This document shows positions 1 through 49,533 of a stretch of DNA of 49,533 nt, one piece after another. The notes beneath the pieces are model-generated. The model had not been told where the DNA came from and searched no databases. It worked only from the letters and a program-made list of their open reading frames with translations. The DNA is from Chloroflexota bacterium (GTDB taxonomy: Bacteria; Chloroflexota; UBA6077; FW602-bin22; JAMCYS01): positions 1-49,533 of the forward strand of contig JAMCYS010000075.1 in NCBI GenBank assembly GCA_023473795.1. The letters are read 5' to 3'. The translations under genes and the position numbers were made by a program. Each line of letters begins with the position of its first letter. Within the stretch, counting starts at the first letter, position 1.

Positions 1-81
1 CGCGTAGTTGCGCTGCGCCAAATAGCTCGCCGTGGTCGCGCCCACGTTTCCCGCACCGACGATAGTCACCTTGGCTCGCAT
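1..81 (-). CDS. mdh: Malate (or lactate) dehydrogenase, N-terminal fragment cut by window edge
   Basis: Reading the minus strand from the ATG at 81 gives 27 codons that open with MRAKVTIVGAGNVGATTA, the N-terminal Rossmann strand and GxGxxG dinucleotide-binding loop of the LDH/MDH family. The ATG is preceded by GGAGG about 6 bases upstream. Only the first NAD-binding loop is visible, so malate versus lactate dehydrogenase cannot be settled from the sequence. Malate dehydrogenase is favoured because this is the last gene after a lower-glycolysis cluster and because the VGAGNVGAT form is common in bacterial MDH. The rest of the gene lies outside the window. Confidence 0.8.
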   Translation of the reverse strand, partial: MRAKVTIVGAGNVGATTASYLAQRNYA

Positions 82-113
82 CGCGCTCCTCCTTCGCCTG
101 GCCCAGGCGTCGA

Positions 114-139
114 CCGGCCGCTGCCTGGGCAGCGGCCGG
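114..139 (-). other. Perfect 12-bp hairpin in the mdh leader
   Basis: CCGGCCGCTGCC and its exact reverse complement flank a 2-base centre between the tpiA stop and the mdh start. There is no T-run on either side, so it is not a classical intrinsic terminator. It lies downstream of the minus-strand -10 element at 164-172 and would sit in the 5' untranslated region of mdh, where it may affect mRNA processing or stability. Confidence 0.6.
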
Positions 140-163
140 CTGTCTTCATTGCCGCGTACCTGG

Positions 164-172
164 ATTATAACA
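164..172 (-). promoter_or_regulatory. Extended -10 element (TGTTATAAT) ahead of mdh
   Basis: On the minus strand the sequence reads TGTTATAAT, a perfect -10 hexamer with the TGn extension. No good -35 hexamer is seen 16-18 bases upstream. It would give mdh its own transcript, in addition to read-through from tpiA. Confidence 0.5.
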
Positions 173-191
173 CGTCGCTTGGCTGCTGAGC

Positions 192-983
192 CTAGGATGC
201 TTGGCTGCCTTTGATCTCCGCCGTCCTGGCGACGATGGTCGTGAAGTCAGCCGCCTTGAGGCTGGCCCCGCCGACCAGGGCCCCGTCTATCTCGGACTCG
301 CCCATGAACTCGGCGATGTTGCCGCCGTTGACGCTGCCGCCGTACTGCACGCGGGTATTCCGCGCCGCGTTGTCGCCGTAGCGCTCGGCGAGGGTGCGGC
401 GGATGAACGACACCACGGCCGCCGCCCCGGCGCCGGTGGCAGGGAGGCCGGTGCCGATGGCCCAGACGGGTTCGTAAGCAATGACGATTTCCGACAGGTC
501 CGGCACGTTCTCCAGGCCCCCGCGGACCTGGCGCGCGATGACTTCCTCGGTGCGGCCCGAGCGGTTGTCCTCCAGGTTCTCGCCCACGCACATGATCACC
601 TTAAGACCGTGCTTCAAAGCCGCCTGCACGCGCTTGTTCACCGTGGCATCGGTCTCGACGAAGTACTGGCGGCGCTCGGAATGCCCGACGATGACGTACT
701 CGCAGAGCGGCTTCAACATCAGGGGCGAGATCTCGCCGGTGTAGGCGCCCTTTTCCTCCCAGAACACGTTCTGCCCGCCTAGCTTGACGGCGCTGCCGGC
801 CAACTCCGCCTGCAGGGGCGCCAGCGAGGTGAAGGGCGGGCAAAGGACCTTCTCAACGCCCGTCACCGCCTCCAACCGCTCCCTCATCTCCCGCACGAGC
901 CGCAACGACTCGGCGACGTCTAAGTTCATCTTCCAGTTGCCCGCGATAATGGGCACACGCTTGTTTGGCTGTTCAGTCGGCAT
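192..983 (-). CDS. tpiA: Triosephosphate isomerase
   Basis: Interconverts dihydroxyacetone phosphate and glyceraldehyde 3-phosphate in glycolysis and gluconeogenesis. The 263-residue protein has the family length. Visible catalytic features are the N-terminal GNWKMN with the substrate-binding Lys (about residue 18), GHSERR with the catalytic His (about 101), [11 protein letters not shown] with the catalytic Glu (about 171), and the phosphate-binding YGGSVN and LVGGASL near the C-terminus. The ATG lies inside the 3' end of pgk (11-base overlap), so the two are translationally coupled. It is the eighth gene counting from glycerate kinase, followed by mdh. Confidence 0.97.
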
Positions 984-2151
984 TCCGCAATACCTCCACC
1001 CCAGGTAGGGTTCGACCTTCCAAGAATTCCAGAGAGGCGCCTCCGCCCGTCGAGACGTGCGTGATCTTGTCCGCTAGGCCCATCTGCTCCACCGCGGCGA
1101 CCGAGTCTCCACCGCCAACAATGCTGAGCGCTTGGCTGCTTGCCAGAGCCTCGGCCATGGCCCGGGTGCCGCGGGCGAACTCAGGCACCTCGAAGATGCC
1201 CATCGGACCGTTCCAGACCACTGTCTTGGCGTTGGCGACAACGTCGGCGTAGGTCTGTATGGTCTCCGGGCCGATGTCCACCACTAGCATCTCGGCGGGG
1301 ATACCTGACACCGGCACCACCTTGGTTTCCGCTCCTGCTTCCGGCTTGCTGGCTACCACCACATCAACCGGCAAGAGCAGCTTCTCGTCGCCCTTGCGTA
1401 GCAGCTCCTCCGCCAGGCCGACCTTGTCCTCCTCCACCAGCGACTTGCCGGTGTCGTAGGCCTGGGCGCGCAGGAACGTGTTGGCCATGGCGCCGCCGAT
1501 CAGGAGGCGGTCGACCTTGTCGAGCAGGTTGTTGAGCACCCCGATCTTGGTCGAGACCTTGGCACCACCGATGAGGGCCACGAACGGCCGCTCCGGGTTC
1601 TCCAGAGCCCTACCCATCGTGTCAATTTCCTTCTCCATCAGGAAGCCGGCGTAGGCCGGGCGGTAGGCGGCCACGCCGGAAGTAGAGGCGTGCGCCCGGT
1701 GGGCGGTGCCGAAAGCGTCGTCCACGTAGACGTCGGCCAACTCCGCCAGCTGTCTGGCAAAGACGGCGTCGTTCGCTTCTTCCTCCGGATGGAAGCGCAC
1801 GTTTTCCAGAAGCAGGACCTGCCCCGGGCGCAGGCCGGAGGCGATCTGCCGCACCTCTGGGCCCACGCTGTCAGGAGCCTTGATTACCGTGCCACCGAGC
1901 AATTCTTCCAGTCGCCGAGCCACCGGGTCCAGCCGCAGCTTGTCCACGACCTTGCCGTCCGGTCTGCCCAGGTGAGTCACGAGAATGACGGCGGCGCCGT
2001 GCTGCAGAAGATACTGGATCGTAGGCAGAGCCGCCCTAATCCGGGTGTCGTCGGTAATCCGACCCTGCTTGTCGAGAGGAACATTGAAGTCAACCCGCAC
2101 GAGAACCCGCTTGCCGCTGACGTCGGCGTCGCGGATGGTCTGCTTAGCCAT
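973..2151 (-). CDS. pgk: Phosphoglycerate kinase
   Basis: Transfers phosphate between 1,3-bisphosphoglycerate and ADP, the first ATP-yielding step of lower glycolysis. The 392 residues match the usual monomeric bacterial length. [10 protein letters not shown] near residue 20 is the N-domain substrate signature, [10 protein letters not shown] near 196 belongs to the nucleotide-binding C domain, and the C-terminal [13 protein letters not shown] loop is present. The ATG is preceded by AGGAGGG. It follows gapA after 220 bases and overlaps tpiA, giving the common gap-pgk-tpi order. Confidence 0.98.
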
Positions 2152-2371
2152 CGCTTGCCCTCCTCACTCGTACAGAAACGCCGGCAGTCGTATTTAGGTA
2201 CGAACCCCCCCACCGGGAAAGAGAGCCCACGACGCCGGCGCACGCGCTGAACGGAGACCGCCCGCGCCGCTGCGCCCCCGCCAAAGCGGCAAGCGCCCCG
2301 CGGCCGGGAAGGCGCCGGTCAGTCGAGAGTAGGTCTAACCCCCGTCGACCGGCGGGAATGACAACGCTGAT

Positions 2372-3394
<1,023 letters not shown>

Positions 3395-3496
3395 TTAGGG
3401 GGGAGGTATCGAACCGTCCCCCGTCATAACCAACAAACAGATTGCTGACCCGCTGGCCGTCCGACGACGGCCCGCTTGGTCGAGAAGAGACGGCAC

Positions 3497-5852
<2,356 letters not shown>

Positions 5853-5866
5853 GCTGTCCACCACCC

Positions 5867-8008
5867 TCAATGATTTTCGCCGGTCAGAATGATCCGCGCA
5901 TCGACAGCGGTTGCTCCGCCGCCCGCGGGATTGACGACGAGGGGATTCACATCCAACTCAATTATCTCAGGAAAGTCGGTCACGAGCTGCGAGACGCGCA
6001 ACAACGCATCGACGATGGCAGCCAGGTCGGCCGGGGGCTGGCCACGCACGCCCGCCAGAAGCGGGAAGGAACGGATCTCGTGCACCATGGTTTCCGCCTG
6101 GCTGGGCGTAAGCGGCGCCACGCGGAACGACACGTCCTTGAGCACTTCGACGTAGATGCCGCCGAGCCCGAACATTACTAGGTGGCCGAACTGCGGGTCG
6201 TGCGTCACCCCGAGGATAACCTCGCGTCCAGGCTTGACCATTTCTTGCACGGCCACGCCCCACACGTCCGCATCCCGTTTGTAGCGCAGGGCATTGGCGC
6301 GAATGGCCTTGTACGCAGCCAGTACCTCGGCGTCGTCCTGCACGCCCACACGCACGCCGCCCGCGTCCGACTTGTGGAGAATATCGGGCGAGACGATCTT
6401 CATCACAACCGGATAGCCGATCTCCCGGGCAAACTGCACGGCTTCGTTGGCCGAGGTAGCCAGTTTGTTACCCGGCAGGCGCAGACCATAGGCCTCCATC
6501 ACTCCCCTGGCCTCCAGGTCGCCAAGGGCGGTGCGACCGGCCTCGCGCGCACGCCTGATAACCTCAGCCGCCGCCTCGCGGTCCACCTTCATTTCTACCG
6601 GTTGCTCTTCCGGAGTGAGCTGCCACTCCCGGTAACGATCCATCGCCACCAGAGCCTCGACCGCCCGCTCCGGGAAGGTGTAGTTGGGCACGCGACCCTC
6701 CCTGAGGATCTGCAGGCCAGGCGCTACCGCCTCGCCACCCATGAAGCTGGCCAGCACGGGCTTGCTACCGTTCTGGCCGGCACGAACGACTACTTCGGCG
6801 GTCTTCTCGATCTCCGTCATCGCTTGCGGTGTCAGCAGTACCAGTAACGAGTTGACATTGGGATCGGCCAGCGCCGCATCGATCGCCACCTGGTAGCGAT
6901 CAGCCTGCGCGTCGCCGATGACGTCGACCGGATTGTAGACGCTGGCCGCGCGCGGCAGGTGCTCACGCAACCGGGCGATCGTCTCGGGAGCAAACGACGC
7001 CAGCTGCAACCCCTTCCGCTCGCAGGCATCGGTTGCCAGAATGCCGGGACCGCCGGCGTTGGTCACAATCGCTAGACGCTTGCCCGCCGGCAAGGGCTGG
7101 TAGGCGAACGCCAGCGAAATGTCGAACAGGTCCTGCATCGTCGCCGCTCGCAGGATGCCAGACTGCTTGAAGGCGGCGTCGTAGGCCGCCTCGGAGCCGG
7201 CCAGGCTGCCCGTGTGCGAGGAAACGGCCCGCGAGCCTGCCGCCGTGCCGCCGGACTTCACTATCACCAGAGGCTTCTTCTTGGTCAGTGCCGTGGCGGC
7301 CTTGCGGAACTCGCTACCGTTGGTGACCCCTTCCAGATACGCCACCACGACCCTTGAATCAGGGTCCTGGCGGAAAGCCCGGAACATGTCGATTTCGCTC
7401 AGGTCCGCCTTGTTACCCAGACTCACGATCTTGCTGAAGCCGACCTGCTCGGATACGGCCCAGTCGAGAATGGCAGTGAGCAGGGCGCCGGACTGGGAGA
7501 CGAATGCTATGTCTCCCACCTCGGGCTGAGCAGCGGCGAAGGTCGCGTTGAGACGGGACTTCGTATCGATAATCCCGAGGATGTTGGGGCCGAGAATGCG
7601 CATGCCGCCCTCGCGGGCAATGCGCGTGATCTCCTTTTCCGCCGCCAGGCCCTCCGGCCCCACCTCGCGGAAACCGGCGGTGATGATCACGGCGCCTTTG
7701 GCCCCCTTGGCCACCGCGTCTCGCAGCACTGCTGCCACCAGAGGCTGCGGCACCACCACGACCACCAGGTCCACAGGACCCGGTATGGAAACCAGATCGG
7801 GATATACTTTCAGACCAAGCAGCCCGTCAGCCTTGGGGTTGACCGGATAGATCGGGCCAGGAAAGCCCATCTCCAGCATGTTCTTCAGCACCGTGTGGCC
7901 CAGGCCCTTCTCATTACGCGAAGCGCCAACAACGGCCACGGAAGCAGGTGAGAAGAACGCCTTGAGGATGTCGCCTACGTTTTCACTAACATCGGAAGTT
8001 GTGACCAC
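5867..8008 (-). CDS. ADP-forming acetyl/acyl-CoA synthetase, fused alpha-beta subunits
   Basis: Converts acyl-CoA + ADP + Pi to acid + CoA + ATP, which conserves energy during acetate formation. Domain order: CoA-binding Rossmann domain (SVAVVGASRNEKGLGHTV), succinyl-CoA-ligase-like flavodoxin domains with the phospho-accepting His in SSHTGSLAG (about residue 245), then a C-terminal ATP-grasp domain (GYPVVMKIVSPDILHKSDAGGV through DVNPLVV). About 713 residues, the usual fused length. The GTG at 8008 has GGGAGAG nine bases upstream and is preferred over a TTG at 8026. It shares a transcript with glycerate kinase (about 50 bases) and overlaps the DRTGG gene. Substrate range cannot be read from sequence. 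Confidence 0.93.
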   Translation of the reverse strand: MVTTSDVSENVGDILKAFFSPASVAVVGASRNEKGLGHTVLKNMLEMGFPGPIYPVNPKADGLLGLKVYPDLVSIPGPVDLVVVVVPQPLVAAVLRDAVAKGAKGAVIITAGFREVGPEGLAAEKEITRIAREGGMRILGPNILGIIDTKSRLNATFAAAQPEVGDIAFVSQSGALLTAILDWAVSEQVGFSKIVSLGNKADLSEIDMFRAFRQDPDSRVVVAYLEGVTNGSEFRKAATALTKKKPLVIVKSGGTAAGSRAVSSHTGSLAGSEAAYDAAFKQSGILRAATMQDLFDISLAFAYQPLPAGKRLAIVTNAGGPGILATDACERKGLQLASFAPETIARLREHLPRAASVYNPVDVIGDAQADRYQVAIDAALADPNVNSLLVLLTPQAMTEIEKTAEVVVRAGQNGSKPVLASFMGGEAVAPGLQILREGRVPNYTFPERAVEALVAMDRYREWQLTPEEQPVEMKVDREAAAEVIRRAREAGRTALGDLEARGVMEAYGLRLPGNKLATSANEAVQFAREIGYPVVMKIVSPDILHKSDAGGVRVGVQDDAEVLAAYKAIRANALRYKRDADVWGVAVQEMVKPGREVILGVTHDPQFGHLVMFGLGGIYVEVLKDVSFRVAPLTPSQAETMVHEIRSFPLLAGVRGQPPADLAAIVDALLRVSQLVTDFPEIIELDVNPLVVNPAGGGATAVDARIILTGENH

Positions 8009-8060
8009 GCCGAATATCTCTCCCAACTACGCCGCCCCAGGCGGCGAGACAATCAGCCTG

Positions 8061-9452
8061 CTAGAACGCGAAAACGAATACTAAGTCGTTCACGTTCGTA
8101 TTCGTCGGACCAGTAACTAACAAGTCCCCAATCTGTGCAAAGAGAGTATAGCTGTCGTTGTTCGCCAGGTAGTGCCAGGGATCGAGCCCCTTTCCTGCCG
8201 CCCGGGCCAGAGTCTCGCCATCGGCCACGGCGCCGGCGGCGTCCGTGGGACCGTCGCTGCCGTCGGTGGCCAGGCTGATAATCGCCACATTCTCTATGCC
8301 CGATATCTTCATTGCCGCTGCCAGACAGAGTTCCTGATTGCGCCCGCCTTTGCCCTGGCCGCGCACGGTCACCGTGGTCTCTCCCCCCGCGACGATGCAG
8401 GCAGGCCTAGCCAGCGGACGGCCGGAGCGGGCGACCTCCCGAGCCAACGCCGCCTCGAACTTGGCCACCTCACGCGCTTCTCCTTCCACGAAACTGGTCA
8501 AGAAGAGCGTGTTGAAGCCCAGCTCCTTGGCCTTGGCGACCGCGGCCTCCGAGGCGATTTCGTTGCTGGCCACCAGGAGGTTCTGCCCCTTGGCGAATAC
8601 CGGATCGCCGGGCTTTGGCGTGTCGGGGATCTCACCCGCGAGCCCTTGCCGGAGATGGCGGAGAACGGCGGGCGGCACCTGGTCGAGGATGCCGTAGCGC
8701 TCCAGGACATTGTAGGCGTCCGCGAACGTGCTGGTGTCGGGCACGGTTGGACCGGAGGCGATTACGTCCAGCGGGTTACCTACGACGTCCGAGAGGATCA
8801 ACGAGACCAGCGTAGCCGGGTAGGCCAGCCGCGCCAGATTGCCACCCTTCATCCGTGACAGGTGCTTGCGCAGCGTGTTGATCTCGTTGATCGTCGCCCC
8901 GCAGCGCAGCAGAAGGTTGGTGAGGCCCTGCTTATCGGCCAGAGTCAAGCCCTCGGCAGGTGAAACCAGCAGCGCGGAGCCACCCCCCGAGATCAAACAG
9001 AAGACCAGCGAGTCCTCGCCAGCAGCCTCGACCAGCTCCAGCATGCGCCGGCCGCCCCGCAGCCCATTCTCGTCAGGTAGGGGATGGCCCGCTTCATTAA
9101 TCGCCACTCGCGCCGTTGGCGCCGTGTACCCGTACTTGGTATTCACCAGGCCCGCGATGATACGGTCCCCCAGGATCTCCTCCACCGCCATCGCCATGGC
9201 GACGCTGGCCTTGCCGCCGCCGATGACGTATATGCTGCGGAAGCGTCTCAGATTGTACGTTTCAGCGCCGACAAACAGGGTTTCGCCCTGCAAGCGCAGG
9301 CAACGCCGCACCGCTTCCGCGGGATCGACTGCCCGCAGTGCCTCAGCCAACACCGACATCGCCAGCCGGCGATGCCCAGTAGGGTCGTTCTCTTCGCCAT
9401 ACTGCCAGTGTACTAGACCCTCGATGAGAGCAGCCCCCTCTCTAACCAGCAA
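8061..9452 (-). CDS. Glycerate 2-kinase, MOFRL family
   Basis: Phosphorylates D-glycerate to 2-phosphoglycerate, the enolase substrate, which fits its place as first gene of this glycolytic operon. Family motifs: VIGGGKASVAMA near residue 75, NTKYGYTAPTA, EAGHPLPDENG, FCLISGGGSALL, NTLRKHLSRMKGG, LSDVVGNPLDVIASGPT, and the C-terminal MOFRL domain with GGETTVTVRGQGKGGRNQE and TDGSDGPTDAAGA, ending VTGPTNTNVNDL. The start is uncertain: the TTG at 9452 has a weak ribosome site, and the ATG at 9359 begins directly at the conserved region. The operon promoter and an attenuator-like terminator lie just upstream. Confidence 0.93.
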   Translation of the reverse strand: MLVREGAALIEGLVHWQYGEENDPTGHRRLAMSVLAEALRAVDPAEAVRRCLRLQGETLFVGAETYNLRRFRSIYVIGGGKASVAMAMAVEEILGDRIIAGLVNTKYGYTAPTARVAINEAGHPLPDENGLRGGRRMLELVEAAGEDSLVFCLISGGGSALLVSPAEGLTLADKQGLTNLLLRCGATINEINTLRKHLSRMKGGNLARLAYPATLVSLILSDVVGNPLDVIASGPTVPDTSTFADAYNVLERYGILDQVPPAVLRHLRQGLAGEIPDTPKPGDPVFAKGQNLLVASNEIASEAAVAKAKELGFNTLFLTSFVEGEAREVAKFEAALAREVARSGRPLARPACIVAGGETTVTVRGQGKGGRNQELCLAAAMKISGIENVAIISLATDGSDGPTDAAGAVADGETLARAAGKGLDPWHYLANNDSYTLFAQIGDLLVTGPTNTNVNDLVFVFAF

Positions 9453-9491
9453 CTAGGAATCCGCCGCCCAGCGCCACGTCACCGGGACCAC

Positions 9492-9521
9492 AAAAAAGCA
9501 CCCTCTTTGCATGGGGTGCTT
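9492..9521 (-). terminator. Intrinsic terminator in the leader of the glycolytic operon
   Basis: On the minus strand AAGCACCC and GGGTGCTT form a perfect 8-bp stem around a 10-base loop, followed directly by a run of six T (part of the T-run continues the stem). It lies only 40 bases before the first possible start of the glycerate kinase gene and about 80 bases after a strong promoter, so it must attenuate that operon or end a short RNA. Confidence 0.85.
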
Positions 9522-9594
9522 AGGCGGGCAGGCTCGCGGGGCCCTGCGCCTTCGCACGTCCTCGCCGCCACTTCCATCCCCGACTTGACACTCA
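9492..9594 (-). ncRNA. Candidate structured leader RNA or small RNA (~100 nt) ahead of glycerate kinase
   Basis: The span from the predicted start (7 bases after TAGACT) to the intrinsic terminator has no convincing reading frame and folds locally. GGCGG can pair with CCGCC across the middle, enclosing a GCAGG/CCUGC hairpin, followed by the terminator stem. I do not recognise a known riboswitch, SRP RNA or 6S consensus. It may be a metabolite- or protein-controlled attenuator for the operon, or an independent small RNA. Confidence 0.5.
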
Positions 9595-9600
9595 GAGCGG

Positions 9601-9629
9601 AGTCTACCATACGACCGGCACCATGTCAA
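9601..9629 (-). promoter_or_regulatory. Sigma-70-type promoter for the glycolytic operon/leader
   Basis: Minus strand TTGACA (9624-9629), 17-base spacer, TAGACT (9601-9606): a perfect -35 and a 4/6 -10. The predicted start is near 9594, giving a leader that reaches the terminator at 9492-9521 before the first gene. Confidence 0.7.
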
Positions 9630-9880
9630 CGCGGCCCTGGCAAGCGCAAGCCTGGCAATCTTCGTCGGAAAGCGCCCTGCCGGACAGCCGTCGCATCGCC
9701 AACAGTGCCAGATTCCCTTTGCCGCGGGACCTTGCCCAGAGGGTAGGTCTCACTCGCCCGACCTTGGCCCGCTTCCTGCACCTTAAGTCCGCGCACAAGG
9801 GTTTGCTAACCTCCAGACCGGCGCGCAACGCGGCGTCATTCGACTCCCGCCGCAGCTGTTTGGACAACTCCACAAGGTAG
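9630..9880. other. Intergenic stretch, nothing recognised
   Basis: About 250 bases between the minus-strand operon promoter and the plus-strand CDS at 9881. Open frames exist on both strands, but none shows a ribosome site, a recognisable family or a credible composition. I see no repeat or RNA gene here. Confidence 0.5.
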
Positions 9881-10366
9881 GTGCCAGCTTTGGGCTTCAT
9901 TGCATCGATTTTGACGCTTCGCGACTCCCTCAGCTGGGCCCTTCTTGGCCTCTCCCCGCTGCAGCAGTCTGCCCTCGAAGTCGAAGGCGGCGCCAACAGA
10001 TTTCGACCGTTTGGACCCGAGCTCACGCCCCGCAACCTACCCTCCGACCTGCCCATCTATGCGGTCCGCGGCTACCGCAAACGGCCCCTGGCCACAGTGA
10101 CGAGCCAAGGCGATGTCAGCCTGTCGTACCAGCCGCGCGAAACCTTCGACGTCGTGGCTGCCTTCTACGAGGGACAGCTCCAGGTCAAGCGCTGGGACGT
10201 CACGGACAGCCACGAGGACACCGGCGCCGGTTACCGCGCCCGCCGTTTCGACGTGCAGAAAGGAGCTCGATTGGGCTCCATAGCCGTCGAAGAGACAGTG
10301 GCCGACCTGGGCCCCATCGAGCACCGCACGGTCAGCGTCAGCATCGACATCGCCTACTGGGACTGA
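9881..10366 (+). CDS. Hypothetical protein, possibly exported
   Basis: 161 residues from a GTG directly after an in-frame TAG. Residues ~1-30 are moderately hydrophobic and could be a poor signal sequence. The body (from about LPSDLPIYAVRGY) contains a stretch like VVAAFYEGQLQVKRWDV, which resembles the 'FYxxxL..xGW' pattern of small secreted or lipoprotein-like proteins of unknown function in Chloroflexota and relatives. I cannot assign a function. The N-terminus is uncertain, with no clear ribosome site. It stands alone and is followed by a terminator-like hairpin, so it looks monocistronic. Confidence 0.6.
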   Translation: MPALGFIASILTLRDSLSWALLGLSPLQQSALEVEGGANRFRPFGPELTPRNLPSDLPIYAVRGYRKRPLATVTSQGDVSLSYQPRETFDVVAAFYEGQLQVKRWDVTDSHEDTGAGYRARRFDVQKGARLGSIAVEETVADLGPIEHRTVSVSIDIAYWD

Positions 10367-10392
10367 GCCCGACAACGGGGCTCTTCGCCCTT
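10365..10392 (+). terminator. Probable intrinsic terminator after the CDS at 9881
   Basis: GAGCCC and GGGCTC form a 6-bp stem around a 7-base loop, followed by TTCGCCCTTT. It begins inside the stop codon of the preceding gene. The T-tract is broken, so confidence is moderate. Confidence 0.5.
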
Positions 10393-10509
10393 TGCATGGA
10401 AATCGCCTAGCACTCGGCGTCTCTGCCGGGCGCGGGACCGCACGGGCAGCGACGCCCACGCCTGCCAATACGTCCCTCTTACGAACGAAGACCTGACAAC
10501 GGCCCTCCC

Positions 10510-10539
10510 TTTCCAGAGAGCGCATCACCGGCGTATAAT
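10510..10539 (+). promoter_or_regulatory. Putative promoter for the amidohydrolase
   Basis: TATAAT at 10534-10539 with TTTCCA 18 bases upstream (10510-10515). The -10 is perfect and the -35 weak. It lies about 60 bases ahead of the chosen GTG start. Confidence 0.45.
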
Positions 10540-10601
10540 TGGCCCGACCGATTCCAGCGCTGGCCTGATTGACCAATAGCCAAGCTAGGGAGGCTGCAAC
10601 C

Positions 10602-11726
10602 GTGCCCAAGTACGACCTGCTACTCAAAGGCGGACGTGTCCTCGACCCCAGCCAAGACCTTGACTGCGTTTGCGATGTTGCCGTAACCAAGGGTGTAATC
10701 ACCGGGATGGCCCCCGACTTATCCTGGACTGACGCCGGACGAGCCATCGATGTCTCGGGCACGATCGTGATGCCCGGCCTGGTCGATTTTCACACGCACG
10801 CCTACTGGGGCGTTTGCGAGTACGGCGTCGACCCCGACCTCACCTTCTTGCCCCGCGGCACTACCACAATTCTCGACGTGGGCAGCGCGGGCGCTATAAC
10901 GCTGCCCGGCTTCCGGCACTACGTAGTCGAACGCTCCCGCACCCGCATCAAGGCCCTCCTACACGTCAACACGGCGGGAATGACCCACTCGGTGGGCGAG
11001 CTCATCGGACTGCAGTATCTGGACCCGGAACGCACCGCCGCCGTCGCCAAAGAAAACGCCGACTTAATAGTCGGCATCAAGGTGCGCCTGAGTCGCAACG
11101 TCGCGGGCGAGAATGACTGGCAGGCTTTCCAGGCGGCACGCAAAGCAGCAGAGCTGGCTGGCATTCCCTTGATGGTGCACTTCGGCAGTTCGTTCACGCC
11201 GCTGGCCCAGGTTCTGGACGCCATGCGGCCGGGTGACATCCTCACCCACTGCTTCAGCGGGCGAGCGAACAACATCATGGACGAGAAGGGGCGCCTCCTG
11301 CCCGAGGTCTGGGCCGCGGTGCGCCGTGGGGTCAACGTGGACGTCGGCCACGGGATGGGCAGCTTCAACTTCGACACCGCCAGCGCCGCGCTCAAGCAAG
11401 GTCTGCTGCCGACGACGATCAGCAGCGACTTGCATGCCTACAGCCAACCGTACCCCGTCATCGACCTCCTCACCGTGATGAGCAAGTTCGTCTACGTGCT
11501 AGGTCTGCCGCTGGGCGAGGTCGTGCGGCGCGCGACGGCAGTCCCGGCCCAGCTGCTCGGTCTGGCCGACGTGGCGGGAAGCCTCAGGGTGGGCGCTCCG
11601 GCCGATGTCGCCGTTGTCCGTGAGCTCGCGGGCCAGTTCGAGCTGTGGGACGCGGACAAGAATTCGCGCCTTTCGCCTAACCTGCTGACGCCGTTCCTAA
11701 CCCTGCGTGCCGGCGAGGTCTTCTGA
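10602..11726 (+). CDS. Amidohydrolase superfamily metallohydrolase (dihydroorotase/deacetylase-like)
   Basis: 374 residues from the GTG at 10602, with AGGGAGG eight bases upstream; the longer TTG start at 10569 lacks a ribosome site. Order of features: beta-strand cap with LLLKGGRVLDPSQD, DFHTHAYWG metal-binding HxH, a candidate carboxylated Lys in IKVRLS, MVHFG and HCFSGRAN with metal His residues, VDVGHGMGSF, and SSDLHA with the catalytic Asp. This pattern fits the EF_0837/Atu3266-type 'amidohydrolase/deacetylase family metallohydrolase' group better than true dihydroorotase. Cytoplasmic; substrate unknown. No pyrimidine genes are adjacent. Confidence 0.88.
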   Translation: MPKYDLLLKGGRVLDPSQDLDCVCDVAVTKGVITGMAPDLSWTDAGRAIDVSGTIVMPGLVDFHTHAYWGVCEYGVDPDLTFLPRGTTTILDVGSAGAITLPGFRHYVVERSRTRIKALLHVNTAGMTHSVGELIGLQYLDPERTAAVAKENADLIVGIKVRLSRNVAGENDWQAFQAARKAAELAGIPLMVHFGSSFTPLAQVLDAMRPGDILTHCFSGRANNIMDEKGRLLPEVWAAVRRGVNVDVGHGMGSFNFDTASAALKQGLLPTTISSDLHAYSQPYPVIDLLTVMSKFVYVLGLPLGEVVRRATAVPAQLLGLADVAGSLRVGAPADVAVVRELAGQFELWDADKNSRLSPNLLTPFLTLRAGEVF

Positions 11727-11770
11727 GCGGCAGTCGTCAGGCCGGGCGAGGCTACCGCAGTCACCCCGCC

Positions 11771-11833
11771 GGCGATATACCCGGCCTCTGTCCCGCCGGA
11801 CCGCCTTGGCGGGGCAGGCTTGCCTATATCGCC
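11771..11833. terminator. Long imperfect inverted repeat between convergent genes
   Basis: GGCGATATA (11771-11779) and TATATCGCC (11825-11833) bracket an inner CCCGCC/GGCGGG hairpin with partial pairing between. The right arm contains the stop codon of the quinone reductase gene. No T-run follows on either strand; position suggests a shared two-way terminator or mRNA 3'-end protector. Confidence 0.5.
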
Positions 11834-12792
11834 AGCAGTACTTTGCCGGTGGTCTGCCGCGCGGCGAGCCGCCGGTGAGCCTCTGGCGCTTCTGCCAGGG
11901 GCAGCTCGGCGCCAATGTCCACCTTGACCGCCCCGGAAGTCACCCACTCAAGGACCGTGCTGGCGCGCCAGACAAGTTCCTGCCGTGAAGCCACATAGTT
12001 GCCCAACGTGGGCCTGGTCAGGAACAAAGACCCCTTGGCGTTCAACAACTGCGGGCTAATAGGCGGCACGGGACCGCTGGCTTGCCCAAACAGGACCATG
12101 TAGCCCCTCGCCGCTAAGCAATCCAGACTCCGGTCGAACGTGTCTCTGCCCACTGAGTCGTAGACCACCTGGAGTCCTGTCCCATCGCTGAACCGTTTGG
12201 CGGCCTCGACGAAGTCCTGCTTGGTGTAGTTGATGGCCTCGTCGGCACCAAGCGCTCGCGCCAGCGCCACCTTCTCTTCAGTTCCCGCGGTGGCGAGGAC
12301 GCGGGCGCCACGGTGCTTGGCCATCTGCACGAGCAGCTGCCCCACCCCGCCGGCAGCGGCGTGCACGAGGCAGGCATCTCCCGGCTTGAGAGGATAAGTG
12401 CTGTGGCTGAGGTAGTGCGCGGTCATACCCTGCAGCATGGTGGCCGCCGCCAGACGGTAGTCCACGCCCTCCGGTAGGACCACCAGCCGGCTCGCCGGCA
12501 CAAGGGCGTACTCGGCATACGAGCCGATGATGTTGGCGTAGGCCACTCGGTCTCCCACGCGCACCTCGCTCACCCCGGAGCCAATGGCCACTACTTCCCC
12601 AGCGCCCTCGTTGCCGGCGGTAAACGGGAGGGGCGTCTTGTACTGTCCCAACCGCTGGTAAATGTCGATGAAGTTCACGCCGCTGACGGCAAGCCTCAGC
12701 AAAGCCTGTCCCTCGCCAGGCTCTGGCCGCGGCACATCCTCAAGGCGCATCACCTCGGGACCACCATAGTCGTGTACCCTGACGGCTCGCAT
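11824..12792 (-). CDS. qor: NADPH:quinone oxidoreductase (zinc-free MDR family)
   Basis: 322 residues of the medium-chain dehydrogenase/reductase fold without the zinc-binding Cys residues. N-terminal GroES-like domain (GVNFIDIYQRLGQYKTPLPFTAGNEGAGEV, split over residues ~40-70), nucleotide loop HAAAGGVGQLLVQMAK near residue 145, and ATAGTEEKVALARALGADEAINY. These match quinone oxidoreductase Qor. It would reduce quinones or enones with NADPH in the cytoplasm. The ATG is preceded by AGGAGCAGGGGG. Convergent with the amidohydrolase and about 55 bases after the glycosyltransferase gene. Confidence 0.92.
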   Translation of the reverse strand: MRAVRVHDYGGPEVMRLEDVPRPEPGEGQALLRLAVSGVNFIDIYQRLGQYKTPLPFTAGNEGAGEVVAIGSGVSEVRVGDRVAYANIIGSYAEYALVPASRLVVLPEGVDYRLAAATMLQGMTAHYLSHSTYPLKPGDACLVHAAAGGVGQLLVQMAKHRGARVLATAGTEEKVALARALGADEAINYTKQDFVEAAKRFSDGTGLQVVYDSVGRDTFDRSLDCLAARGYMVLFGQASGPVPPISPQLLNAKGSLFLTRPTLGNYVASRQELVWRASTVLEWVTSGAVKVDIGAELPLAEAPEAHRRLAARQTTGKVLLAI

Positions 12793-12847
12793 AGTAACCC
12801 CCTGCTCCTAGCGCTATTCACCCATGTATGTTATAGCGCCAAAATAC

Positions 12848-14485
12848 TCACTTGGGGGTCGGGTCGTAGTGGCCCCGCGGTCGCTGGCCAAACATGTAGG
12901 CAGTGGACGTCTTCAGACCGGCACCCGAGGACATGATAGGGACGTAAACCGAGAAGGCCGCCCAAAATAGCGCCAGCTCCACGATCTGTCGCCAGAACGG
13001 CACTCGTTGCCGCATCAAGTCCTCGGTGTTCCAGAGGAGCAGGAAAGAGGCAAGACTAACTAGACTGCCTACCGCCAGGATGATGGTCAGCACCCACGTC
13101 ACCAGCCCCGCCAGAATGCCAGTCCCCCCGTGGCTCTGTAGCAGGAGGACAGCCGTGGCCGCCAGAGGTCCTGCGCCCGGCAGTACGGTCAGGGTGTCGC
13201 GTTCCACACCGTCCTTCAGCTTGCGCAGGAAGAGGCGCGGTTTGCGGTGCAGAGCCGTCTCGACAACTTCGTCCAGCGGTCCCTCGCGCCAGCGCGCGCT
13301 CTGCCTGAATAGAGCGCGATAGCTCCGCAGATAGGCAGCGACGCGCTCGCGCCACGTACGTCGTGGGCCCACCACCATCACCGGGTATACCCACAAAGGC
13401 AAAGGCAGGCCGACCACCTTGAAGTCGCGCCCATAGCGCATTCCCAAGCGCACCTCGACGCCGGAATCCTGGCTGTGCGAGTTGGTGGGCCAGAAGTCGA
13501 CGCTTCTCAAGAGCGCCAGGCTGGCCGCCGCCCCAGTGAAGGCAATCTCTGGCTTGCGGTTCCAGCCCAGAGTGAGGACCGAACTGCCCAGGGCAGCCAG
13601 GCGACTGTGCAACGGGGCGTGCCAGTAGCTGGTGGTAAACAGGACCACCGGCTGGTAGGCGTGGCGGTGGCGCATCTTATCGGTAGCATAGTGATATGCC
13701 AGACAGGGCAGGTACTGGGCGTGGAACAACGTATCGCAGTCGAAATCCGCCACTATCTGGTAGTGAGGAGGGAATCCTTCTCGCAGCGCCTCAAGATAGA
13801 GGACCTTGCCGGCGTAGTTCATCGCCGACGACGGCCCAGGTAAGTGGCCGGGGATCTCCGGGTGTCTGATTTGGCGAACGACCAAACGACCGGCGAACTC
13901 GTCGGCGAGCTCGCCCACCAGCGGCGGCGTGATCGGGTCGCCCTCCTCGGTCGCGAACACAACCTCCACGTTATGGAGACGTCCGTCCACCTTCGGCCAA
14001 TTGGAGGCGTAGATGGAGTCGAGGGTCTCGCGCAGCATCTGCCGGTTGCCTTCCCGAAAGGCCCGAATCAGCAGCGTGACTCTGTAGCGTCGCCACTCCT
14101 GGCTGTCCAGCCCCCGCAGGTCTGCCAGCCAGTCCCGCCGACCGGCCCGTAAGACGCGGCGTCGGTTGAACAGAGAGTAGACGCCGAAGTAGAGTAGCCG
14201 GCTGGCGAAGTAAGTAGTGGCCACCGTGACGAATAGTATGCCCAAGAGCGGGTTGAGCAGCGTCAGCCAAATTGGTGCGAGCAGGACGAGCCAGCTGACG
14301 ACGCCTGGCATTGTCTCCCAGAAACGAGTTCCATCCCGCCTCACGGGCCCTTCATCTACCGCCAACTGGCCAACGTCAATTTCCGACTGAGCGTACGACG
14401 CGATTCTCGGTGTCGCCATCTCACGCGCCGGTCTGCCGGCCGTTTCGGCTACTGGTCGCGCGCGACTCAGGCGTTCCCCATCCAT
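12848..14485 (-). CDS. Membrane glycosyltransferase family 2 / cellulose-synthase-like
   Basis: 545 residues from the ATG at 14485, which has AGGGGAGA just upstream; a longer start at 14566 is possible but adds a low-complexity tail. A pair of N-terminal membrane segments (VVSWLVLLAPIWLTLLNPLLGILFV) is followed by a GT-A domain with the DFDCD metal motif, a long acceptor loop, and HSQDSG at the place of the catalytic ED. Two or more C-terminal membrane spans follow, around ILAGLVTWVLTIILAVGSLVS. The processivity motif QxxRW is not obvious. It probably makes or exports a surface polysaccharide. It is divergent from a secreted glycosidase, a pairing common in exopolysaccharide loci. Confidence 0.87.
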   Translation of the reverse strand: MDGERLSRARPVAETAGRPAREMATPRIASYAQSEIDVGQLAVDEGPVRRDGTRFWETMPGVVSWLVLLAPIWLTLLNPLLGILFVTVATTYFASRLLYFGVYSLFNRRRVLRAGRRDWLADLRGLDSQEWRRYRVTLLIRAFREGNRQMLRETLDSIYASNWPKVDGRLHNVEVVFATEEGDPITPPLVGELADEFAGRLVVRQIRHPEIPGHLPGPSSAMNYAGKVLYLEALREGFPPHYQIVADFDCDTLFHAQYLPCLAYHYATDKMRHRHAYQPVVLFTTSYWHAPLHSRLAALGSSVLTLGWNRKPEIAFTGAAASLALLRSVDFWPTNSHSQDSGVEVRLGMRYGRDFKVVGLPLPLWVYPVMVVGPRRTWRERVAAYLRSYRALFRQSARWREGPLDEVVETALHRKPRLFLRKLKDGVERDTLTVLPGAGPLAATAVLLLQSHGGTGILAGLVTWVLTIILAVGSLVSLASFLLLWNTEDLMRQRVPFWRQIVELALFWAAFSVYVPIMSSGAGLKTSTAYMFGQRPRGHYDPTPK

Positions 14486-14711
14486 AGATTCTCCCCTCAG
14501 TCTCCCGACCAAACTGTCCCCGGAGCCTGCCGGATTAGGCAGGATATGTGCCATTTGGCGAGCCACAGGTGTTCCTGTTCCTTGCCGGAGAGACCGCAGT
14601 GTGATAGTCTGGAGCTGGATGTCAGGCCGGCTGCCTCGCCGGCTCCATGCCCATTCCGCTGCCCAGCTCCTGATCCGGCGCCTCGCATCGCTTTCGCCTG
14701 GGGGTGGGGAA

Positions 14712-16250
14712 GTGGCACGCAGGTGGTTCTACTTGCCGCTCGTTCTCAGCCTACTACTGGTCGGTTTCGTGCAACCGCGGAGCGACGTCGGGCATCAGCC
14801 TTTGGAAAACCACACCACCCTCACTAGAGTCGCTCCGGTCGATAGCCAACTTAGGCCCACCGCAACGGGCCGAGCCGTGCTTTGGGCCAACGATCGACCG
14901 TTCTTTCCTGTCGGCGTCACCTACCACTTCACCCGCCAGCAGGGAGAGTGGGATGCGGACTTGAAGCTGATGCAGGACATGGGCCTAAACACGGTACGCG
15001 CGGACTTCGCTTGGCGCGACATCGTCCCCACCTGGGAAGGGAGGTACAACTTCGCCGTTCTGGACCAGTTTCTCGACAAGGCAGCGCAGTACGGATTATA
15101 TGTCGTGCCCGTCTTCTCGTACGCCACGGGCGATATCAACACTCCTTGGTGGTTCTGGCTTTTCTACCGCGGCTGGGGGGCGGTTGGCGCGGATGGCTGG
15201 CGGCCCTTCGGCGACTGGCCAAGCATGAACAGCGCCGACTACCGGCGCCTGTTTTCGGAGTACGTATCCCAGACAGTGCGCCACCTAAGCCAGCATCCGG
15301 CCGTGTTGGCCTATCAGGTGATGAACGAGCCGCATTATCCGCCAGAGCCGCTCAGCGACTACAGCGACGCTGCGCTGAAGGCGTTCCGCCAGTGGGCAAG
15401 GGACAATCACCAGTCGTTGCAGGACCTCAACGGCTCCTGGGACAGCGACTATCGTTCCTTCGCGGACATCGTGCCCCCCCAGTTGACCAGCCAGGGGGCG
15501 GACTGGTCAACGCTTCTCTGGCAGGACTGGCGCAAGTTCGCCTACGAGAGCGTCGCTTCTTTCGTAGGCTATATTGCCACGGTAGTGCGGCAAGCCGATG
15601 GCCAGAAACACGCGATTCTGGTATCGGAAATGACGTGGTGGTGGTGGGGTGAAGAGCCGGCGACGGCGGTGTCCCCGGAGTACGTCTACGACGCAGCCGA
15701 CGTAGTCGGCTTCGACGTCTATCCGGAAAGCGGCGCGCACGCCGACTATTACGGACTGAACGTGGACTTGCTGCAGCGGATCTGGCAGAAGCCCGTCTGG
15801 GCAATGGAGGTCAACCGCAAGGACGGCAATCCCACCGCGGGCGAGATACGAGCCTTCGTCGCCTCGGCGGTCGAACGCGGGGCGACTGGTATCTTCTACT
15901 TTGAATGGCGCGACACCTGGAGCGATGGCGGAGCCTACGGTCTGCTGGACACCCGTGGCAACCCCAAGCCGCAGTTCTACGCTTTCGCGGACACGGTCGA
16001 TTGGCTGCGCCGCCAAGCCGACCGCTTGGTTTCAGGGCAGGTGTCGCCGCCCGATGCGTACGTGGTTTGGTCATCAGAGGCCATCGCCATCACAGCCGGG
16101 GATAAATCACCCGCGCACGATGTCTTCCAGACCGCCAGCAAGCTGCTGCGGCGTGGCCTGCGGGTAGGCATCCTCCCCGAAGCGCAGGCGCTGGCGGTGG
16201 GACTAAATCCGACCGCGGGTGTGTTCTACGGTCAAGCGGGAGCGCGATGA
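14712..16250 (+). CDS. Secreted glycoside hydrolase, GH42/GH5-like (clan GH-A)
   Basis: 512 residues from the GTG at 14712, preceded by GGGGTGGGGA. Residues 2-24 (ARRWFYLPLVLSLLLVGF) form a signal peptide or membrane anchor. The (beta/alpha)8 domain has the GH42-like opening (LWANDRPFFPVGVTYH, MGLNTVRADFAW). The acid/base Glu lies in QVMNEPHY (about residue 206) and the likely nucleophile Glu in VWAMEVN (about 366), then GIFYFEWRDTW. It acts outside the membrane on a beta-linked glycan; linkage unknown. It overlaps the next small membrane gene by four bases (ATGA) and is divergent from the glycosyltransferase. Confidence 0.88.
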   Translation: MARRWFYLPLVLSLLLVGFVQPRSDVGHQPLENHTTLTRVAPVDSQLRPTATGRAVLWANDRPFFPVGVTYHFTRQQGEWDADLKLMQDMGLNTVRADFAWRDIVPTWEGRYNFAVLDQFLDKAAQYGLYVVPVFSYATGDINTPWWFWLFYRGWGAVGADGWRPFGDWPSMNSADYRRLFSEYVSQTVRHLSQHPAVLAYQVMNEPHYPPEPLSDYSDAALKAFRQWARDNHQSLQDLNGSWDSDYRSFADIVPPQLTSQGADWSTLLWQDWRKFAYESVASFVGYIATVVRQADGQKHAILVSEMTWWWWGEEPATAVSPEYVYDAADVVGFDVYPESGAHADYYGLNVDLLQRIWQKPVWAMEVNRKDGNPTAGEIRAFVASAVERGATGIFYFEWRDTWSDGGAYGLLDTRGNPKPQFYAFADTVDWLRRQADRLVSGQVSPPDAYVVWSSEAIAITAGDKSPAHDVFQTASKLLRRGLRVGILPEAQALAVGLNPTAGVFYGQAGAR

Positions 16251-16525
16251 CGCCAGCCGATTTGATTGCCAATCTGCCTGCTTGGCTGGTAATCTCTCTA
16301 GTTCTAGGCGCGGCCCTGGGCTGCGGCTATAAAAGTCTCTGGCCACGGTCGGCGCCGAACCTGACCTGCGCGGTCTTCCTGTGGTCGGTCGGCCTCGTGT
16401 TCGGTCACCTGCTAAGCGTCGTGGGTGAACTCCCCGGCTGGCGTTTGGGCGCCCTCTACCCAGTGCCCGGTCTGGCTATCGGCCTCTTGCTGGTGCTAAT
16501 TGCCAAGCGGCGGCAGGTATGCTAA
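16247..16525 (+). CDS. Small integral membrane protein
   Basis: 92 residues with three likely transmembrane segments (LPAWLVISLVLGAALGCG, CAVFLWSVGLVFGHLLSVV, VPGLAIGLLLVLIA) and a basic C-terminal tail KRRQVC. The ATG overlaps the TGA of the glycosidase, so it is translationally coupled. No family recognised; an accessory to the glycan-processing pair is possible. Confidence 0.75.
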   Translation: MTPADLIANLPAWLVISLVLGAALGCGYKSLWPRSAPNLTCAVFLWSVGLVFGHLLSVVGELPGWRLGALYPVPGLAIGLLLVLIAKRRQVC

Positions 16526-16668
16526 TATTCGAGGTAGCGTGCGCCGCCTGAGCCGATGGATGTACTATGCTCAGTGTTACCCCTCCGGCCAATGGGCGGG
16601 CGGCGTTCCGGCCCGCGCCGGGCCAGCGTCATCCGCCGGCTGTGGCGAAGCCTGGAGGTGGCCAGAGA

Positions 16669-16953
16669 ATGCTCGAAGGCTTCAGGGACATCCTGATAGT
16701 CGTGCTCTTCTTCCTTCTCGTCGTCGTCATCGCCCTCCTCGCGGTTCTGATTCTGCAGGTGTACCAGTTGGTCCGTATGGTCCGCGGCGAGGTCGCGCCT
16801 ATTTTGGACTCGATGAAGCGGACCTCCACCACAGTGAGGGGAACGGCTGAGTTCGTCGGCGAAACTACAGTCATCCCACTCATCCGCGTAGTCAGCACCC
16901 TGGCCGCCGCGGTCAGATTCGTGCGTGCCTTTCTCGGCCTTACCAACCGCTAG
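16669..16953 (+). CDS. DUF948-like membrane-anchored protein
   Basis: 94 residues from the ATG at 16669, with GGAGG at 16654-16658; the open frame extends upstream but without a ribosome site. One N-terminal membrane helix (ILIVVLFFLLVVVIALLAVLIL) is followed by an amphipathic stretch EVAPILDSMKRTSTTVRGTAEFV like the DUF948 general stress-protein family. It precedes a YtxH protein; these two families are often neighbours in Firmicutes and Chloroflexota. Role in envelope stress is an inference. Confidence 0.78.
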   Translation: MLEGFRDILIVVLFFLLVVVIALLAVLILQVYQLVRMVRGEVAPILDSMKRTSTTVRGTAEFVGETTVIPLIRVVSTLAAAVRFVRAFLGLTNR

Positions 16954-16988
16954 CGGCGGCGTTTGCCGCCGACAAGGGGGATGCGATT

Positions 16989-17300
16989 TTGGCAACAGAC
17001 AGAGCAGGCAGCTTCTTGGTTGGCTTGGTATTGGGCGGGGCCGTGGGCGCCGCTCTCGCCTACTTGATGGCCCCTCGGCCGGGCGATGAGATACGCTCGG
17101 ACTTGGTGACGCGCGGCATCGAACTGAAACAGCAAGCAGAAGGGGTCGTGGACCAAGTGATTGAGAAGGGGCGCGTGGCCGTAGAAGAGCAGCGCAGCCG
17201 CTTCCAGCAGGCTATCGCCGAGGGCAAAGAGGCGTCGGCCCGTACCAGGTCCGACCTGCTCAAACGGTACGAGCAGGCAAAGGAGCAAGGTAAGGCCTGA
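16989..17300 (+). CDS. YtxH domain protein
   Basis: 103 residues starting at a TTG with AAGGGGG eight bases upstream. The glycine-rich membrane helix FLVGLVLGGAVGAALAYLMAPRPGDEIR is the YtxH signature: GxxxGxxxG helix, then APxxGxExR. A charged helical tail, probably coiled coil, follows (residues ~45-100). Single-pass membrane protein, stress-linked in Bacillus. Second gene of a two-gene unit with the DUF948-like protein. Confidence 0.88.
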   Translation: MATDRAGSFLVGLVLGGAVGAALAYLMAPRPGDEIRSDLVTRGIELKQQAEGVVDQVIEKGRVAVEEQRSRFQQAIAEGKEASARTRSDLLKRYEQAKEQGKA

Positions 17301-17438
17301 GCCAAGATCAAGCGGCTAACGGCAGGACGGACGGCACGGCCCGTACCGCCCTGCCAGGTCGCATCGTCCGATCCATCCGATTTCTAGCCTCACCCTGGAT
17401 GAACCCCCAGTCCACCGCTTGCCCCCAAAGGCACCGGC

Positions 17439-17672
17439 TTGGACAGTGAGAAAAGAGACAGAATGCTGGAGAACTACGGCACCCCGAACCCGATTGGCAC
17501 GGACACGATAGAAGTCGTCTGCCGCAACTGCGGGCGTACCCGTCGCGCGGTGCGTGTAGTGGCGAGGATGTTACCGATGGACGAGCAGGGGCGAGCGTAC
17601 ACAGAAGTCTGCCACGAATGTCTGAACGAGGAGCGGCTGGTGCACCGCAAGGGCCGCGCTAGGACGCCGTAG
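17439..17672 (+). CDS. Small zinc-ribbon protein
   Basis: 77 residues with two CxxC knuckles, VCRNCGR (about 28-33) and CHECLN (about 58-62), spaced as in a zinc ribbon, plus basic patches RRAVRVVAR. The start is a TTG at 17439 with AAAGG upstream; an internal ATG at 17463 is also possible. Function unknown; nucleic-acid or protein binding is likely. Its 3' end overlaps the convergent small Cys-rich gene. Confidence 0.7.
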   Translation: MDSEKRDRMLENYGTPNPIGTDTIEVVCRNCGRTRRAVRVVARMLPMDEQGRAYTEVCHECLNEERLVHRKGRARTP

Positions 17673-17895
17673 CAGCCGCGTTGGCGCCCCGCTTCTGCGC
17701 CGCACTCCGCCGCCAGCAGCCTCGCTTGCTGGCGATGCACTTCTCTTGTTCTTCACGTGTGAGCGGCGGCGTGCCCCGCAGGCAGTAGATCTGGTACAGG
17801 GTTTCGCCGTCGTCCACCGTCCAGTTCTCCCTGTAGTAGTCGCAGCCGGTCGGGAAGCGCCGCATGTTGATGGAGTCGCGGAACGTGATGACCAC
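17659..17895 (-). CDS. Small conserved Cys-containing protein of unknown function
   Basis: 78 residues beginning at a GTG preceded by GGGGGTGT. Core features are RRFPTGCDYYRENW, TVDDGETLYQIYCLRGTPP and EEQEKCIASKRGCWR, with four Cys residues. The pattern looks conserved rather than random, and I associate it with small proteins of Chloroflexota genomes; that is recollection, not a search result. The four Cys could bind a metal. The tail after CWR is low-complexity. A minus-strand TGCTAGAAT element lies 50 bases upstream. Confidence 0.7.
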   Translation of the reverse strand: MVITFRDSINMRRFPTGCDYYRENWTVDDGETLYQIYCLRGTPPLTREEQEKCIASKRGCWRRSAAQKRGANAAATAS

Positions 17896-17944
17896 ACCCC
17901 CTAGGAATACGCCCTCTCCGTCGTAAAGCGGAGGGGACGGCTCA

Positions 17945-17953
17945 ATTCTAGCA
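17945..17953 (-). promoter_or_regulatory. Extended -10 element (TGCTAGAAT)
   Basis: Minus-strand TGCTAGAAT located 50 bases before the small Cys-containing gene. No recognisable -35. It matches the TGCTATAAT type seen repeatedly in this window. Confidence 0.5.
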
Positions 17954-18011
17954 CGGCTGCCGGCTCGCCGCCAGTGGATCTCGTCTCCCTTGAAAGTGGC
18001 AAGCAGGCTCC

Positions 18012-18827
18012 CTAATTCGAGGCCCCCTCCTTACGGAACATAAGGCAGTACTGGTGGTGCCTGTTGCCCACCCAGGCCGAGCCTACTCCCAGAGGCAGTA
18101 GCTTCTTGTCGTCCTGAAGCCAGAGCCGCTCGTCCTTGGGCACCCAACGCTGGGATAAGGAACGCACGGTGTCGAAGGCCAGCGGGTAGAGGCGGCCGCC
18201 GGTGTAGACGTTGTTGGTGATCACGGTCAGATAGCCACCCGGCGTCACTACTTCGTGTACTTGATCAAAGACCTGCCGCTGGGCCTCCAGAAACTCCTCA
18301 TAGACGGCGATGTTACCCAGGTCCGCCGCATCCGCGCTGTATTGCGTATCCAACCCCTCTGTGGCGCGCCCACGCTGTCGCAGACTGCGGCGATGCAGCT
18401 GATTCCAGTAAGGCGGGCTCGTAATGCAGTAGTCCACGCGCGACACGCCTCGTTCAGCCAGCAACTTGATCAGGTCTCGCGAATTGCCCTTGATGACGAT
18501 TCCCCGCAGACCCTCGGACTGGCCGGTCAGCTCGGCCGCCACCCGTTCCTCCGCAGTCTGGGCATAGCGCGTCTGCAGTTCGACCCCGACCGCGTGCCGC
18601 CCGGTGCGCAGTGCCGCCACGAGAGCGCTGCCCGTGCCCACGAACGGATCCAGCACCCAACCCCCGGGATGGGTGAAGAACGAGACGAACTCGGACACCA
18701 GCGTCTCCGGGAATTTCGCGGGGTGGAGCAGCTCGCCCGGCCGGCGCCGGGGAGGATTGTGCACGAACCAGCTCTTGGTGAATTTGATCCAGGTGCGACC
18801 GTCAAGGTCGTTCAAGCGATTGCCCAT
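18012..18827 (-). CDS. Orphan DNA methyltransferase (N4-cytosine/N6-adenine type)
   Basis: 271 residues from the ATG at 18827; the frame stays open further upstream but would cross the uvrA promoter. Motif order is HPAKFPETLV (motif X-like), then the SAM-binding VLDPFVGTGSALVAAL (motif I), then the catalytic ITSPPYWNQL (motif IV). TSPPY is found in N4-cytosine and some N6-adenine enzymes. No restriction endonuclease or specificity subunit is adjacent, so it looks solitary, perhaps regulatory or part of a lost restriction system. Divergent from uvrA. Confidence 0.87.
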   Translation of the reverse strand: MGNRLNDLDGRTWIKFTKSWFVHNPPRRRPGELLHPAKFPETLVSEFVSFFTHPGGWVLDPFVGTGSALVAALRTGRHAVGVELQTRYAQTAEERVAAELTGQSEGLRGIVIKGNSRDLIKLLAERGVSRVDYCITSPPYWNQLHRRSLRQRGRATEGLDTQYSADAADLGNIAVYEEFLEAQRQVFDQVHEVVTPGGYLTVITNNVYTGGRLYPLAFDTVRSLSQRWVPKDERLWLQDDKKLLPLGVGSAWVGNRHHQYCLMFRKEGASN

Positions 18828-18928
18828 GGCCAGCAAGATAGCAAGTAATCCGCCTGCTGTCAAACCGGACAAGTTGGCGTACAGCTTGCTATATTGCTTG
18901 TTGCCGGCAGCAGCACCCCGTCCTCCTG

Positions 18929-18937
18929 TGATATAAT
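18929..18937 (+). promoter_or_regulatory. Extended -10 element (TGATATAAT) for uvrA
   Basis: TGATATAAT ends 39 bases before the uvrA ATG. No matching -35 is seen at 17 bases; the TG extension may compensate. No LexA-type operator recognised nearby. Confidence 0.5.
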
Positions 18938-18976
18938 TCCCGATTGATCCACTTCGCCAGGGAAGATCGGCAAAGT

Positions 18977-21850
18977 ATGCCCCAAGACAAGATAATTGTG
19001 CGCGGAGCGCGCGAGCACAACCTGAAGAACATCGACGTCGAGATACCACGCGATAGGCTCGTCGTCATCACGGGCCTCTCCGGCTCCGGCAAGTCGAGTC
19101 TGGCCTTCGACACCATATACGCCGAGGGCCAGCGCCGTTATGTGGAGTCACTTTCGGCCTACGCGCGCCAGTTCCTCGGCCAGATGGAGAAGCCTGATGT
19201 GGACTACATCGAGGGCCTCTCACCGGCCATCTCGATAGACCAGAAGGGGGTCAGCCACAACCCGCGGTCAACCGTCGGCACCGTCACCGAGATTTACGAC
19301 TACCTGCGCCTCCTCTTCGCGCGCGTTGGGCGACCGCATTGCCCCAAGTGCGGCCGCGAGATCAGCCAGCAGACCGTACAGCAGATCGTGGATAGCGTCT
19401 TGGCGCTGCCTGTGGGGTCGCGTCTGATGATAATGGCCCCCTTGGTGCGCGACCGCAAGGGCGAACACCAGCAACTGCTCGAAGAGATGCGCAAGGCCGG
19501 CTACGTTCGCGTGCGAGTGGATGGGCAGATCAGGGACTTGAGCGAGGACATCGACCTCGACAAGAATCGCAAGCACACCCTAGAAGTGGTCGTGGACCGG
19601 CTCGTCGTGCGGGCGCCGTCGCTGGATGGAGTGAACGAGGACGCCTCTCGCATAGCCGACTCCGTCGAGACAGCGCTCAAGCTGGGAGCGGGGGTCGTGC
19701 TGGTGGCAGTGCAGGACGGCGACGAGCTGCTGTTCTCCGAGCACTTCGCCTGCGTCCACTGTGGCATCAGCGTTGGCGAAATCGCACCTCGCACGTTCTC
19801 TTTCAACAGCCCGCACGGAGCCTGCCCGACCTGCACGGGGCTGGGCACGACGCTGGAAATCGACCCGGACCTGGTCATCCCCAACAAGGAATTGAGTCTC
19901 GCCGAGGGGGCCATCCAACCCTGGTCGCGCTCCACCGGCAACGGCGAAGGCTATTTCTACCAGATGGCGGAATCGGCGGCTCGCCACTACGGTTTCTCGA
20001 CCCAGACGCCGGTGGCACAGCTGCCGCCCAAAGCCTTGGACGTAGTGCTCTACGGTAGCCGGGGCGAGACCATCAAGTTCCGCCACGAAGCCAGAGGTCG
20101 CTTGCGTGAGTACGAGACCGCCTTCGAGGGAGTGATCCCCAACCTGGAGCGCCGCTACAAGGAGAGCGGGTCGGACTACATCCGCCTGGAGATCGAGCGC
20201 TACATGGCCTCGCGACCTTGCCCCACCTGTCACGGCGCCCGCCTGAAGCCAGAGAGCCTGGCGGTGACGATACTGGGCAAGAGCATCGTCGACGTCACGC
20301 ACTTCTCCGTTCTGGAGGCCGCGACCTGGTTTGCCGGGCTGCTGCCGCAGCTCACGGAGCGCGAAGCCACTATCGCCCGGCAGATCATCAAGGAAATCAG
20401 GTCGCGGCTGGGTTTTCTGGTCGACGTCGGCCTGGACTACCTGACTGTAGACCGGACGGCCGGCTCCCTCTCCGGCGGTGAGGCCCAGCGCATCCGCTTG
20501 GCCACCCAGATTGGCAGTAGCCTGATGGGAGTGCTCTACATCCTCGATGAACCGAGCATCGGCCTGCATCAGCGCGACAATCGCCGCTTGATCGGCACGC
20601 TCGAGCGCCTGCGCGACCTCGGCAACACCGTCCTGGTGGTGGAGCACGACGAGGAGACGATTCGCTCGGCCGATTACGTGGTGGACGTCGGGCCGGGAGC
20701 CGGCGAGCAAGGCGGCCACGTGGTAGTGGCCGGTACCCTCTCCGAGTTGCTTGCCTGTCCAGACTCCGTCACCGGGCAGTTCTTGCGGGGAGAGAGGAGC
20801 GTTCCCGTCCCCAGCAGTCGCCGTCCCGGCAACGGGCACGCGCTCGTGGTCAAGGGAGCGCGTGCCAACAACCTCAAGAGCATAGAGGTCTCCATTCCGC
20901 TCGGGGTGTTCGTCTGCGTGACCGGCGTCTCTGGTTCGGGCAAGAGCACCTTGGTCAACGAGGTGCTGCACCGGCGACTGGCACAGATCATCTACCGCAG
21001 CAAAGAGCGCCCCGGCGAGCACGACGCCTTGCTCGGCGCCGAGCACCTGGATAAGGTCGTGAACATCGACCAGTCGCCCATCGGTCGCACGCCCCGCTCC
21101 AATCCGGCCACTTACACGGGCGTCTTCACGCCCATCCGCGACCTGTTCGCCTCGCTGCCAGATGCCAAGCTGCGCGGCTACGCCCCCGGTCGCTTCTCCT
21201 TCAACGTGAAAGGCGGGCGGTGTGAGGCCTGCCAGGGAGAAGGCATCATCCAGATCGAGATGCAGTTCTTGCCGGACGTTTTCGTTCCCTGCGAGGTCTG
21301 CAAGGGCAAACGCTACAACCGCGAGGCTCTCGAGATCAAGTACCGGGGCAAGTCGATCGCCGACGTCCTGGAGATGACGGTGGACGAGGCGCTGGTCTTC
21401 TTCGACGCCCTGCCGGCGATCCGCCACAAGCTGGCGACGCTGGCCGACGTGGGTTTGGGCTACGTCCACCTCGGCCAACCGGCCACGACTCTGTCGGGTG
21501 GCGAGGCGCAACGCGTCAAGCTCGCGGCCGAGCTCTCCCGCCGGGCCACTGGCAAGACGCTATACATCCTCGACGAACCTACCACCGGCCTCCACTTCGC
21601 CGACGTCGAGCGCCTCCTCCAGGTCTTACAGCGACTGGTGGACAGCGGTAACACGGTGCTCGTCATCGAACACAACCTCGACGTCATCAAGCAAGCGGAC
21701 CACATCATCGACCTGGGGCCGGAAGGCGGCGACGCCGGGGGGCGCGTCATCGCCGAGGGCAGTCCTGAGGCAGTCTCGGCAAGGCAAGAGTCCTTCACCG
21801 GTCAATACCTACGAAGAGTGCTGCCGGGCTGGTTAGCGGGAGTCGTCTAG
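18977..21850 (+). CDS. uvrA: UvrABC excinuclease subunit A
   Basis: Damage-recognition ATPase of nucleotide excision repair. 957 residues from the ATG at 18977 ([15 protein letters not shown], the canonical UvrA start). First Walker [14 protein letters not shown], zinc module CPKCGRE / CVHCG...CPTC, first ABC signature [13 protein letters not shown] with [14 protein letters not shown], second Walker [14 protein letters not shown], zinc finger CEACQGEG...[10 protein letters not shown], and second signature [13 protein letters not shown] with [13 protein letters not shown]. All are intact and of family length. uvrB and uvrC are not nearby, which is usual. Confidence 0.98.
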
Positions 21851-21913
21851 CCCGGCAGGCTGCACCAAACACAGCGAGTCTGTTGCCGTATCAGCGGCAA
21901 GAGGAAGGGCAGA

Positions 21914-22798
21914 ATGGCAACCACTCAGGTACTACGCCGGCTGTTAGCGCAAGAGGAAATCCTCGTGGCGCCAGGCGCCTGCGACGCTCTAGTGGCCCGG
22001 CTGATCGAACAGGCCGGCTTCACGGTTGTCTACATGACCGGAGCAGGCACCGCGAACGGCATCCTGGGTCTGCCGGATATTGGCCTGACCACGCTGACCG
22101 AGATGGCCACCAACGCCCGACACATCTGCGACGCGATTTCGCTACCGGTGATAGCAGACGCCGACACAGGCTTCGGCAACGCGCTCAACGTGATGCGCGC
22201 AGTGCGGGAGTACGAGCAGGCGGGGCTCGCGGGGCTCCACATCGAGGACCAGGTGGCGCCCAAGCGCTGCGGCCACGTCGCGGGTAAGGAGTGCGTCGCC
22301 CTGGAGGAGATGGTGGGCAAAGTCCAGGCTGCCGTCGCCGCCCGCCGTGATCCCGACTTCGTCATCATCGCCCGCACCGACGCTCGCGCCCCACTTGGTT
22401 TCGATGAGGCTGTGAAGCGTGGCCGCGCCTACGCGGCGGCGGGGGCGGACCTGATCTTCCCCGAGGCACTGGAGTCGCGGGAGGAGTTGGCGGAGTACGC
22501 GCGCGCCGTGCACGTGCCCTTGATGGCCAACATGACCGAGTTCGGCAAGACTCCCTACTTCAGCGCCCGCGAATTCCAGGAAGCGGGTTACAGCGTCGTG
22601 ATCTACCCGATGTCGGCCTGTCGCGTCGCCCTGAAGGCTATGCAGGACTTCCTGCGTGACCTCAAGCAGACTGGAACCCAGACGGCATGGCTGCCCCGCA
22701 TGCTGACCAGAAGAGACCTGTACTCGCTCCTGGACTACTCTTCCTACACGGAGCACGAGCGCCGGTACTTGGGTGAGGGTGTGGAACCACTCGAGTAA
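21914..22798 (+). CDS. Isocitrate lyase/PEP mutase family protein (methylisocitrate-lyase-like)
   Basis: 294 residues. Signatures: PGACDALVARLIEQAGF, YMTGAGTANGILGLPDIGL, IADADTGFGNALNV with metal-binding Asp residues, HIEDQ, and KRCGH with the candidate catalytic Cys, followed by IIARTDAR. The KRCGH loop favours lyase chemistry (methylisocitrate or a related 2-hydroxy diacid) over phosphonomutase, which lacks that Cys. No other methylcitrate-cycle gene is near, so the substrate is open. It follows uvrA after 63 bases and may be cotranscribed. Confidence 0.88.
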   Translation: MATTQVLRRLLAQEEILVAPGACDALVARLIEQAGFTVVYMTGAGTANGILGLPDIGLTTLTEMATNARHICDAISLPVIADADTGFGNALNVMRAVREYEQAGLAGLHIEDQVAPKRCGHVAGKECVALEEMVGKVQAAVAARRDPDFVIIARTDARAPLGFDEAVKRGRAYAAAGADLIFPEALESREELAEYARAVHVPLMANMTEFGKTPYFSAREFQEAGYSVVIYPMSACRVALKAMQDFLRDLKQTGTQTAWLPRMLTRRDLYSLLDYSSYTEHERRYLGEGVEPLE

Positions 22799-22887
22799 TG
22801 GTCTAGCGCCAACGTCCGGCTGGACTCAAAGTCTGGGCGCTGAGACTGTCGGAACCGCGCTCGAATTTCTTGGCATAGGCCCTGCGT

Positions 22888-22906
22888 TCGGCCCCGGCGG
22901 GGCCGA
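22888..22906. other. GC-rich hairpin after the PEP mutase family gene
   Basis: TCGGCCCC and GGGGCCGA pair perfectly around GGC. No T-run follows, so it is at most a factor-dependent termination or mRNA-end structure between two convergent genes. Confidence 0.45.
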
Positions 22907-22993
22907 GTCGCTTCTGGTGGGGAGGAAGTGGCTGGCTAGGGTACGCCCGGCCTCACCGCTTTCTCTCAAATGACTGCTAGGCTGGTCCTTCAG

Positions 22994-24364
22994 TCATGAA
23001 GCCGCGCTTTGCCGCGCCTCATCGGCCAACCCCGAAGGCGGTGGCAGTTCGCCGCGCTCGTGCAGCCGGACTAGCGCGTCCACCACGGTGGGATCGAACT
23101 GTCTCCCTGCCATCCTCTTCGCCTCCTCAACGGCGTCGACGGCGGAACGGGCCTGCCGATAGGGACGGCCGGCAGTCATTACCTCGTAGGCGTCTGCCAC
23201 TGCCACCAGGCGGGCGGCCAACGGCGTCGCCGTGCCGCGCAGACCCGAGGGATAGCCAGTGCCGTCCCAGCGTTCATGGTGGTGGAGAATGCTGGGGGCA
23301 ATGTCCCGCAGGGCCTCCACGTCGCGCAGAACCGCGGCTCCCAGCTGCGCGTGGGAGCGCATCGTCTGCGCCTCCTCCGGCGTGAGCCGGCCCAACTTGC
23401 GCAACACGGCGTCGCCGACGCCTAACTTGCCCACGTCGTGCAGAAGGGCGACTACCTCTACCTGCTCAACTGTGCCGTGATCAAGGTTGATCTCTTGCGC
23501 CAGCAGGCGCGCGACCTGCGCCACCCTTCGGCAGTGGCCAAGGGTGAACGGGTCATTCACCTCGACGGCCGAAGCGAGCGCGCTGATTGTGTCCAGGTAA
23601 CGCCGCTGCAGGTCGGCGTAGAGACGGGACGTCAAGATTGCCGACGCCGCCTGCGCGGCCAGCACCGTCAACGCCTGCAGATCGTCTGGGCTGAGCAACG
23701 AGGGGCGAGTGCGGTGCACGTTGAGGAAACCGACCAGCGTGCCCCGTGCAACCATCGGCATTCCAAAGAAGGAACGCAAGTCGGCGCGGACTAGCAGCCG
23801 GCGGAAAGCTGGCTCGGCCTGCACGTCGGGAACTACCAGTGGGCCCTGACCGCCCCAGAGCTGGGCAATCGCCGGATTATCGAGAGAGACGGCGTAGCTG
23901 CGGACGCGGGTCAGATCGAGACCGCGGGTAGCGGCGAAGCGCAGCTGCCGCGTTTCGGGCGCCAAGAGCATTATTGACGAACTGTCGACATGCACGCTGG
24001 CGTGCGCGAGGTCCAGCACCCGCTCCAGAAGGGGCTGCAGCTCGGTGGTAGGCACCAGAATCGTCGCCGCCGTGCGGGTAAGAAGCAGCTGCTTGTCACG
24101 GCGTTCCTCCGACGAGACCACAGCGGGGAGGCTGGCAGCGATGACGAGGACGACGGCCAAAGCCAGGGTCAGGAAGGCCGCCTCAGCGGTCACCATCCCA
24201 CCGGCTACTAGCCCAGAGGCAAGCGCAGTAGCCAGCAGAAGCACACCCGCCCCGCGCAAAAGAAGATGCAACGAGACGCCGCGCCTGCGGCTAGTATCGA
24301 ATATCAAGACGGCCAGCAGCGCAAGACTGCTGACAACGGCCAGGATTGTTGCCACCATTGCCAA
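22994..24364 (-). CDS. Membrane GAF/HD-GYP cyclic-di-GMP phosphodiesterase
   Basis: 456 residues. N-terminal membrane helices (residues ~3-25, 33-57, 60-82), then a GAF sensory domain (~105-255, IMLLAPETRQLRFAATRGL ... FLNVHRTR). The C-terminal HD-GYP domain spans ~262-440: LGHCRRVAQVARLLA, LLHDVGK with the HD pair, HAQLGAAVLR, HHHERWDGTGYPSGLRG, and VADAYEVMT...RPYR. All metal-binding motifs are complete, so it is probably active in degrading cyclic di-GMP. It lies 52 bases downstream of tRNA-Thr on the same strand and has no other promoter that I can see, so it may share the tRNA transcript. Confidence 0.93.
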   Translation of the reverse strand: MAMVATILAVVSSLALLAVLIFDTSRRRGVSLHLLLRGAGVLLLATALASGLVAGGMVTAEAAFLTLALAVVLVIAASLPAVVSSEERRDKQLLLTRTAATILVPTTELQPLLERVLDLAHASVHVDSSSIMLLAPETRQLRFAATRGLDLTRVRSYAVSLDNPAIAQLWGGQGPLVVPDVQAEPAFRRLLVRADLRSFFGMPMVARGTLVGFLNVHRTRPSLLSPDDLQALTVLAAQAASAILTSRLYADLQRRYLDTISALASAVEVNDPFTLGHCRRVAQVARLLAQEINLDHGTVEQVEVVALLHDVGKLGVGDAVLRKLGRLTPEEAQTMRSHAQLGAAVLRDVEALRDIAPSILHHHERWDGTGYPSGLRGTATPLAARLVAVADAYEVMTAGRPYRQARSAVDAVEEAKRMAGRQFDPTVVDALVRLHERGELPPPSGLADEARQSAAS

Positions 24365-24416
24365 AGCGCCGACCGCGATCGCCCTGCGGCTCGGCGCCTC
24401 TGCTAGGACGTGGGGC

Positions 24417-24491
24417 TGGAGCTGACGAGGAGAGTCGAACTCCTAACCTGGCGATTACGAATCGCCTGCTCTACCATTGAGCTACGTCAGC
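24417..24491 (-). tRNA. tRNA-Thr (anticodon CGT), CCA encoded
   Basis: The minus strand folds as a complete cloverleaf: acceptor GCTGACG/CGTCAGC, D-arm GCTC/GAGC, anticodon stem GGCGA/TCGCC with loop TTCGTAA (anticodon CGT), T-arm AGGAG/CTCCT with loop TTCGACT, discriminator T and genomic CCA. 75 nt with CCA. Confidence 0.97.
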
Positions 24492-24640
24492 CGGCGGCGC
24501 TGCGCGGGCGCCATCCGACGAGGGAAATATAGCACGCTGCCAGGCCGAGCGTCAACGCCTCAGGCCCACCGGCTCTCCCCAAAGGCAGGCGGTTTGGCCC
24601 ACTACCCGGGTCGACCCAGCCACCCTGCCGCAGGGTTACG

Positions 24641-24669
24641 TTGCGAGAGGGTCGGACCCATCGTATAAT
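24641..24669 (+). promoter_or_regulatory. Sigma-70-type promoter for the first DtxR-family regulator
   Basis: TTGCGA (24641-24646), 17-base spacer, TATAAT (24664-24669). Predicted start near 24676, leaving a ~93-base leader before the GTG at 24769. Confidence 0.65.
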
Positions 24670-24717
24670 CATGGCCGAGGCCGATCGTACTGGATAGCTT
24701 ACTGATTGCGTTAGTAT

Positions 24718-24746
24718 TCGCTCAGTCCACTTCGCGTGCTGAGCGA
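24718..24746 (+). promoter_or_regulatory. Inverted repeat in the leader, possible operator
   Basis: TCGCTCAG and CTGAGCGA, perfect 8-bp arms, 13 bases apart, lie between the promoter and the DtxR-family start. They could be an operator for the encoded regulator or an RNA hairpin; no match to a classic DtxR or MntR box. Confidence 0.4.
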
Positions 24747-24768
24747 GGGGAGTCGGAGGGTCACGCCG

Positions 24769-25422
24769 GTGCCGACGCCAACTATTGAGGAGTATCTTGA
24801 AGCCATCTACACGATGGCCGGCGAGGGTCGCGTGGTAATCGGCGCCCGGTTGGCCGAGAGCTTGGCTGTTTCGCCGCCCACAGTCACCTCCACCGTGCAG
24901 CGGATGCGGCGCGACGGGCTTGTCGCCGTGTCAGGGGAAAAGGAAATCAGACTCACCGAGAAAGGCGAGCAGGCTGTCGAACAACTCCTGCGGAGACACC
25001 GTTTAGCCGAGCGCTTGCTGGTCGACGTTCTGGGCCTGCCCTGGTTCGACGTGCATGAAGATGCCTGCCGGCTGGAGCACGCAATATCCTCGCGGGTGGA
25101 AGAGCGACTTGCCGCCTTCCTGGGTGAACCGGGAACGTGCCCGCACGGCAATCCTATCCCGGGTCATACCGGTTCGACAAGCGAGATACCCCTGCCAGAG
25201 GCCCAGCCCCAAACGAACCTCGTGCTGCGCAGGGTAGCCAAGCGAGCCGAGTCGGAGACTGGGCTTCTGCGCTACCTGGACGAGCACGGTTTGCGGCCCG
25301 GGGTCTCATTGGTCATCCAAGAGCAGGCCCCATTCAACGGTCCCGTCGTCGTGCGGACCAACGGTCGGGATGTGGCCCTGAGCCGGGAGATAGCGGCGCT
25401 ACTCTACTGCGAAGTGAGCTAG
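24769..25422 (+). CDS. DtxR/MntR-family metal-dependent transcriptional regulator
   Basis: 217 residues from the GTG at 24769, with GGAGGG eight bases upstream; a GTG at 24736 lacks one. N-terminal winged helix (TIEEYLEAIYTMAGEGRVVIGARLAESLAVSPPTVTSTVQRM), then the metal-binding dimerisation domain (HRLAERLLVDVLGLPWFDVHEDACRLEHAIS, CPHGNPIPG), and a C-terminal FeoA/SH3-like domain (~150-217). Cys in CPHGNPIP and the HE/H ligands resemble iron-type DtxR members. It would repress metal uptake when Fe or Mn is plentiful. A second paralogue lies at 28022. Confidence 0.93.
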   Translation: MPTPTIEEYLEAIYTMAGEGRVVIGARLAESLAVSPPTVTSTVQRMRRDGLVAVSGEKEIRLTEKGEQAVEQLLRRHRLAERLLVDVLGLPWFDVHEDACRLEHAISSRVEERLAAFLGEPGTCPHGNPIPGHTGSTSEIPLPEAQPQTNLVLRRVAKRAESETGLLRYLDEHGLRPGVSLVIQEQAPFNGPVVVRTNGRDVALSREIAALLYCEVS

Positions 25423-25481
25423 CGTCCGCCGATGGCAGGTCACCAACCAAGGATCGGTCCTGGCAACCCCGCTTAAGGCCG

Positions 25482-25490
25482 TGCTATAAT
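25482..25490 (+). promoter_or_regulatory. Extended -10 element (TGCTATAAT) for yebC-ruvCA
   Basis: TGCTATAAT, 72 bases ahead of the yebC start. The -35 region (TGGCAA at 25461) is poor. Confidence 0.6.
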
Positions 25491-25561
25491 GGACGCCGCA
25501 AGCCAGCGGCCTCGCGCGCGGAGTAGAGCGGGTGGCCGTTCAGCTAGGAGGTTCAGAGCCG

Positions 25562-26314
25562 ATGTCCGGACACAGCAAATGGGCACAAATAAAACGCCAG
25601 AAGGGTGCTGCTGATCACAAGCGCGGCCAGGTGTTCACCAAACTCGGCCGCGAGCTCAGCATTGCGGCGCGAGAGGGCGGTCCCGACTCTGCTGGCAATC
25701 CCCGTCTGCGTCTGGCCATCCAACACGCGCGTGAGAACAACATGCCTTTGGAGAACATCGAGCGCGCGATCAAGAAAGCATCGGAGCGCAGCGAGGGTGC
25801 GGCCCTGGAGGAAATCGTCTACGAGGGTTACGGTCCGGGTGGTGCGGCGGTAATGGTCGAAGTCCTCACCGACAACCGCAACCGGGCCGCCGCGGAGGTC
25901 CGCAACCTGTTCACGCGGGCTGGCGGCAGTCTAGGTGAGTCCGGTTGCGTCGCCTGGTTGTTCGACCAGCGGGGCCTGGTCACTGTCGAACTGAAGGGCA
26001 AGTTAGACCAGGATCAAGTGGCGCTGGAGGCCATAGACAGCGGTGCCGAGGACGTCGAGGTCGCCGACGGCACCCTCGAAGTGTATACGGACCCGACCAA
26101 TCTAGAGAAAGTGCGCCAGCGCCTTGAGCAACTGCATGTACCTGTGGCGAACTACGAGATTAGTCGTATGGCTAAGACGGACGTGCAACTCGATGAGAAA
26201 GAGGCCCTCTCAGTGCTGCGGCTTCTCGACAAGCTCGAGGAACTCGACGACGTGCAGCGTGTGTACACGAACGTGGACTTCAGCCCCGCGGTTGTAGAGA
26301 AGTACCAGGGCTAG
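25562..26314 (+). CDS. yebC: YebC/PmpR family (TACO1-like) protein
   Basis: 250 residues starting MSGHSKWAQIKRQKGAADHKRGQ, the universal YebC N-terminus, with AGGAGG at 25546-25551; the upstream GTG at 25532 adds a non-conserved extension. Conserved stretches GGPDSAGNPRLR, YEGYGPGGAAVMVEVLTDNRNR and GSLGESGCVAWLF are complete. Members act as DNA-binding regulators or help ribosomes through proline-rich stretches. It sits directly before ruvC and ruvA, the classical arrangement. Confidence 0.97.
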   Translation: MSGHSKWAQIKRQKGAADHKRGQVFTKLGRELSIAAREGGPDSAGNPRLRLAIQHARENNMPLENIERAIKKASERSEGAALEEIVYEGYGPGGAAVMVEVLTDNRNRAAAEVRNLFTRAGGSLGESGCVAWLFDQRGLVTVELKGKLDQDQVALEAIDSGAEDVEVADGTLEVYTDPTNLEKVRQRLEQLHVPVANYEISRMAKTDVQLDEKEALSVLRLLDKLEELDDVQRVYTNVDFSPAVVEKYQG

Positions 26315-26323
26315 GCGCCGGCC

Positions 26324-26821
26324 GTGCTCGTACTAGGCATTGACCCGGGCACCGCTACCACCGGCTTCGGTTTGGTCCGTTCCCACGACGACCGAACCGA
26401 GCTGGTGGAGTTTGGGACGGTGACCACTCCGGCGGATCTGCCCCTGCCACAACGCCTGCAAATCCTCTACGCGGGCCTGGACCGCCTGCTGCGCCAGCAC
26501 CGGCCGGACCAGGCGGTAGTCGAGAAGTTGTTCTTCAGCCGCAACACGACTACCGCGATCGCGGTTGGCCAAGCGCGCGGAGTGGTCCTGCTATCTCTCG
26601 CCAACGCCGGCATTCCCGTGGCAGAGTACACCCCTAACGAGGTCAAACAGGCCATCGTGGGTTACGGCGGCGGCCGCAAGGACCAGATTCAGCAGATGGT
26701 CCGTGTGCTTCTTCACATGGACACGGTGCCTACGCCGGATGATGCCGCGGACGCCCTGGCACTAGCTATTTGCCACGTCCACGGCGAGCAGATGCGCCAC
26801 CTTATTGCGGGTGCCACGTAG
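26324..26821 (+). CDS. ruvC: Holliday junction resolvase RuvC
   Basis: 165 residues from a GTG nine bases after the yebC stop. LGIDPGTATTGFGLV carries the first catalytic Asp, VVEKLFFSRNTTTA the second acidic residue (Glu), and DDAADALALAICH the C-terminal Asp pair. Cleaves Holliday junctions with RuvAB. It is followed by ruvA after 10 bases; ruvB is not present in the window. Confidence 0.97.
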   Translation: MLVLGIDPGTATTGFGLVRSHDDRTELVEFGTVTTPADLPLPQRLQILYAGLDRLLRQHRPDQAVVEKLFFSRNTTTAIAVGQARGVVLLSLANAGIPVAEYTPNEVKQAIVGYGGGRKDQIQQMVRVLLHMDTVPTPDDAADALALAICHVHGEQMRHLIAGAT

Positions 26822-26831
26822 AGAGGATGGC

Positions 26832-27413
26832 ATGATAGCGGCGGTAGAGGGGGTCCTAGAAGCGCGCTTAGCGGAGGGCGCCGTCGTGCGCGTCGGCGGC
26901 GTCAGCCTGTTGGTCCAGGCGCCTCTTTCCACGCTCGCCCGGCTGGGCCCGGAGGGTAGCCAGGTCAAGCTGTTCACGCATCTGCACGTGCGAGAGGATG
27001 CCCTATCGCTCTTTGGCTTCCAGAGCCGGGATGAGCTGCGCGCCTTCCAGCTGCTCATCACGGTCAGCGGCGTTGGCCCGAAGCTGGCTTTGACGGTGCT
27101 CTCCAACCTATCGTTGGAGGCGCTGCAAATCGCGATCGCGAGCGGCAACGTGGACGCATTGACGGGAATCCCAGGCATCGGCAAACGCACGGCCGGGCGC
27201 ATCGCCCTCGAGCTGCGGGGCAAGATGGGGCCGACCACCGCTGGCGGCCCGATATTGCCCAGCGCCGCCAGCGAAGAACTGGTCGCCGCCCTCAGCGGCC
27301 TGGGATACAACGCCGCCCAGATCCAAGTCGCCCTGACAGCCGTGCCCCCTGACCCGGCCCTCAGTCTAGAAGACAAGATTGTCCTTGCCTTGCGCACGCT
27401 CTCACCTCACTAG
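26832..27413 (+). CDS. ruvA: Holliday junction branch-migration protein RuvA
   Basis: 193 residues from the ATG at 26832 with a GAGAGGA ribosome site. N-terminal OB domain (MIAAVEGVLEARLAEGAVVRVGGV), two helix-hairpin-helix motifs (ITVSGVGPKLALTVLS and LTGIPGIGKRTAGRIALELRGK), and a C-terminal RuvB-binding domain (EELVAALSGLGYNAAQIQ). Complete and of usual length. ruvB does not follow, so the operon is partial. Confidence 0.97.
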   Translation: MIAAVEGVLEARLAEGAVVRVGGVSLLVQAPLSTLARLGPEGSQVKLFTHLHVREDALSLFGFQSRDELRAFQLLITVSGVGPKLALTVLSNLSLEALQIAIASGNVDALTGIPGIGKRTAGRIALELRGKMGPTTAGGPILPSAASEELVAALSGLGYNAAQIQVALTAVPPDPALSLEDKIVLALRTLSPH

Positions 27414-27532
27414 ACCATTCTGTGCCTCGCACGGCTGTTTGACAGTCGGTTCGCCAGCGTGCTAGCATGTTTGCAGAATCATCGAGTGTATCGCCTGGAC
27501 AGGCGGGAGGCTGCCGCGGGGGTAGGAGAAAC

Positions 27533-27799
27533 ATGGGCAACTGTGCCGACGATGGGCTGAGCGTCCACGACCTAGAAGGCGAGCTGGCCGAGCTGGCTCG
27601 GCGTCGAGCTGAGCTCGTGCGCGAACGCGGGCTGTTTCGTCGACTGGGCTTCTCCCAGGAGCGATTAAATCTCGCGCTCCGCCAAGTGGACCGGCGGCAG
27701 TCCCGCTGCCAGGAACTGCTGCAGCGCCGGCAGGGTGACCGTCGTTCCGCCGAGGGCAGGCTCAACGGCGCGCCGATGGGCACGCCGCATCCGGGATAG
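27533..27799 (+). CDS. Small charged coiled-coil protein, unknown
   Basis: 88 residues from an ATG with TAGGAGA seven bases upstream. Residues ~10-70 are rich in Arg, Glu, Leu and Gln with heptad-like spacing (LEGELAELARRRAELVRERGLF, RLNLALRQVDRRQSRCQELLQ), suggesting a coiled coil. The C-terminal ~20 residues are low-complexity. No family recognised. A strong terminator follows, supporting a real transcript. Confidence 0.6.
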   Translation: MGNCADDGLSVHDLEGELAELARRRAELVRERGLFRRLGFSQERLNLALRQVDRRQSRCQELLQRRQGDRRSAEGRLNGAPMGTPHPG

Positions 27800-27837
27800 T
27801 TGGGTTTCTTCGCTGATCGAACTCGTGCAGACTAAGT

Positions 27838-27870
27838 GGGACCGGGCCAAGGCCCGGTCCCTTCTTCATT
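27838..27870 (+). terminator. Strong intrinsic terminator
   Basis: GGGACCGGGCC and GGCCCGGTCCC form a perfect 11-bp stem with an AA centre, followed by TTCTTCATT. It ends the yebC-ruvCA-small-protein block. Confidence 0.85.
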
Positions 27871-27927
27871 CTGGTACCTGGTTCGCCAATTAGCTCTGCC
27901 GATGACCGCCGAAAGCCCATTGGGGGC

Positions 27928-27956
27928 TTGACACGTCGACGCCAGTCGCCTACGAT
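27928..27956 (+). promoter_or_regulatory. Promoter of the DtxR-feoB operon
   Basis: TTGACA (27928-27933), 17-base spacer, TACGAT (27951-27956). The predicted start (~27963) lies just before a perfect palindrome, as expected for a repressor-controlled promoter. Confidence 0.75.
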
Positions 27957-27965
27957 TTAGCCGCA

Positions 27966-27975
27966 CCGAATTCGG
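27966..27975 (+). promoter_or_regulatory. Palindrome at the transcription start, candidate DtxR-family operator
   Basis: CCGAATTCGG, a perfect 10-bp palindrome starting ten bases after the -10, i.e. around +4 to +13. Imperfect symmetry extends outward (CACCGAATTCGGCG). Its place fits autoregulation by the downstream metal-dependent repressor; direct evidence is lacking. Confidence 0.45.
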
Positions 27976-28021
27976 CGTTATGGTCAGGTTAAGTTCGGTT
28001 GCCTGGGGGGGGTGACGGCCG

Positions 28022-28696
28022 GTGAGCGTCTCTGGGCTGGCCCCTTTGAGCCAAGCGGAAGAAGAGTACGTCGAGTCAATCTACAAGCTCACGCGCAACG
28101 GGCGGCACGCCCGCACGGAGGAGATAGCGAGCGCGGTCGGGGTCTCCGCGGCTGCGGCAAGTGGGATGCTTAAGCGGCTGGCTGGCCGAGGCGTGGTCCG
28201 CTATGAGCGTTATGGTGGCGCGGAGCTGAGCGAGCCCGGCGAGCGTGCGGCCCTCGGCGTCATCCGTCGCCATCGCCTTACCGAGCGTTTGCTGACTGAC
28301 ATCCTCAAGATCCCTTGGGACTCGGTGCACGAGCAGGCCTGCCGGTTGGAACACGCCGTCTTGCCGCAAATGGAGGAGGGCATCGAGGGCGCGCTGGCGG
28401 ACGCCACCACCTGTCCCCACGGCAACCCTATCCCCAATCGTGACGGCGCCCTAACGGAACAGGCCGCCTGTCCGCTTAGCGACGTCGACAACGGTCACAA
28501 GGCCAGGATTGTGCGGATCGTTCACGAGACAGCCGAGTTCCTGCACTACCTCAGCAGCCTTGGCCTCCTGCCCCAAGTAGAGGTCGAGGTCGAATCGAAA
28601 GCCCCGTTCTCCGGGCCCATAATCGTGCGGGTGGGCGATGCCCACTACGCCCTGGGTCGCGAAGTGGCCGCGGCCATCATGGTCGCGCCAGCCTAG
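28022..28696 (+). CDS. DtxR-family iron-dependent regulator, feoB-linked
   Basis: 224 residues from a GTG. Winged helix (AEEEYVESIYKLTRNGRHARTEEIASAVGVSAAAASGMLKRL), metal-binding domain (HRLTERLLTDILKIPWDSVHEQACRLEHAV, CPHGNPIPN), and a C-terminal FeoA/SH3-like domain (~155-224, VEVESKAPFSGPIIVRV). feoB starts six bases after its stop, so the pair is one operon. Iron-bound repressor controlling ferrous uptake is the natural reading. No separate feoA exists here; the regulator's own SH3-like domain is the only FeoA-like module. Confidence 0.93.
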   Translation: MSVSGLAPLSQAEEEYVESIYKLTRNGRHARTEEIASAVGVSAAAASGMLKRLAGRGVVRYERYGGAELSEPGERAALGVIRRHRLTERLLTDILKIPWDSVHEQACRLEHAVLPQMEEGIEGALADATTCPHGNPIPNRDGALTEQAACPLSDVDNGHKARIVRIVHETAEFLHYLSSLGLLPQVEVEVESKAPFSGPIIVRVGDAHYALGREVAAAIMVAPA

Positions 28697-28702
28697 CGAG
28701 GA

Positions 28703-30724
28703 ATGGCAACTACTCCTGGGTCTGTCCCCCAGACCGAGCTGGACGGTGGGTCAGCTGAGCTGACCGTTCTTCTGGCAGGCAACCCTAACGTCGGCAAGTC
28801 AAGCATCTTCAACCGGCTAACGGGCCTGGGGGCGATCACGGCCCACTACCCGGGTAAGACGGTCGAGCTCAATCTGGGCAGCACGGAATACGGCACCGTC
28901 CCCCTGACTGTCGTCGACCTACCTGGCATCTACGCGCTTGAAGCCCTGGGCGAAGAGCAGTGGCTCGCGCGGCGCGCGCTCCTGGAGTCAGGGCCAGAGG
29001 TCGTGGTGGCGGTGGTGGACGCGGGCAACCTCGAGCGGAACCTCTATCTAGTGCTGCAATTGATCGACCTGCAACTCCCTGTCATCGTAGCCTTGAACCT
29101 AGTCGACGAGGCAGAGCGCGCCGGCATAGCCGTGGACGCTGTTGCCTTGGGGAAGCTGCTGGGCGTGCCCGTGGTAGAGGTGCAAGGCACCAGCGGCCGC
29201 GGGCTCGACCAGCTTGTGGCCACCGCGGTCGCTCGTGCCCAGGCTGACACACCCACTGTTCTGCCGCCAAGCTACGGCCGTGACGTGGCCGACCACATCG
29301 CCGACCTGGAGGCTCTGGCCGCGCGCGACCTGAGCGACGTCCTGCCCAACCTCACACCACGAGCCAAGGCCGTACTACTCTTGGAGAACGACGCCGAGGT
29401 AGTCGCCGCGGCGACGCTCACACCAACGGGCCGCGAGCTGATAGCGCTCCGGGCCGGGCTGGCTGAACACATAGCCAATGAGCACGGGGAAACGGTGGAG
29501 ATGCGTCTGGCCAGAGAGCGGTACGGCCTGGCCGGCGCCATCGCCAGCCAGGTGCGCCAACGCCAGGAGCGACGGGAGAGCCTAGCAGAGCGCCTTTGGC
29601 GCTGGTCCATCGCCCCGACGACCGGAGGGCCCACCCTGATTCTGGTGTTGGGCGCCTTGTTCGCCATACTGTACTCCGTCGGCAACTTCCTTAGCGCGGC
29701 CATCGAGGCAGCCTGGGCAGCCTTCGTGTCTCCTGCGATCGGCGCTCTGCTGCTGGCGGCGTTCGGCCCGGGTACTGTAGCGGACGTGCTGCGCTGGGGC
29801 GTGGACGCCGGACCGTTGGCGGTGCTTTCGGTTGGCGTGCCGTACGTGATGGTCTTCTACTTCCTCTTCGCGCTCCTCGAGGACTCGGGCTATCTCAACT
29901 CCGTTTCTTTCCTGCTCGACAACGTCATGCACAGGTTCGGCCTGCACGGGCGCTCTGCCATACCGTTAGTGGCGGCCTTTGGCTGCAACGTGCCAGCATT
30001 GATGACCCTGCGCACGCTCACCAGTATGCGCGAGCGCCTGATCGCGTCTCTGCTGATAGTGCTGATTCCCTGCAGCGCCCGCACGGCGGTCATCATGGGC
30101 GTGGTCGGGCGTTGGGCCGGTTGGGAGGCGGCGATAGCCCTCATGGTCACGTTGCTGGCGATAGGCGCTCTGGCCGGACTGGCCTTGAACCGGGTTTTGC
30201 CGGGCAGCTCCTCTGGACTAGTGATGGAGATGTTCCCTTTCCGCCGGCCGGAGTTGCGCACCCTCTGGCGCAAGACCTGGTACAGGGTCCACGACTTCGT
30301 CTTCGTCGCCCTACCCATCGTCCTGGGCGGCAGCCTGGTGTTGGGCGTTCTCTACGAGACCAAATGGATCTGGGCAGTGGCTGGGCCGCTGCAGCCGGTC
30401 GTGGAGGGCTGGCTCGGGTTGCCGATGGTCGCCGGCCTGTGTCTCATTTTCGCCGTTCTGCGCAAGGAGCTGGCGATGCAGCTGTTGGTGGCTATCGGCA
30501 TCACGCAGTACGGACCACTGGCCGAGAACCTGACTCATTTCATGAACGCGCACCAGATGTTCGTCTACGCCCTGGTGAACACGATCTACCTGCCCTGCCT
30601 CGCCACCTTCGCCGTCCTCGCGCGCGACCTTGGCTGGCCTCGGGTCTTTGGCATCTCCGCCTTCACCATCGCCTTGGCTCTCCTCGTCGGTGGACTGGCC
30701 AACCAAGTTCTCGGTCTCCTATAG
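28703..30724 (+). CDS. feoB: Ferrous iron transport protein B
   Basis: 673 residues. N-terminal G domain: G1 GNPNVGKSS, G3 DLPGIY, G4 NLVD. A helical regulatory segment follows (~165-300), then the membrane part with two Gate domains (~310-670), including FGCNVPALMTLRT with the conserved Cys proposed to bind Fe2+. G2 is the usual Thr of HYPGKTVE. The protein imports Fe2+ across the cytoplasmic membrane. It is shorter than E. coli FeoB (773) at the C-terminus, which is common. Cotranscribed with the upstream DtxR-family gene. Confidence 0.96.
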   Translation: MATTPGSVPQTELDGGSAELTVLLAGNPNVGKSSIFNRLTGLGAITAHYPGKTVELNLGSTEYGTVPLTVVDLPGIYALEALGEEQWLARRALLESGPEVVVAVVDAGNLERNLYLVLQLIDLQLPVIVALNLVDEAERAGIAVDAVALGKLLGVPVVEVQGTSGRGLDQLVATAVARAQADTPTVLPPSYGRDVADHIADLEALAARDLSDVLPNLTPRAKAVLLLENDAEVVAAATLTPTGRELIALRAGLAEHIANEHGETVEMRLARERYGLAGAIASQVRQRQERRESLAERLWRWSIAPTTGGPTLILVLGALFAILYSVGNFLSAAIEAAWAAFVSPAIGALLLAAFGPGTVADVLRWGVDAGPLAVLSVGVPYVMVFYFLFALLEDSGYLNSVSFLLDNVMHRFGLHGRSAIPLVAAFGCNVPALMTLRTLTSMRERLIASLLIVLIPCSARTAVIMGVVGRWAGWEAAIALMVTLLAIGALAGLALNRVLPGSSSGLVMEMFPFRRPELRTLWRKTWYRVHDFVFVALPIVLGGSLVLGVLYETKWIWAVAGPLQPVVEGWLGLPMVAGLCLIFAVLRKELAMQLLVAIGITQYGPLAENLTHFMNAHQMFVYALVNTIYLPCLATFAVLARDLGWPRVFGISAFTIALALLVGGLANQVLGLL

Positions 30725-30752
30725 CGCGAGTGCGCTGGCGTGGCTCGATCGG

Positions 30753-30761
30753 TGCTATAAT
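30753..30761 (+). promoter_or_regulatory. Extended -10 element (TGCTATAAT) ahead of the membrane glycosyltransferase
   Basis: TGCTATAAT, about 110 bases upstream of the TTG start at 30870. No good -35. Confidence 0.55.
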
Positions 30762-30869
30762 CGCTCTCACATTGCGTAGGTTGCCATCGTAGTCTCGGCC
30801 AGACGGCTGGTTGCGAACCTGCGGAGGAGCCAGCGCCAGCAGTAGTCTTGCCGAGGAGACGTAGAGCCA

Positions 30870-33177
30870 TTGGCCCCAGAACCACGCCGTACGTCGGACT
30901 ACGGGTTTCTCGCCCTCGCTCTCGCCTTCGGCCTCGCCTATTTCGCCCTCTGCGTATTGAGCTTCGGCGGCACGTTCCACAACGCCGCCGATGAATGGTT
31001 CATGTTCGCCGTCACCGAGAGCCTCGCCAAGTGGGGCGTCACCAGCATAGACCAGCTGTGGTGGGCAAACGGCTACATGGGTTGGGCACGTTCTGGCGTC
31101 GACGGCCACCTCTACATTCCCTACGCCAATTTCTCCGCCGGCCAGTCACTCATCGGTTTGCCGGCCTATTGGCTAGGCAGCATCCTACCAGGCTCAGGTC
31201 TAGCCCAGGTGACGCTGTTGACCAACGGCGTAGTCGTGGCCTGCACCCTGGCGCTACTCATCCTGATGCTAGGCGAGCTGGGCTTTTCCCGGGGCGTTGC
31301 CCTGGCGACCGCCGCTCTCTTCGGTCTGGGCACTATGCTCTGGCCGTATGCCAAGACCTACTTTGGCGAGCCACTGCTCGGCCTGGCCTTTCTCGCCTGT
31401 TTCTACTGCGCCCTGCGCCACAAAGAGTGGCTAAGGCGGCAGAGCGCGGGCAGCGCCGTCTGGCGAGGCCCCTGGGTATGGCTTACGGGGGCGGCGCTGG
31501 CTATGGCACTGCTCGCCAAACCGGTCGGCGTGCTTCTGGCGCCGTTTGTCCTCATTTACCTTCTCTGGGGCTCACCGTGGGAACGCCCCTCGAGACTGGT
31601 CGCGGCGGCTGTCGCCTTTGGCTTCGCGCCCTTCGTGGTGACCGTGGGCATCGTGGCCTCTGGCTACGCTCGCTTCGGACCTGGCTTGGGCTTGGAGCAC
31701 GCTGAGACGTTTGGCACGCCGCTGCTGACCGGGCTCTGGGGACTCCTGCTGAGCCCCGGTCGGAGCGTCTTCGTCTACGCGCCGGTCGTCGCGTTGTCGC
31801 TGCCCGGTTTGGTCCTTCTCTACCGGCGCGAGCGGGTGCTCACCGTCACCGTGAGCGCTTTCCTTGCCGCGTCGCTGGTCTTCTTTGCCCTCTTATGACG
31901 TCTGGCACGGGGGCTTCATCGCCTGGGGCCCCCGCTACTTGGTGTCGCTCTTGCCGCTGCTCGGGTTGGGCGCGGCGGGCCTGCTGGCCGCGGCCAAGTG
32001 GCGACGATTGGTCTGGCCGCTGGCCGGTTTGCTAAGCGGGCTCGGGCTCGTCGTGCAGGTACTGGCCGTCGCCAACAACTATCTGATACCGATGGTAGAA
32101 CTGGGGCAGAAGTATCCCGGGTTGCACGGTGACGACCCGGCTGCCCCCTTGCGGGTTTACGGAAATTGGCAAGTGGCACCGGTGTTGCTGTTGTGGCAGG
32201 GATTCTCCGCCGCTCGTAGCGACCTGGCCTGGCTTGACCCGCTGCGGGGCGTCGACTGGCCCGCTCTTGCCTTGTCGCTGACCCTGCTGGCGGCCACGGT
32301 GGGCTATCTGGTAGCCGTCTGGGCACGACCTCGGTCCCTGGGAGTGAGGCTGGCCCCCCTGGCGCTTTTCCTGGCCACGGGTGGAACGCTGTGGACGCTC
32401 ATGCCGCGCTACGCCGCTGCCCCGCCGAACTGCTCAGCCGATTACCGAGCGGCCTTGGCTCGGCTAGATAATCAAATAGAACCCGGCGCCGCCGTTGTCA
32501 CCCTCGACACCGCCGCCAACTGTTACTTCAACTACGAGCGCGCTCCCAACAGCCGCTATGGGCTGGCTGCCAACGATCAGGACCCCCTGCCTCCCCAGGT
32601 ATCGCGGCTGGTTGACCAACTCACCGCGAACTACGACGATGTCTGGCTATTCGCTCCGGGTCCGGAAGTGAGTGCGACCGAGCGAACCATTCGGGAGCGA
32701 CTGCCGCGCACTAGCGAATGGCGCTTCGGCAAGCTGCGCCTGCTGCGGGCGCGACCTGGAACGATTGGGATGTCTGAGACAGCGCAGAAGATAGGCACCC
32801 AGTTTGGCGACAGAGTGGAATTGCTGGGTGCCGAGATGCAAGACCCCTTCGTGCCGGGCCAGGAGATGCACGTCGATCTCTACTGGCAGGCCCTGGGAGT
32901 AGTGCCGGTCGACTACTCGTTGTCCCTGCAGCTGCTCGGACCCGACGGCCGCCTCGTCGCCCAGGATGACCGTCCCGCCGGGCAAGGGCAGGCCCCCACC
33001 AGCAACTGGGAGCCGGGCCAGTCTGTCCTCGATCCCAGAGTAATAGACGTCCCGCCAACTGTCGCCACGGGTGAGTACAAGCTGCTGGCCCTGGTATATG
33101 ACTCAAGCACCGGCGCGAGGCTAACCTTGCCCAACGGCGCCAATGCCATTACTCTGGATACGTTTGTCGTCGGCTGA
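30870..33177 (+). pseudogene. Polytopic membrane glycosyltransferase (GT39/PMT-like), frameshifted
   Basis: Two overlapping frames make one ~769-residue protein. Part 1 (30870-31898) holds about eight membrane segments with acidic residues in the first loop (NAADEWFMFAVTE), as in dolichyl/undecaprenyl-phosphate-sugar transferases. It ends at TGA (31896-31898) in mid-helix. Part 2 continues one base over from ~31893 with YDVWHGGFIAWGPRYLVSLLPLLG, the conserved next loop, more membrane spans, and a C-terminal soluble beta-sandwich (~residues 630-769). The text reads CTC-T-TAT-GAC, so one extra base explains the break. A sequencing error or a real mutation are both possible; I see no convincing slippery site. 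Confidence 0.85.
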
Positions 33178-33183
33178 GCTCGC

Positions 33184-34680
33184 TTAGGCGCCGGCCCCCG
33201 CGGGCGTTGCCGAAACGTGCACCGGCAGATACACCGTGAAGGTGCTGCCGACCCCCGCCTCGCTGGCCACGACCAAGTAACCGTTGTGGACCTCTAGCAG
33301 ACGCTTGACGATGGCCAACCCCAGACCGGTGCCGGTGACCCTCTCGGTAGCCGCCATCTTGACTCGGAAGAACTCCTCGCAGAGGTGGGGCAGCGCCTCG
33401 GCGGGGATGCCGTAGCCCGTGTCCTGCACCTCGACGCGAACCCGCCCATCGTCTCGCTGAGCCCGGACGAAGACCCTACCCCCGTCGCGGTTGTACTTGA
33501 TGGCGTTGCTGAGAAGATTGGTGAAGACGCGTTCCAGGTCCTTGCGGTCGGCCAGAACCGAAGGCAGGCTGTCCGGCAGGTCGAGCTGGATCACGAGGTC
33601 GCGCGCTTCCCCCTACGCCCGGAATATCTCCACCGTCTCGGCCAACAGGATACCGATGTCCAGTGGCTCCAGGTCGCGCGCCACCCTACCGGCTTCGATC
33701 TTGGAGAGGTCCAGCAAGTCGTCGATGAGCCCCAGGAGCGCCGTGGCACGATCCTGGCAGCGACTGAGCATCCGCGCCTGCCTCTCCGGGTCACCGGCTA
33801 CCACGCCGGAAACCAGCACGTCCAGGTACTGGCTGATCGCTCCCAGCGGCGCGCGCAGCTCGTGGGCCACCATCCGCACGAACTGCGACTTGACCTTGTC
33901 TAGCTCCTTCAGCCTGGTTATGTCGCGTAAGAGGGCCACAGAGCCGAGAATCTGCCCCCGCTCGTCGCGAATAGGCGCCACGTTGGCCATCAGCACGCGT
34001 TCTTCAACCGCGAACTCGCGGGTCTTCATTTCGTAGCCGGAGTCGCTCAGCGGGGAGACGATCAAGTCGCTAAGCTCGAAGCCAAGGCCCACTTCGGCGA
34101 CCTGGCCGCCAACCACTTCCGCCTCGCGCAGGCGGAGCATCTGCAGGGCGGCCGGATTGGTCAGTACCAGCTGCGCCTCGCGGTTAATCACCAGCACCCC
34201 GTCCACCATGCAGTTCACGATGGAGCGCATTCGCGATTTCTCGGCGTTGAGGTTGAGGAGGTTGCGCTCCATCTCTTCGCGCAGCCGCCGGGCCTCCAGG
34301 GAGAGGCGCCGGCGCTCCAAGGCGCGGCGCACGGAGCAGGTCAGCTCGTCGGGCATGAATGGCTTGGAAATGAAATCGTAGACGCCGCGCTTGGTCGCCT
34401 CCACGGCTGTCTCCAGCGTCGCGTAGCCGGTTATGACAATGCAGACCGTGTCGGGCGCTGCCACTTGCACCTCGTGCAGCAGTTGCAGCCCGTCCATCCC
34501 CGGCATCTTGAGGTCAACCAGAGCTATGGAGAAGCTGTCGCTCTTTAGCTTGCTCAAGCCTTCGAGTCCATCCTTGGCCAGATCGACTTCATAGCCCTCG
34601 CTCGACAAGACCCAACGACAGCCCTCCCGCATGCCGGGCTCGTCATCGACAACCAGTATTTTATTGCCCCCGACTTCCAC
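33184..34680 (-). pseudogene. Receiver-PAS-histidine kinase, interrupted by an in-frame TAG
   Basis: One continuous frame of 498 sense codons apart from TAG at 33613-33615. N-terminal receiver domain (KILVVDDEPGMREG, phospho-Asp in VDLKMPGMDG, Lys in ISKPF), linker, PAS domain (~140-250), HisKA H-box (MVAHELRAPLGAI); the stop falls immediately after the HisKA region. The HATPase_c domain follows in the same frame from a GTG at 33594 (NLLSNAIKYN N-box, [23 protein letters not shown]). GGGGGAA overlaps the stop, so separate translation of the ATPase part is conceivable. The gene lies 27 bases after a second broken regulator gene. Confidence 0.88.
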
Positions 34681-34707
34681 AGCCAGCCTCCTTGCGAGAC
34701 AGAGAAC

Positions 34708-35109
34708 CTACTCGGGACCCGATATCGCCTCGGCCACTCTGGCGAGCAAATCGTTGCGCGTCAGCGGTTTGTTGAGAATGCGGTCGACCTTGATCCAGCG
34801 CCTGTCCTCCGGGCTGTCCAGGTTGAATCGGAAACCAGTGTCGCGCGCCGCAGCAGTCACCAAGAGGATAGGCACCTGCTGCAAGTCGGGCTGTCGGCGG
34901 AGTTGGTAGGCAACCGTGAAACCGGCATCCGGCTTTTCCAGCATGAGATCAAGCAGGACCACATCGGGTTTGGCATCTCAGGCCACCGCGAGACCCTCTT
35001 CAGCGCTCTTGGCCGTCGTCACGCTGTAGCCCGCGCTCGCCAGCGTTGCCTCGCTGGTTTCCAGCAAATCCACGTCGTCGTCGATGATCAGCACCTTCTT
35101 CGTGCCCAC
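34708..35109 (-). pseudogene. Single-domain response regulator with an in-frame TGA
   Basis: From the GTG at 35109 (GGAGG 12 bases upstream) the frame encodes TKKVLIIDDDVDLLETSEATL, then EEGLAVA, then TGA at 34978-34980. It resumes in frame with DAKPDVVLLDLMLEKPDAGF (phospho-Asp) and ILNKPLTRNDLLARV. Total 133 codons, a normal receiver length. The stop precedes the phosphoacceptor, so the truncated product would be inactive. CGA (Arg) to TGA is the simplest explanation. It immediately follows the hydrogenase-like kinase, its likely partner. Confidence 0.85.
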
Positions 35110-35136
35110 ACTGGCGCTCAGTCCTCCACCTCCAGT

Positions 35137-37170
35137 TCAGGGCAGTGGCCGGCCGAGTATGCCCGCGCCAACCCAGTCGTCGGGGGGTGTTATGCGACAG
35201 GGCAGAGTTACGGTGAACCTGGTGCCCCTCTCCAGGTGGCTCTGCACGCTGATCTGTCCCTTGTGCATCTTGACAATGCCGTAGGCGATCGCCAGACCCA
35301 GGCCCGTGCCCTGCCCTATTTGTTTGGTCGTGAAGAACGGCTGGAAGACCTTGCTCAGATTCGCCTCGGGTATGCCGCAGCCGGTATCGGCGATGGAGAC
35401 CTCCACGGACTCGCAGCCCACCGGAACCGTCGTAACGGTCAACCTGCCACCGCCAGGCATGGCCTCGGCAGCATTGACGACGATGTTGATGAACACGTCT
35501 TTGAGCTGACTGGGGTCGGCCTCGATTATGGGTAGCATTGGGTCAAGAGATAAGTCTATAGTCACCTGTGCAAACGACGGCTGTTTCTCCACCAGGGCCA
35601 GGCTATCGCGCAGCACGTCGTTCAGTTGGACTTCCCGCAGGTTGAGTTTGCCCTGCCGGGCAAAGTTGAGGAGACCCGACACTATCGTGCGACAGCGCGT
35701 GGCCTCGTCTATGACCATCCGCAGCGCCGGTATCCTTTCGGAGTCGGGCGTTCCGCCGCGCAGCAGCATGTGAGAACAGAGCAGGATGGTGCCGAGCGGG
35801 TTATTGACTTCGTGCGCCACACCGGCCGCCAGCTGGCCCATCGACGCTAGCTTCTCGGACTGAATCAATTGGGCCTGTGTCTCCTGCAGCTCTCGGTGCA
35901 TCCGCGATAGTTCGAGGAAGTTGGCCTCCATCTGCTCGATCAGGAAGGGCAGGCACATCTCAGCCTCGGCCAGCCCCTGGCAGACGGCGATGGCCTTCTC
36001 CCGGCAGCTGGCGTAGCCACAGGCGCCGCAGTTCAGCTCATCCTTGGGCCTCAGCTTGTTCGTCCGCCGCAGGGCCTTCTCGATGTCCGCCTCCGACGGC
36101 AGCGACAATCCGGGGGCAGGATGGGCATCAAAGTGGCGGGAGAGGTCCAGATCGGCGTATTCCAGCTGGTACTGCGCGGCCGCTTGCCGTTCGGCAGGCG
36201 AGCGGGCTCTGGCAAAATCGACCACCAACTTGCGTCGCGCCGTGAGGCTCAGGTCGTTTTGCACCCGGGGGCCGGCGATACAACCCTCGCAGAAGAGCAC
36301 GTCCAGCAGGCGCACGTCGACCTTTCCCTCCGCCATTTCCCTCAGCAGCTCGACCGTCGTGTCTTTGCCCTCTGCTACCAGAATCTCAGTCTCCATTACG
36401 TCGGCAGAGAGCGCCGCCGTCTTGAGAAGGCCGCCCGGCACGGGGAAGATACGGCCCAACCCCGCCCGAGGACCATCGAAATCGTCATCGGCCAGCAGCG
36501 AAGGGTCGACCGCACCGGACGACCACATGTCACGCAGCTCGCGAAACGTCAACACGGCGTCCACATAGTCGGCGACCCCCGGCTCATTCATCTCGGCCTT
36601 CTTGGCAATGCAGGGCCCGACGAAGACGAAACGGGCGCCGGGGTGATAGCGTTCCTTGACAACTCTGGCCAACGCTGCCATTGGCGAGACCACCGGAGCC
36701 AGGTTCTCGACCAGAGAAGGCGCGTGTTTCTGCACGTATGCCACCACTGCCGGGCAGGCGGTGCTGATCAACGCCCGTCGTCCGTCCCGGCGAAACAGCT
36801 CCGCGTAGGCGTTGCCAACGAGCTCCGCGCCGAAGGCAACCTCCATTACCTCGTCAAAGCCGAGGGCGCGGATGGCAGCGACGACCTGGCCCGCCCGGAG
36901 CTCCGGGAAGGCGGCGGGAAACGAGGGCGCTAGGCCAGCGACGACGTAGTTGGCTTCGTCGTCAAGGTAGGTCGCGGCGTCCTCGATGCCGCTGCGTACC
37001 TCTTTCGCCGATTGCGCGCAGACACGGGTACAGTTGCCGCAGCCGACACAGCGGTCGTCAATTACTATGGCCTGTCCATCCTCGACTTTGATTGCCTTGG
37101 CTGGACAGTTGCGCACGCAGGAGTAGCACCGCCGGCATTTGTCCTTGATCGTGGTGACCAGACCAGACAT
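35137..37170 (-). CDS. Ferredoxin / [FeFe]-hydrogenase-like / histidine kinase fusion (redox or H2 sensor)
   Basis: 677 residues from the ATG at 37170 (a TTG at 37248 adds a non-conserved tail). Order: two 4Fe-4S motifs ([23 protein letters not shown]); a [FeFe]-hydrogenase H-cluster-like domain (~55-345) with [19 protein letters not shown] and [10 protein letters not shown] for the three H-cluster loops; a further 4Fe-4S module [18 protein letters not shown] with a later Cys (~380); HisKA with [17 protein letters not shown]; and HATPase ([31 protein letters not shown]). L1 lacks the proton-relay Cys and L3 is CxxC, so sensing rather than turnover is likely. Cytoplasmic; no membrane span. Preceded by a Rex operator. 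Confidence 0.92.
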
Positions 37171-37320
37171 CCGACCGTTCTGCCCTTCTCCGGGGAACGG
37201 GCCGGGAGGCTTCTCCGCTCCCCCGACCCTCGGCCTAATCAGAGACAAGCGTCACAATCCCTAGAACGCTCCCCGGGGCGCGTAATGGGTATGCAGCAGA
37301 TGGTGAGAACGCTCGCCCAT

Positions 37321-37338
37321 TTGTGACTGTGTTCACAA
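37321..37338 (-). promoter_or_regulatory. Rex operator upstream of the hydrogenase-like kinase
   Basis: TTGTGACTGTGTTCACAA: both half-sites match the Rex consensus TTGTGA-N6-TCACAA exactly. It lies just after the rex gene and ~150 bases ahead of the kinase start on the same strand. Confidence 0.85.
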
Positions 37339-37355
37339 TTCAGGGCAAACAAAGA

Positions 37356-38057
37356 TCAAGGCTCGCGCTGCCGTTCCTCCTCCGGCAACGAATCATGATG
37401 GGCTCGCGCGGACTCGCCGTCCTGCATCGCCCGAAATGCGAGCAACTGCATCTCCCGGGAAAGGTCGACTTGCCGAACCGTCACCCCCCGCGGTAGGCTC
37501 AAGACCACAGGGGCGAAGTTGAGAATAGCCCGGATGCCCGCCTGTGCCAGCTTCTCGGCCACGGACTGGGCGCTGGACGCGGGAGTAGCCAGGATGGCGA
37601 TCTCGGCTCCCGTCTGCGCCAGCACCTCGCCCAGTCGGTCGATACCGTGCACCAGGGCTCCGTCCACTTTCTTGCCGATCTTGGCTGGATCGACGTCAAA
37701 GACCGCCACCATGTTGAAGTTCCGGGCGGCGAAGCCCCGGTAGCGGGCCAGCGCCGCGCCGAGACTGCCGTAGCCGACCAGCACGACCCGGCGCTCGTGG
37801 GTAACGCCGAGAAAGCGAGTCAGCTGGTAGAGTAACCGCCGCACCTCATAGCCCACGCCGGGAGTGCCGAAGTAGCCGAGCCGGTAGGGCACGAGGTAGG
37901 AGAAATCCTTGCGCACCTGGGCGGCGTTCACCCCGGCCGCGGCGGCCAGCTCACGTGATGAGACGGTGGCCACTTCCTGGTCGAGCAGGCGCTCAAGGTA
38001 GTCTACGTAGGTCACCAGGCGCCCGACAGTTTCGTCGGGGACCACGCTTGCCGCCAA
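37356..38057 (-). CDS. rex: Redox-sensing transcriptional repressor Rex
   Basis: 233 residues. N-terminal winged helix (VGRLVTYVDYLERLLDQEVATVSSRELAAAAGVNAAQVRKDFSYL) and Rossmann domain with VLVGYGSLGAALARY, FDVDPAKIG and the C-terminal domain-swapped helix. Rex binds NAD+ to repress and is released by NADH, so it reads the NADH/NAD+ ratio. It follows a response regulator gene and precedes the hydrogenase-like sensor kinase on the same strand. Two Rex palindromes in the same 1.3 kb imply autoregulation. Confidence 0.97.
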   Translation of the reverse strand: MAASVVPDETVGRLVTYVDYLERLLDQEVATVSSRELAAAAGVNAAQVRKDFSYLVPYRLGYFGTPGVGYEVRRLLYQLTRFLGVTHERRVVLVGYGSLGAALARYRGFAARNFNMVAVFDVDPAKIGKKVDGALVHGIDRLGEVLAQTGAEIAILATPASSAQSVAEKLAQAGIRAILNFAPVVLSLPRGVTVRQVDLSREMQLLAFRAMQDGESARAHHDSLPEEERQREP

Positions 38058-38111
38058 CGCTGCCTCTCTCCTGGCCCGCCGATTAGCGGCGGGCGCTAGG
38101 TTCGTCCGTAT

Positions 38112-38504
38112 CTAGGCCCCCAAACGGCCAGCCAACAGATTCTTGACGCGCGCCGCGAGTTCAGCCGACTTCATTGGCTTACTAATGAACTCGTCGACGT
38201 GCAGCGGTTGGTCCGTGGGAAAGGTGCCCGCGTACTCCGTGCTGGCGATGGACGAGACCATGATCACGGGCACCTTGGCTAGGGCGGGGTCTTCGTGCAA
38301 GTCCGCGCTCATCCGCAATCCGTCTAGCGCCCACGACATCATCACGTCGAGAATCACCAAGTTCGGCCTCTCGGCGCGCGCCACCTGCAGCCCCTGGTTG
38401 CTGTCGCTGGCGGCGAGGACCGTGTAACCCTCCGCCTCCAAGGCGGCGCGGGTGGTTTCGATGAAGTCCACGTCATCGTCGACGACCAGAATCTTGCCAG
38501 ACAT
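38112..38504 (-). CDS. Single-domain response regulator
   Basis: 130 residues, a receiver domain only: KILVVDDDVDFIETT acidic pocket, phospho-Asp in LVILDVMMSWALDG, Ser/Thr switch in IMVSSIAST, and Lys in FISKPMKSAEL. No output domain, so it would act in a phosphorelay or on a protein partner. It is the first gene of the rex operon, 54 bases ahead of rex. The ATG has AAGGAG upstream. The kinases further down the same strand are the likely phosphodonors. Confidence 0.93.
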   Translation of the reverse strand: MSGKILVVDDDVDFIETTRAALEAEGYTVLAASDSNQGLQVARAERPNLVILDVMMSWALDGLRMSADLHEDPALAKVPVIMVSSIASTEYAGTFPTDQPLHVDEFISKPMKSAELAARVKNLLAGRLGA

Positions 38505-38555
38505 CGCCCGCTCCTTTCACCGCGGGGGATCACGCCCTGCCCGTCCAGGATACGA

Positions 38556-38573
38556 TTGTGAACTAGTTCACAA
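38556..38573 (-). promoter_or_regulatory. Perfect Rex operator at the rex operon promoter
   Basis: TTGTGAACTAGTTCACAA is an 18-bp perfect palindrome and an exact Rex site. It starts two bases after the minus-strand -10, so it covers the transcription start. On the plus strand it also overlaps a weak promoter-like pair (TTGTGA, 16 bases, TATATG) pointing at the sulfur operon. Confidence 0.9.
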
Positions 38574-38575
38574 TG

Positions 38576-38603
38576 ATTATATGCCGTACAAGGGCTTTGT
38601 CAA
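38576..38603 (-). promoter_or_regulatory. Consensus promoter of the response regulator-rex operon
   Basis: Minus-strand TTGACA (38598-38603), 16-base spacer, TATAAT (38576-38581): both hexamers are perfect. A promoter this strong directly followed by the Rex operator implies tight repression at low NADH. Confidence 0.85.
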
Positions 38604-38635
38604 CACCTTCGGCGGGCAAATTGGACGAGCGAACC

Positions 38636-38769
38636 AAAGTCGTCCTTGCCATGAAAGGGGGAACAGAACCTGCACCCGCTTTAGCTGGTGCGGTTGGTCC
38701 CGGCGCAAATCACCCGCAGCTGCGGACGCCAGGTCGGTCGTAGGTCAATCCCGGGAGGCAAGGAACACC
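38636..38769 (+). other. Possible structured leader of the sulfur-transfer operon
   Basis: A 9-bp stem with one bulge (AACC-T-GCACC with GGTGCGGTT, 38667-38695) and a perfect 12-bp palindrome CCGCAGCTGCGG (38714-38725) lie ahead of the ThiF-like gene. No terminator or known riboswitch core is recognised. The ribosome site GGGAGG/AAGGA is at the end. Confidence 0.35.
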
Positions 38770-39639
38770 ATGGACAAGAAGTCATCTACCCGCCAACAGG
38801 CAACGCCTCCCGAGCGTCCCGCGCGGACCTTCGACGAGGACCAGATGCAGCGGTATAGCCGCCACATTGTGCTGCCTGAGATCGGCGGGATTGGCCAGCG
38901 AAGTCTCCTCGATGGCAAGGTGCTGATTGTCGGCGCAGGCGGCCTGGGCTCCCCGCTCGTCTTGTACCTGGCCGCGGCCGGCGTGGGAAGGCTCGGCATC
39001 GTCGACAGCGACGTGGTTGAACTGAGCAACCTGCAGCGCCAGGTCGTCCACCGCACCGCCGACGTGGGCCGCGCCAAAGCCGAGGTTGCGGCCGAGGCGG
39101 CGCGACTGCTCAACCCGGACGTCGTCGCCATGCCCTACGCCGAGCGCTTGACTTCGGCCAACGCCCTGGGCGTAATCGCCGGCTACGACGTCGTGGTGGA
39201 TGCCAGCGACAACTTCCCCACGCGTTACCTGGTCAACGACGCCTGCGTGCTGCTCGGCAAACCGCTGGTGTACGGTGCCGTTTACCGCTTCGACGGCCAG
39301 GTATCCGTTTTCGCTCCCGGACAGGGCTGCTACCGCTGCCTGTTTCCTAGGCCGCCCGAACCGGGTATGATACCAAGCTGCGCGGAGGGGGGCGTCCTGG
39401 GCGCGCTGCCCGGTGTGATCGGGACCATCCAGGCGATGGAGGTCCTGAAGATCCTCCTGGGCAAGGGTCAGACGCTGGCCGGCCGCCTGCTCGCGTTCGA
39501 CGGTCTGTCGACGGAGTTTCGCGAACTGAGCTACGTGCGCGACCCGGACTGCCCGGTTTGCGGCGACCGGCCTAGCGTCACCGAGCCGATCGACTACGAG
39601 GCTTTCTGCGGGCTGGGAGCGGCAGCGACCGGTCGCTAG
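38770..39639 (+). CDS. HesA/MoeB/ThiF-family adenylyltransferase (E1-like)
   Basis: 289 residues from the ATG at 38770. RYSRHIVLPEIGGIGQRSLLDGKVLIVGAGGLGSP is split as the family's start plus the ATP-binding GAGGLGS. VELSNLQRQVVHRTADVGRAK is the conserved Arg-finger region, DASDNFPTRYLVND the Mg site, and CYRCLF with CPVCG supply the zinc Cys pairs. Such enzymes adenylate the C-terminal Gly-Gly of MoaD/ThiS/CysO-type sulfur carriers. No rhodanese tail, so it is MoeB/ThiF-like, not MoeZ. First gene of a sulfur-transfer operon; the carrier itself is not in the window. Confidence 0.93.
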   Translation: MDKKSSTRQQATPPERPARTFDEDQMQRYSRHIVLPEIGGIGQRSLLDGKVLIVGAGGLGSPLVLYLAAAGVGRLGIVDSDVVELSNLQRQVVHRTADVGRAKAEVAAEAARLLNPDVVAMPYAERLTSANALGVIAGYDVVVDASDNFPTRYLVNDACVLLGKPLVYGAVYRFDGQVSVFAPGQGCYRCLFPRPPEPGMIPSCAEGGVLGALPGVIGTIQAMEVLKILLGKGQTLAGRLLAFDGLSTEFRELSYVRDPDCPVCGDRPSVTEPIDYEAFCGLGAAATGR

Positions 39640-39648
39640 AGGGGACTT

Positions 39649-39894
39649 ATGCCAGGTACCGTCACAAGGTGGGATCGAGAATTGGATTTGACGGGCGAGG
39701 TCTGCCCGATGACCTTCGTCAAGACCAAGCTGGCGCTAGAAGGCATGGCGCCCGGCCAGGTGCTGCGGGTTATCCTCGACTTCGCCGAGGCGGTGGAGAG
39801 CGTCCCCCGGTCCGCCCGTAACGAGGGCCATCGGGTGCTGGGCGTGGTGCAGACCGAGGATAACCAGTGGACGGTGCTCATCCGGCGGGGCTGA
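39649..39894 (+). CDS. TusA/SirA-family sulfur-carrier protein
   Basis: 81 residues, typical TusA length. LDLTGEVCPMTFVKTKLALEGMAPGQVL is the family's N-terminal motif; the active Cys lies in CPMT where classical TusA has CPxP. It receives persulfide sulfur and passes it to DsrE-type proteins. It starts nine bases after the ThiF-like gene, with GGGGAC upstream, and is followed by DsrE/F/H-like genes. Confidence 0.92.
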   Translation: MPGTVTRWDRELDLTGEVCPMTFVKTKLALEGMAPGQVLRVILDFAEAVESVPRSARNEGHRVLGVVQTEDNQWTVLIRRG

Positions 39895-39915
39895 AGGCTA
39901 CCCCGGGCTTGGCTA

Positions 39916-39924
39916 TGCTATAAT
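39916..39924 (+). promoter_or_regulatory. Extended -10 element (TGCTATAAT) inside the sulfur operon
   Basis: TGCTATAAT, 56 bases ahead of the DsrE-like gene, in an AT-rich patch. It could give the DsrEFH-JAMM-LarE part its own transcript. Confidence 0.55.
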
Positions 39925-39980
39925 CGTTAATCAATCTAACAAGGCCGGCTTGCCCTGCCATTGCTCGTGAGGTTGGCCCA

Positions 39981-40277
39981 TTGCGTTTGGCGATCCTTCT
40001 CGCGTCCGGTCCGGAGAGCGACAACGCCCGCACGGCTAAGGGGCTCGCCGCGGCGGCAGCCGGCCGAGGTCACGACGTCTTCCTTTTCTTCAATGCGGAC
40101 GGCGTGACGGCGGCCGCCTCGCTGTCTTCTCTGCAACAGGTTGGCGTGCGTATGGCCGCCTGTGCCCACAGTGCCCGCCAGCGGGGCGTGACACCGGTTG
40201 CCGGGGTCCGCTGGGGTGGACAACTCGACTGGGCAGAAGCTGTGCATGACGCCAATAGGGTGATTGCCCTTGATTGA
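39981..40277 (+). CDS. DsrE/TusD-like sulfur-relay protein
   Basis: 98 residues from a TTG with GAGG ten bases upstream. DsrE fold: beta strand RLAILLASGP, helix with RTAKGLAAAAAGRGHDVFLFFNADGV, and RMAACAHSARQRGV carrying the Cys expected to hold persulfide in active DsrE/TusD proteins. Ends LDWAEAVHDANRVIAL. With the next two genes it forms a DsrEFH/TusDCB-like set. The next start overlaps its end by 14 bases. Confidence 0.85.
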   Translation: MRLAILLASGPESDNARTAKGLAAAAAGRGHDVFLFFNADGVTAAASLSSLQQVGVRMAACAHSARQRGVTPVAGVRWGGQLDWAEAVHDANRVIALD

Positions 40278-40626
40278 GCGCAACCTGCTGGCCGTACTGC
40301 GCCGGCCGCTGGACCAGATCACGAACAACGAGGAGGGCCTGCGGGTGGCGGTCGGGCTCACGACGGCCAATGCCGATGTGACCGTGCTTCTGCTCGACGG
40401 CGCAGCCTGCCTGGCCACTCTGCCCAACGCAGTCTCGGAAGAGCAGCAGGGCATCCACTTGTATTGGGAGACGCTGGCGGATCTGGGCGTGAGGAGGCTG
40501 GTGGAACGTGAATCGCTGAGCGAGATGGGCCTCGACCCCGAAGCGGTGGCCGACGGCGTCACTCTGGTTAGCCGCGCCGACGTGCCGGGACTATTGGCAC
40601 TTGGCGATCCGGTTCTGGTGTACTGA
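40264..40626 (+). CDS. DsrF/TusC-like protein
   Basis: 120 residues, starting at a TTG (40264 or 40270) inside the preceding gene. LLAVLRRPLDQITNNEEGLRVAVGLTTANADVTVLLLDGA resembles the TusC/DsrF helix-strand pattern. It lacks an obvious persulfide-bearing Cys at the DsrE position, in line with a structural subunit. Ends two bases before the GTG of the next gene. Subfamily call from order and fold pattern. Confidence 0.8.
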   Translation: MPLIERNLLAVLRRPLDQITNNEEGLRVAVGLTTANADVTVLLLDGAACLATLPNAVSEEQQGIHLYWETLADLGVRRLVERESLSEMGLDPEAVADGVTLVSRADVPGLLALGDPVLVY

Positions 40627-40627
40627 C

Positions 40628-40882
40628 GTGCGACTGCTCCACATCGTGCGCGACTTCGAGGACGTGCGAGCCCTGACGATGGCTGCCGCCCAGGCCGCCG
40701 AACACGAGGTCAGCTTGCTCCTCCTGCACGAGGCCGCCGAGCACGTACCCGCTTTTCCCGGTAAAGTCTACACCTGCTTGGCCGATGTCGTGCGCTTGGG
40801 CATACTGACAAACGCCGACGCTTTGGACTACAGTCAGATCGTGGACTTGCTGGGCGAGCACGACCGAGTTATTTGCTGGTGA
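40628..40882 (+). CDS. DsrH/TusB-like protein
   Basis: 84 residues from a GTG immediately after the previous stop. LLHIVRDFEDVRALTMAAAQAAEHEVSLLLLHEAAEHV and the C-terminal DYSQIVDLLGEHDRVICW match the short TusB/DsrH type. VYTCLADVVRLGI contains a Cys at the position where DsrH often has one. Third partner of the DsrEFH-like set, directly ahead of the JAMM peptidase. Confidence 0.8.
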   Translation: MRLLHIVRDFEDVRALTMAAAQAAEHEVSLLLLHEAAEHVPAFPGKVYTCLADVVRLGILTNADALDYSQIVDLLGEHDRVICW

Positions 40883-40892
40883 GGACAAGTCT

Positions 40893-41306
40893 GTGTTGCG
40901 GATGAGTCAAGAGCACGTCGACGAAATCCTGGCGCACGCGCGCGAAGGTGAGCCACGTGAGGTCTGCGGCATACTGGCAGGGAGACAGGGCACAGTGCAA
41001 CGCGTCTGGCGCGGTCGAAACATCGCCCCAGAGCCCCTCGTACGCTACGAACTCGACCCCCAGCAGCAACTTGACATCATGCAGGCGATCGAGGCAGCCG
41101 GGGAGGAAATGGTCGGCATCTACCACTCGCACCCCCGTTCGGCCGCTTACCCTTCCCGGACCGACCAGGCCTTGGCCTACTATCCAGACAGCGTCTACGT
41201 CATCGTCTCGCTGGCAGACCCGGCGCTTCCCGCCGTACACGCCTATCGCCTGCTAGATGGCAAGATCGAACGCGAGGAGTTGATCATAGATGGTCAGGAT
41301 AGCTAA
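40893..41306 (+). CDS. JAMM/MPN-domain metallopeptidase (Mec-like)
   Basis: 137 residues from a GTG with GAGGA upstream. JAMM zinc motif: Glu in [12 protein letters not shown], then [15 protein letters not shown] (HxHPx7SxxD), complete. Bacterial relatives such as Mec+ release cysteine or free the Gly-Gly tail of sulfur-carrier proteins in the CysO-CysM-Mec pathway. The next gene, a cysteine synthase remnant, starts inside its 3' end, matching that pathway arrangement. Confidence 0.92.
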
Positions 41307-41466
41307 CGACGTCACCAAGCTAGTGGGGCATACGCCACTCGTCAGACTCAACCGCGTCGCGGTGGAGATCGCCAAGCGCCCGGAGAACGCGGGCAAGTTG
41401 ATCGTCGTGTTGTTGCCCGATACGGGCGAACGCTACCTGAGCACAGCCCTCTTCGCCGAGCAATAG
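41290..41466 (+). pseudogene. cysK: Cysteine synthase remnant with large in-frame internal deletion
   Basis: 58 codons. The first ~24 residues, [21 protein letters not shown], are the N-terminus of O-acetylserine sulfhydrylase; the last ~34, [16 protein letters not shown] and [14 protein letters not shown], are its C-terminus. About 240-250 residues, including the PLP-binding Lys, are missing and the join keeps frame at around RVA/VEIA (near 41358-41364). AGGAG eleven bases upstream and the overlap with the JAMM gene are intact, so this was the real gene location. The product cannot bind PLP as a synthase. An assembly collapse is the main alternative. Confidence 0.9.
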
Positions 41467-41492
41467 CGGCCGGCGAACTAGATTGAGAGACT

Positions 41493-42314
41493 ATGGAACT
41501 GGCCGAGAAGGACAAGCGCCTGCGCGAGGTGCTGCGGGAACTGGAATCGGTGCTGGTGGCCTACTCGGGCGGCGTCGACAGCAGCCTGTTGTTGCACGTG
41601 GCCCACGAGACGCTGGGCGATGGGGTGGCGGCCGTGACCGCGTTCGCGCCCGTATACCCAGGCGACGAAACAGAAGAGGCGCTCCGTCTGGCGGAGGCAA
41701 TGGGCGTGAGGGCCATCAAACTGCCGCTGAACCAGCTGAGCAACGCCAACTTCGTCGCCAACCCCCCCGACCGCTGCTACCACTGCAAGCGGGCGCTGCT
41801 GGCGGAGCTCACGCGCCTTGCCGGCGAAATGGGGTTGCGCTACGTCGTGGAAGGCACCAACCTGGACGACCTGACCGATCACCGCCCGGGCATGCGGGCC
41901 GTTACGGAGTTTGGCGTGCGCAGCCCTCTGCGCGAGGCCGGGCTGAGCAAGAACGATATCCGCGAGCTGTCCCGCCAGTACGGTCTACCCACCTGGGACA
42001 AACCATCGCTGGCGTGCCTTGCCTCCCGCGTCCCGTACGGAGTGCCCATCGACTTAGAGGTGCTGCGGAAGGTCGAGGCCGCCGAACGCTTTCTGCACAC
42101 GCTGGGCCTGCGCCAATTGCGGGTGCGCCACCACGGCAACTTGGCTCGTATTGAAGTACTGCCGGAGGAATTGGCCCGCCTGACCGAACCGGCGACGGCG
42201 CCACGAGTGAGCGAGGAACTCCGCAGACTCGGCTACGCTTATGTCACGCTGGACCTCTCGGGCTACCGCAGCGGCAGCCTGAACGAAGTGCTCACCGAGG
42301 TCGAGCGATCCTAG
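41493..42314 (+). CDS. larE: ATP-dependent sacrificial sulfur transferase LarE
   Basis: 273 residues. PP-loop SGGVDSSLLLHV at ~26, CYHCKRALL, VEGTNLDDLTDHRPGM, and WDKPSLACLASRVPYG, whose Cys corresponds to the sulfur-donating Cys of LarE. In lactate racemase maturation LarE gives its Cys sulfur to the nickel-pincer nucleotide precursor. LarB and LarC are not in the window. In this operon it may serve another sulfur insertion. Starts 26 bases after the cysK remnant. Confidence 0.93.
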   Translation: MELAEKDKRLREVLRELESVLVAYSGGVDSSLLLHVAHETLGDGVAAVTAFAPVYPGDETEEALRLAEAMGVRAIKLPLNQLSNANFVANPPDRCYHCKRALLAELTRLAGEMGLRYVVEGTNLDDLTDHRPGMRAVTEFGVRSPLREAGLSKNDIRELSRQYGLPTWDKPSLACLASRVPYGVPIDLEVLRKVEAAERFLHTLGLRQLRVRHHGNLARIEVLPEELARLTEPATAPRVSEELRRLGYAYVTLDLSGYRSGSLNEVLTEVERS

Positions 42315-42341
42315 GTTGCAGAACGGCGAGCCCGAGACAAG

Positions 42342-43553
42342 GTGGGAGCGTTGGTATCTAGCACAAGAGTAACCAGCATAGGCGCGGCAACTAGCGCCTA
42401 CGCCGAGCTACCCTGGGGGCAGCTCTCTTTGAGCTCCGCTGCCGCGTTCCTGGTCACCGCGGCGATGCTCAACTTCGCGCCGCTCGTGCCGGCGGTGCGG
42501 GCCGAGTTTGGCATCTCGAACGTCTGGGCCGGACTCCTAACCTCCGCCACCGTCCTGACCCACACCGTGCTGCAGTTGCCGGCCGGGCAGGTGTCAGATT
42601 CCCTCGGTTCCCGGCGCACCATCGCTCTAGGGGTAGCCATCATCGGTCTGTCCGTGCTGGCTTCGGGCTTCGCCGGCGGGGTCGAGACGCTCCTCCTCTG
42701 GCGCATGTTGTTGGGCGTCGGCACGGCAATAGCCTTCGTCGGCGGGCTTACCTACGCCTCAACCCTGGTGGCGCCGCAGCGCCGGGTTCTGGCGCAGAGC
42801 GTCTACGGTGCCGCGGCAAACCTGGGCACCTTGGCCATGCTGTTGATCTCAGAGCGGTTGGCAGCCTTCGGCGGCTGGCGAGAGGCCCTGGTGATAGAGG
42901 GCGCGGCCACATTGGCGATCGGCCTGCTCATCGCCTGGCGCCTTCAAAGCAACGGGGCTCACGCCGCCGGCCCGGCGCTTTCCTGGGGCGCCACGCTGCG
43001 CGAGACCCCTCTCTGGCTGCTCGGCCTGGCGCATCTCGTCACCTACGGCGCGTTCACCGGCGTCACCAGCTGGGTGGTGACCTTCCTCTGGGAGCGCTAT
43101 GGGGTCGGATTGGAATGGGCAGGTCCGCTGGCGGCACTACTGACGCTGGGGGCGTTCTTGGGCCGCCTCTTCGGCGGGCCTTTCTCGCTGGGCCGGCAGC
43201 GAACCGTAGTCGTCTGGTCCTGCTTCGCCGCTGCCGTATCCCTGGGCTGGGCGCCTCTGGCGCCCAGTCTACCGCTGTCCTTGCTAGCGCTATTCGCCTT
43301 CGGCTGGTTCTTCAGTCTGCCTTTCGGCGCCGTCTTCAGCTATGCCTCGCTCGTCTCGGGCCGGCCGGCGAGCGGCAGGGAGATCAGCTTCATCAACGGG
43401 GTCGCCAACGTCGGCGCGCTCAGCTTTCCCCCGCTGATCGGCTACGCCCTCGACTCCACGGGCTCCTACGTCGCCGGCTTCGGCATGGTGGCGGCGATTG
43501 GGATGGGCGTTTCGCTGGCGCTCGGGCTGTGGCTACCCCGGGCGAGAGTCTAG
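42342..43553 (+). CDS. MFS transporter (12 TM)
   Basis: 403 residues with about twelve membrane helices. The MFS motif A appears as GQVSDSLGSRRTI between helices 2 and 3, and the second half begins near TLRETPLWLLGLAHLV. Resembles the nitrate/cyanate (NarK/CynX) branch of the superfamily. Substrate unknown. Start GTG at 42342; a TTG at 42351 with AAGGTGGG upstream is an alternative. Follows larE by 27 bases and overlaps the convergent alcohol-dehydrogenase chimera by 21 bases. Confidence 0.9.
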   Translation: MGALVSSTRVTSIGAATSAYAELPWGQLSLSSAAAFLVTAAMLNFAPLVPAVRAEFGISNVWAGLLTSATVLTHTVLQLPAGQVSDSLGSRRTIALGVAIIGLSVLASGFAGGVETLLLWRMLLGVGTAIAFVGGLTYASTLVAPQRRVLAQSVYGAAANLGTLAMLLISERLAAFGGWREALVIEGAATLAIGLLIAWRLQSNGAHAAGPALSWGATLRETPLWLLGLAHLVTYGAFTGVTSWVVTFLWERYGVGLEWAGPLAALLTLGAFLGRLFGGPFSLGRQRTVVVWSCFAAAVSLGWAPLAPSLPLSLLALFAFGWFFSLPFGAVFSYASLVSGRPASGREISFINGVANVGALSFPPLIGYALDSTGSYVAGFGMVAAIGMGVSLALGLWLPRARV

Positions 43554-44576
43554 CCGACCGGCGCTCCCGTCTCCAGATTCCAGCCCAGCCAGCTCGGGCA
43601 CTCCGAAGCGCTCAGCCAAAGCGCGACTACCCAGGGCCAGCATGGCGCCCGGACCCTCCCGTTCGGCAGTGGCCTGGACGAGCTTAGGCAACCGCTCGGC
43701 GTCGCCGTAGCGAATCTCCACCCCGCCAAAGTCCGCGGCGGCAACCAGGCCTCTGGCGAATAGTTCGCAGGCCAGGCCGATCGTGGAGCCGCAGCTGATC
43801 GTGTCGAGTCCGTAGGCGTTGCAGAGGTGCCCGGCATAGATGACGGTCTCGAGGTCATCGATCAGCAACAGCGAGCCCAGGGCGGCGACCGTCTCGAATT
43901 CCGGGCCGTCGGCCGTTGCCAGCCCGAAGCGCGGCGCCCGCAGAGCGTGCCCGTCCGCCAGATCGTTGTGCCAGGTGCAGGTGTAGGCTTCGACGGCGTG
44001 CACGAGGGCGTCCAGGCCCGTCTCGGCCGTCAGGCCGGGGGGCATCGAGGCGGCCAGCGCGGGGTCGACGATGGCGATGTCGGCCACGTTCTCCCTGTTT
44101 CCGAGGCCCAGCTTCCGCTTCCCTTGAGTGCCGGTGAGCACGATGCCCATAGTGACCTCAGAGCCGGTGCCGCTCGTCGTCGGCACCGTCGCCAGGCGCG
44201 CCTTGCGGCGAAGATCGAGCCGCAGGGCGGGGCTGATGGCGCCGGGCTGGAGGTCAGGACGCTCGTACGGCACCCAGGCCGCTTTGGCCGCATCCATCGC
44301 CGAGCCGCCGCCGACGCCGACCAGCCAGTCCGGCCCGAAGTCCGAGGCGACGGCCGCTCCCCGCAGGGCGGTCTCCACGCTGGGCTCCGGCTCCGCGTCG
44401 TCGTAGACGAGCACTTCGCTGCCGGCGCGCTGCAAGCGCCGGCGCACTGGCTCGACTAGGCCGAGGCCACGCACGACCCTGTCGGTGACGATGAGCGTCT
44501 GGTGGGCCTGCAGCTCGTCGAGCGCCTCCAGGGCATCGGCGCCGAAGTAGATCCGCGGCGAGAGGAAATACCACAC
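43533..44576 (-). pseudogene. Iron-containing alcohol dehydrogenase fused to an aldehyde:ferredoxin oxidoreductase fragment
   Basis: One open frame of 347 residues, but two families. Residues 1-~210 are group III Fe-alcohol dehydrogenase: the Rossmann half with VGVGGGSAMDAAKAAW and ATVPTTSGTGSEVT, then DALVHAVEAYTC. The C-terminal metal-binding half is missing. From about residue 215 (around 43930) it reads GPEFETVAALGSLLLIDDLETVI and YGLDTISCGSTIGLACELF, the middle of tungsten aldehyde:ferredoxin oxidoreductase, until ~330. The end is again abrupt. Two separate genes seem to have been joined by deletion; neither half can be a complete enzyme. Confidence 0.85.
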
Positions 44577-44589
44577 GTCGCCCGCTCCC

Positions 44590-45005
44590 CTAGGAACCGG
44601 ACTCGAAGTCCGTAGGCACTTTCAGGCCGCAAGAGATCATTTCCTTGGCGGCCTTGGGGTAGCGCATGAGGCGCAGGATGTCGCCTTCGATCCGCAACTG
44701 GCGCATCATCACCCCCTGGATTGGATCGAGTCTGCCCTCGATTATCTTCCGCCAGGTGCCGTAACGGGCGTAGACGATCATCACCGTCGGGATGTCCTTG
44801 GGACTGGCGACCTTGCCCGTCTCGATGCACTTGCCTTCAGGATCTTCAAGTACATATGCGCCGAGCCGTCATAGCTCTCGTCGGGCTCGACGGAGAAGAT
44901 GACCGTGCCCACGTAGTCCTTGGCCGCGCGCTCGTAGGACTCGCTCTGATTGAGCTGCCGTTGCAGCTCGACGACCCACTCCGCGGAGGTAATCTTGTAG
45001 CCCAT
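44590..45005 (-). pseudogene. SCP2 sterol-binding-domain protein, frameshifted
   Basis: From the ATG at 45005 the frame encodes YKITSAEWVVELQRQLNQSESYERAAKDY as its start (residues 3 on), then SAHMYLKI. At ~44842 the reading frame must shift by one base to continue EGKCIETGKVASPKDIPTVM and IIEGRLDPIQGVMMRQLRIEGD ending in PTDFESGS. A single missing base near CTGAAGG explains it. Together ~138 residues, normal for single-domain SCP2 proteins found beside aldehyde oxidoreductases and iron alcohol dehydrogenases. Thirteen bases ahead of the chimera; both were probably one operon. Confidence 0.85.
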
Positions 45006-45067
45006 ACCACCTACCCCAGTCCCGGTTCCGGCTACCAGCGAAGCGAAACGGCGACGAGCCGGCGACA

Positions 45068-45076
45068 ATTGTAGCA
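45068..45076 (-). promoter_or_regulatory. Extended -10 element (TGCTACAAT) for the SCP2 operon
   Basis: Minus-strand TGCTACAAT 62 bases before the SCP2 start, no clear -35. Confidence 0.5.
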
Positions 45077-45142
45077 GAACGGCGGGCGACGAGGAACCGG
45101 CGGTAGCCTTGGCGGCCCACCAATGCGGGCCAGAATTGCAGC

Positions 45143-45176
45143 TACGTGGGGGCGAACGGCCGGTCGCCCCTACGTA
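45143..45176. repeat. Imperfect 34-bp palindrome, GTCGCCCC-type intergenic repeat
   Basis: The arms TACGT-GGGGGCGA and TCGCCCC-TACGTA flank a CGGCCGG centre; 15 of 17 pairs match. The core closely resembles the GTAGGGGCGACC/GGTCGCCCCTAC palindrome I recall as an abundant intergenic repeat in many bacterial genomes. Only one copy is present in this window. Confidence 0.55.
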
Positions 45177-45237
45177 TGGCAACCGAGTGAGGCCATGTTC
45201 ATAGGATCTATGCACCGCAAAGGCAAAGAGGCTCGCC

Positions 45238-46593
45238 TTGACACCTGATGGCCCGGAACCTAGAATGGCGCTCGCGCCCAGGGTGCTACCGCCCGGGCGC
45301 CCGTTCTTTGGAGGTCGGCGTTTGACAGGGCTTTCCTTGGGCCTGCTGCCGCTGCGCCGGAGGAACTACCGCCTCCTGTGGCTCTCTTCCCTCACCTGGT
45401 ACTGGGCCCGCTGGATGGACATCTTGGTCACCAGCTACGTGGCCCTCCAGATCACCAACTCCGCCTTCGACGTCGCTTTGATCGGCTTCTGCCGCTACGT
45501 GCCGGTAATGCTTTTCGGTGCCTTCGCCGGCGCCGTGGCCGACAGGCTGGACCGCCGGCTGCTGGTGGTGGCCACGACCTTCCTCAACGCCCTCGCCACT
45601 CTCACCATAGGCCTCCTCTTTCTCTCCGGCCGGCTCGAGTTCTGGCATCTGGCGCTGGCTAGCCTGATGTTGGGCCTGTCGTGGTCCGTGGAGTGGCCCA
45701 GCCGGCGGGCGATGATCCCCGACCTCGCCGGCAAGTCGCTGCTCATTCCGGCGGTGCTGGTGGACACCATCTCGATGAACCTGAACCGCGCCGTGGCGCC
45801 GCTCGTGGGGGGCGCGCTGCTGGCGACCCTCAGCAGCGCCAACTGCTACTTCGTGCTGGCGTTTCTGTACGCCGTGGGTCTGGTGCCACTGGGCTTATTG
45901 CGTCTACCGGCGCAACTGGTGCCGCAAAGGACGGCCACCCTGCGCTTCATCGCCGAAGGTTTGCGCTACTGCCATCGCTACCAGGTGGTGCGCGGGGTGT
46001 TGCTGATCACGGTGGTGATGAACGCCTGCTTCTTCCCCTACACCCAGCTGCTGTCGGTGGTGGCGCGCGACGTTCTGAACGTCGGCCCGCTGGAGCTGGG
46101 GCTTTTGGCTTCGGCGGACGGCACGGGTTCGCTGGTGGGCGCGCTCTTGCTGCTCTCGCTCAACCGGCTGCCGCGGCAGGGGACGCTCTTCGTGATCGGC
46201 TCGCTCTCGATGCTGCTGGCGCTGCTCGCGTTCGCCCTCTCGTCCCATTTTGCCCTCTCGCTGCTCATCCTCGGGGTGGCCGGTCTTTCACAATCGGCCT
46301 TCGCCACCTACCAATCGACGATTGTCCTCGGCGAAGTGGGGGACGCCTTGCGGGCGAGGGTAATGGGGGTATTGACGGTGGCCATTGGCAGCTCGCCGGT
46401 GGGCATGCTCTTCATAGGGGCGGTCGCGGGCCGCTACGGCGCCTCCTGGGCCCTGGGTCTCAGCGGCGGCCTGGGCGCGCTGCTAGTGCTGGTCAGCGTG
46501 GCTCTGGCGCCGCGACTCCTGACCTACGCGGTGCCTGCCCTGCGGCCGGTGCCGCCACTGCCCGCCCGGCCGGCGGTTGGCTCCGGCGACTAG
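45238..46593 (+). CDS. MFS exporter (EntS/MFS_3-like)
   Basis: 451 residues with about twelve membrane helices. RNYRLLWLSSLTWYWARWMDILVTSYVALQ, split around the first helix, and AGAVADRLDRRLLVV (motif A) are typical of the MFS_3 enterobactin-exporter-like group. Substrate unknown. Starts at a TTG at 45238; an internal TTG at 45322 just before GLSLGLLPLRRRN is an alternative. Its stop codon overlaps the stop codon of the convergent dehydrogenase gene by two bases. Confidence 0.9.
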   Translation: MTPDGPEPRMALAPRVLPPGRPFFGGRRLTGLSLGLLPLRRRNYRLLWLSSLTWYWARWMDILVTSYVALQITNSAFDVALIGFCRYVPVMLFGAFAGAVADRLDRRLLVVATTFLNALATLTIGLLFLSGRLEFWHLALASLMLGLSWSVEWPSRRAMIPDLAGKSLLIPAVLVDTISMNLNRAVAPLVGGALLATLSSANCYFVLAFLYAVGLVPLGLLRLPAQLVPQRTATLRFIAEGLRYCHRYQVVRGVLLITVVMNACFFPYTQLLSVVARDVLNVGPLELGLLASADGTGSLVGALLLLSLNRLPRQGTLFVIGSLSMLLALLAFALSSHFALSLLILGVAGLSQSAFATYQSTIVLGEVGDALRARVMGVLTVAIGSSPVGMLFIGAVAGRYGASWALGLSGGLGALLVLVSVALAPRLLTYAVPALRPVPPLPARPAVGSGD

Positions 46594-47546
46594 TCGCCCG
46601 GCTCAGCCTGCTCGGACTTCAGCAGCTCCACCAGGAAATTGTCGCGCTTGCGGGTTACCTCTTTGACGTCCTTCACCCGCCAGTCGTAGACGCCAGCGCC
46701 AGATTTTACGCCCAGCTCGCCCGCGGCGACCTTGTCGCGCAGCAACTGCGCGGGCGCCGTCTCGTTGCAGAGGGCCTGGCACATGTAGGTTTGGATGGCC
46801 AGCACCATATCCAGACCGACCACGTCCTGGTGCTCGAGCACGCCGTAGACGGGGAAGCGACGGCCGAGGCCGTTCTTGACCGCGGTGTCCACGTCCTCGG
46901 CCGAAGCGATGCCTTCCTGGACGACCCAGAAGGCCTCGCGGATCAAGGCGTGGAAGAGGCGATTGCCCAGCTGGCCGGGGGTGTCCTTGCGGACGACGAC
47001 GGGCTTCTTGCCGGCGCCTCGGAGCAGGGCCACCAGCGACTGCACCGTCTCCTCGGCGGTTCGCGCCCCCTTGACGACCTCGACGAGGGGCATCAGGTGC
47101 GGCGGGTTCCAGAAGTGAGTGACGGCGAAGCGCTCCGGCCGGCGCAACGGCTCCGCGATAGCGGTGGCCGGCAGGCCTGACGTGTTGGAGGTGAGGATCG
47201 TCTGAGCGGGACACAGCCCTTCCAGACGCGAGAAGAGCTCCTGCTTGACGGCCAGGTCCTCGACAATCGACTCGGTCACCAAGTCCGCTTGCCCTGCCGC
47301 GGTCGCGAGGTCGGTGGTGCCGGCAATACGAGCCAGTCGCTCGGCGCCGCTCGCCGCGGCGAGACAGCCGCCCTGGACCAGCGTCTCCACGCCCGCGGTG
47401 ACGGAGCGTAGGCCCTTGGCCACGCTCTGCTCGGTACGGGCATAGAGGCTGACCTGGCAGCCTGCCGCCGCCAGGCTGTAGGCGATGCCCGGCCCCATAA
47501 GGCCCGTGCCGATAACCAACGCTCGTCGGATCGTCTGCTCTTCCAC
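46590..47546 (-). CDS. 3-hydroxyacyl-CoA (3-hydroxybutyryl-CoA) dehydrogenase
   Basis: 318 residues from the GTG at 47546, with GGGAGG seven bases upstream; the frame is open further upstream without support. ALVIGTGLMGPGIAYSLAAAGCQVSLYAR is the NAD loop (split here across residues ~8-36), ESIVEDLAVKQELFSRLE and SNTSGLPATAIA follow, HFWNPPHLMPLVEVV contains the catalytic His, and the C-terminal domain has GQLGNRLFHALIREAF. Acts in beta-oxidation or butyrate-type metabolism. Stands alone with no thiolase or crotonase nearby. Confidence 0.93.
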   Translation of the reverse strand: MEEQTIRRALVIGTGLMGPGIAYSLAAAGCQVSLYARTEQSVAKGLRSVTAGVETLVQGGCLAAASGAERLARIAGTTDLATAAGQADLVTESIVEDLAVKQELFSRLEGLCPAQTILTSNTSGLPATAIAEPLRRPERFAVTHFWNPPHLMPLVEVVKGARTAEETVQSLVALLRGAGKKPVVVRKDTPGQLGNRLFHALIREAFWVVQEGIASAEDVDTAVKNGLGRRFPVYGVLEHQDVVGLDMVLAIQTYMCQALCNETAPAQLLRDKVAAGELGVKSGAGVYDWRVKDVKEVTRKRDNFLVELLKSEQAEPGD

Positions 47547-47877
47547 GTGCTGCCTCCCTAACGGAAATGCCGGCGGCTGCCCCGCGGCGCTGCTCGAGAC
47601 CAAGGCAGGATAGCAGGGGTCCCGACAGACTGTCAACCGGTGGTGCGATGAGGGAGCGGCCGTTCCCGAGCCAGCAACCACCCTCGTGGTAGTTTCCGAC
47701 GCCAACCACCTTGACGCTGGCCAGGCGGTGATTCTCTGAGCGCTTGGCCGAGGCACTGCGCCGTCTGCCCACGGGGCGGGCAAGGGCGTGTAGGTCACGC
47801 TTGACACCGAGAAACGCGGTTTGGTATACTGCATTTTGCCGAGCAGCTGATGGCTAGCCATCGCCGCGAAGCGCAAT
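47547..47877 (+). other. Intergenic region ahead of tRNA-Asp
   Basis: 331 bases without a gene. Apart from the ribosome site of the minus-strand dehydrogenase and the tRNA promoter at 47801-47830, I see no frame, repeat or RNA structure that I can support. Confidence 0.6.
47801..47830 (+). promoter_or_regulatory. Promoter of tRNA-Asp
   Basis: TTGACA (47801-47806), 18-base spacer, TATACT (47825-47830). The tRNA begins 48 bases after the -10, giving a short 5' leader. Confidence 0.75.
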
Positions 47878-47951
47878 GGAGGCGTGGTGTAGCGGCCTAA
47901 CATGCAGCCCTGTCAAGGCTGAGATCGCGGGTTCGAATCCCGTCGCTTCCG
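47878..47951 (+). tRNA. tRNA-Asp (anticodon GTC)
   Basis: Complete cloverleaf: acceptor GGAGGCG/CGCTTCC with one G-T pair, D-arm GTGT/ACAT, anticodon stem CAGCC/GGCTG with loop CTGTCAA (anticodon GTC), T-arm GCGGG/CCCGT with loop TTCGAAT, discriminator G. The genome continues CCC, so CCA is not encoded. Confidence 0.97.
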
Positions 47952-47964
47952 CCCGGTACTGAAA

Positions 47965-48041
47965 TTGGTTGCCACGCTGCAACCAAGCCTGCTAAGTCGG
48001 GTCGTGGTTCAATCGCCACGACCCGATCGTCGTTAACGATC
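47965..48041. other. Three consecutive perfect palindromes between tRNA-Asp and the recombinase
   Basis: TTGGTTGC/GCAACCAA (47965-47986), TCGGGTCGTGG/CCACGACCCGA (47997-48026), and GATCGT/ACGATC (48025-48041, containing TCGTTAACGA). None has a T-run. They may form a recombinase attachment site, end structures for the two convergent transcripts, or both. Confidence 0.55.
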
Positions 48042-48055
48042 ACCTTCAAGGTCAG

Positions 48056-49426
48056 CTACGTCAGCAACCGGTTGCGCTGGGCAGGGTCAGCCGCGGCCCA
48101 GACCATCGCCGCGTGGCGCACGAACTCGGCGAGCTTGAGGAGATCGCGCCGCTGCTTCTGCTCGGGCTGCAGGGCAAGGAGGCGTCGCTGCACGCTGTCG
48201 CGCTCGGCGAGGTACTCGGGCCGATCGAGATCTCCCCAGCTGTACAGCTCCTTGATGCGAGCCAGCCTCGCCTCCAGGCGACGGCGCTCCTCGCCGACGT
48301 CGCCCACCGCTCTTGCCTCGGCCTGCAATCGGCGCAACTCCACCTCGAGGGCGCCCTCCGGCAGCTCGAGCCCGGCCATCCACTCACCGATCTGCTCCTC
48401 GTAGACCGAGAGGAGTACTCCCCGCTGGTCACAGCCCAACCCCTGCATACGACCGTAGCAGACAGTCCGGACGCTGTCGTGCATCGTCTGGATCCGGATG
48501 GCCCCGCCGCACTTGGCGCAGCGCAGCAGCCCGGTGAGGCTGTAGGTGTGGCTATGCCCGTTGACCGAGCTCTGCCGCGCGCCGGTGAGGTTCCTCTTTC
48601 TAGCCTCTCGGGCCCGGGCGAAGAGGTCGGGATCCACCAGGGCCGGGTGGGCGCCGGGCACCCAGCCGCCCTGACCATCGGGCAGGTCGCCGACGTAGAA
48701 GCGGTTGATCAGCACGCGGCGAACGCTGTCCTTGCGCCAGGGATTGTGGCCGCGGTTGCCGGTGGTGCGCCAGCCGCCGGCGTTGAGAACCTCGGCGACC
48801 TCCTTGTCGCTCGCGCCCTTGGCACAAATCTCCAGGGCGTGCACTAGCCCCTCGTGGTTCGACCTGCTGTTGGCCTGCAACCGCAGGTCGGGCGCCGGCA
48901 GCCCATCCTCGCCTCGCATCGCTCCGAAGGGCAAAAGCCCGTTGTAAAGGCCGCGTTCCTTGCGCTCGGACTTGACCTTGCGGACCTCCTGGCCGAGGTT
49001 CTGGCTGTAGAACTCGGCCAGGGCGCCGAAGATGTGCAGACTGAGTCGCCCCTGTGGCGTGGAGTAGTCGAGATTCTCGACCACACTGACCAGGCCGACA
49101 TTATGTCGCGCCAGTCGATCGAGACTCTGCAAGGTCAGGCGGAGGTTGCGCGAGAAACGGTCGAGCTTGTGGACAATGACGACCTCCGCCTCGCCGGCCT
49201 CCACGCCGGTCATCATCTGCTGGAAGAGCACCCGCTTGGTTGGATTCTCATACCTCGCCGACTTGTCGTCCTCGACCAGCTCGCGGGCGACCTCCCAGCC
49301 CCGCTTGGCGCACCCGCCCCGACAGGCGCGCAGCTGCGCCGCCAGGGAGAGGGCCTCGTCCTCCGCTGGCTGGCCGTCGCGGCTCTTCTTGGCCTTCGAA
49401 CGGCGGGCGTAGATGTAGACTCTCAC
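48056..49426 (-). CDS. Large serine recombinase (site-specific integrase)
   Basis: 456 residues from a GTG overlapping the preceding TGA. N-terminal resolvase domain (RVYIYARRSK with the catalytic Ser at ~10; VVIVHKLDRFSRNLR), recombinase domain (~175-285, GGWRTTGNRGHNPWRKDSVRRVLINRFYVGDL split across it), zinc ribbon with CAKCGG and CYGRMQGLGC (~305-340), then an Arg/Glu-rich coiled coil. Such enzymes integrate and excise phages or mobilisable elements. It points at tRNA-Asp; the element presumably extends to the right, beyond the window. Confidence 0.94.
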   Translation of the reverse strand: MRVYIYARRSKAKKSRDGQPAEDEALSLAAQLRACRGGCAKRGWEVARELVEDDKSARYENPTKRVLFQQMMTGVEAGEAEVVIVHKLDRFSRNLRLTLQSLDRLARHNVGLVSVVENLDYSTPQGRLSLHIFGALAEFYSQNLGQEVRKVKSERKERGLYNGLLPFGAMRGEDGLPAPDLRLQANSRSNHEGLVHALEICAKGASDKEVAEVLNAGGWRTTGNRGHNPWRKDSVRRVLINRFYVGDLPDGQGGWVPGAHPALVDPDLFARAREARKRNLTGARQSSVNGHSHTYSLTGLLRCAKCGGAIRIQTMHDSVRTVCYGRMQGLGCDQRGVLLSVYEEQIGEWMAGLELPEGALEVELRRLQAEARAVGDVGEERRRLEARLARIKELYSWGDLDRPEYLAERDSVQRRLLALQPEQKQRRDLLKLAEFVRHAAMVWAAADPAQRNRLLT

Positions 49427-49533
49427 CTGCCCAGCTCCTTGAGGCGCTCCTGCATCAATGTCCGGGCCACCTGGAAGATATGGCAGAGCTGGCCGAGGTC
49501 GGTCACCTTGCGCAACTTCTCCTCAAGCATCCG
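49423..49533 (-). CDS. C-terminal end of a gene coupled to the serine recombinase
   Basis: 36 codons entering from the right edge, in frame MLEEKLRKVTDLGQLCHIF (residues 2-20 of the visible part) and ending LMQERLKELGR. The TGA overlaps the GTG of the recombinase (GTGA), so the two are translationally coupled. The short helical sequence resembles no family I can name; a small DNA-binding or excision partner is possible. Confidence 0.7.
   Translation of the reverse strand, partial: RMLEEKLRKVTDLGQLCHIFQVARTLMQERLKELGR

Follow-up and report, generated by a model that had tools for sequence, protein, structure and literature searches.

Does the NADH repressor Rex control an iron–sulfur histidine kinase at this locus, and, if so, what would the kinase itself sense? 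The stretch analysed here (the window, 49,533 nucleotides) is contig C49 of a 4.44 Mb genome in 170 contigs, with a completeness of 96%. A sequence-only reading of it had proposed that two exact Rex operators tie a redox phosphorelay to the NADH/NAD+ ratio, creating a layered circuit in which a transcriptional NADH sensor governs an iron–sulfur two-component sensor. Judged from sequence and comparative data, this picture appears sound in outline, with rex and its sites quite likely representing a self-contained, NADH-controlled redox-signalling unit.

Results

Gene content of the cassette

The cassette is encoded on the minus strand and contains a receiver gene, rex, an iron–sulfur kinase gene and two further phosphorelay genes, with sulfur-relay genes diverging from its upstream end (Table 1). 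Between the two palindromes that concern us, sites A and B, no gene for a DNA-binding regulator is present besides rex. The ATG of the kinase was picked by comparison with relatives, the longest open reading frame beginning at 37248, and lies 150 nt from site B. The stop codons in the second receiver and hybrid kinase genes each fall within otherwise unbroken homology to intact relatives, so either the phosphorelay genes beyond the kinase could be impaired or the assembly could contain errors at these two positions. Foreign contamination of the contig is argued against by its UvrA, which is closest to same-order genomes (79–73%).

Table 1. Features of the rex–kinase cassette and its divergent neighbour (window coordinates)
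Feature	Position	Strand	Description
Promoter-like TTGACA-16-TATAAT	38576..38603	-	12/12 consensus match; serves receiver–rex transcript
Site A	38556..38573	.	Perfect palindrome TTGTGAACTAGTTCACAA, 14/14 against TTGTGAANNNNTTCACAA; overlaps expected transcription start
Single-domain response regulator (receiver)	38112..38504	-	Pfam Response_reg; first gene behind site A
rex	37356..38057	-	Genome's sole Rex; 5-residue insert after recognition helix
Site B	37321..37338	.	TTGTGACTGTGTTCACAA, 13/14; interval between rex 3' end and kinase
Fe–S histidine kinase	35137..37170	-	2x[4Fe-4S] ferredoxin–Fe_hyd_lg_C–FeS–HisKA–HATPase
Second single-domain receiver	34708..35109	-	In-frame TGA at 34980
Receiver–PAS–histidine kinase hybrid	33184..34680	-	In-frame TAG at 33615
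ThiF-family gene	38770..39639	+	Divergent; first of sulfur-relay genes

Two palindromes bracket rex and are exclusive to it in the genome

Both palindromes claimed by the sequence-only reading were confirmed, site A being fully palindromic, as was the promoter that it had called perfect: on the minus strand, TTGACA (38603–38598) and TATAAT (38581–38576) are separated by 16 nt, and site A starts two bases past TATAAT. Measured against the Rex operator consensus, TTGTGAANNNNTTCACAA or TTGTTAANNNNTTAACAA, site A matches at every position, while site B, which lies 17 bases past the end of rex, has an exact 12-base core and a single deviation from the 14-mer. No promoter near site B was called by the promoter scan. 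The further suggestion that the palindrome might affect the divergent sulfur operon finds no support: the letters of the plus-strand TTGTGA-16-TATATG are present, but they are a poor promoter match (4/6 + 4/6) that the promoter scan left uncalled. An Rfam scan of 33–42 kb gave no match, and hence no known leader RNA family before this operon.

Across all 4,438,761 bases of the genome, exact TTGTGA-N6-TCACAA occurs just twice, as sites A and B on either side of rex, and the reversed pattern used as a control gives no exact match. Base composition predicts about 0.04–0.05 exact sites per genome and a probability of about 1e-10 for two inside the same 1.3 kb; therefore the pair is not a product of chance, whichever protein reads it. 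When up to two mismatches are allowed, the genome holds 24 sites against 26 for the control, which gives no indication of additional sites beyond chance. Two sites with one mismatch, C130:9409 at the start of a nuoB-like gene and C170:15182 between genes, were rejected as targets, their number being that expected by chance.

The palindrome in other genomes of the phylum

A true Rex is missing from all 12 same-order genomes that were sampled, which made a close phylogenetic footprint impossible; one same-class genome (G019) has one. In two more genomes, G049 and G037, both of one family, a site that is exact or has one mismatch separates rex from nuoA and more nuo genes. As in the window, an operator-like site lies past the 3' end of rex and ahead of the following operon, although in these two genomes that operon encodes complex I (nuo) whereas site B precedes the kinase.

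Of 400 genomes of the phylum, 27 contain the exact extended palindrome, compared with two for the control. However, phylum-wide exact palindromes had to be rejected as proof of Rex sites, since the fetched loci adjoin other genes. At 26 site-bearing loci from other genomes, where genes were named by visual reading of the sequence, the site never has rex, nuo or kinase genes as neighbours, and at several it adjoins MarR- or ArsR-like genes. Taken by itself, the palindrome does not identify a Rex site. The label "exact Rex operator" is consequently too strong, and the assignment must rest on context: in the window, on the exclusivity of the sites and the position of rex between them. Among the fetched loci, the exact Rex-type palindrome adjoins MarR-like and FabZ-like genes in L190–L200 (one family of the phylum), an ArsR-like gene in L186–L187, and, in L204–L210, a conserved gene encoding some 420 aa.

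The Rex protein

The only Rex of the genome combines a winged-helix N-terminus (Pfam Put_DNA-bind_N) with an NAD-binding Rossmann domain (CoA_binding), matches a solved Rex in the PDB at 1e-42, shares about 36–47% identity with other Rex proteins, and yields an AlphaFold model with a pLDDT of 88. Twelve DNA-contact residues have been given for the Thermotoga maritima Rex–DNA complex (PMC8836258). Alignment to the solved Rex indicates that nine are kept (Arg12, Ser33, Gln46, Arg48, Lys49, Ser52, Gly58, Gly61 and Tyr64), including Arg48 and Lys49 of the recognition helix, which read bases in the major groove. Glu34 is changed to Arg, Lys43 to Asn and the wing residue Arg60 to Pro. On the conservation of Arg60 the same study is inconsistent, setting the residue apart from the highly conserved positions in one passage and counting it as conserved elsewhere (PMC8836258); both this residue and the length of the wing vary in the family, and neither is strictly defining. 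The GxGxxG NAD motif is retained, as are Tyr100 and Asp191 of the NADH switch. Directly after the recognition helix lies a five-residue insert, VPYRL, which is absent from the 44 + 10 other Rex sequences compared and is modelled with low confidence for a folded domain. It may alter DNA binding, without necessarily abolishing it. Like the changes at Lys43 and Arg60, the insert weighs against the proposed binding of Rex to the two sites.

The kinase is probably not a hydrogen sensor

The kinase fuses an Fe_hyd_lg_C domain to a histidine kinase, as in [FeFe]-hydrogenase group C1, and such an architecture could belong to an H2 sensor with an H-cluster, in which case the circuit would join NADH and H2. 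HydDB provides a precedent in group C1, which "may sense H2" (PMC5037454), and relatives of the kinase adjoin catalytic HydA and HydG. Nevertheless, we consider this interpretation very improbable. All 86 kinases compared retain both ferredoxin motifs and the cysteines of L1, L3 and the FeS motif, and 85 of them retain that of L2; loop L3, however, reads CxxC in 86/86 as opposed to CxxxC in the catalytic HydA of the same operons. The window kinase retains four cysteine ligands of an H-cluster with an L3 spacing that departs from CxxxC. None of the listed kinase sequences has the L1 proton-relay cysteine. HydF and HydG (the two proteins covered by the maturation search) and a catalytic [FeFe]-hydrogenase were all without a match above cut-off in the 96% complete genome, whose two Fe_hyd_lg_C proteins are both Fe–S kinases. 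Group C1 proteins of Hydrogenedentota have likewise been reported to be without recognisable H-cluster motifs (PMC11406978).

The window kinase is thus probably not an H2 sensor and would not be expected to hold an H-cluster; we infer that it carries ordinary iron–sulfur clusters reporting electron-carrier or oxygen state. The earlier description of an iron–sulfur two-component sensor holds for its architecture, and needs to be qualified both by the expected lack of an H-cluster and by the interrupted relay genes downstream. The second Fe–S kinase of the genome, 55% identical, is encoded at 7453–17877 of contig C130 together with receiver, receiver–PAS–kinase and GAF genes and adjoins nuoL-, nuoH-, nuoB-, nuoC- and nuoD-like genes; this locus contains neither rex nor an exact Rex-type site.

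Kinase operons of other phyla

We fetched 80 loci encoding related kinases, mainly from Bacteroidales and also from Ignavibacteria, KSB1 and Lentisphaerae, and found rex within the fetched flank of 44. The commonest order, seen at 25 loci, is nuoE-nuoF-hydA-kinase-RRHK-rex-hydG, where RRHK denotes a receiver/kinase. The motif TTGTKA-N6-TMACAA, allowing up to one mismatch, lies less than 400 nt upstream of nuoE at 31 of 64 loci. Only the spacer of 6 stands out among the spacings, and permuted half-sites average about two loci, near-synonyms of TTGTTA excepted. Where rex is present the motif occurs at 30 of 38 loci, against 1 of 26 where it is absent (Fisher 8e-10, the loci being related and not independent events). 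It equals the clostridial Rex consensus, TTGTTAAN4TTAACAA (PMC8457756); that of Staphylococcus aureus is TTGTGAAW4TTCACAA (PMC2883068). Because the motif both tracks rex and equals the clostridial consensus, Rex control of the kinase operon is probably recurrent. We found no earlier description of a Rex–kinase operon in the literature searched. Six hydrogenase–kinase operons with no rex in the fetched flank (L119, L126, L129, L132, L139 and L141) have paired Rex-type sites separated by exactly 63 bp, about 650–710 nt upstream of nuoE.

Discussion

These results allow us to propose a model for the cassette. At a low NADH/NAD+ ratio, a Rex dimer would occupy both site A, over the start of the receiver–rex transcript, and site B, in front of the kinase, keeping expression of the cassette low. 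As NADH rises, Rex would be released and the receiver, Rex itself and probably the kinase would be made, resulting in negative feedback. The kinase would then read a second redox state through its iron–sulfur clusters and phosphorylate the receivers. The proposal that Rex represses its own gene and the receiver draws good support from the position and exclusivity of the sites, the Rex residues and the comparative footprints, and autoregulation of this transcript is likely. The case for Rex acting on the kinase by way of site B is a little weaker; such control is likely, but no recognisable promoter stands behind the site. Given that the kinase cluster holds its own Rex together with the only two perfect Rex-type sites of the genome, a single circuit here probably receives two redox signals.

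The model depends on the palindromes being sites that Rex reads. That they are merely chance palindromes might be argued from the window alone, where, with up to two mismatches in 49.5 kb, as many matches arise in 12 of 100 shuffles; at zero mismatches across the genome, the excess over expectation and the location of both sites beside rex reduce this explanation to a negligible one. A more serious challenger is a different regulator recognising a TGTGA-N6-TCACA core, for example one of the CRP/FNR family, with Rex a mere neighbour. This core is the CRP core, two CRP/FNR-type HTH proteins score above cut-off in the genome, and the association with MarR- and ArsR-like genes elsewhere in the phylum points in the same direction. 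However, a CRP-type regulator should have more than two exact sites, those that exist bracket rex, rex is the sole DNA-binding regulator gene between them, and site A agrees in full with the extended Rex consensus. We therefore find it improbable that another protein is the principal reader.

Some doubt attaches to how far the influence of Rex would extend. It is conceivable that Rex acts at site A on receiver–rex alone. Site B would in that case be either a relic or a barrier to read-through, and expression of the kinase would start elsewhere or depend on read-through. The promoter scan, the distance from site B to the kinase start and the single deviation from the 14-mer are all consistent with such an arrangement. 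Against this, the 12-base core of site B is exact and is one of only two in the genome, and in G049 and G037 a site is similarly placed between rex and the downstream nuo operon. This restricted role is unlikely, though less so than a different regulator, and we continue to favour Rex acting at both sites.

Comparison with known systems clarifies what is unusual about the window. The Rex proteins of Caldicellulosiruptor bescii (PMC6391272) and Clostridium thermocellum (PMC8457756) likewise have a site at their own promoter, and they control [FeFe]-hydrogenase genes; work cited in PMC6391272 predicts that Rex targets a histidine kinase in C. saccharolyticus. Those regulators have many targets, whereas the window Rex has no site above chance beyond its two and no [FeFe]-hydrogenase was found with it. 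With HydDB group C1 (PMC5037454; PMC11406978) the kinase shares the Fe_hyd_lg_C–histidine kinase fusion and hardly recognisable H-cluster motifs. Its relatives adjoin nuoEF-hydA (group A3-like) operons, but the window kinase is unlinked to any hydrogenase and linked instead to rex and Rex-type sites; the account of group C1 in PMC11406978 does not mention Rex. The sensory HydS proteins of groups C and D (T. maritima and Thermoanaerobacter mathranii; PMC8163306) share the N-terminal clusters, the H-domain, an extra C-terminal Fe–S motif and the lack of a proton-relay cysteine. HydS binds an H-cluster (PMC8163306), while the window kinase family has a shortened L3 loop and its kinase domain in the same chain.

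We regard the cassette as related to the regulatory portion of nuoEF-hydA [FeFe]-hydrogenase operons, retained without the hydrogenase. We advance only tentatively, as a scenario falling a little short of probable, that it was kept alone as a two-signal redox integrator while Rex shrank from a global to a private regulator. The usual targets of Rex are metabolic enzymes; in the window and in the related operons of other phyla, Rex appears to control an iron–sulfur sensor kinase. The role of the "group C1 hydrogenase" kinases thereby becomes testable, and their habit of travelling with an NADH repressor and H2–NAD enzymes suggests that they report electron-carrier state rather than H2. The locus also provides a natural one-locus Rex regulon in which to test the effect of nested redox control.

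Elsewhere in the window, positions 43533–44576 form one 347-aa frame whose N-terminus matches the Fe-dependent alcohol dehydrogenase family and whose C-terminus matches aldehyde ferredoxin oxidoreductase, representing either a fusion or an assembly artefact.
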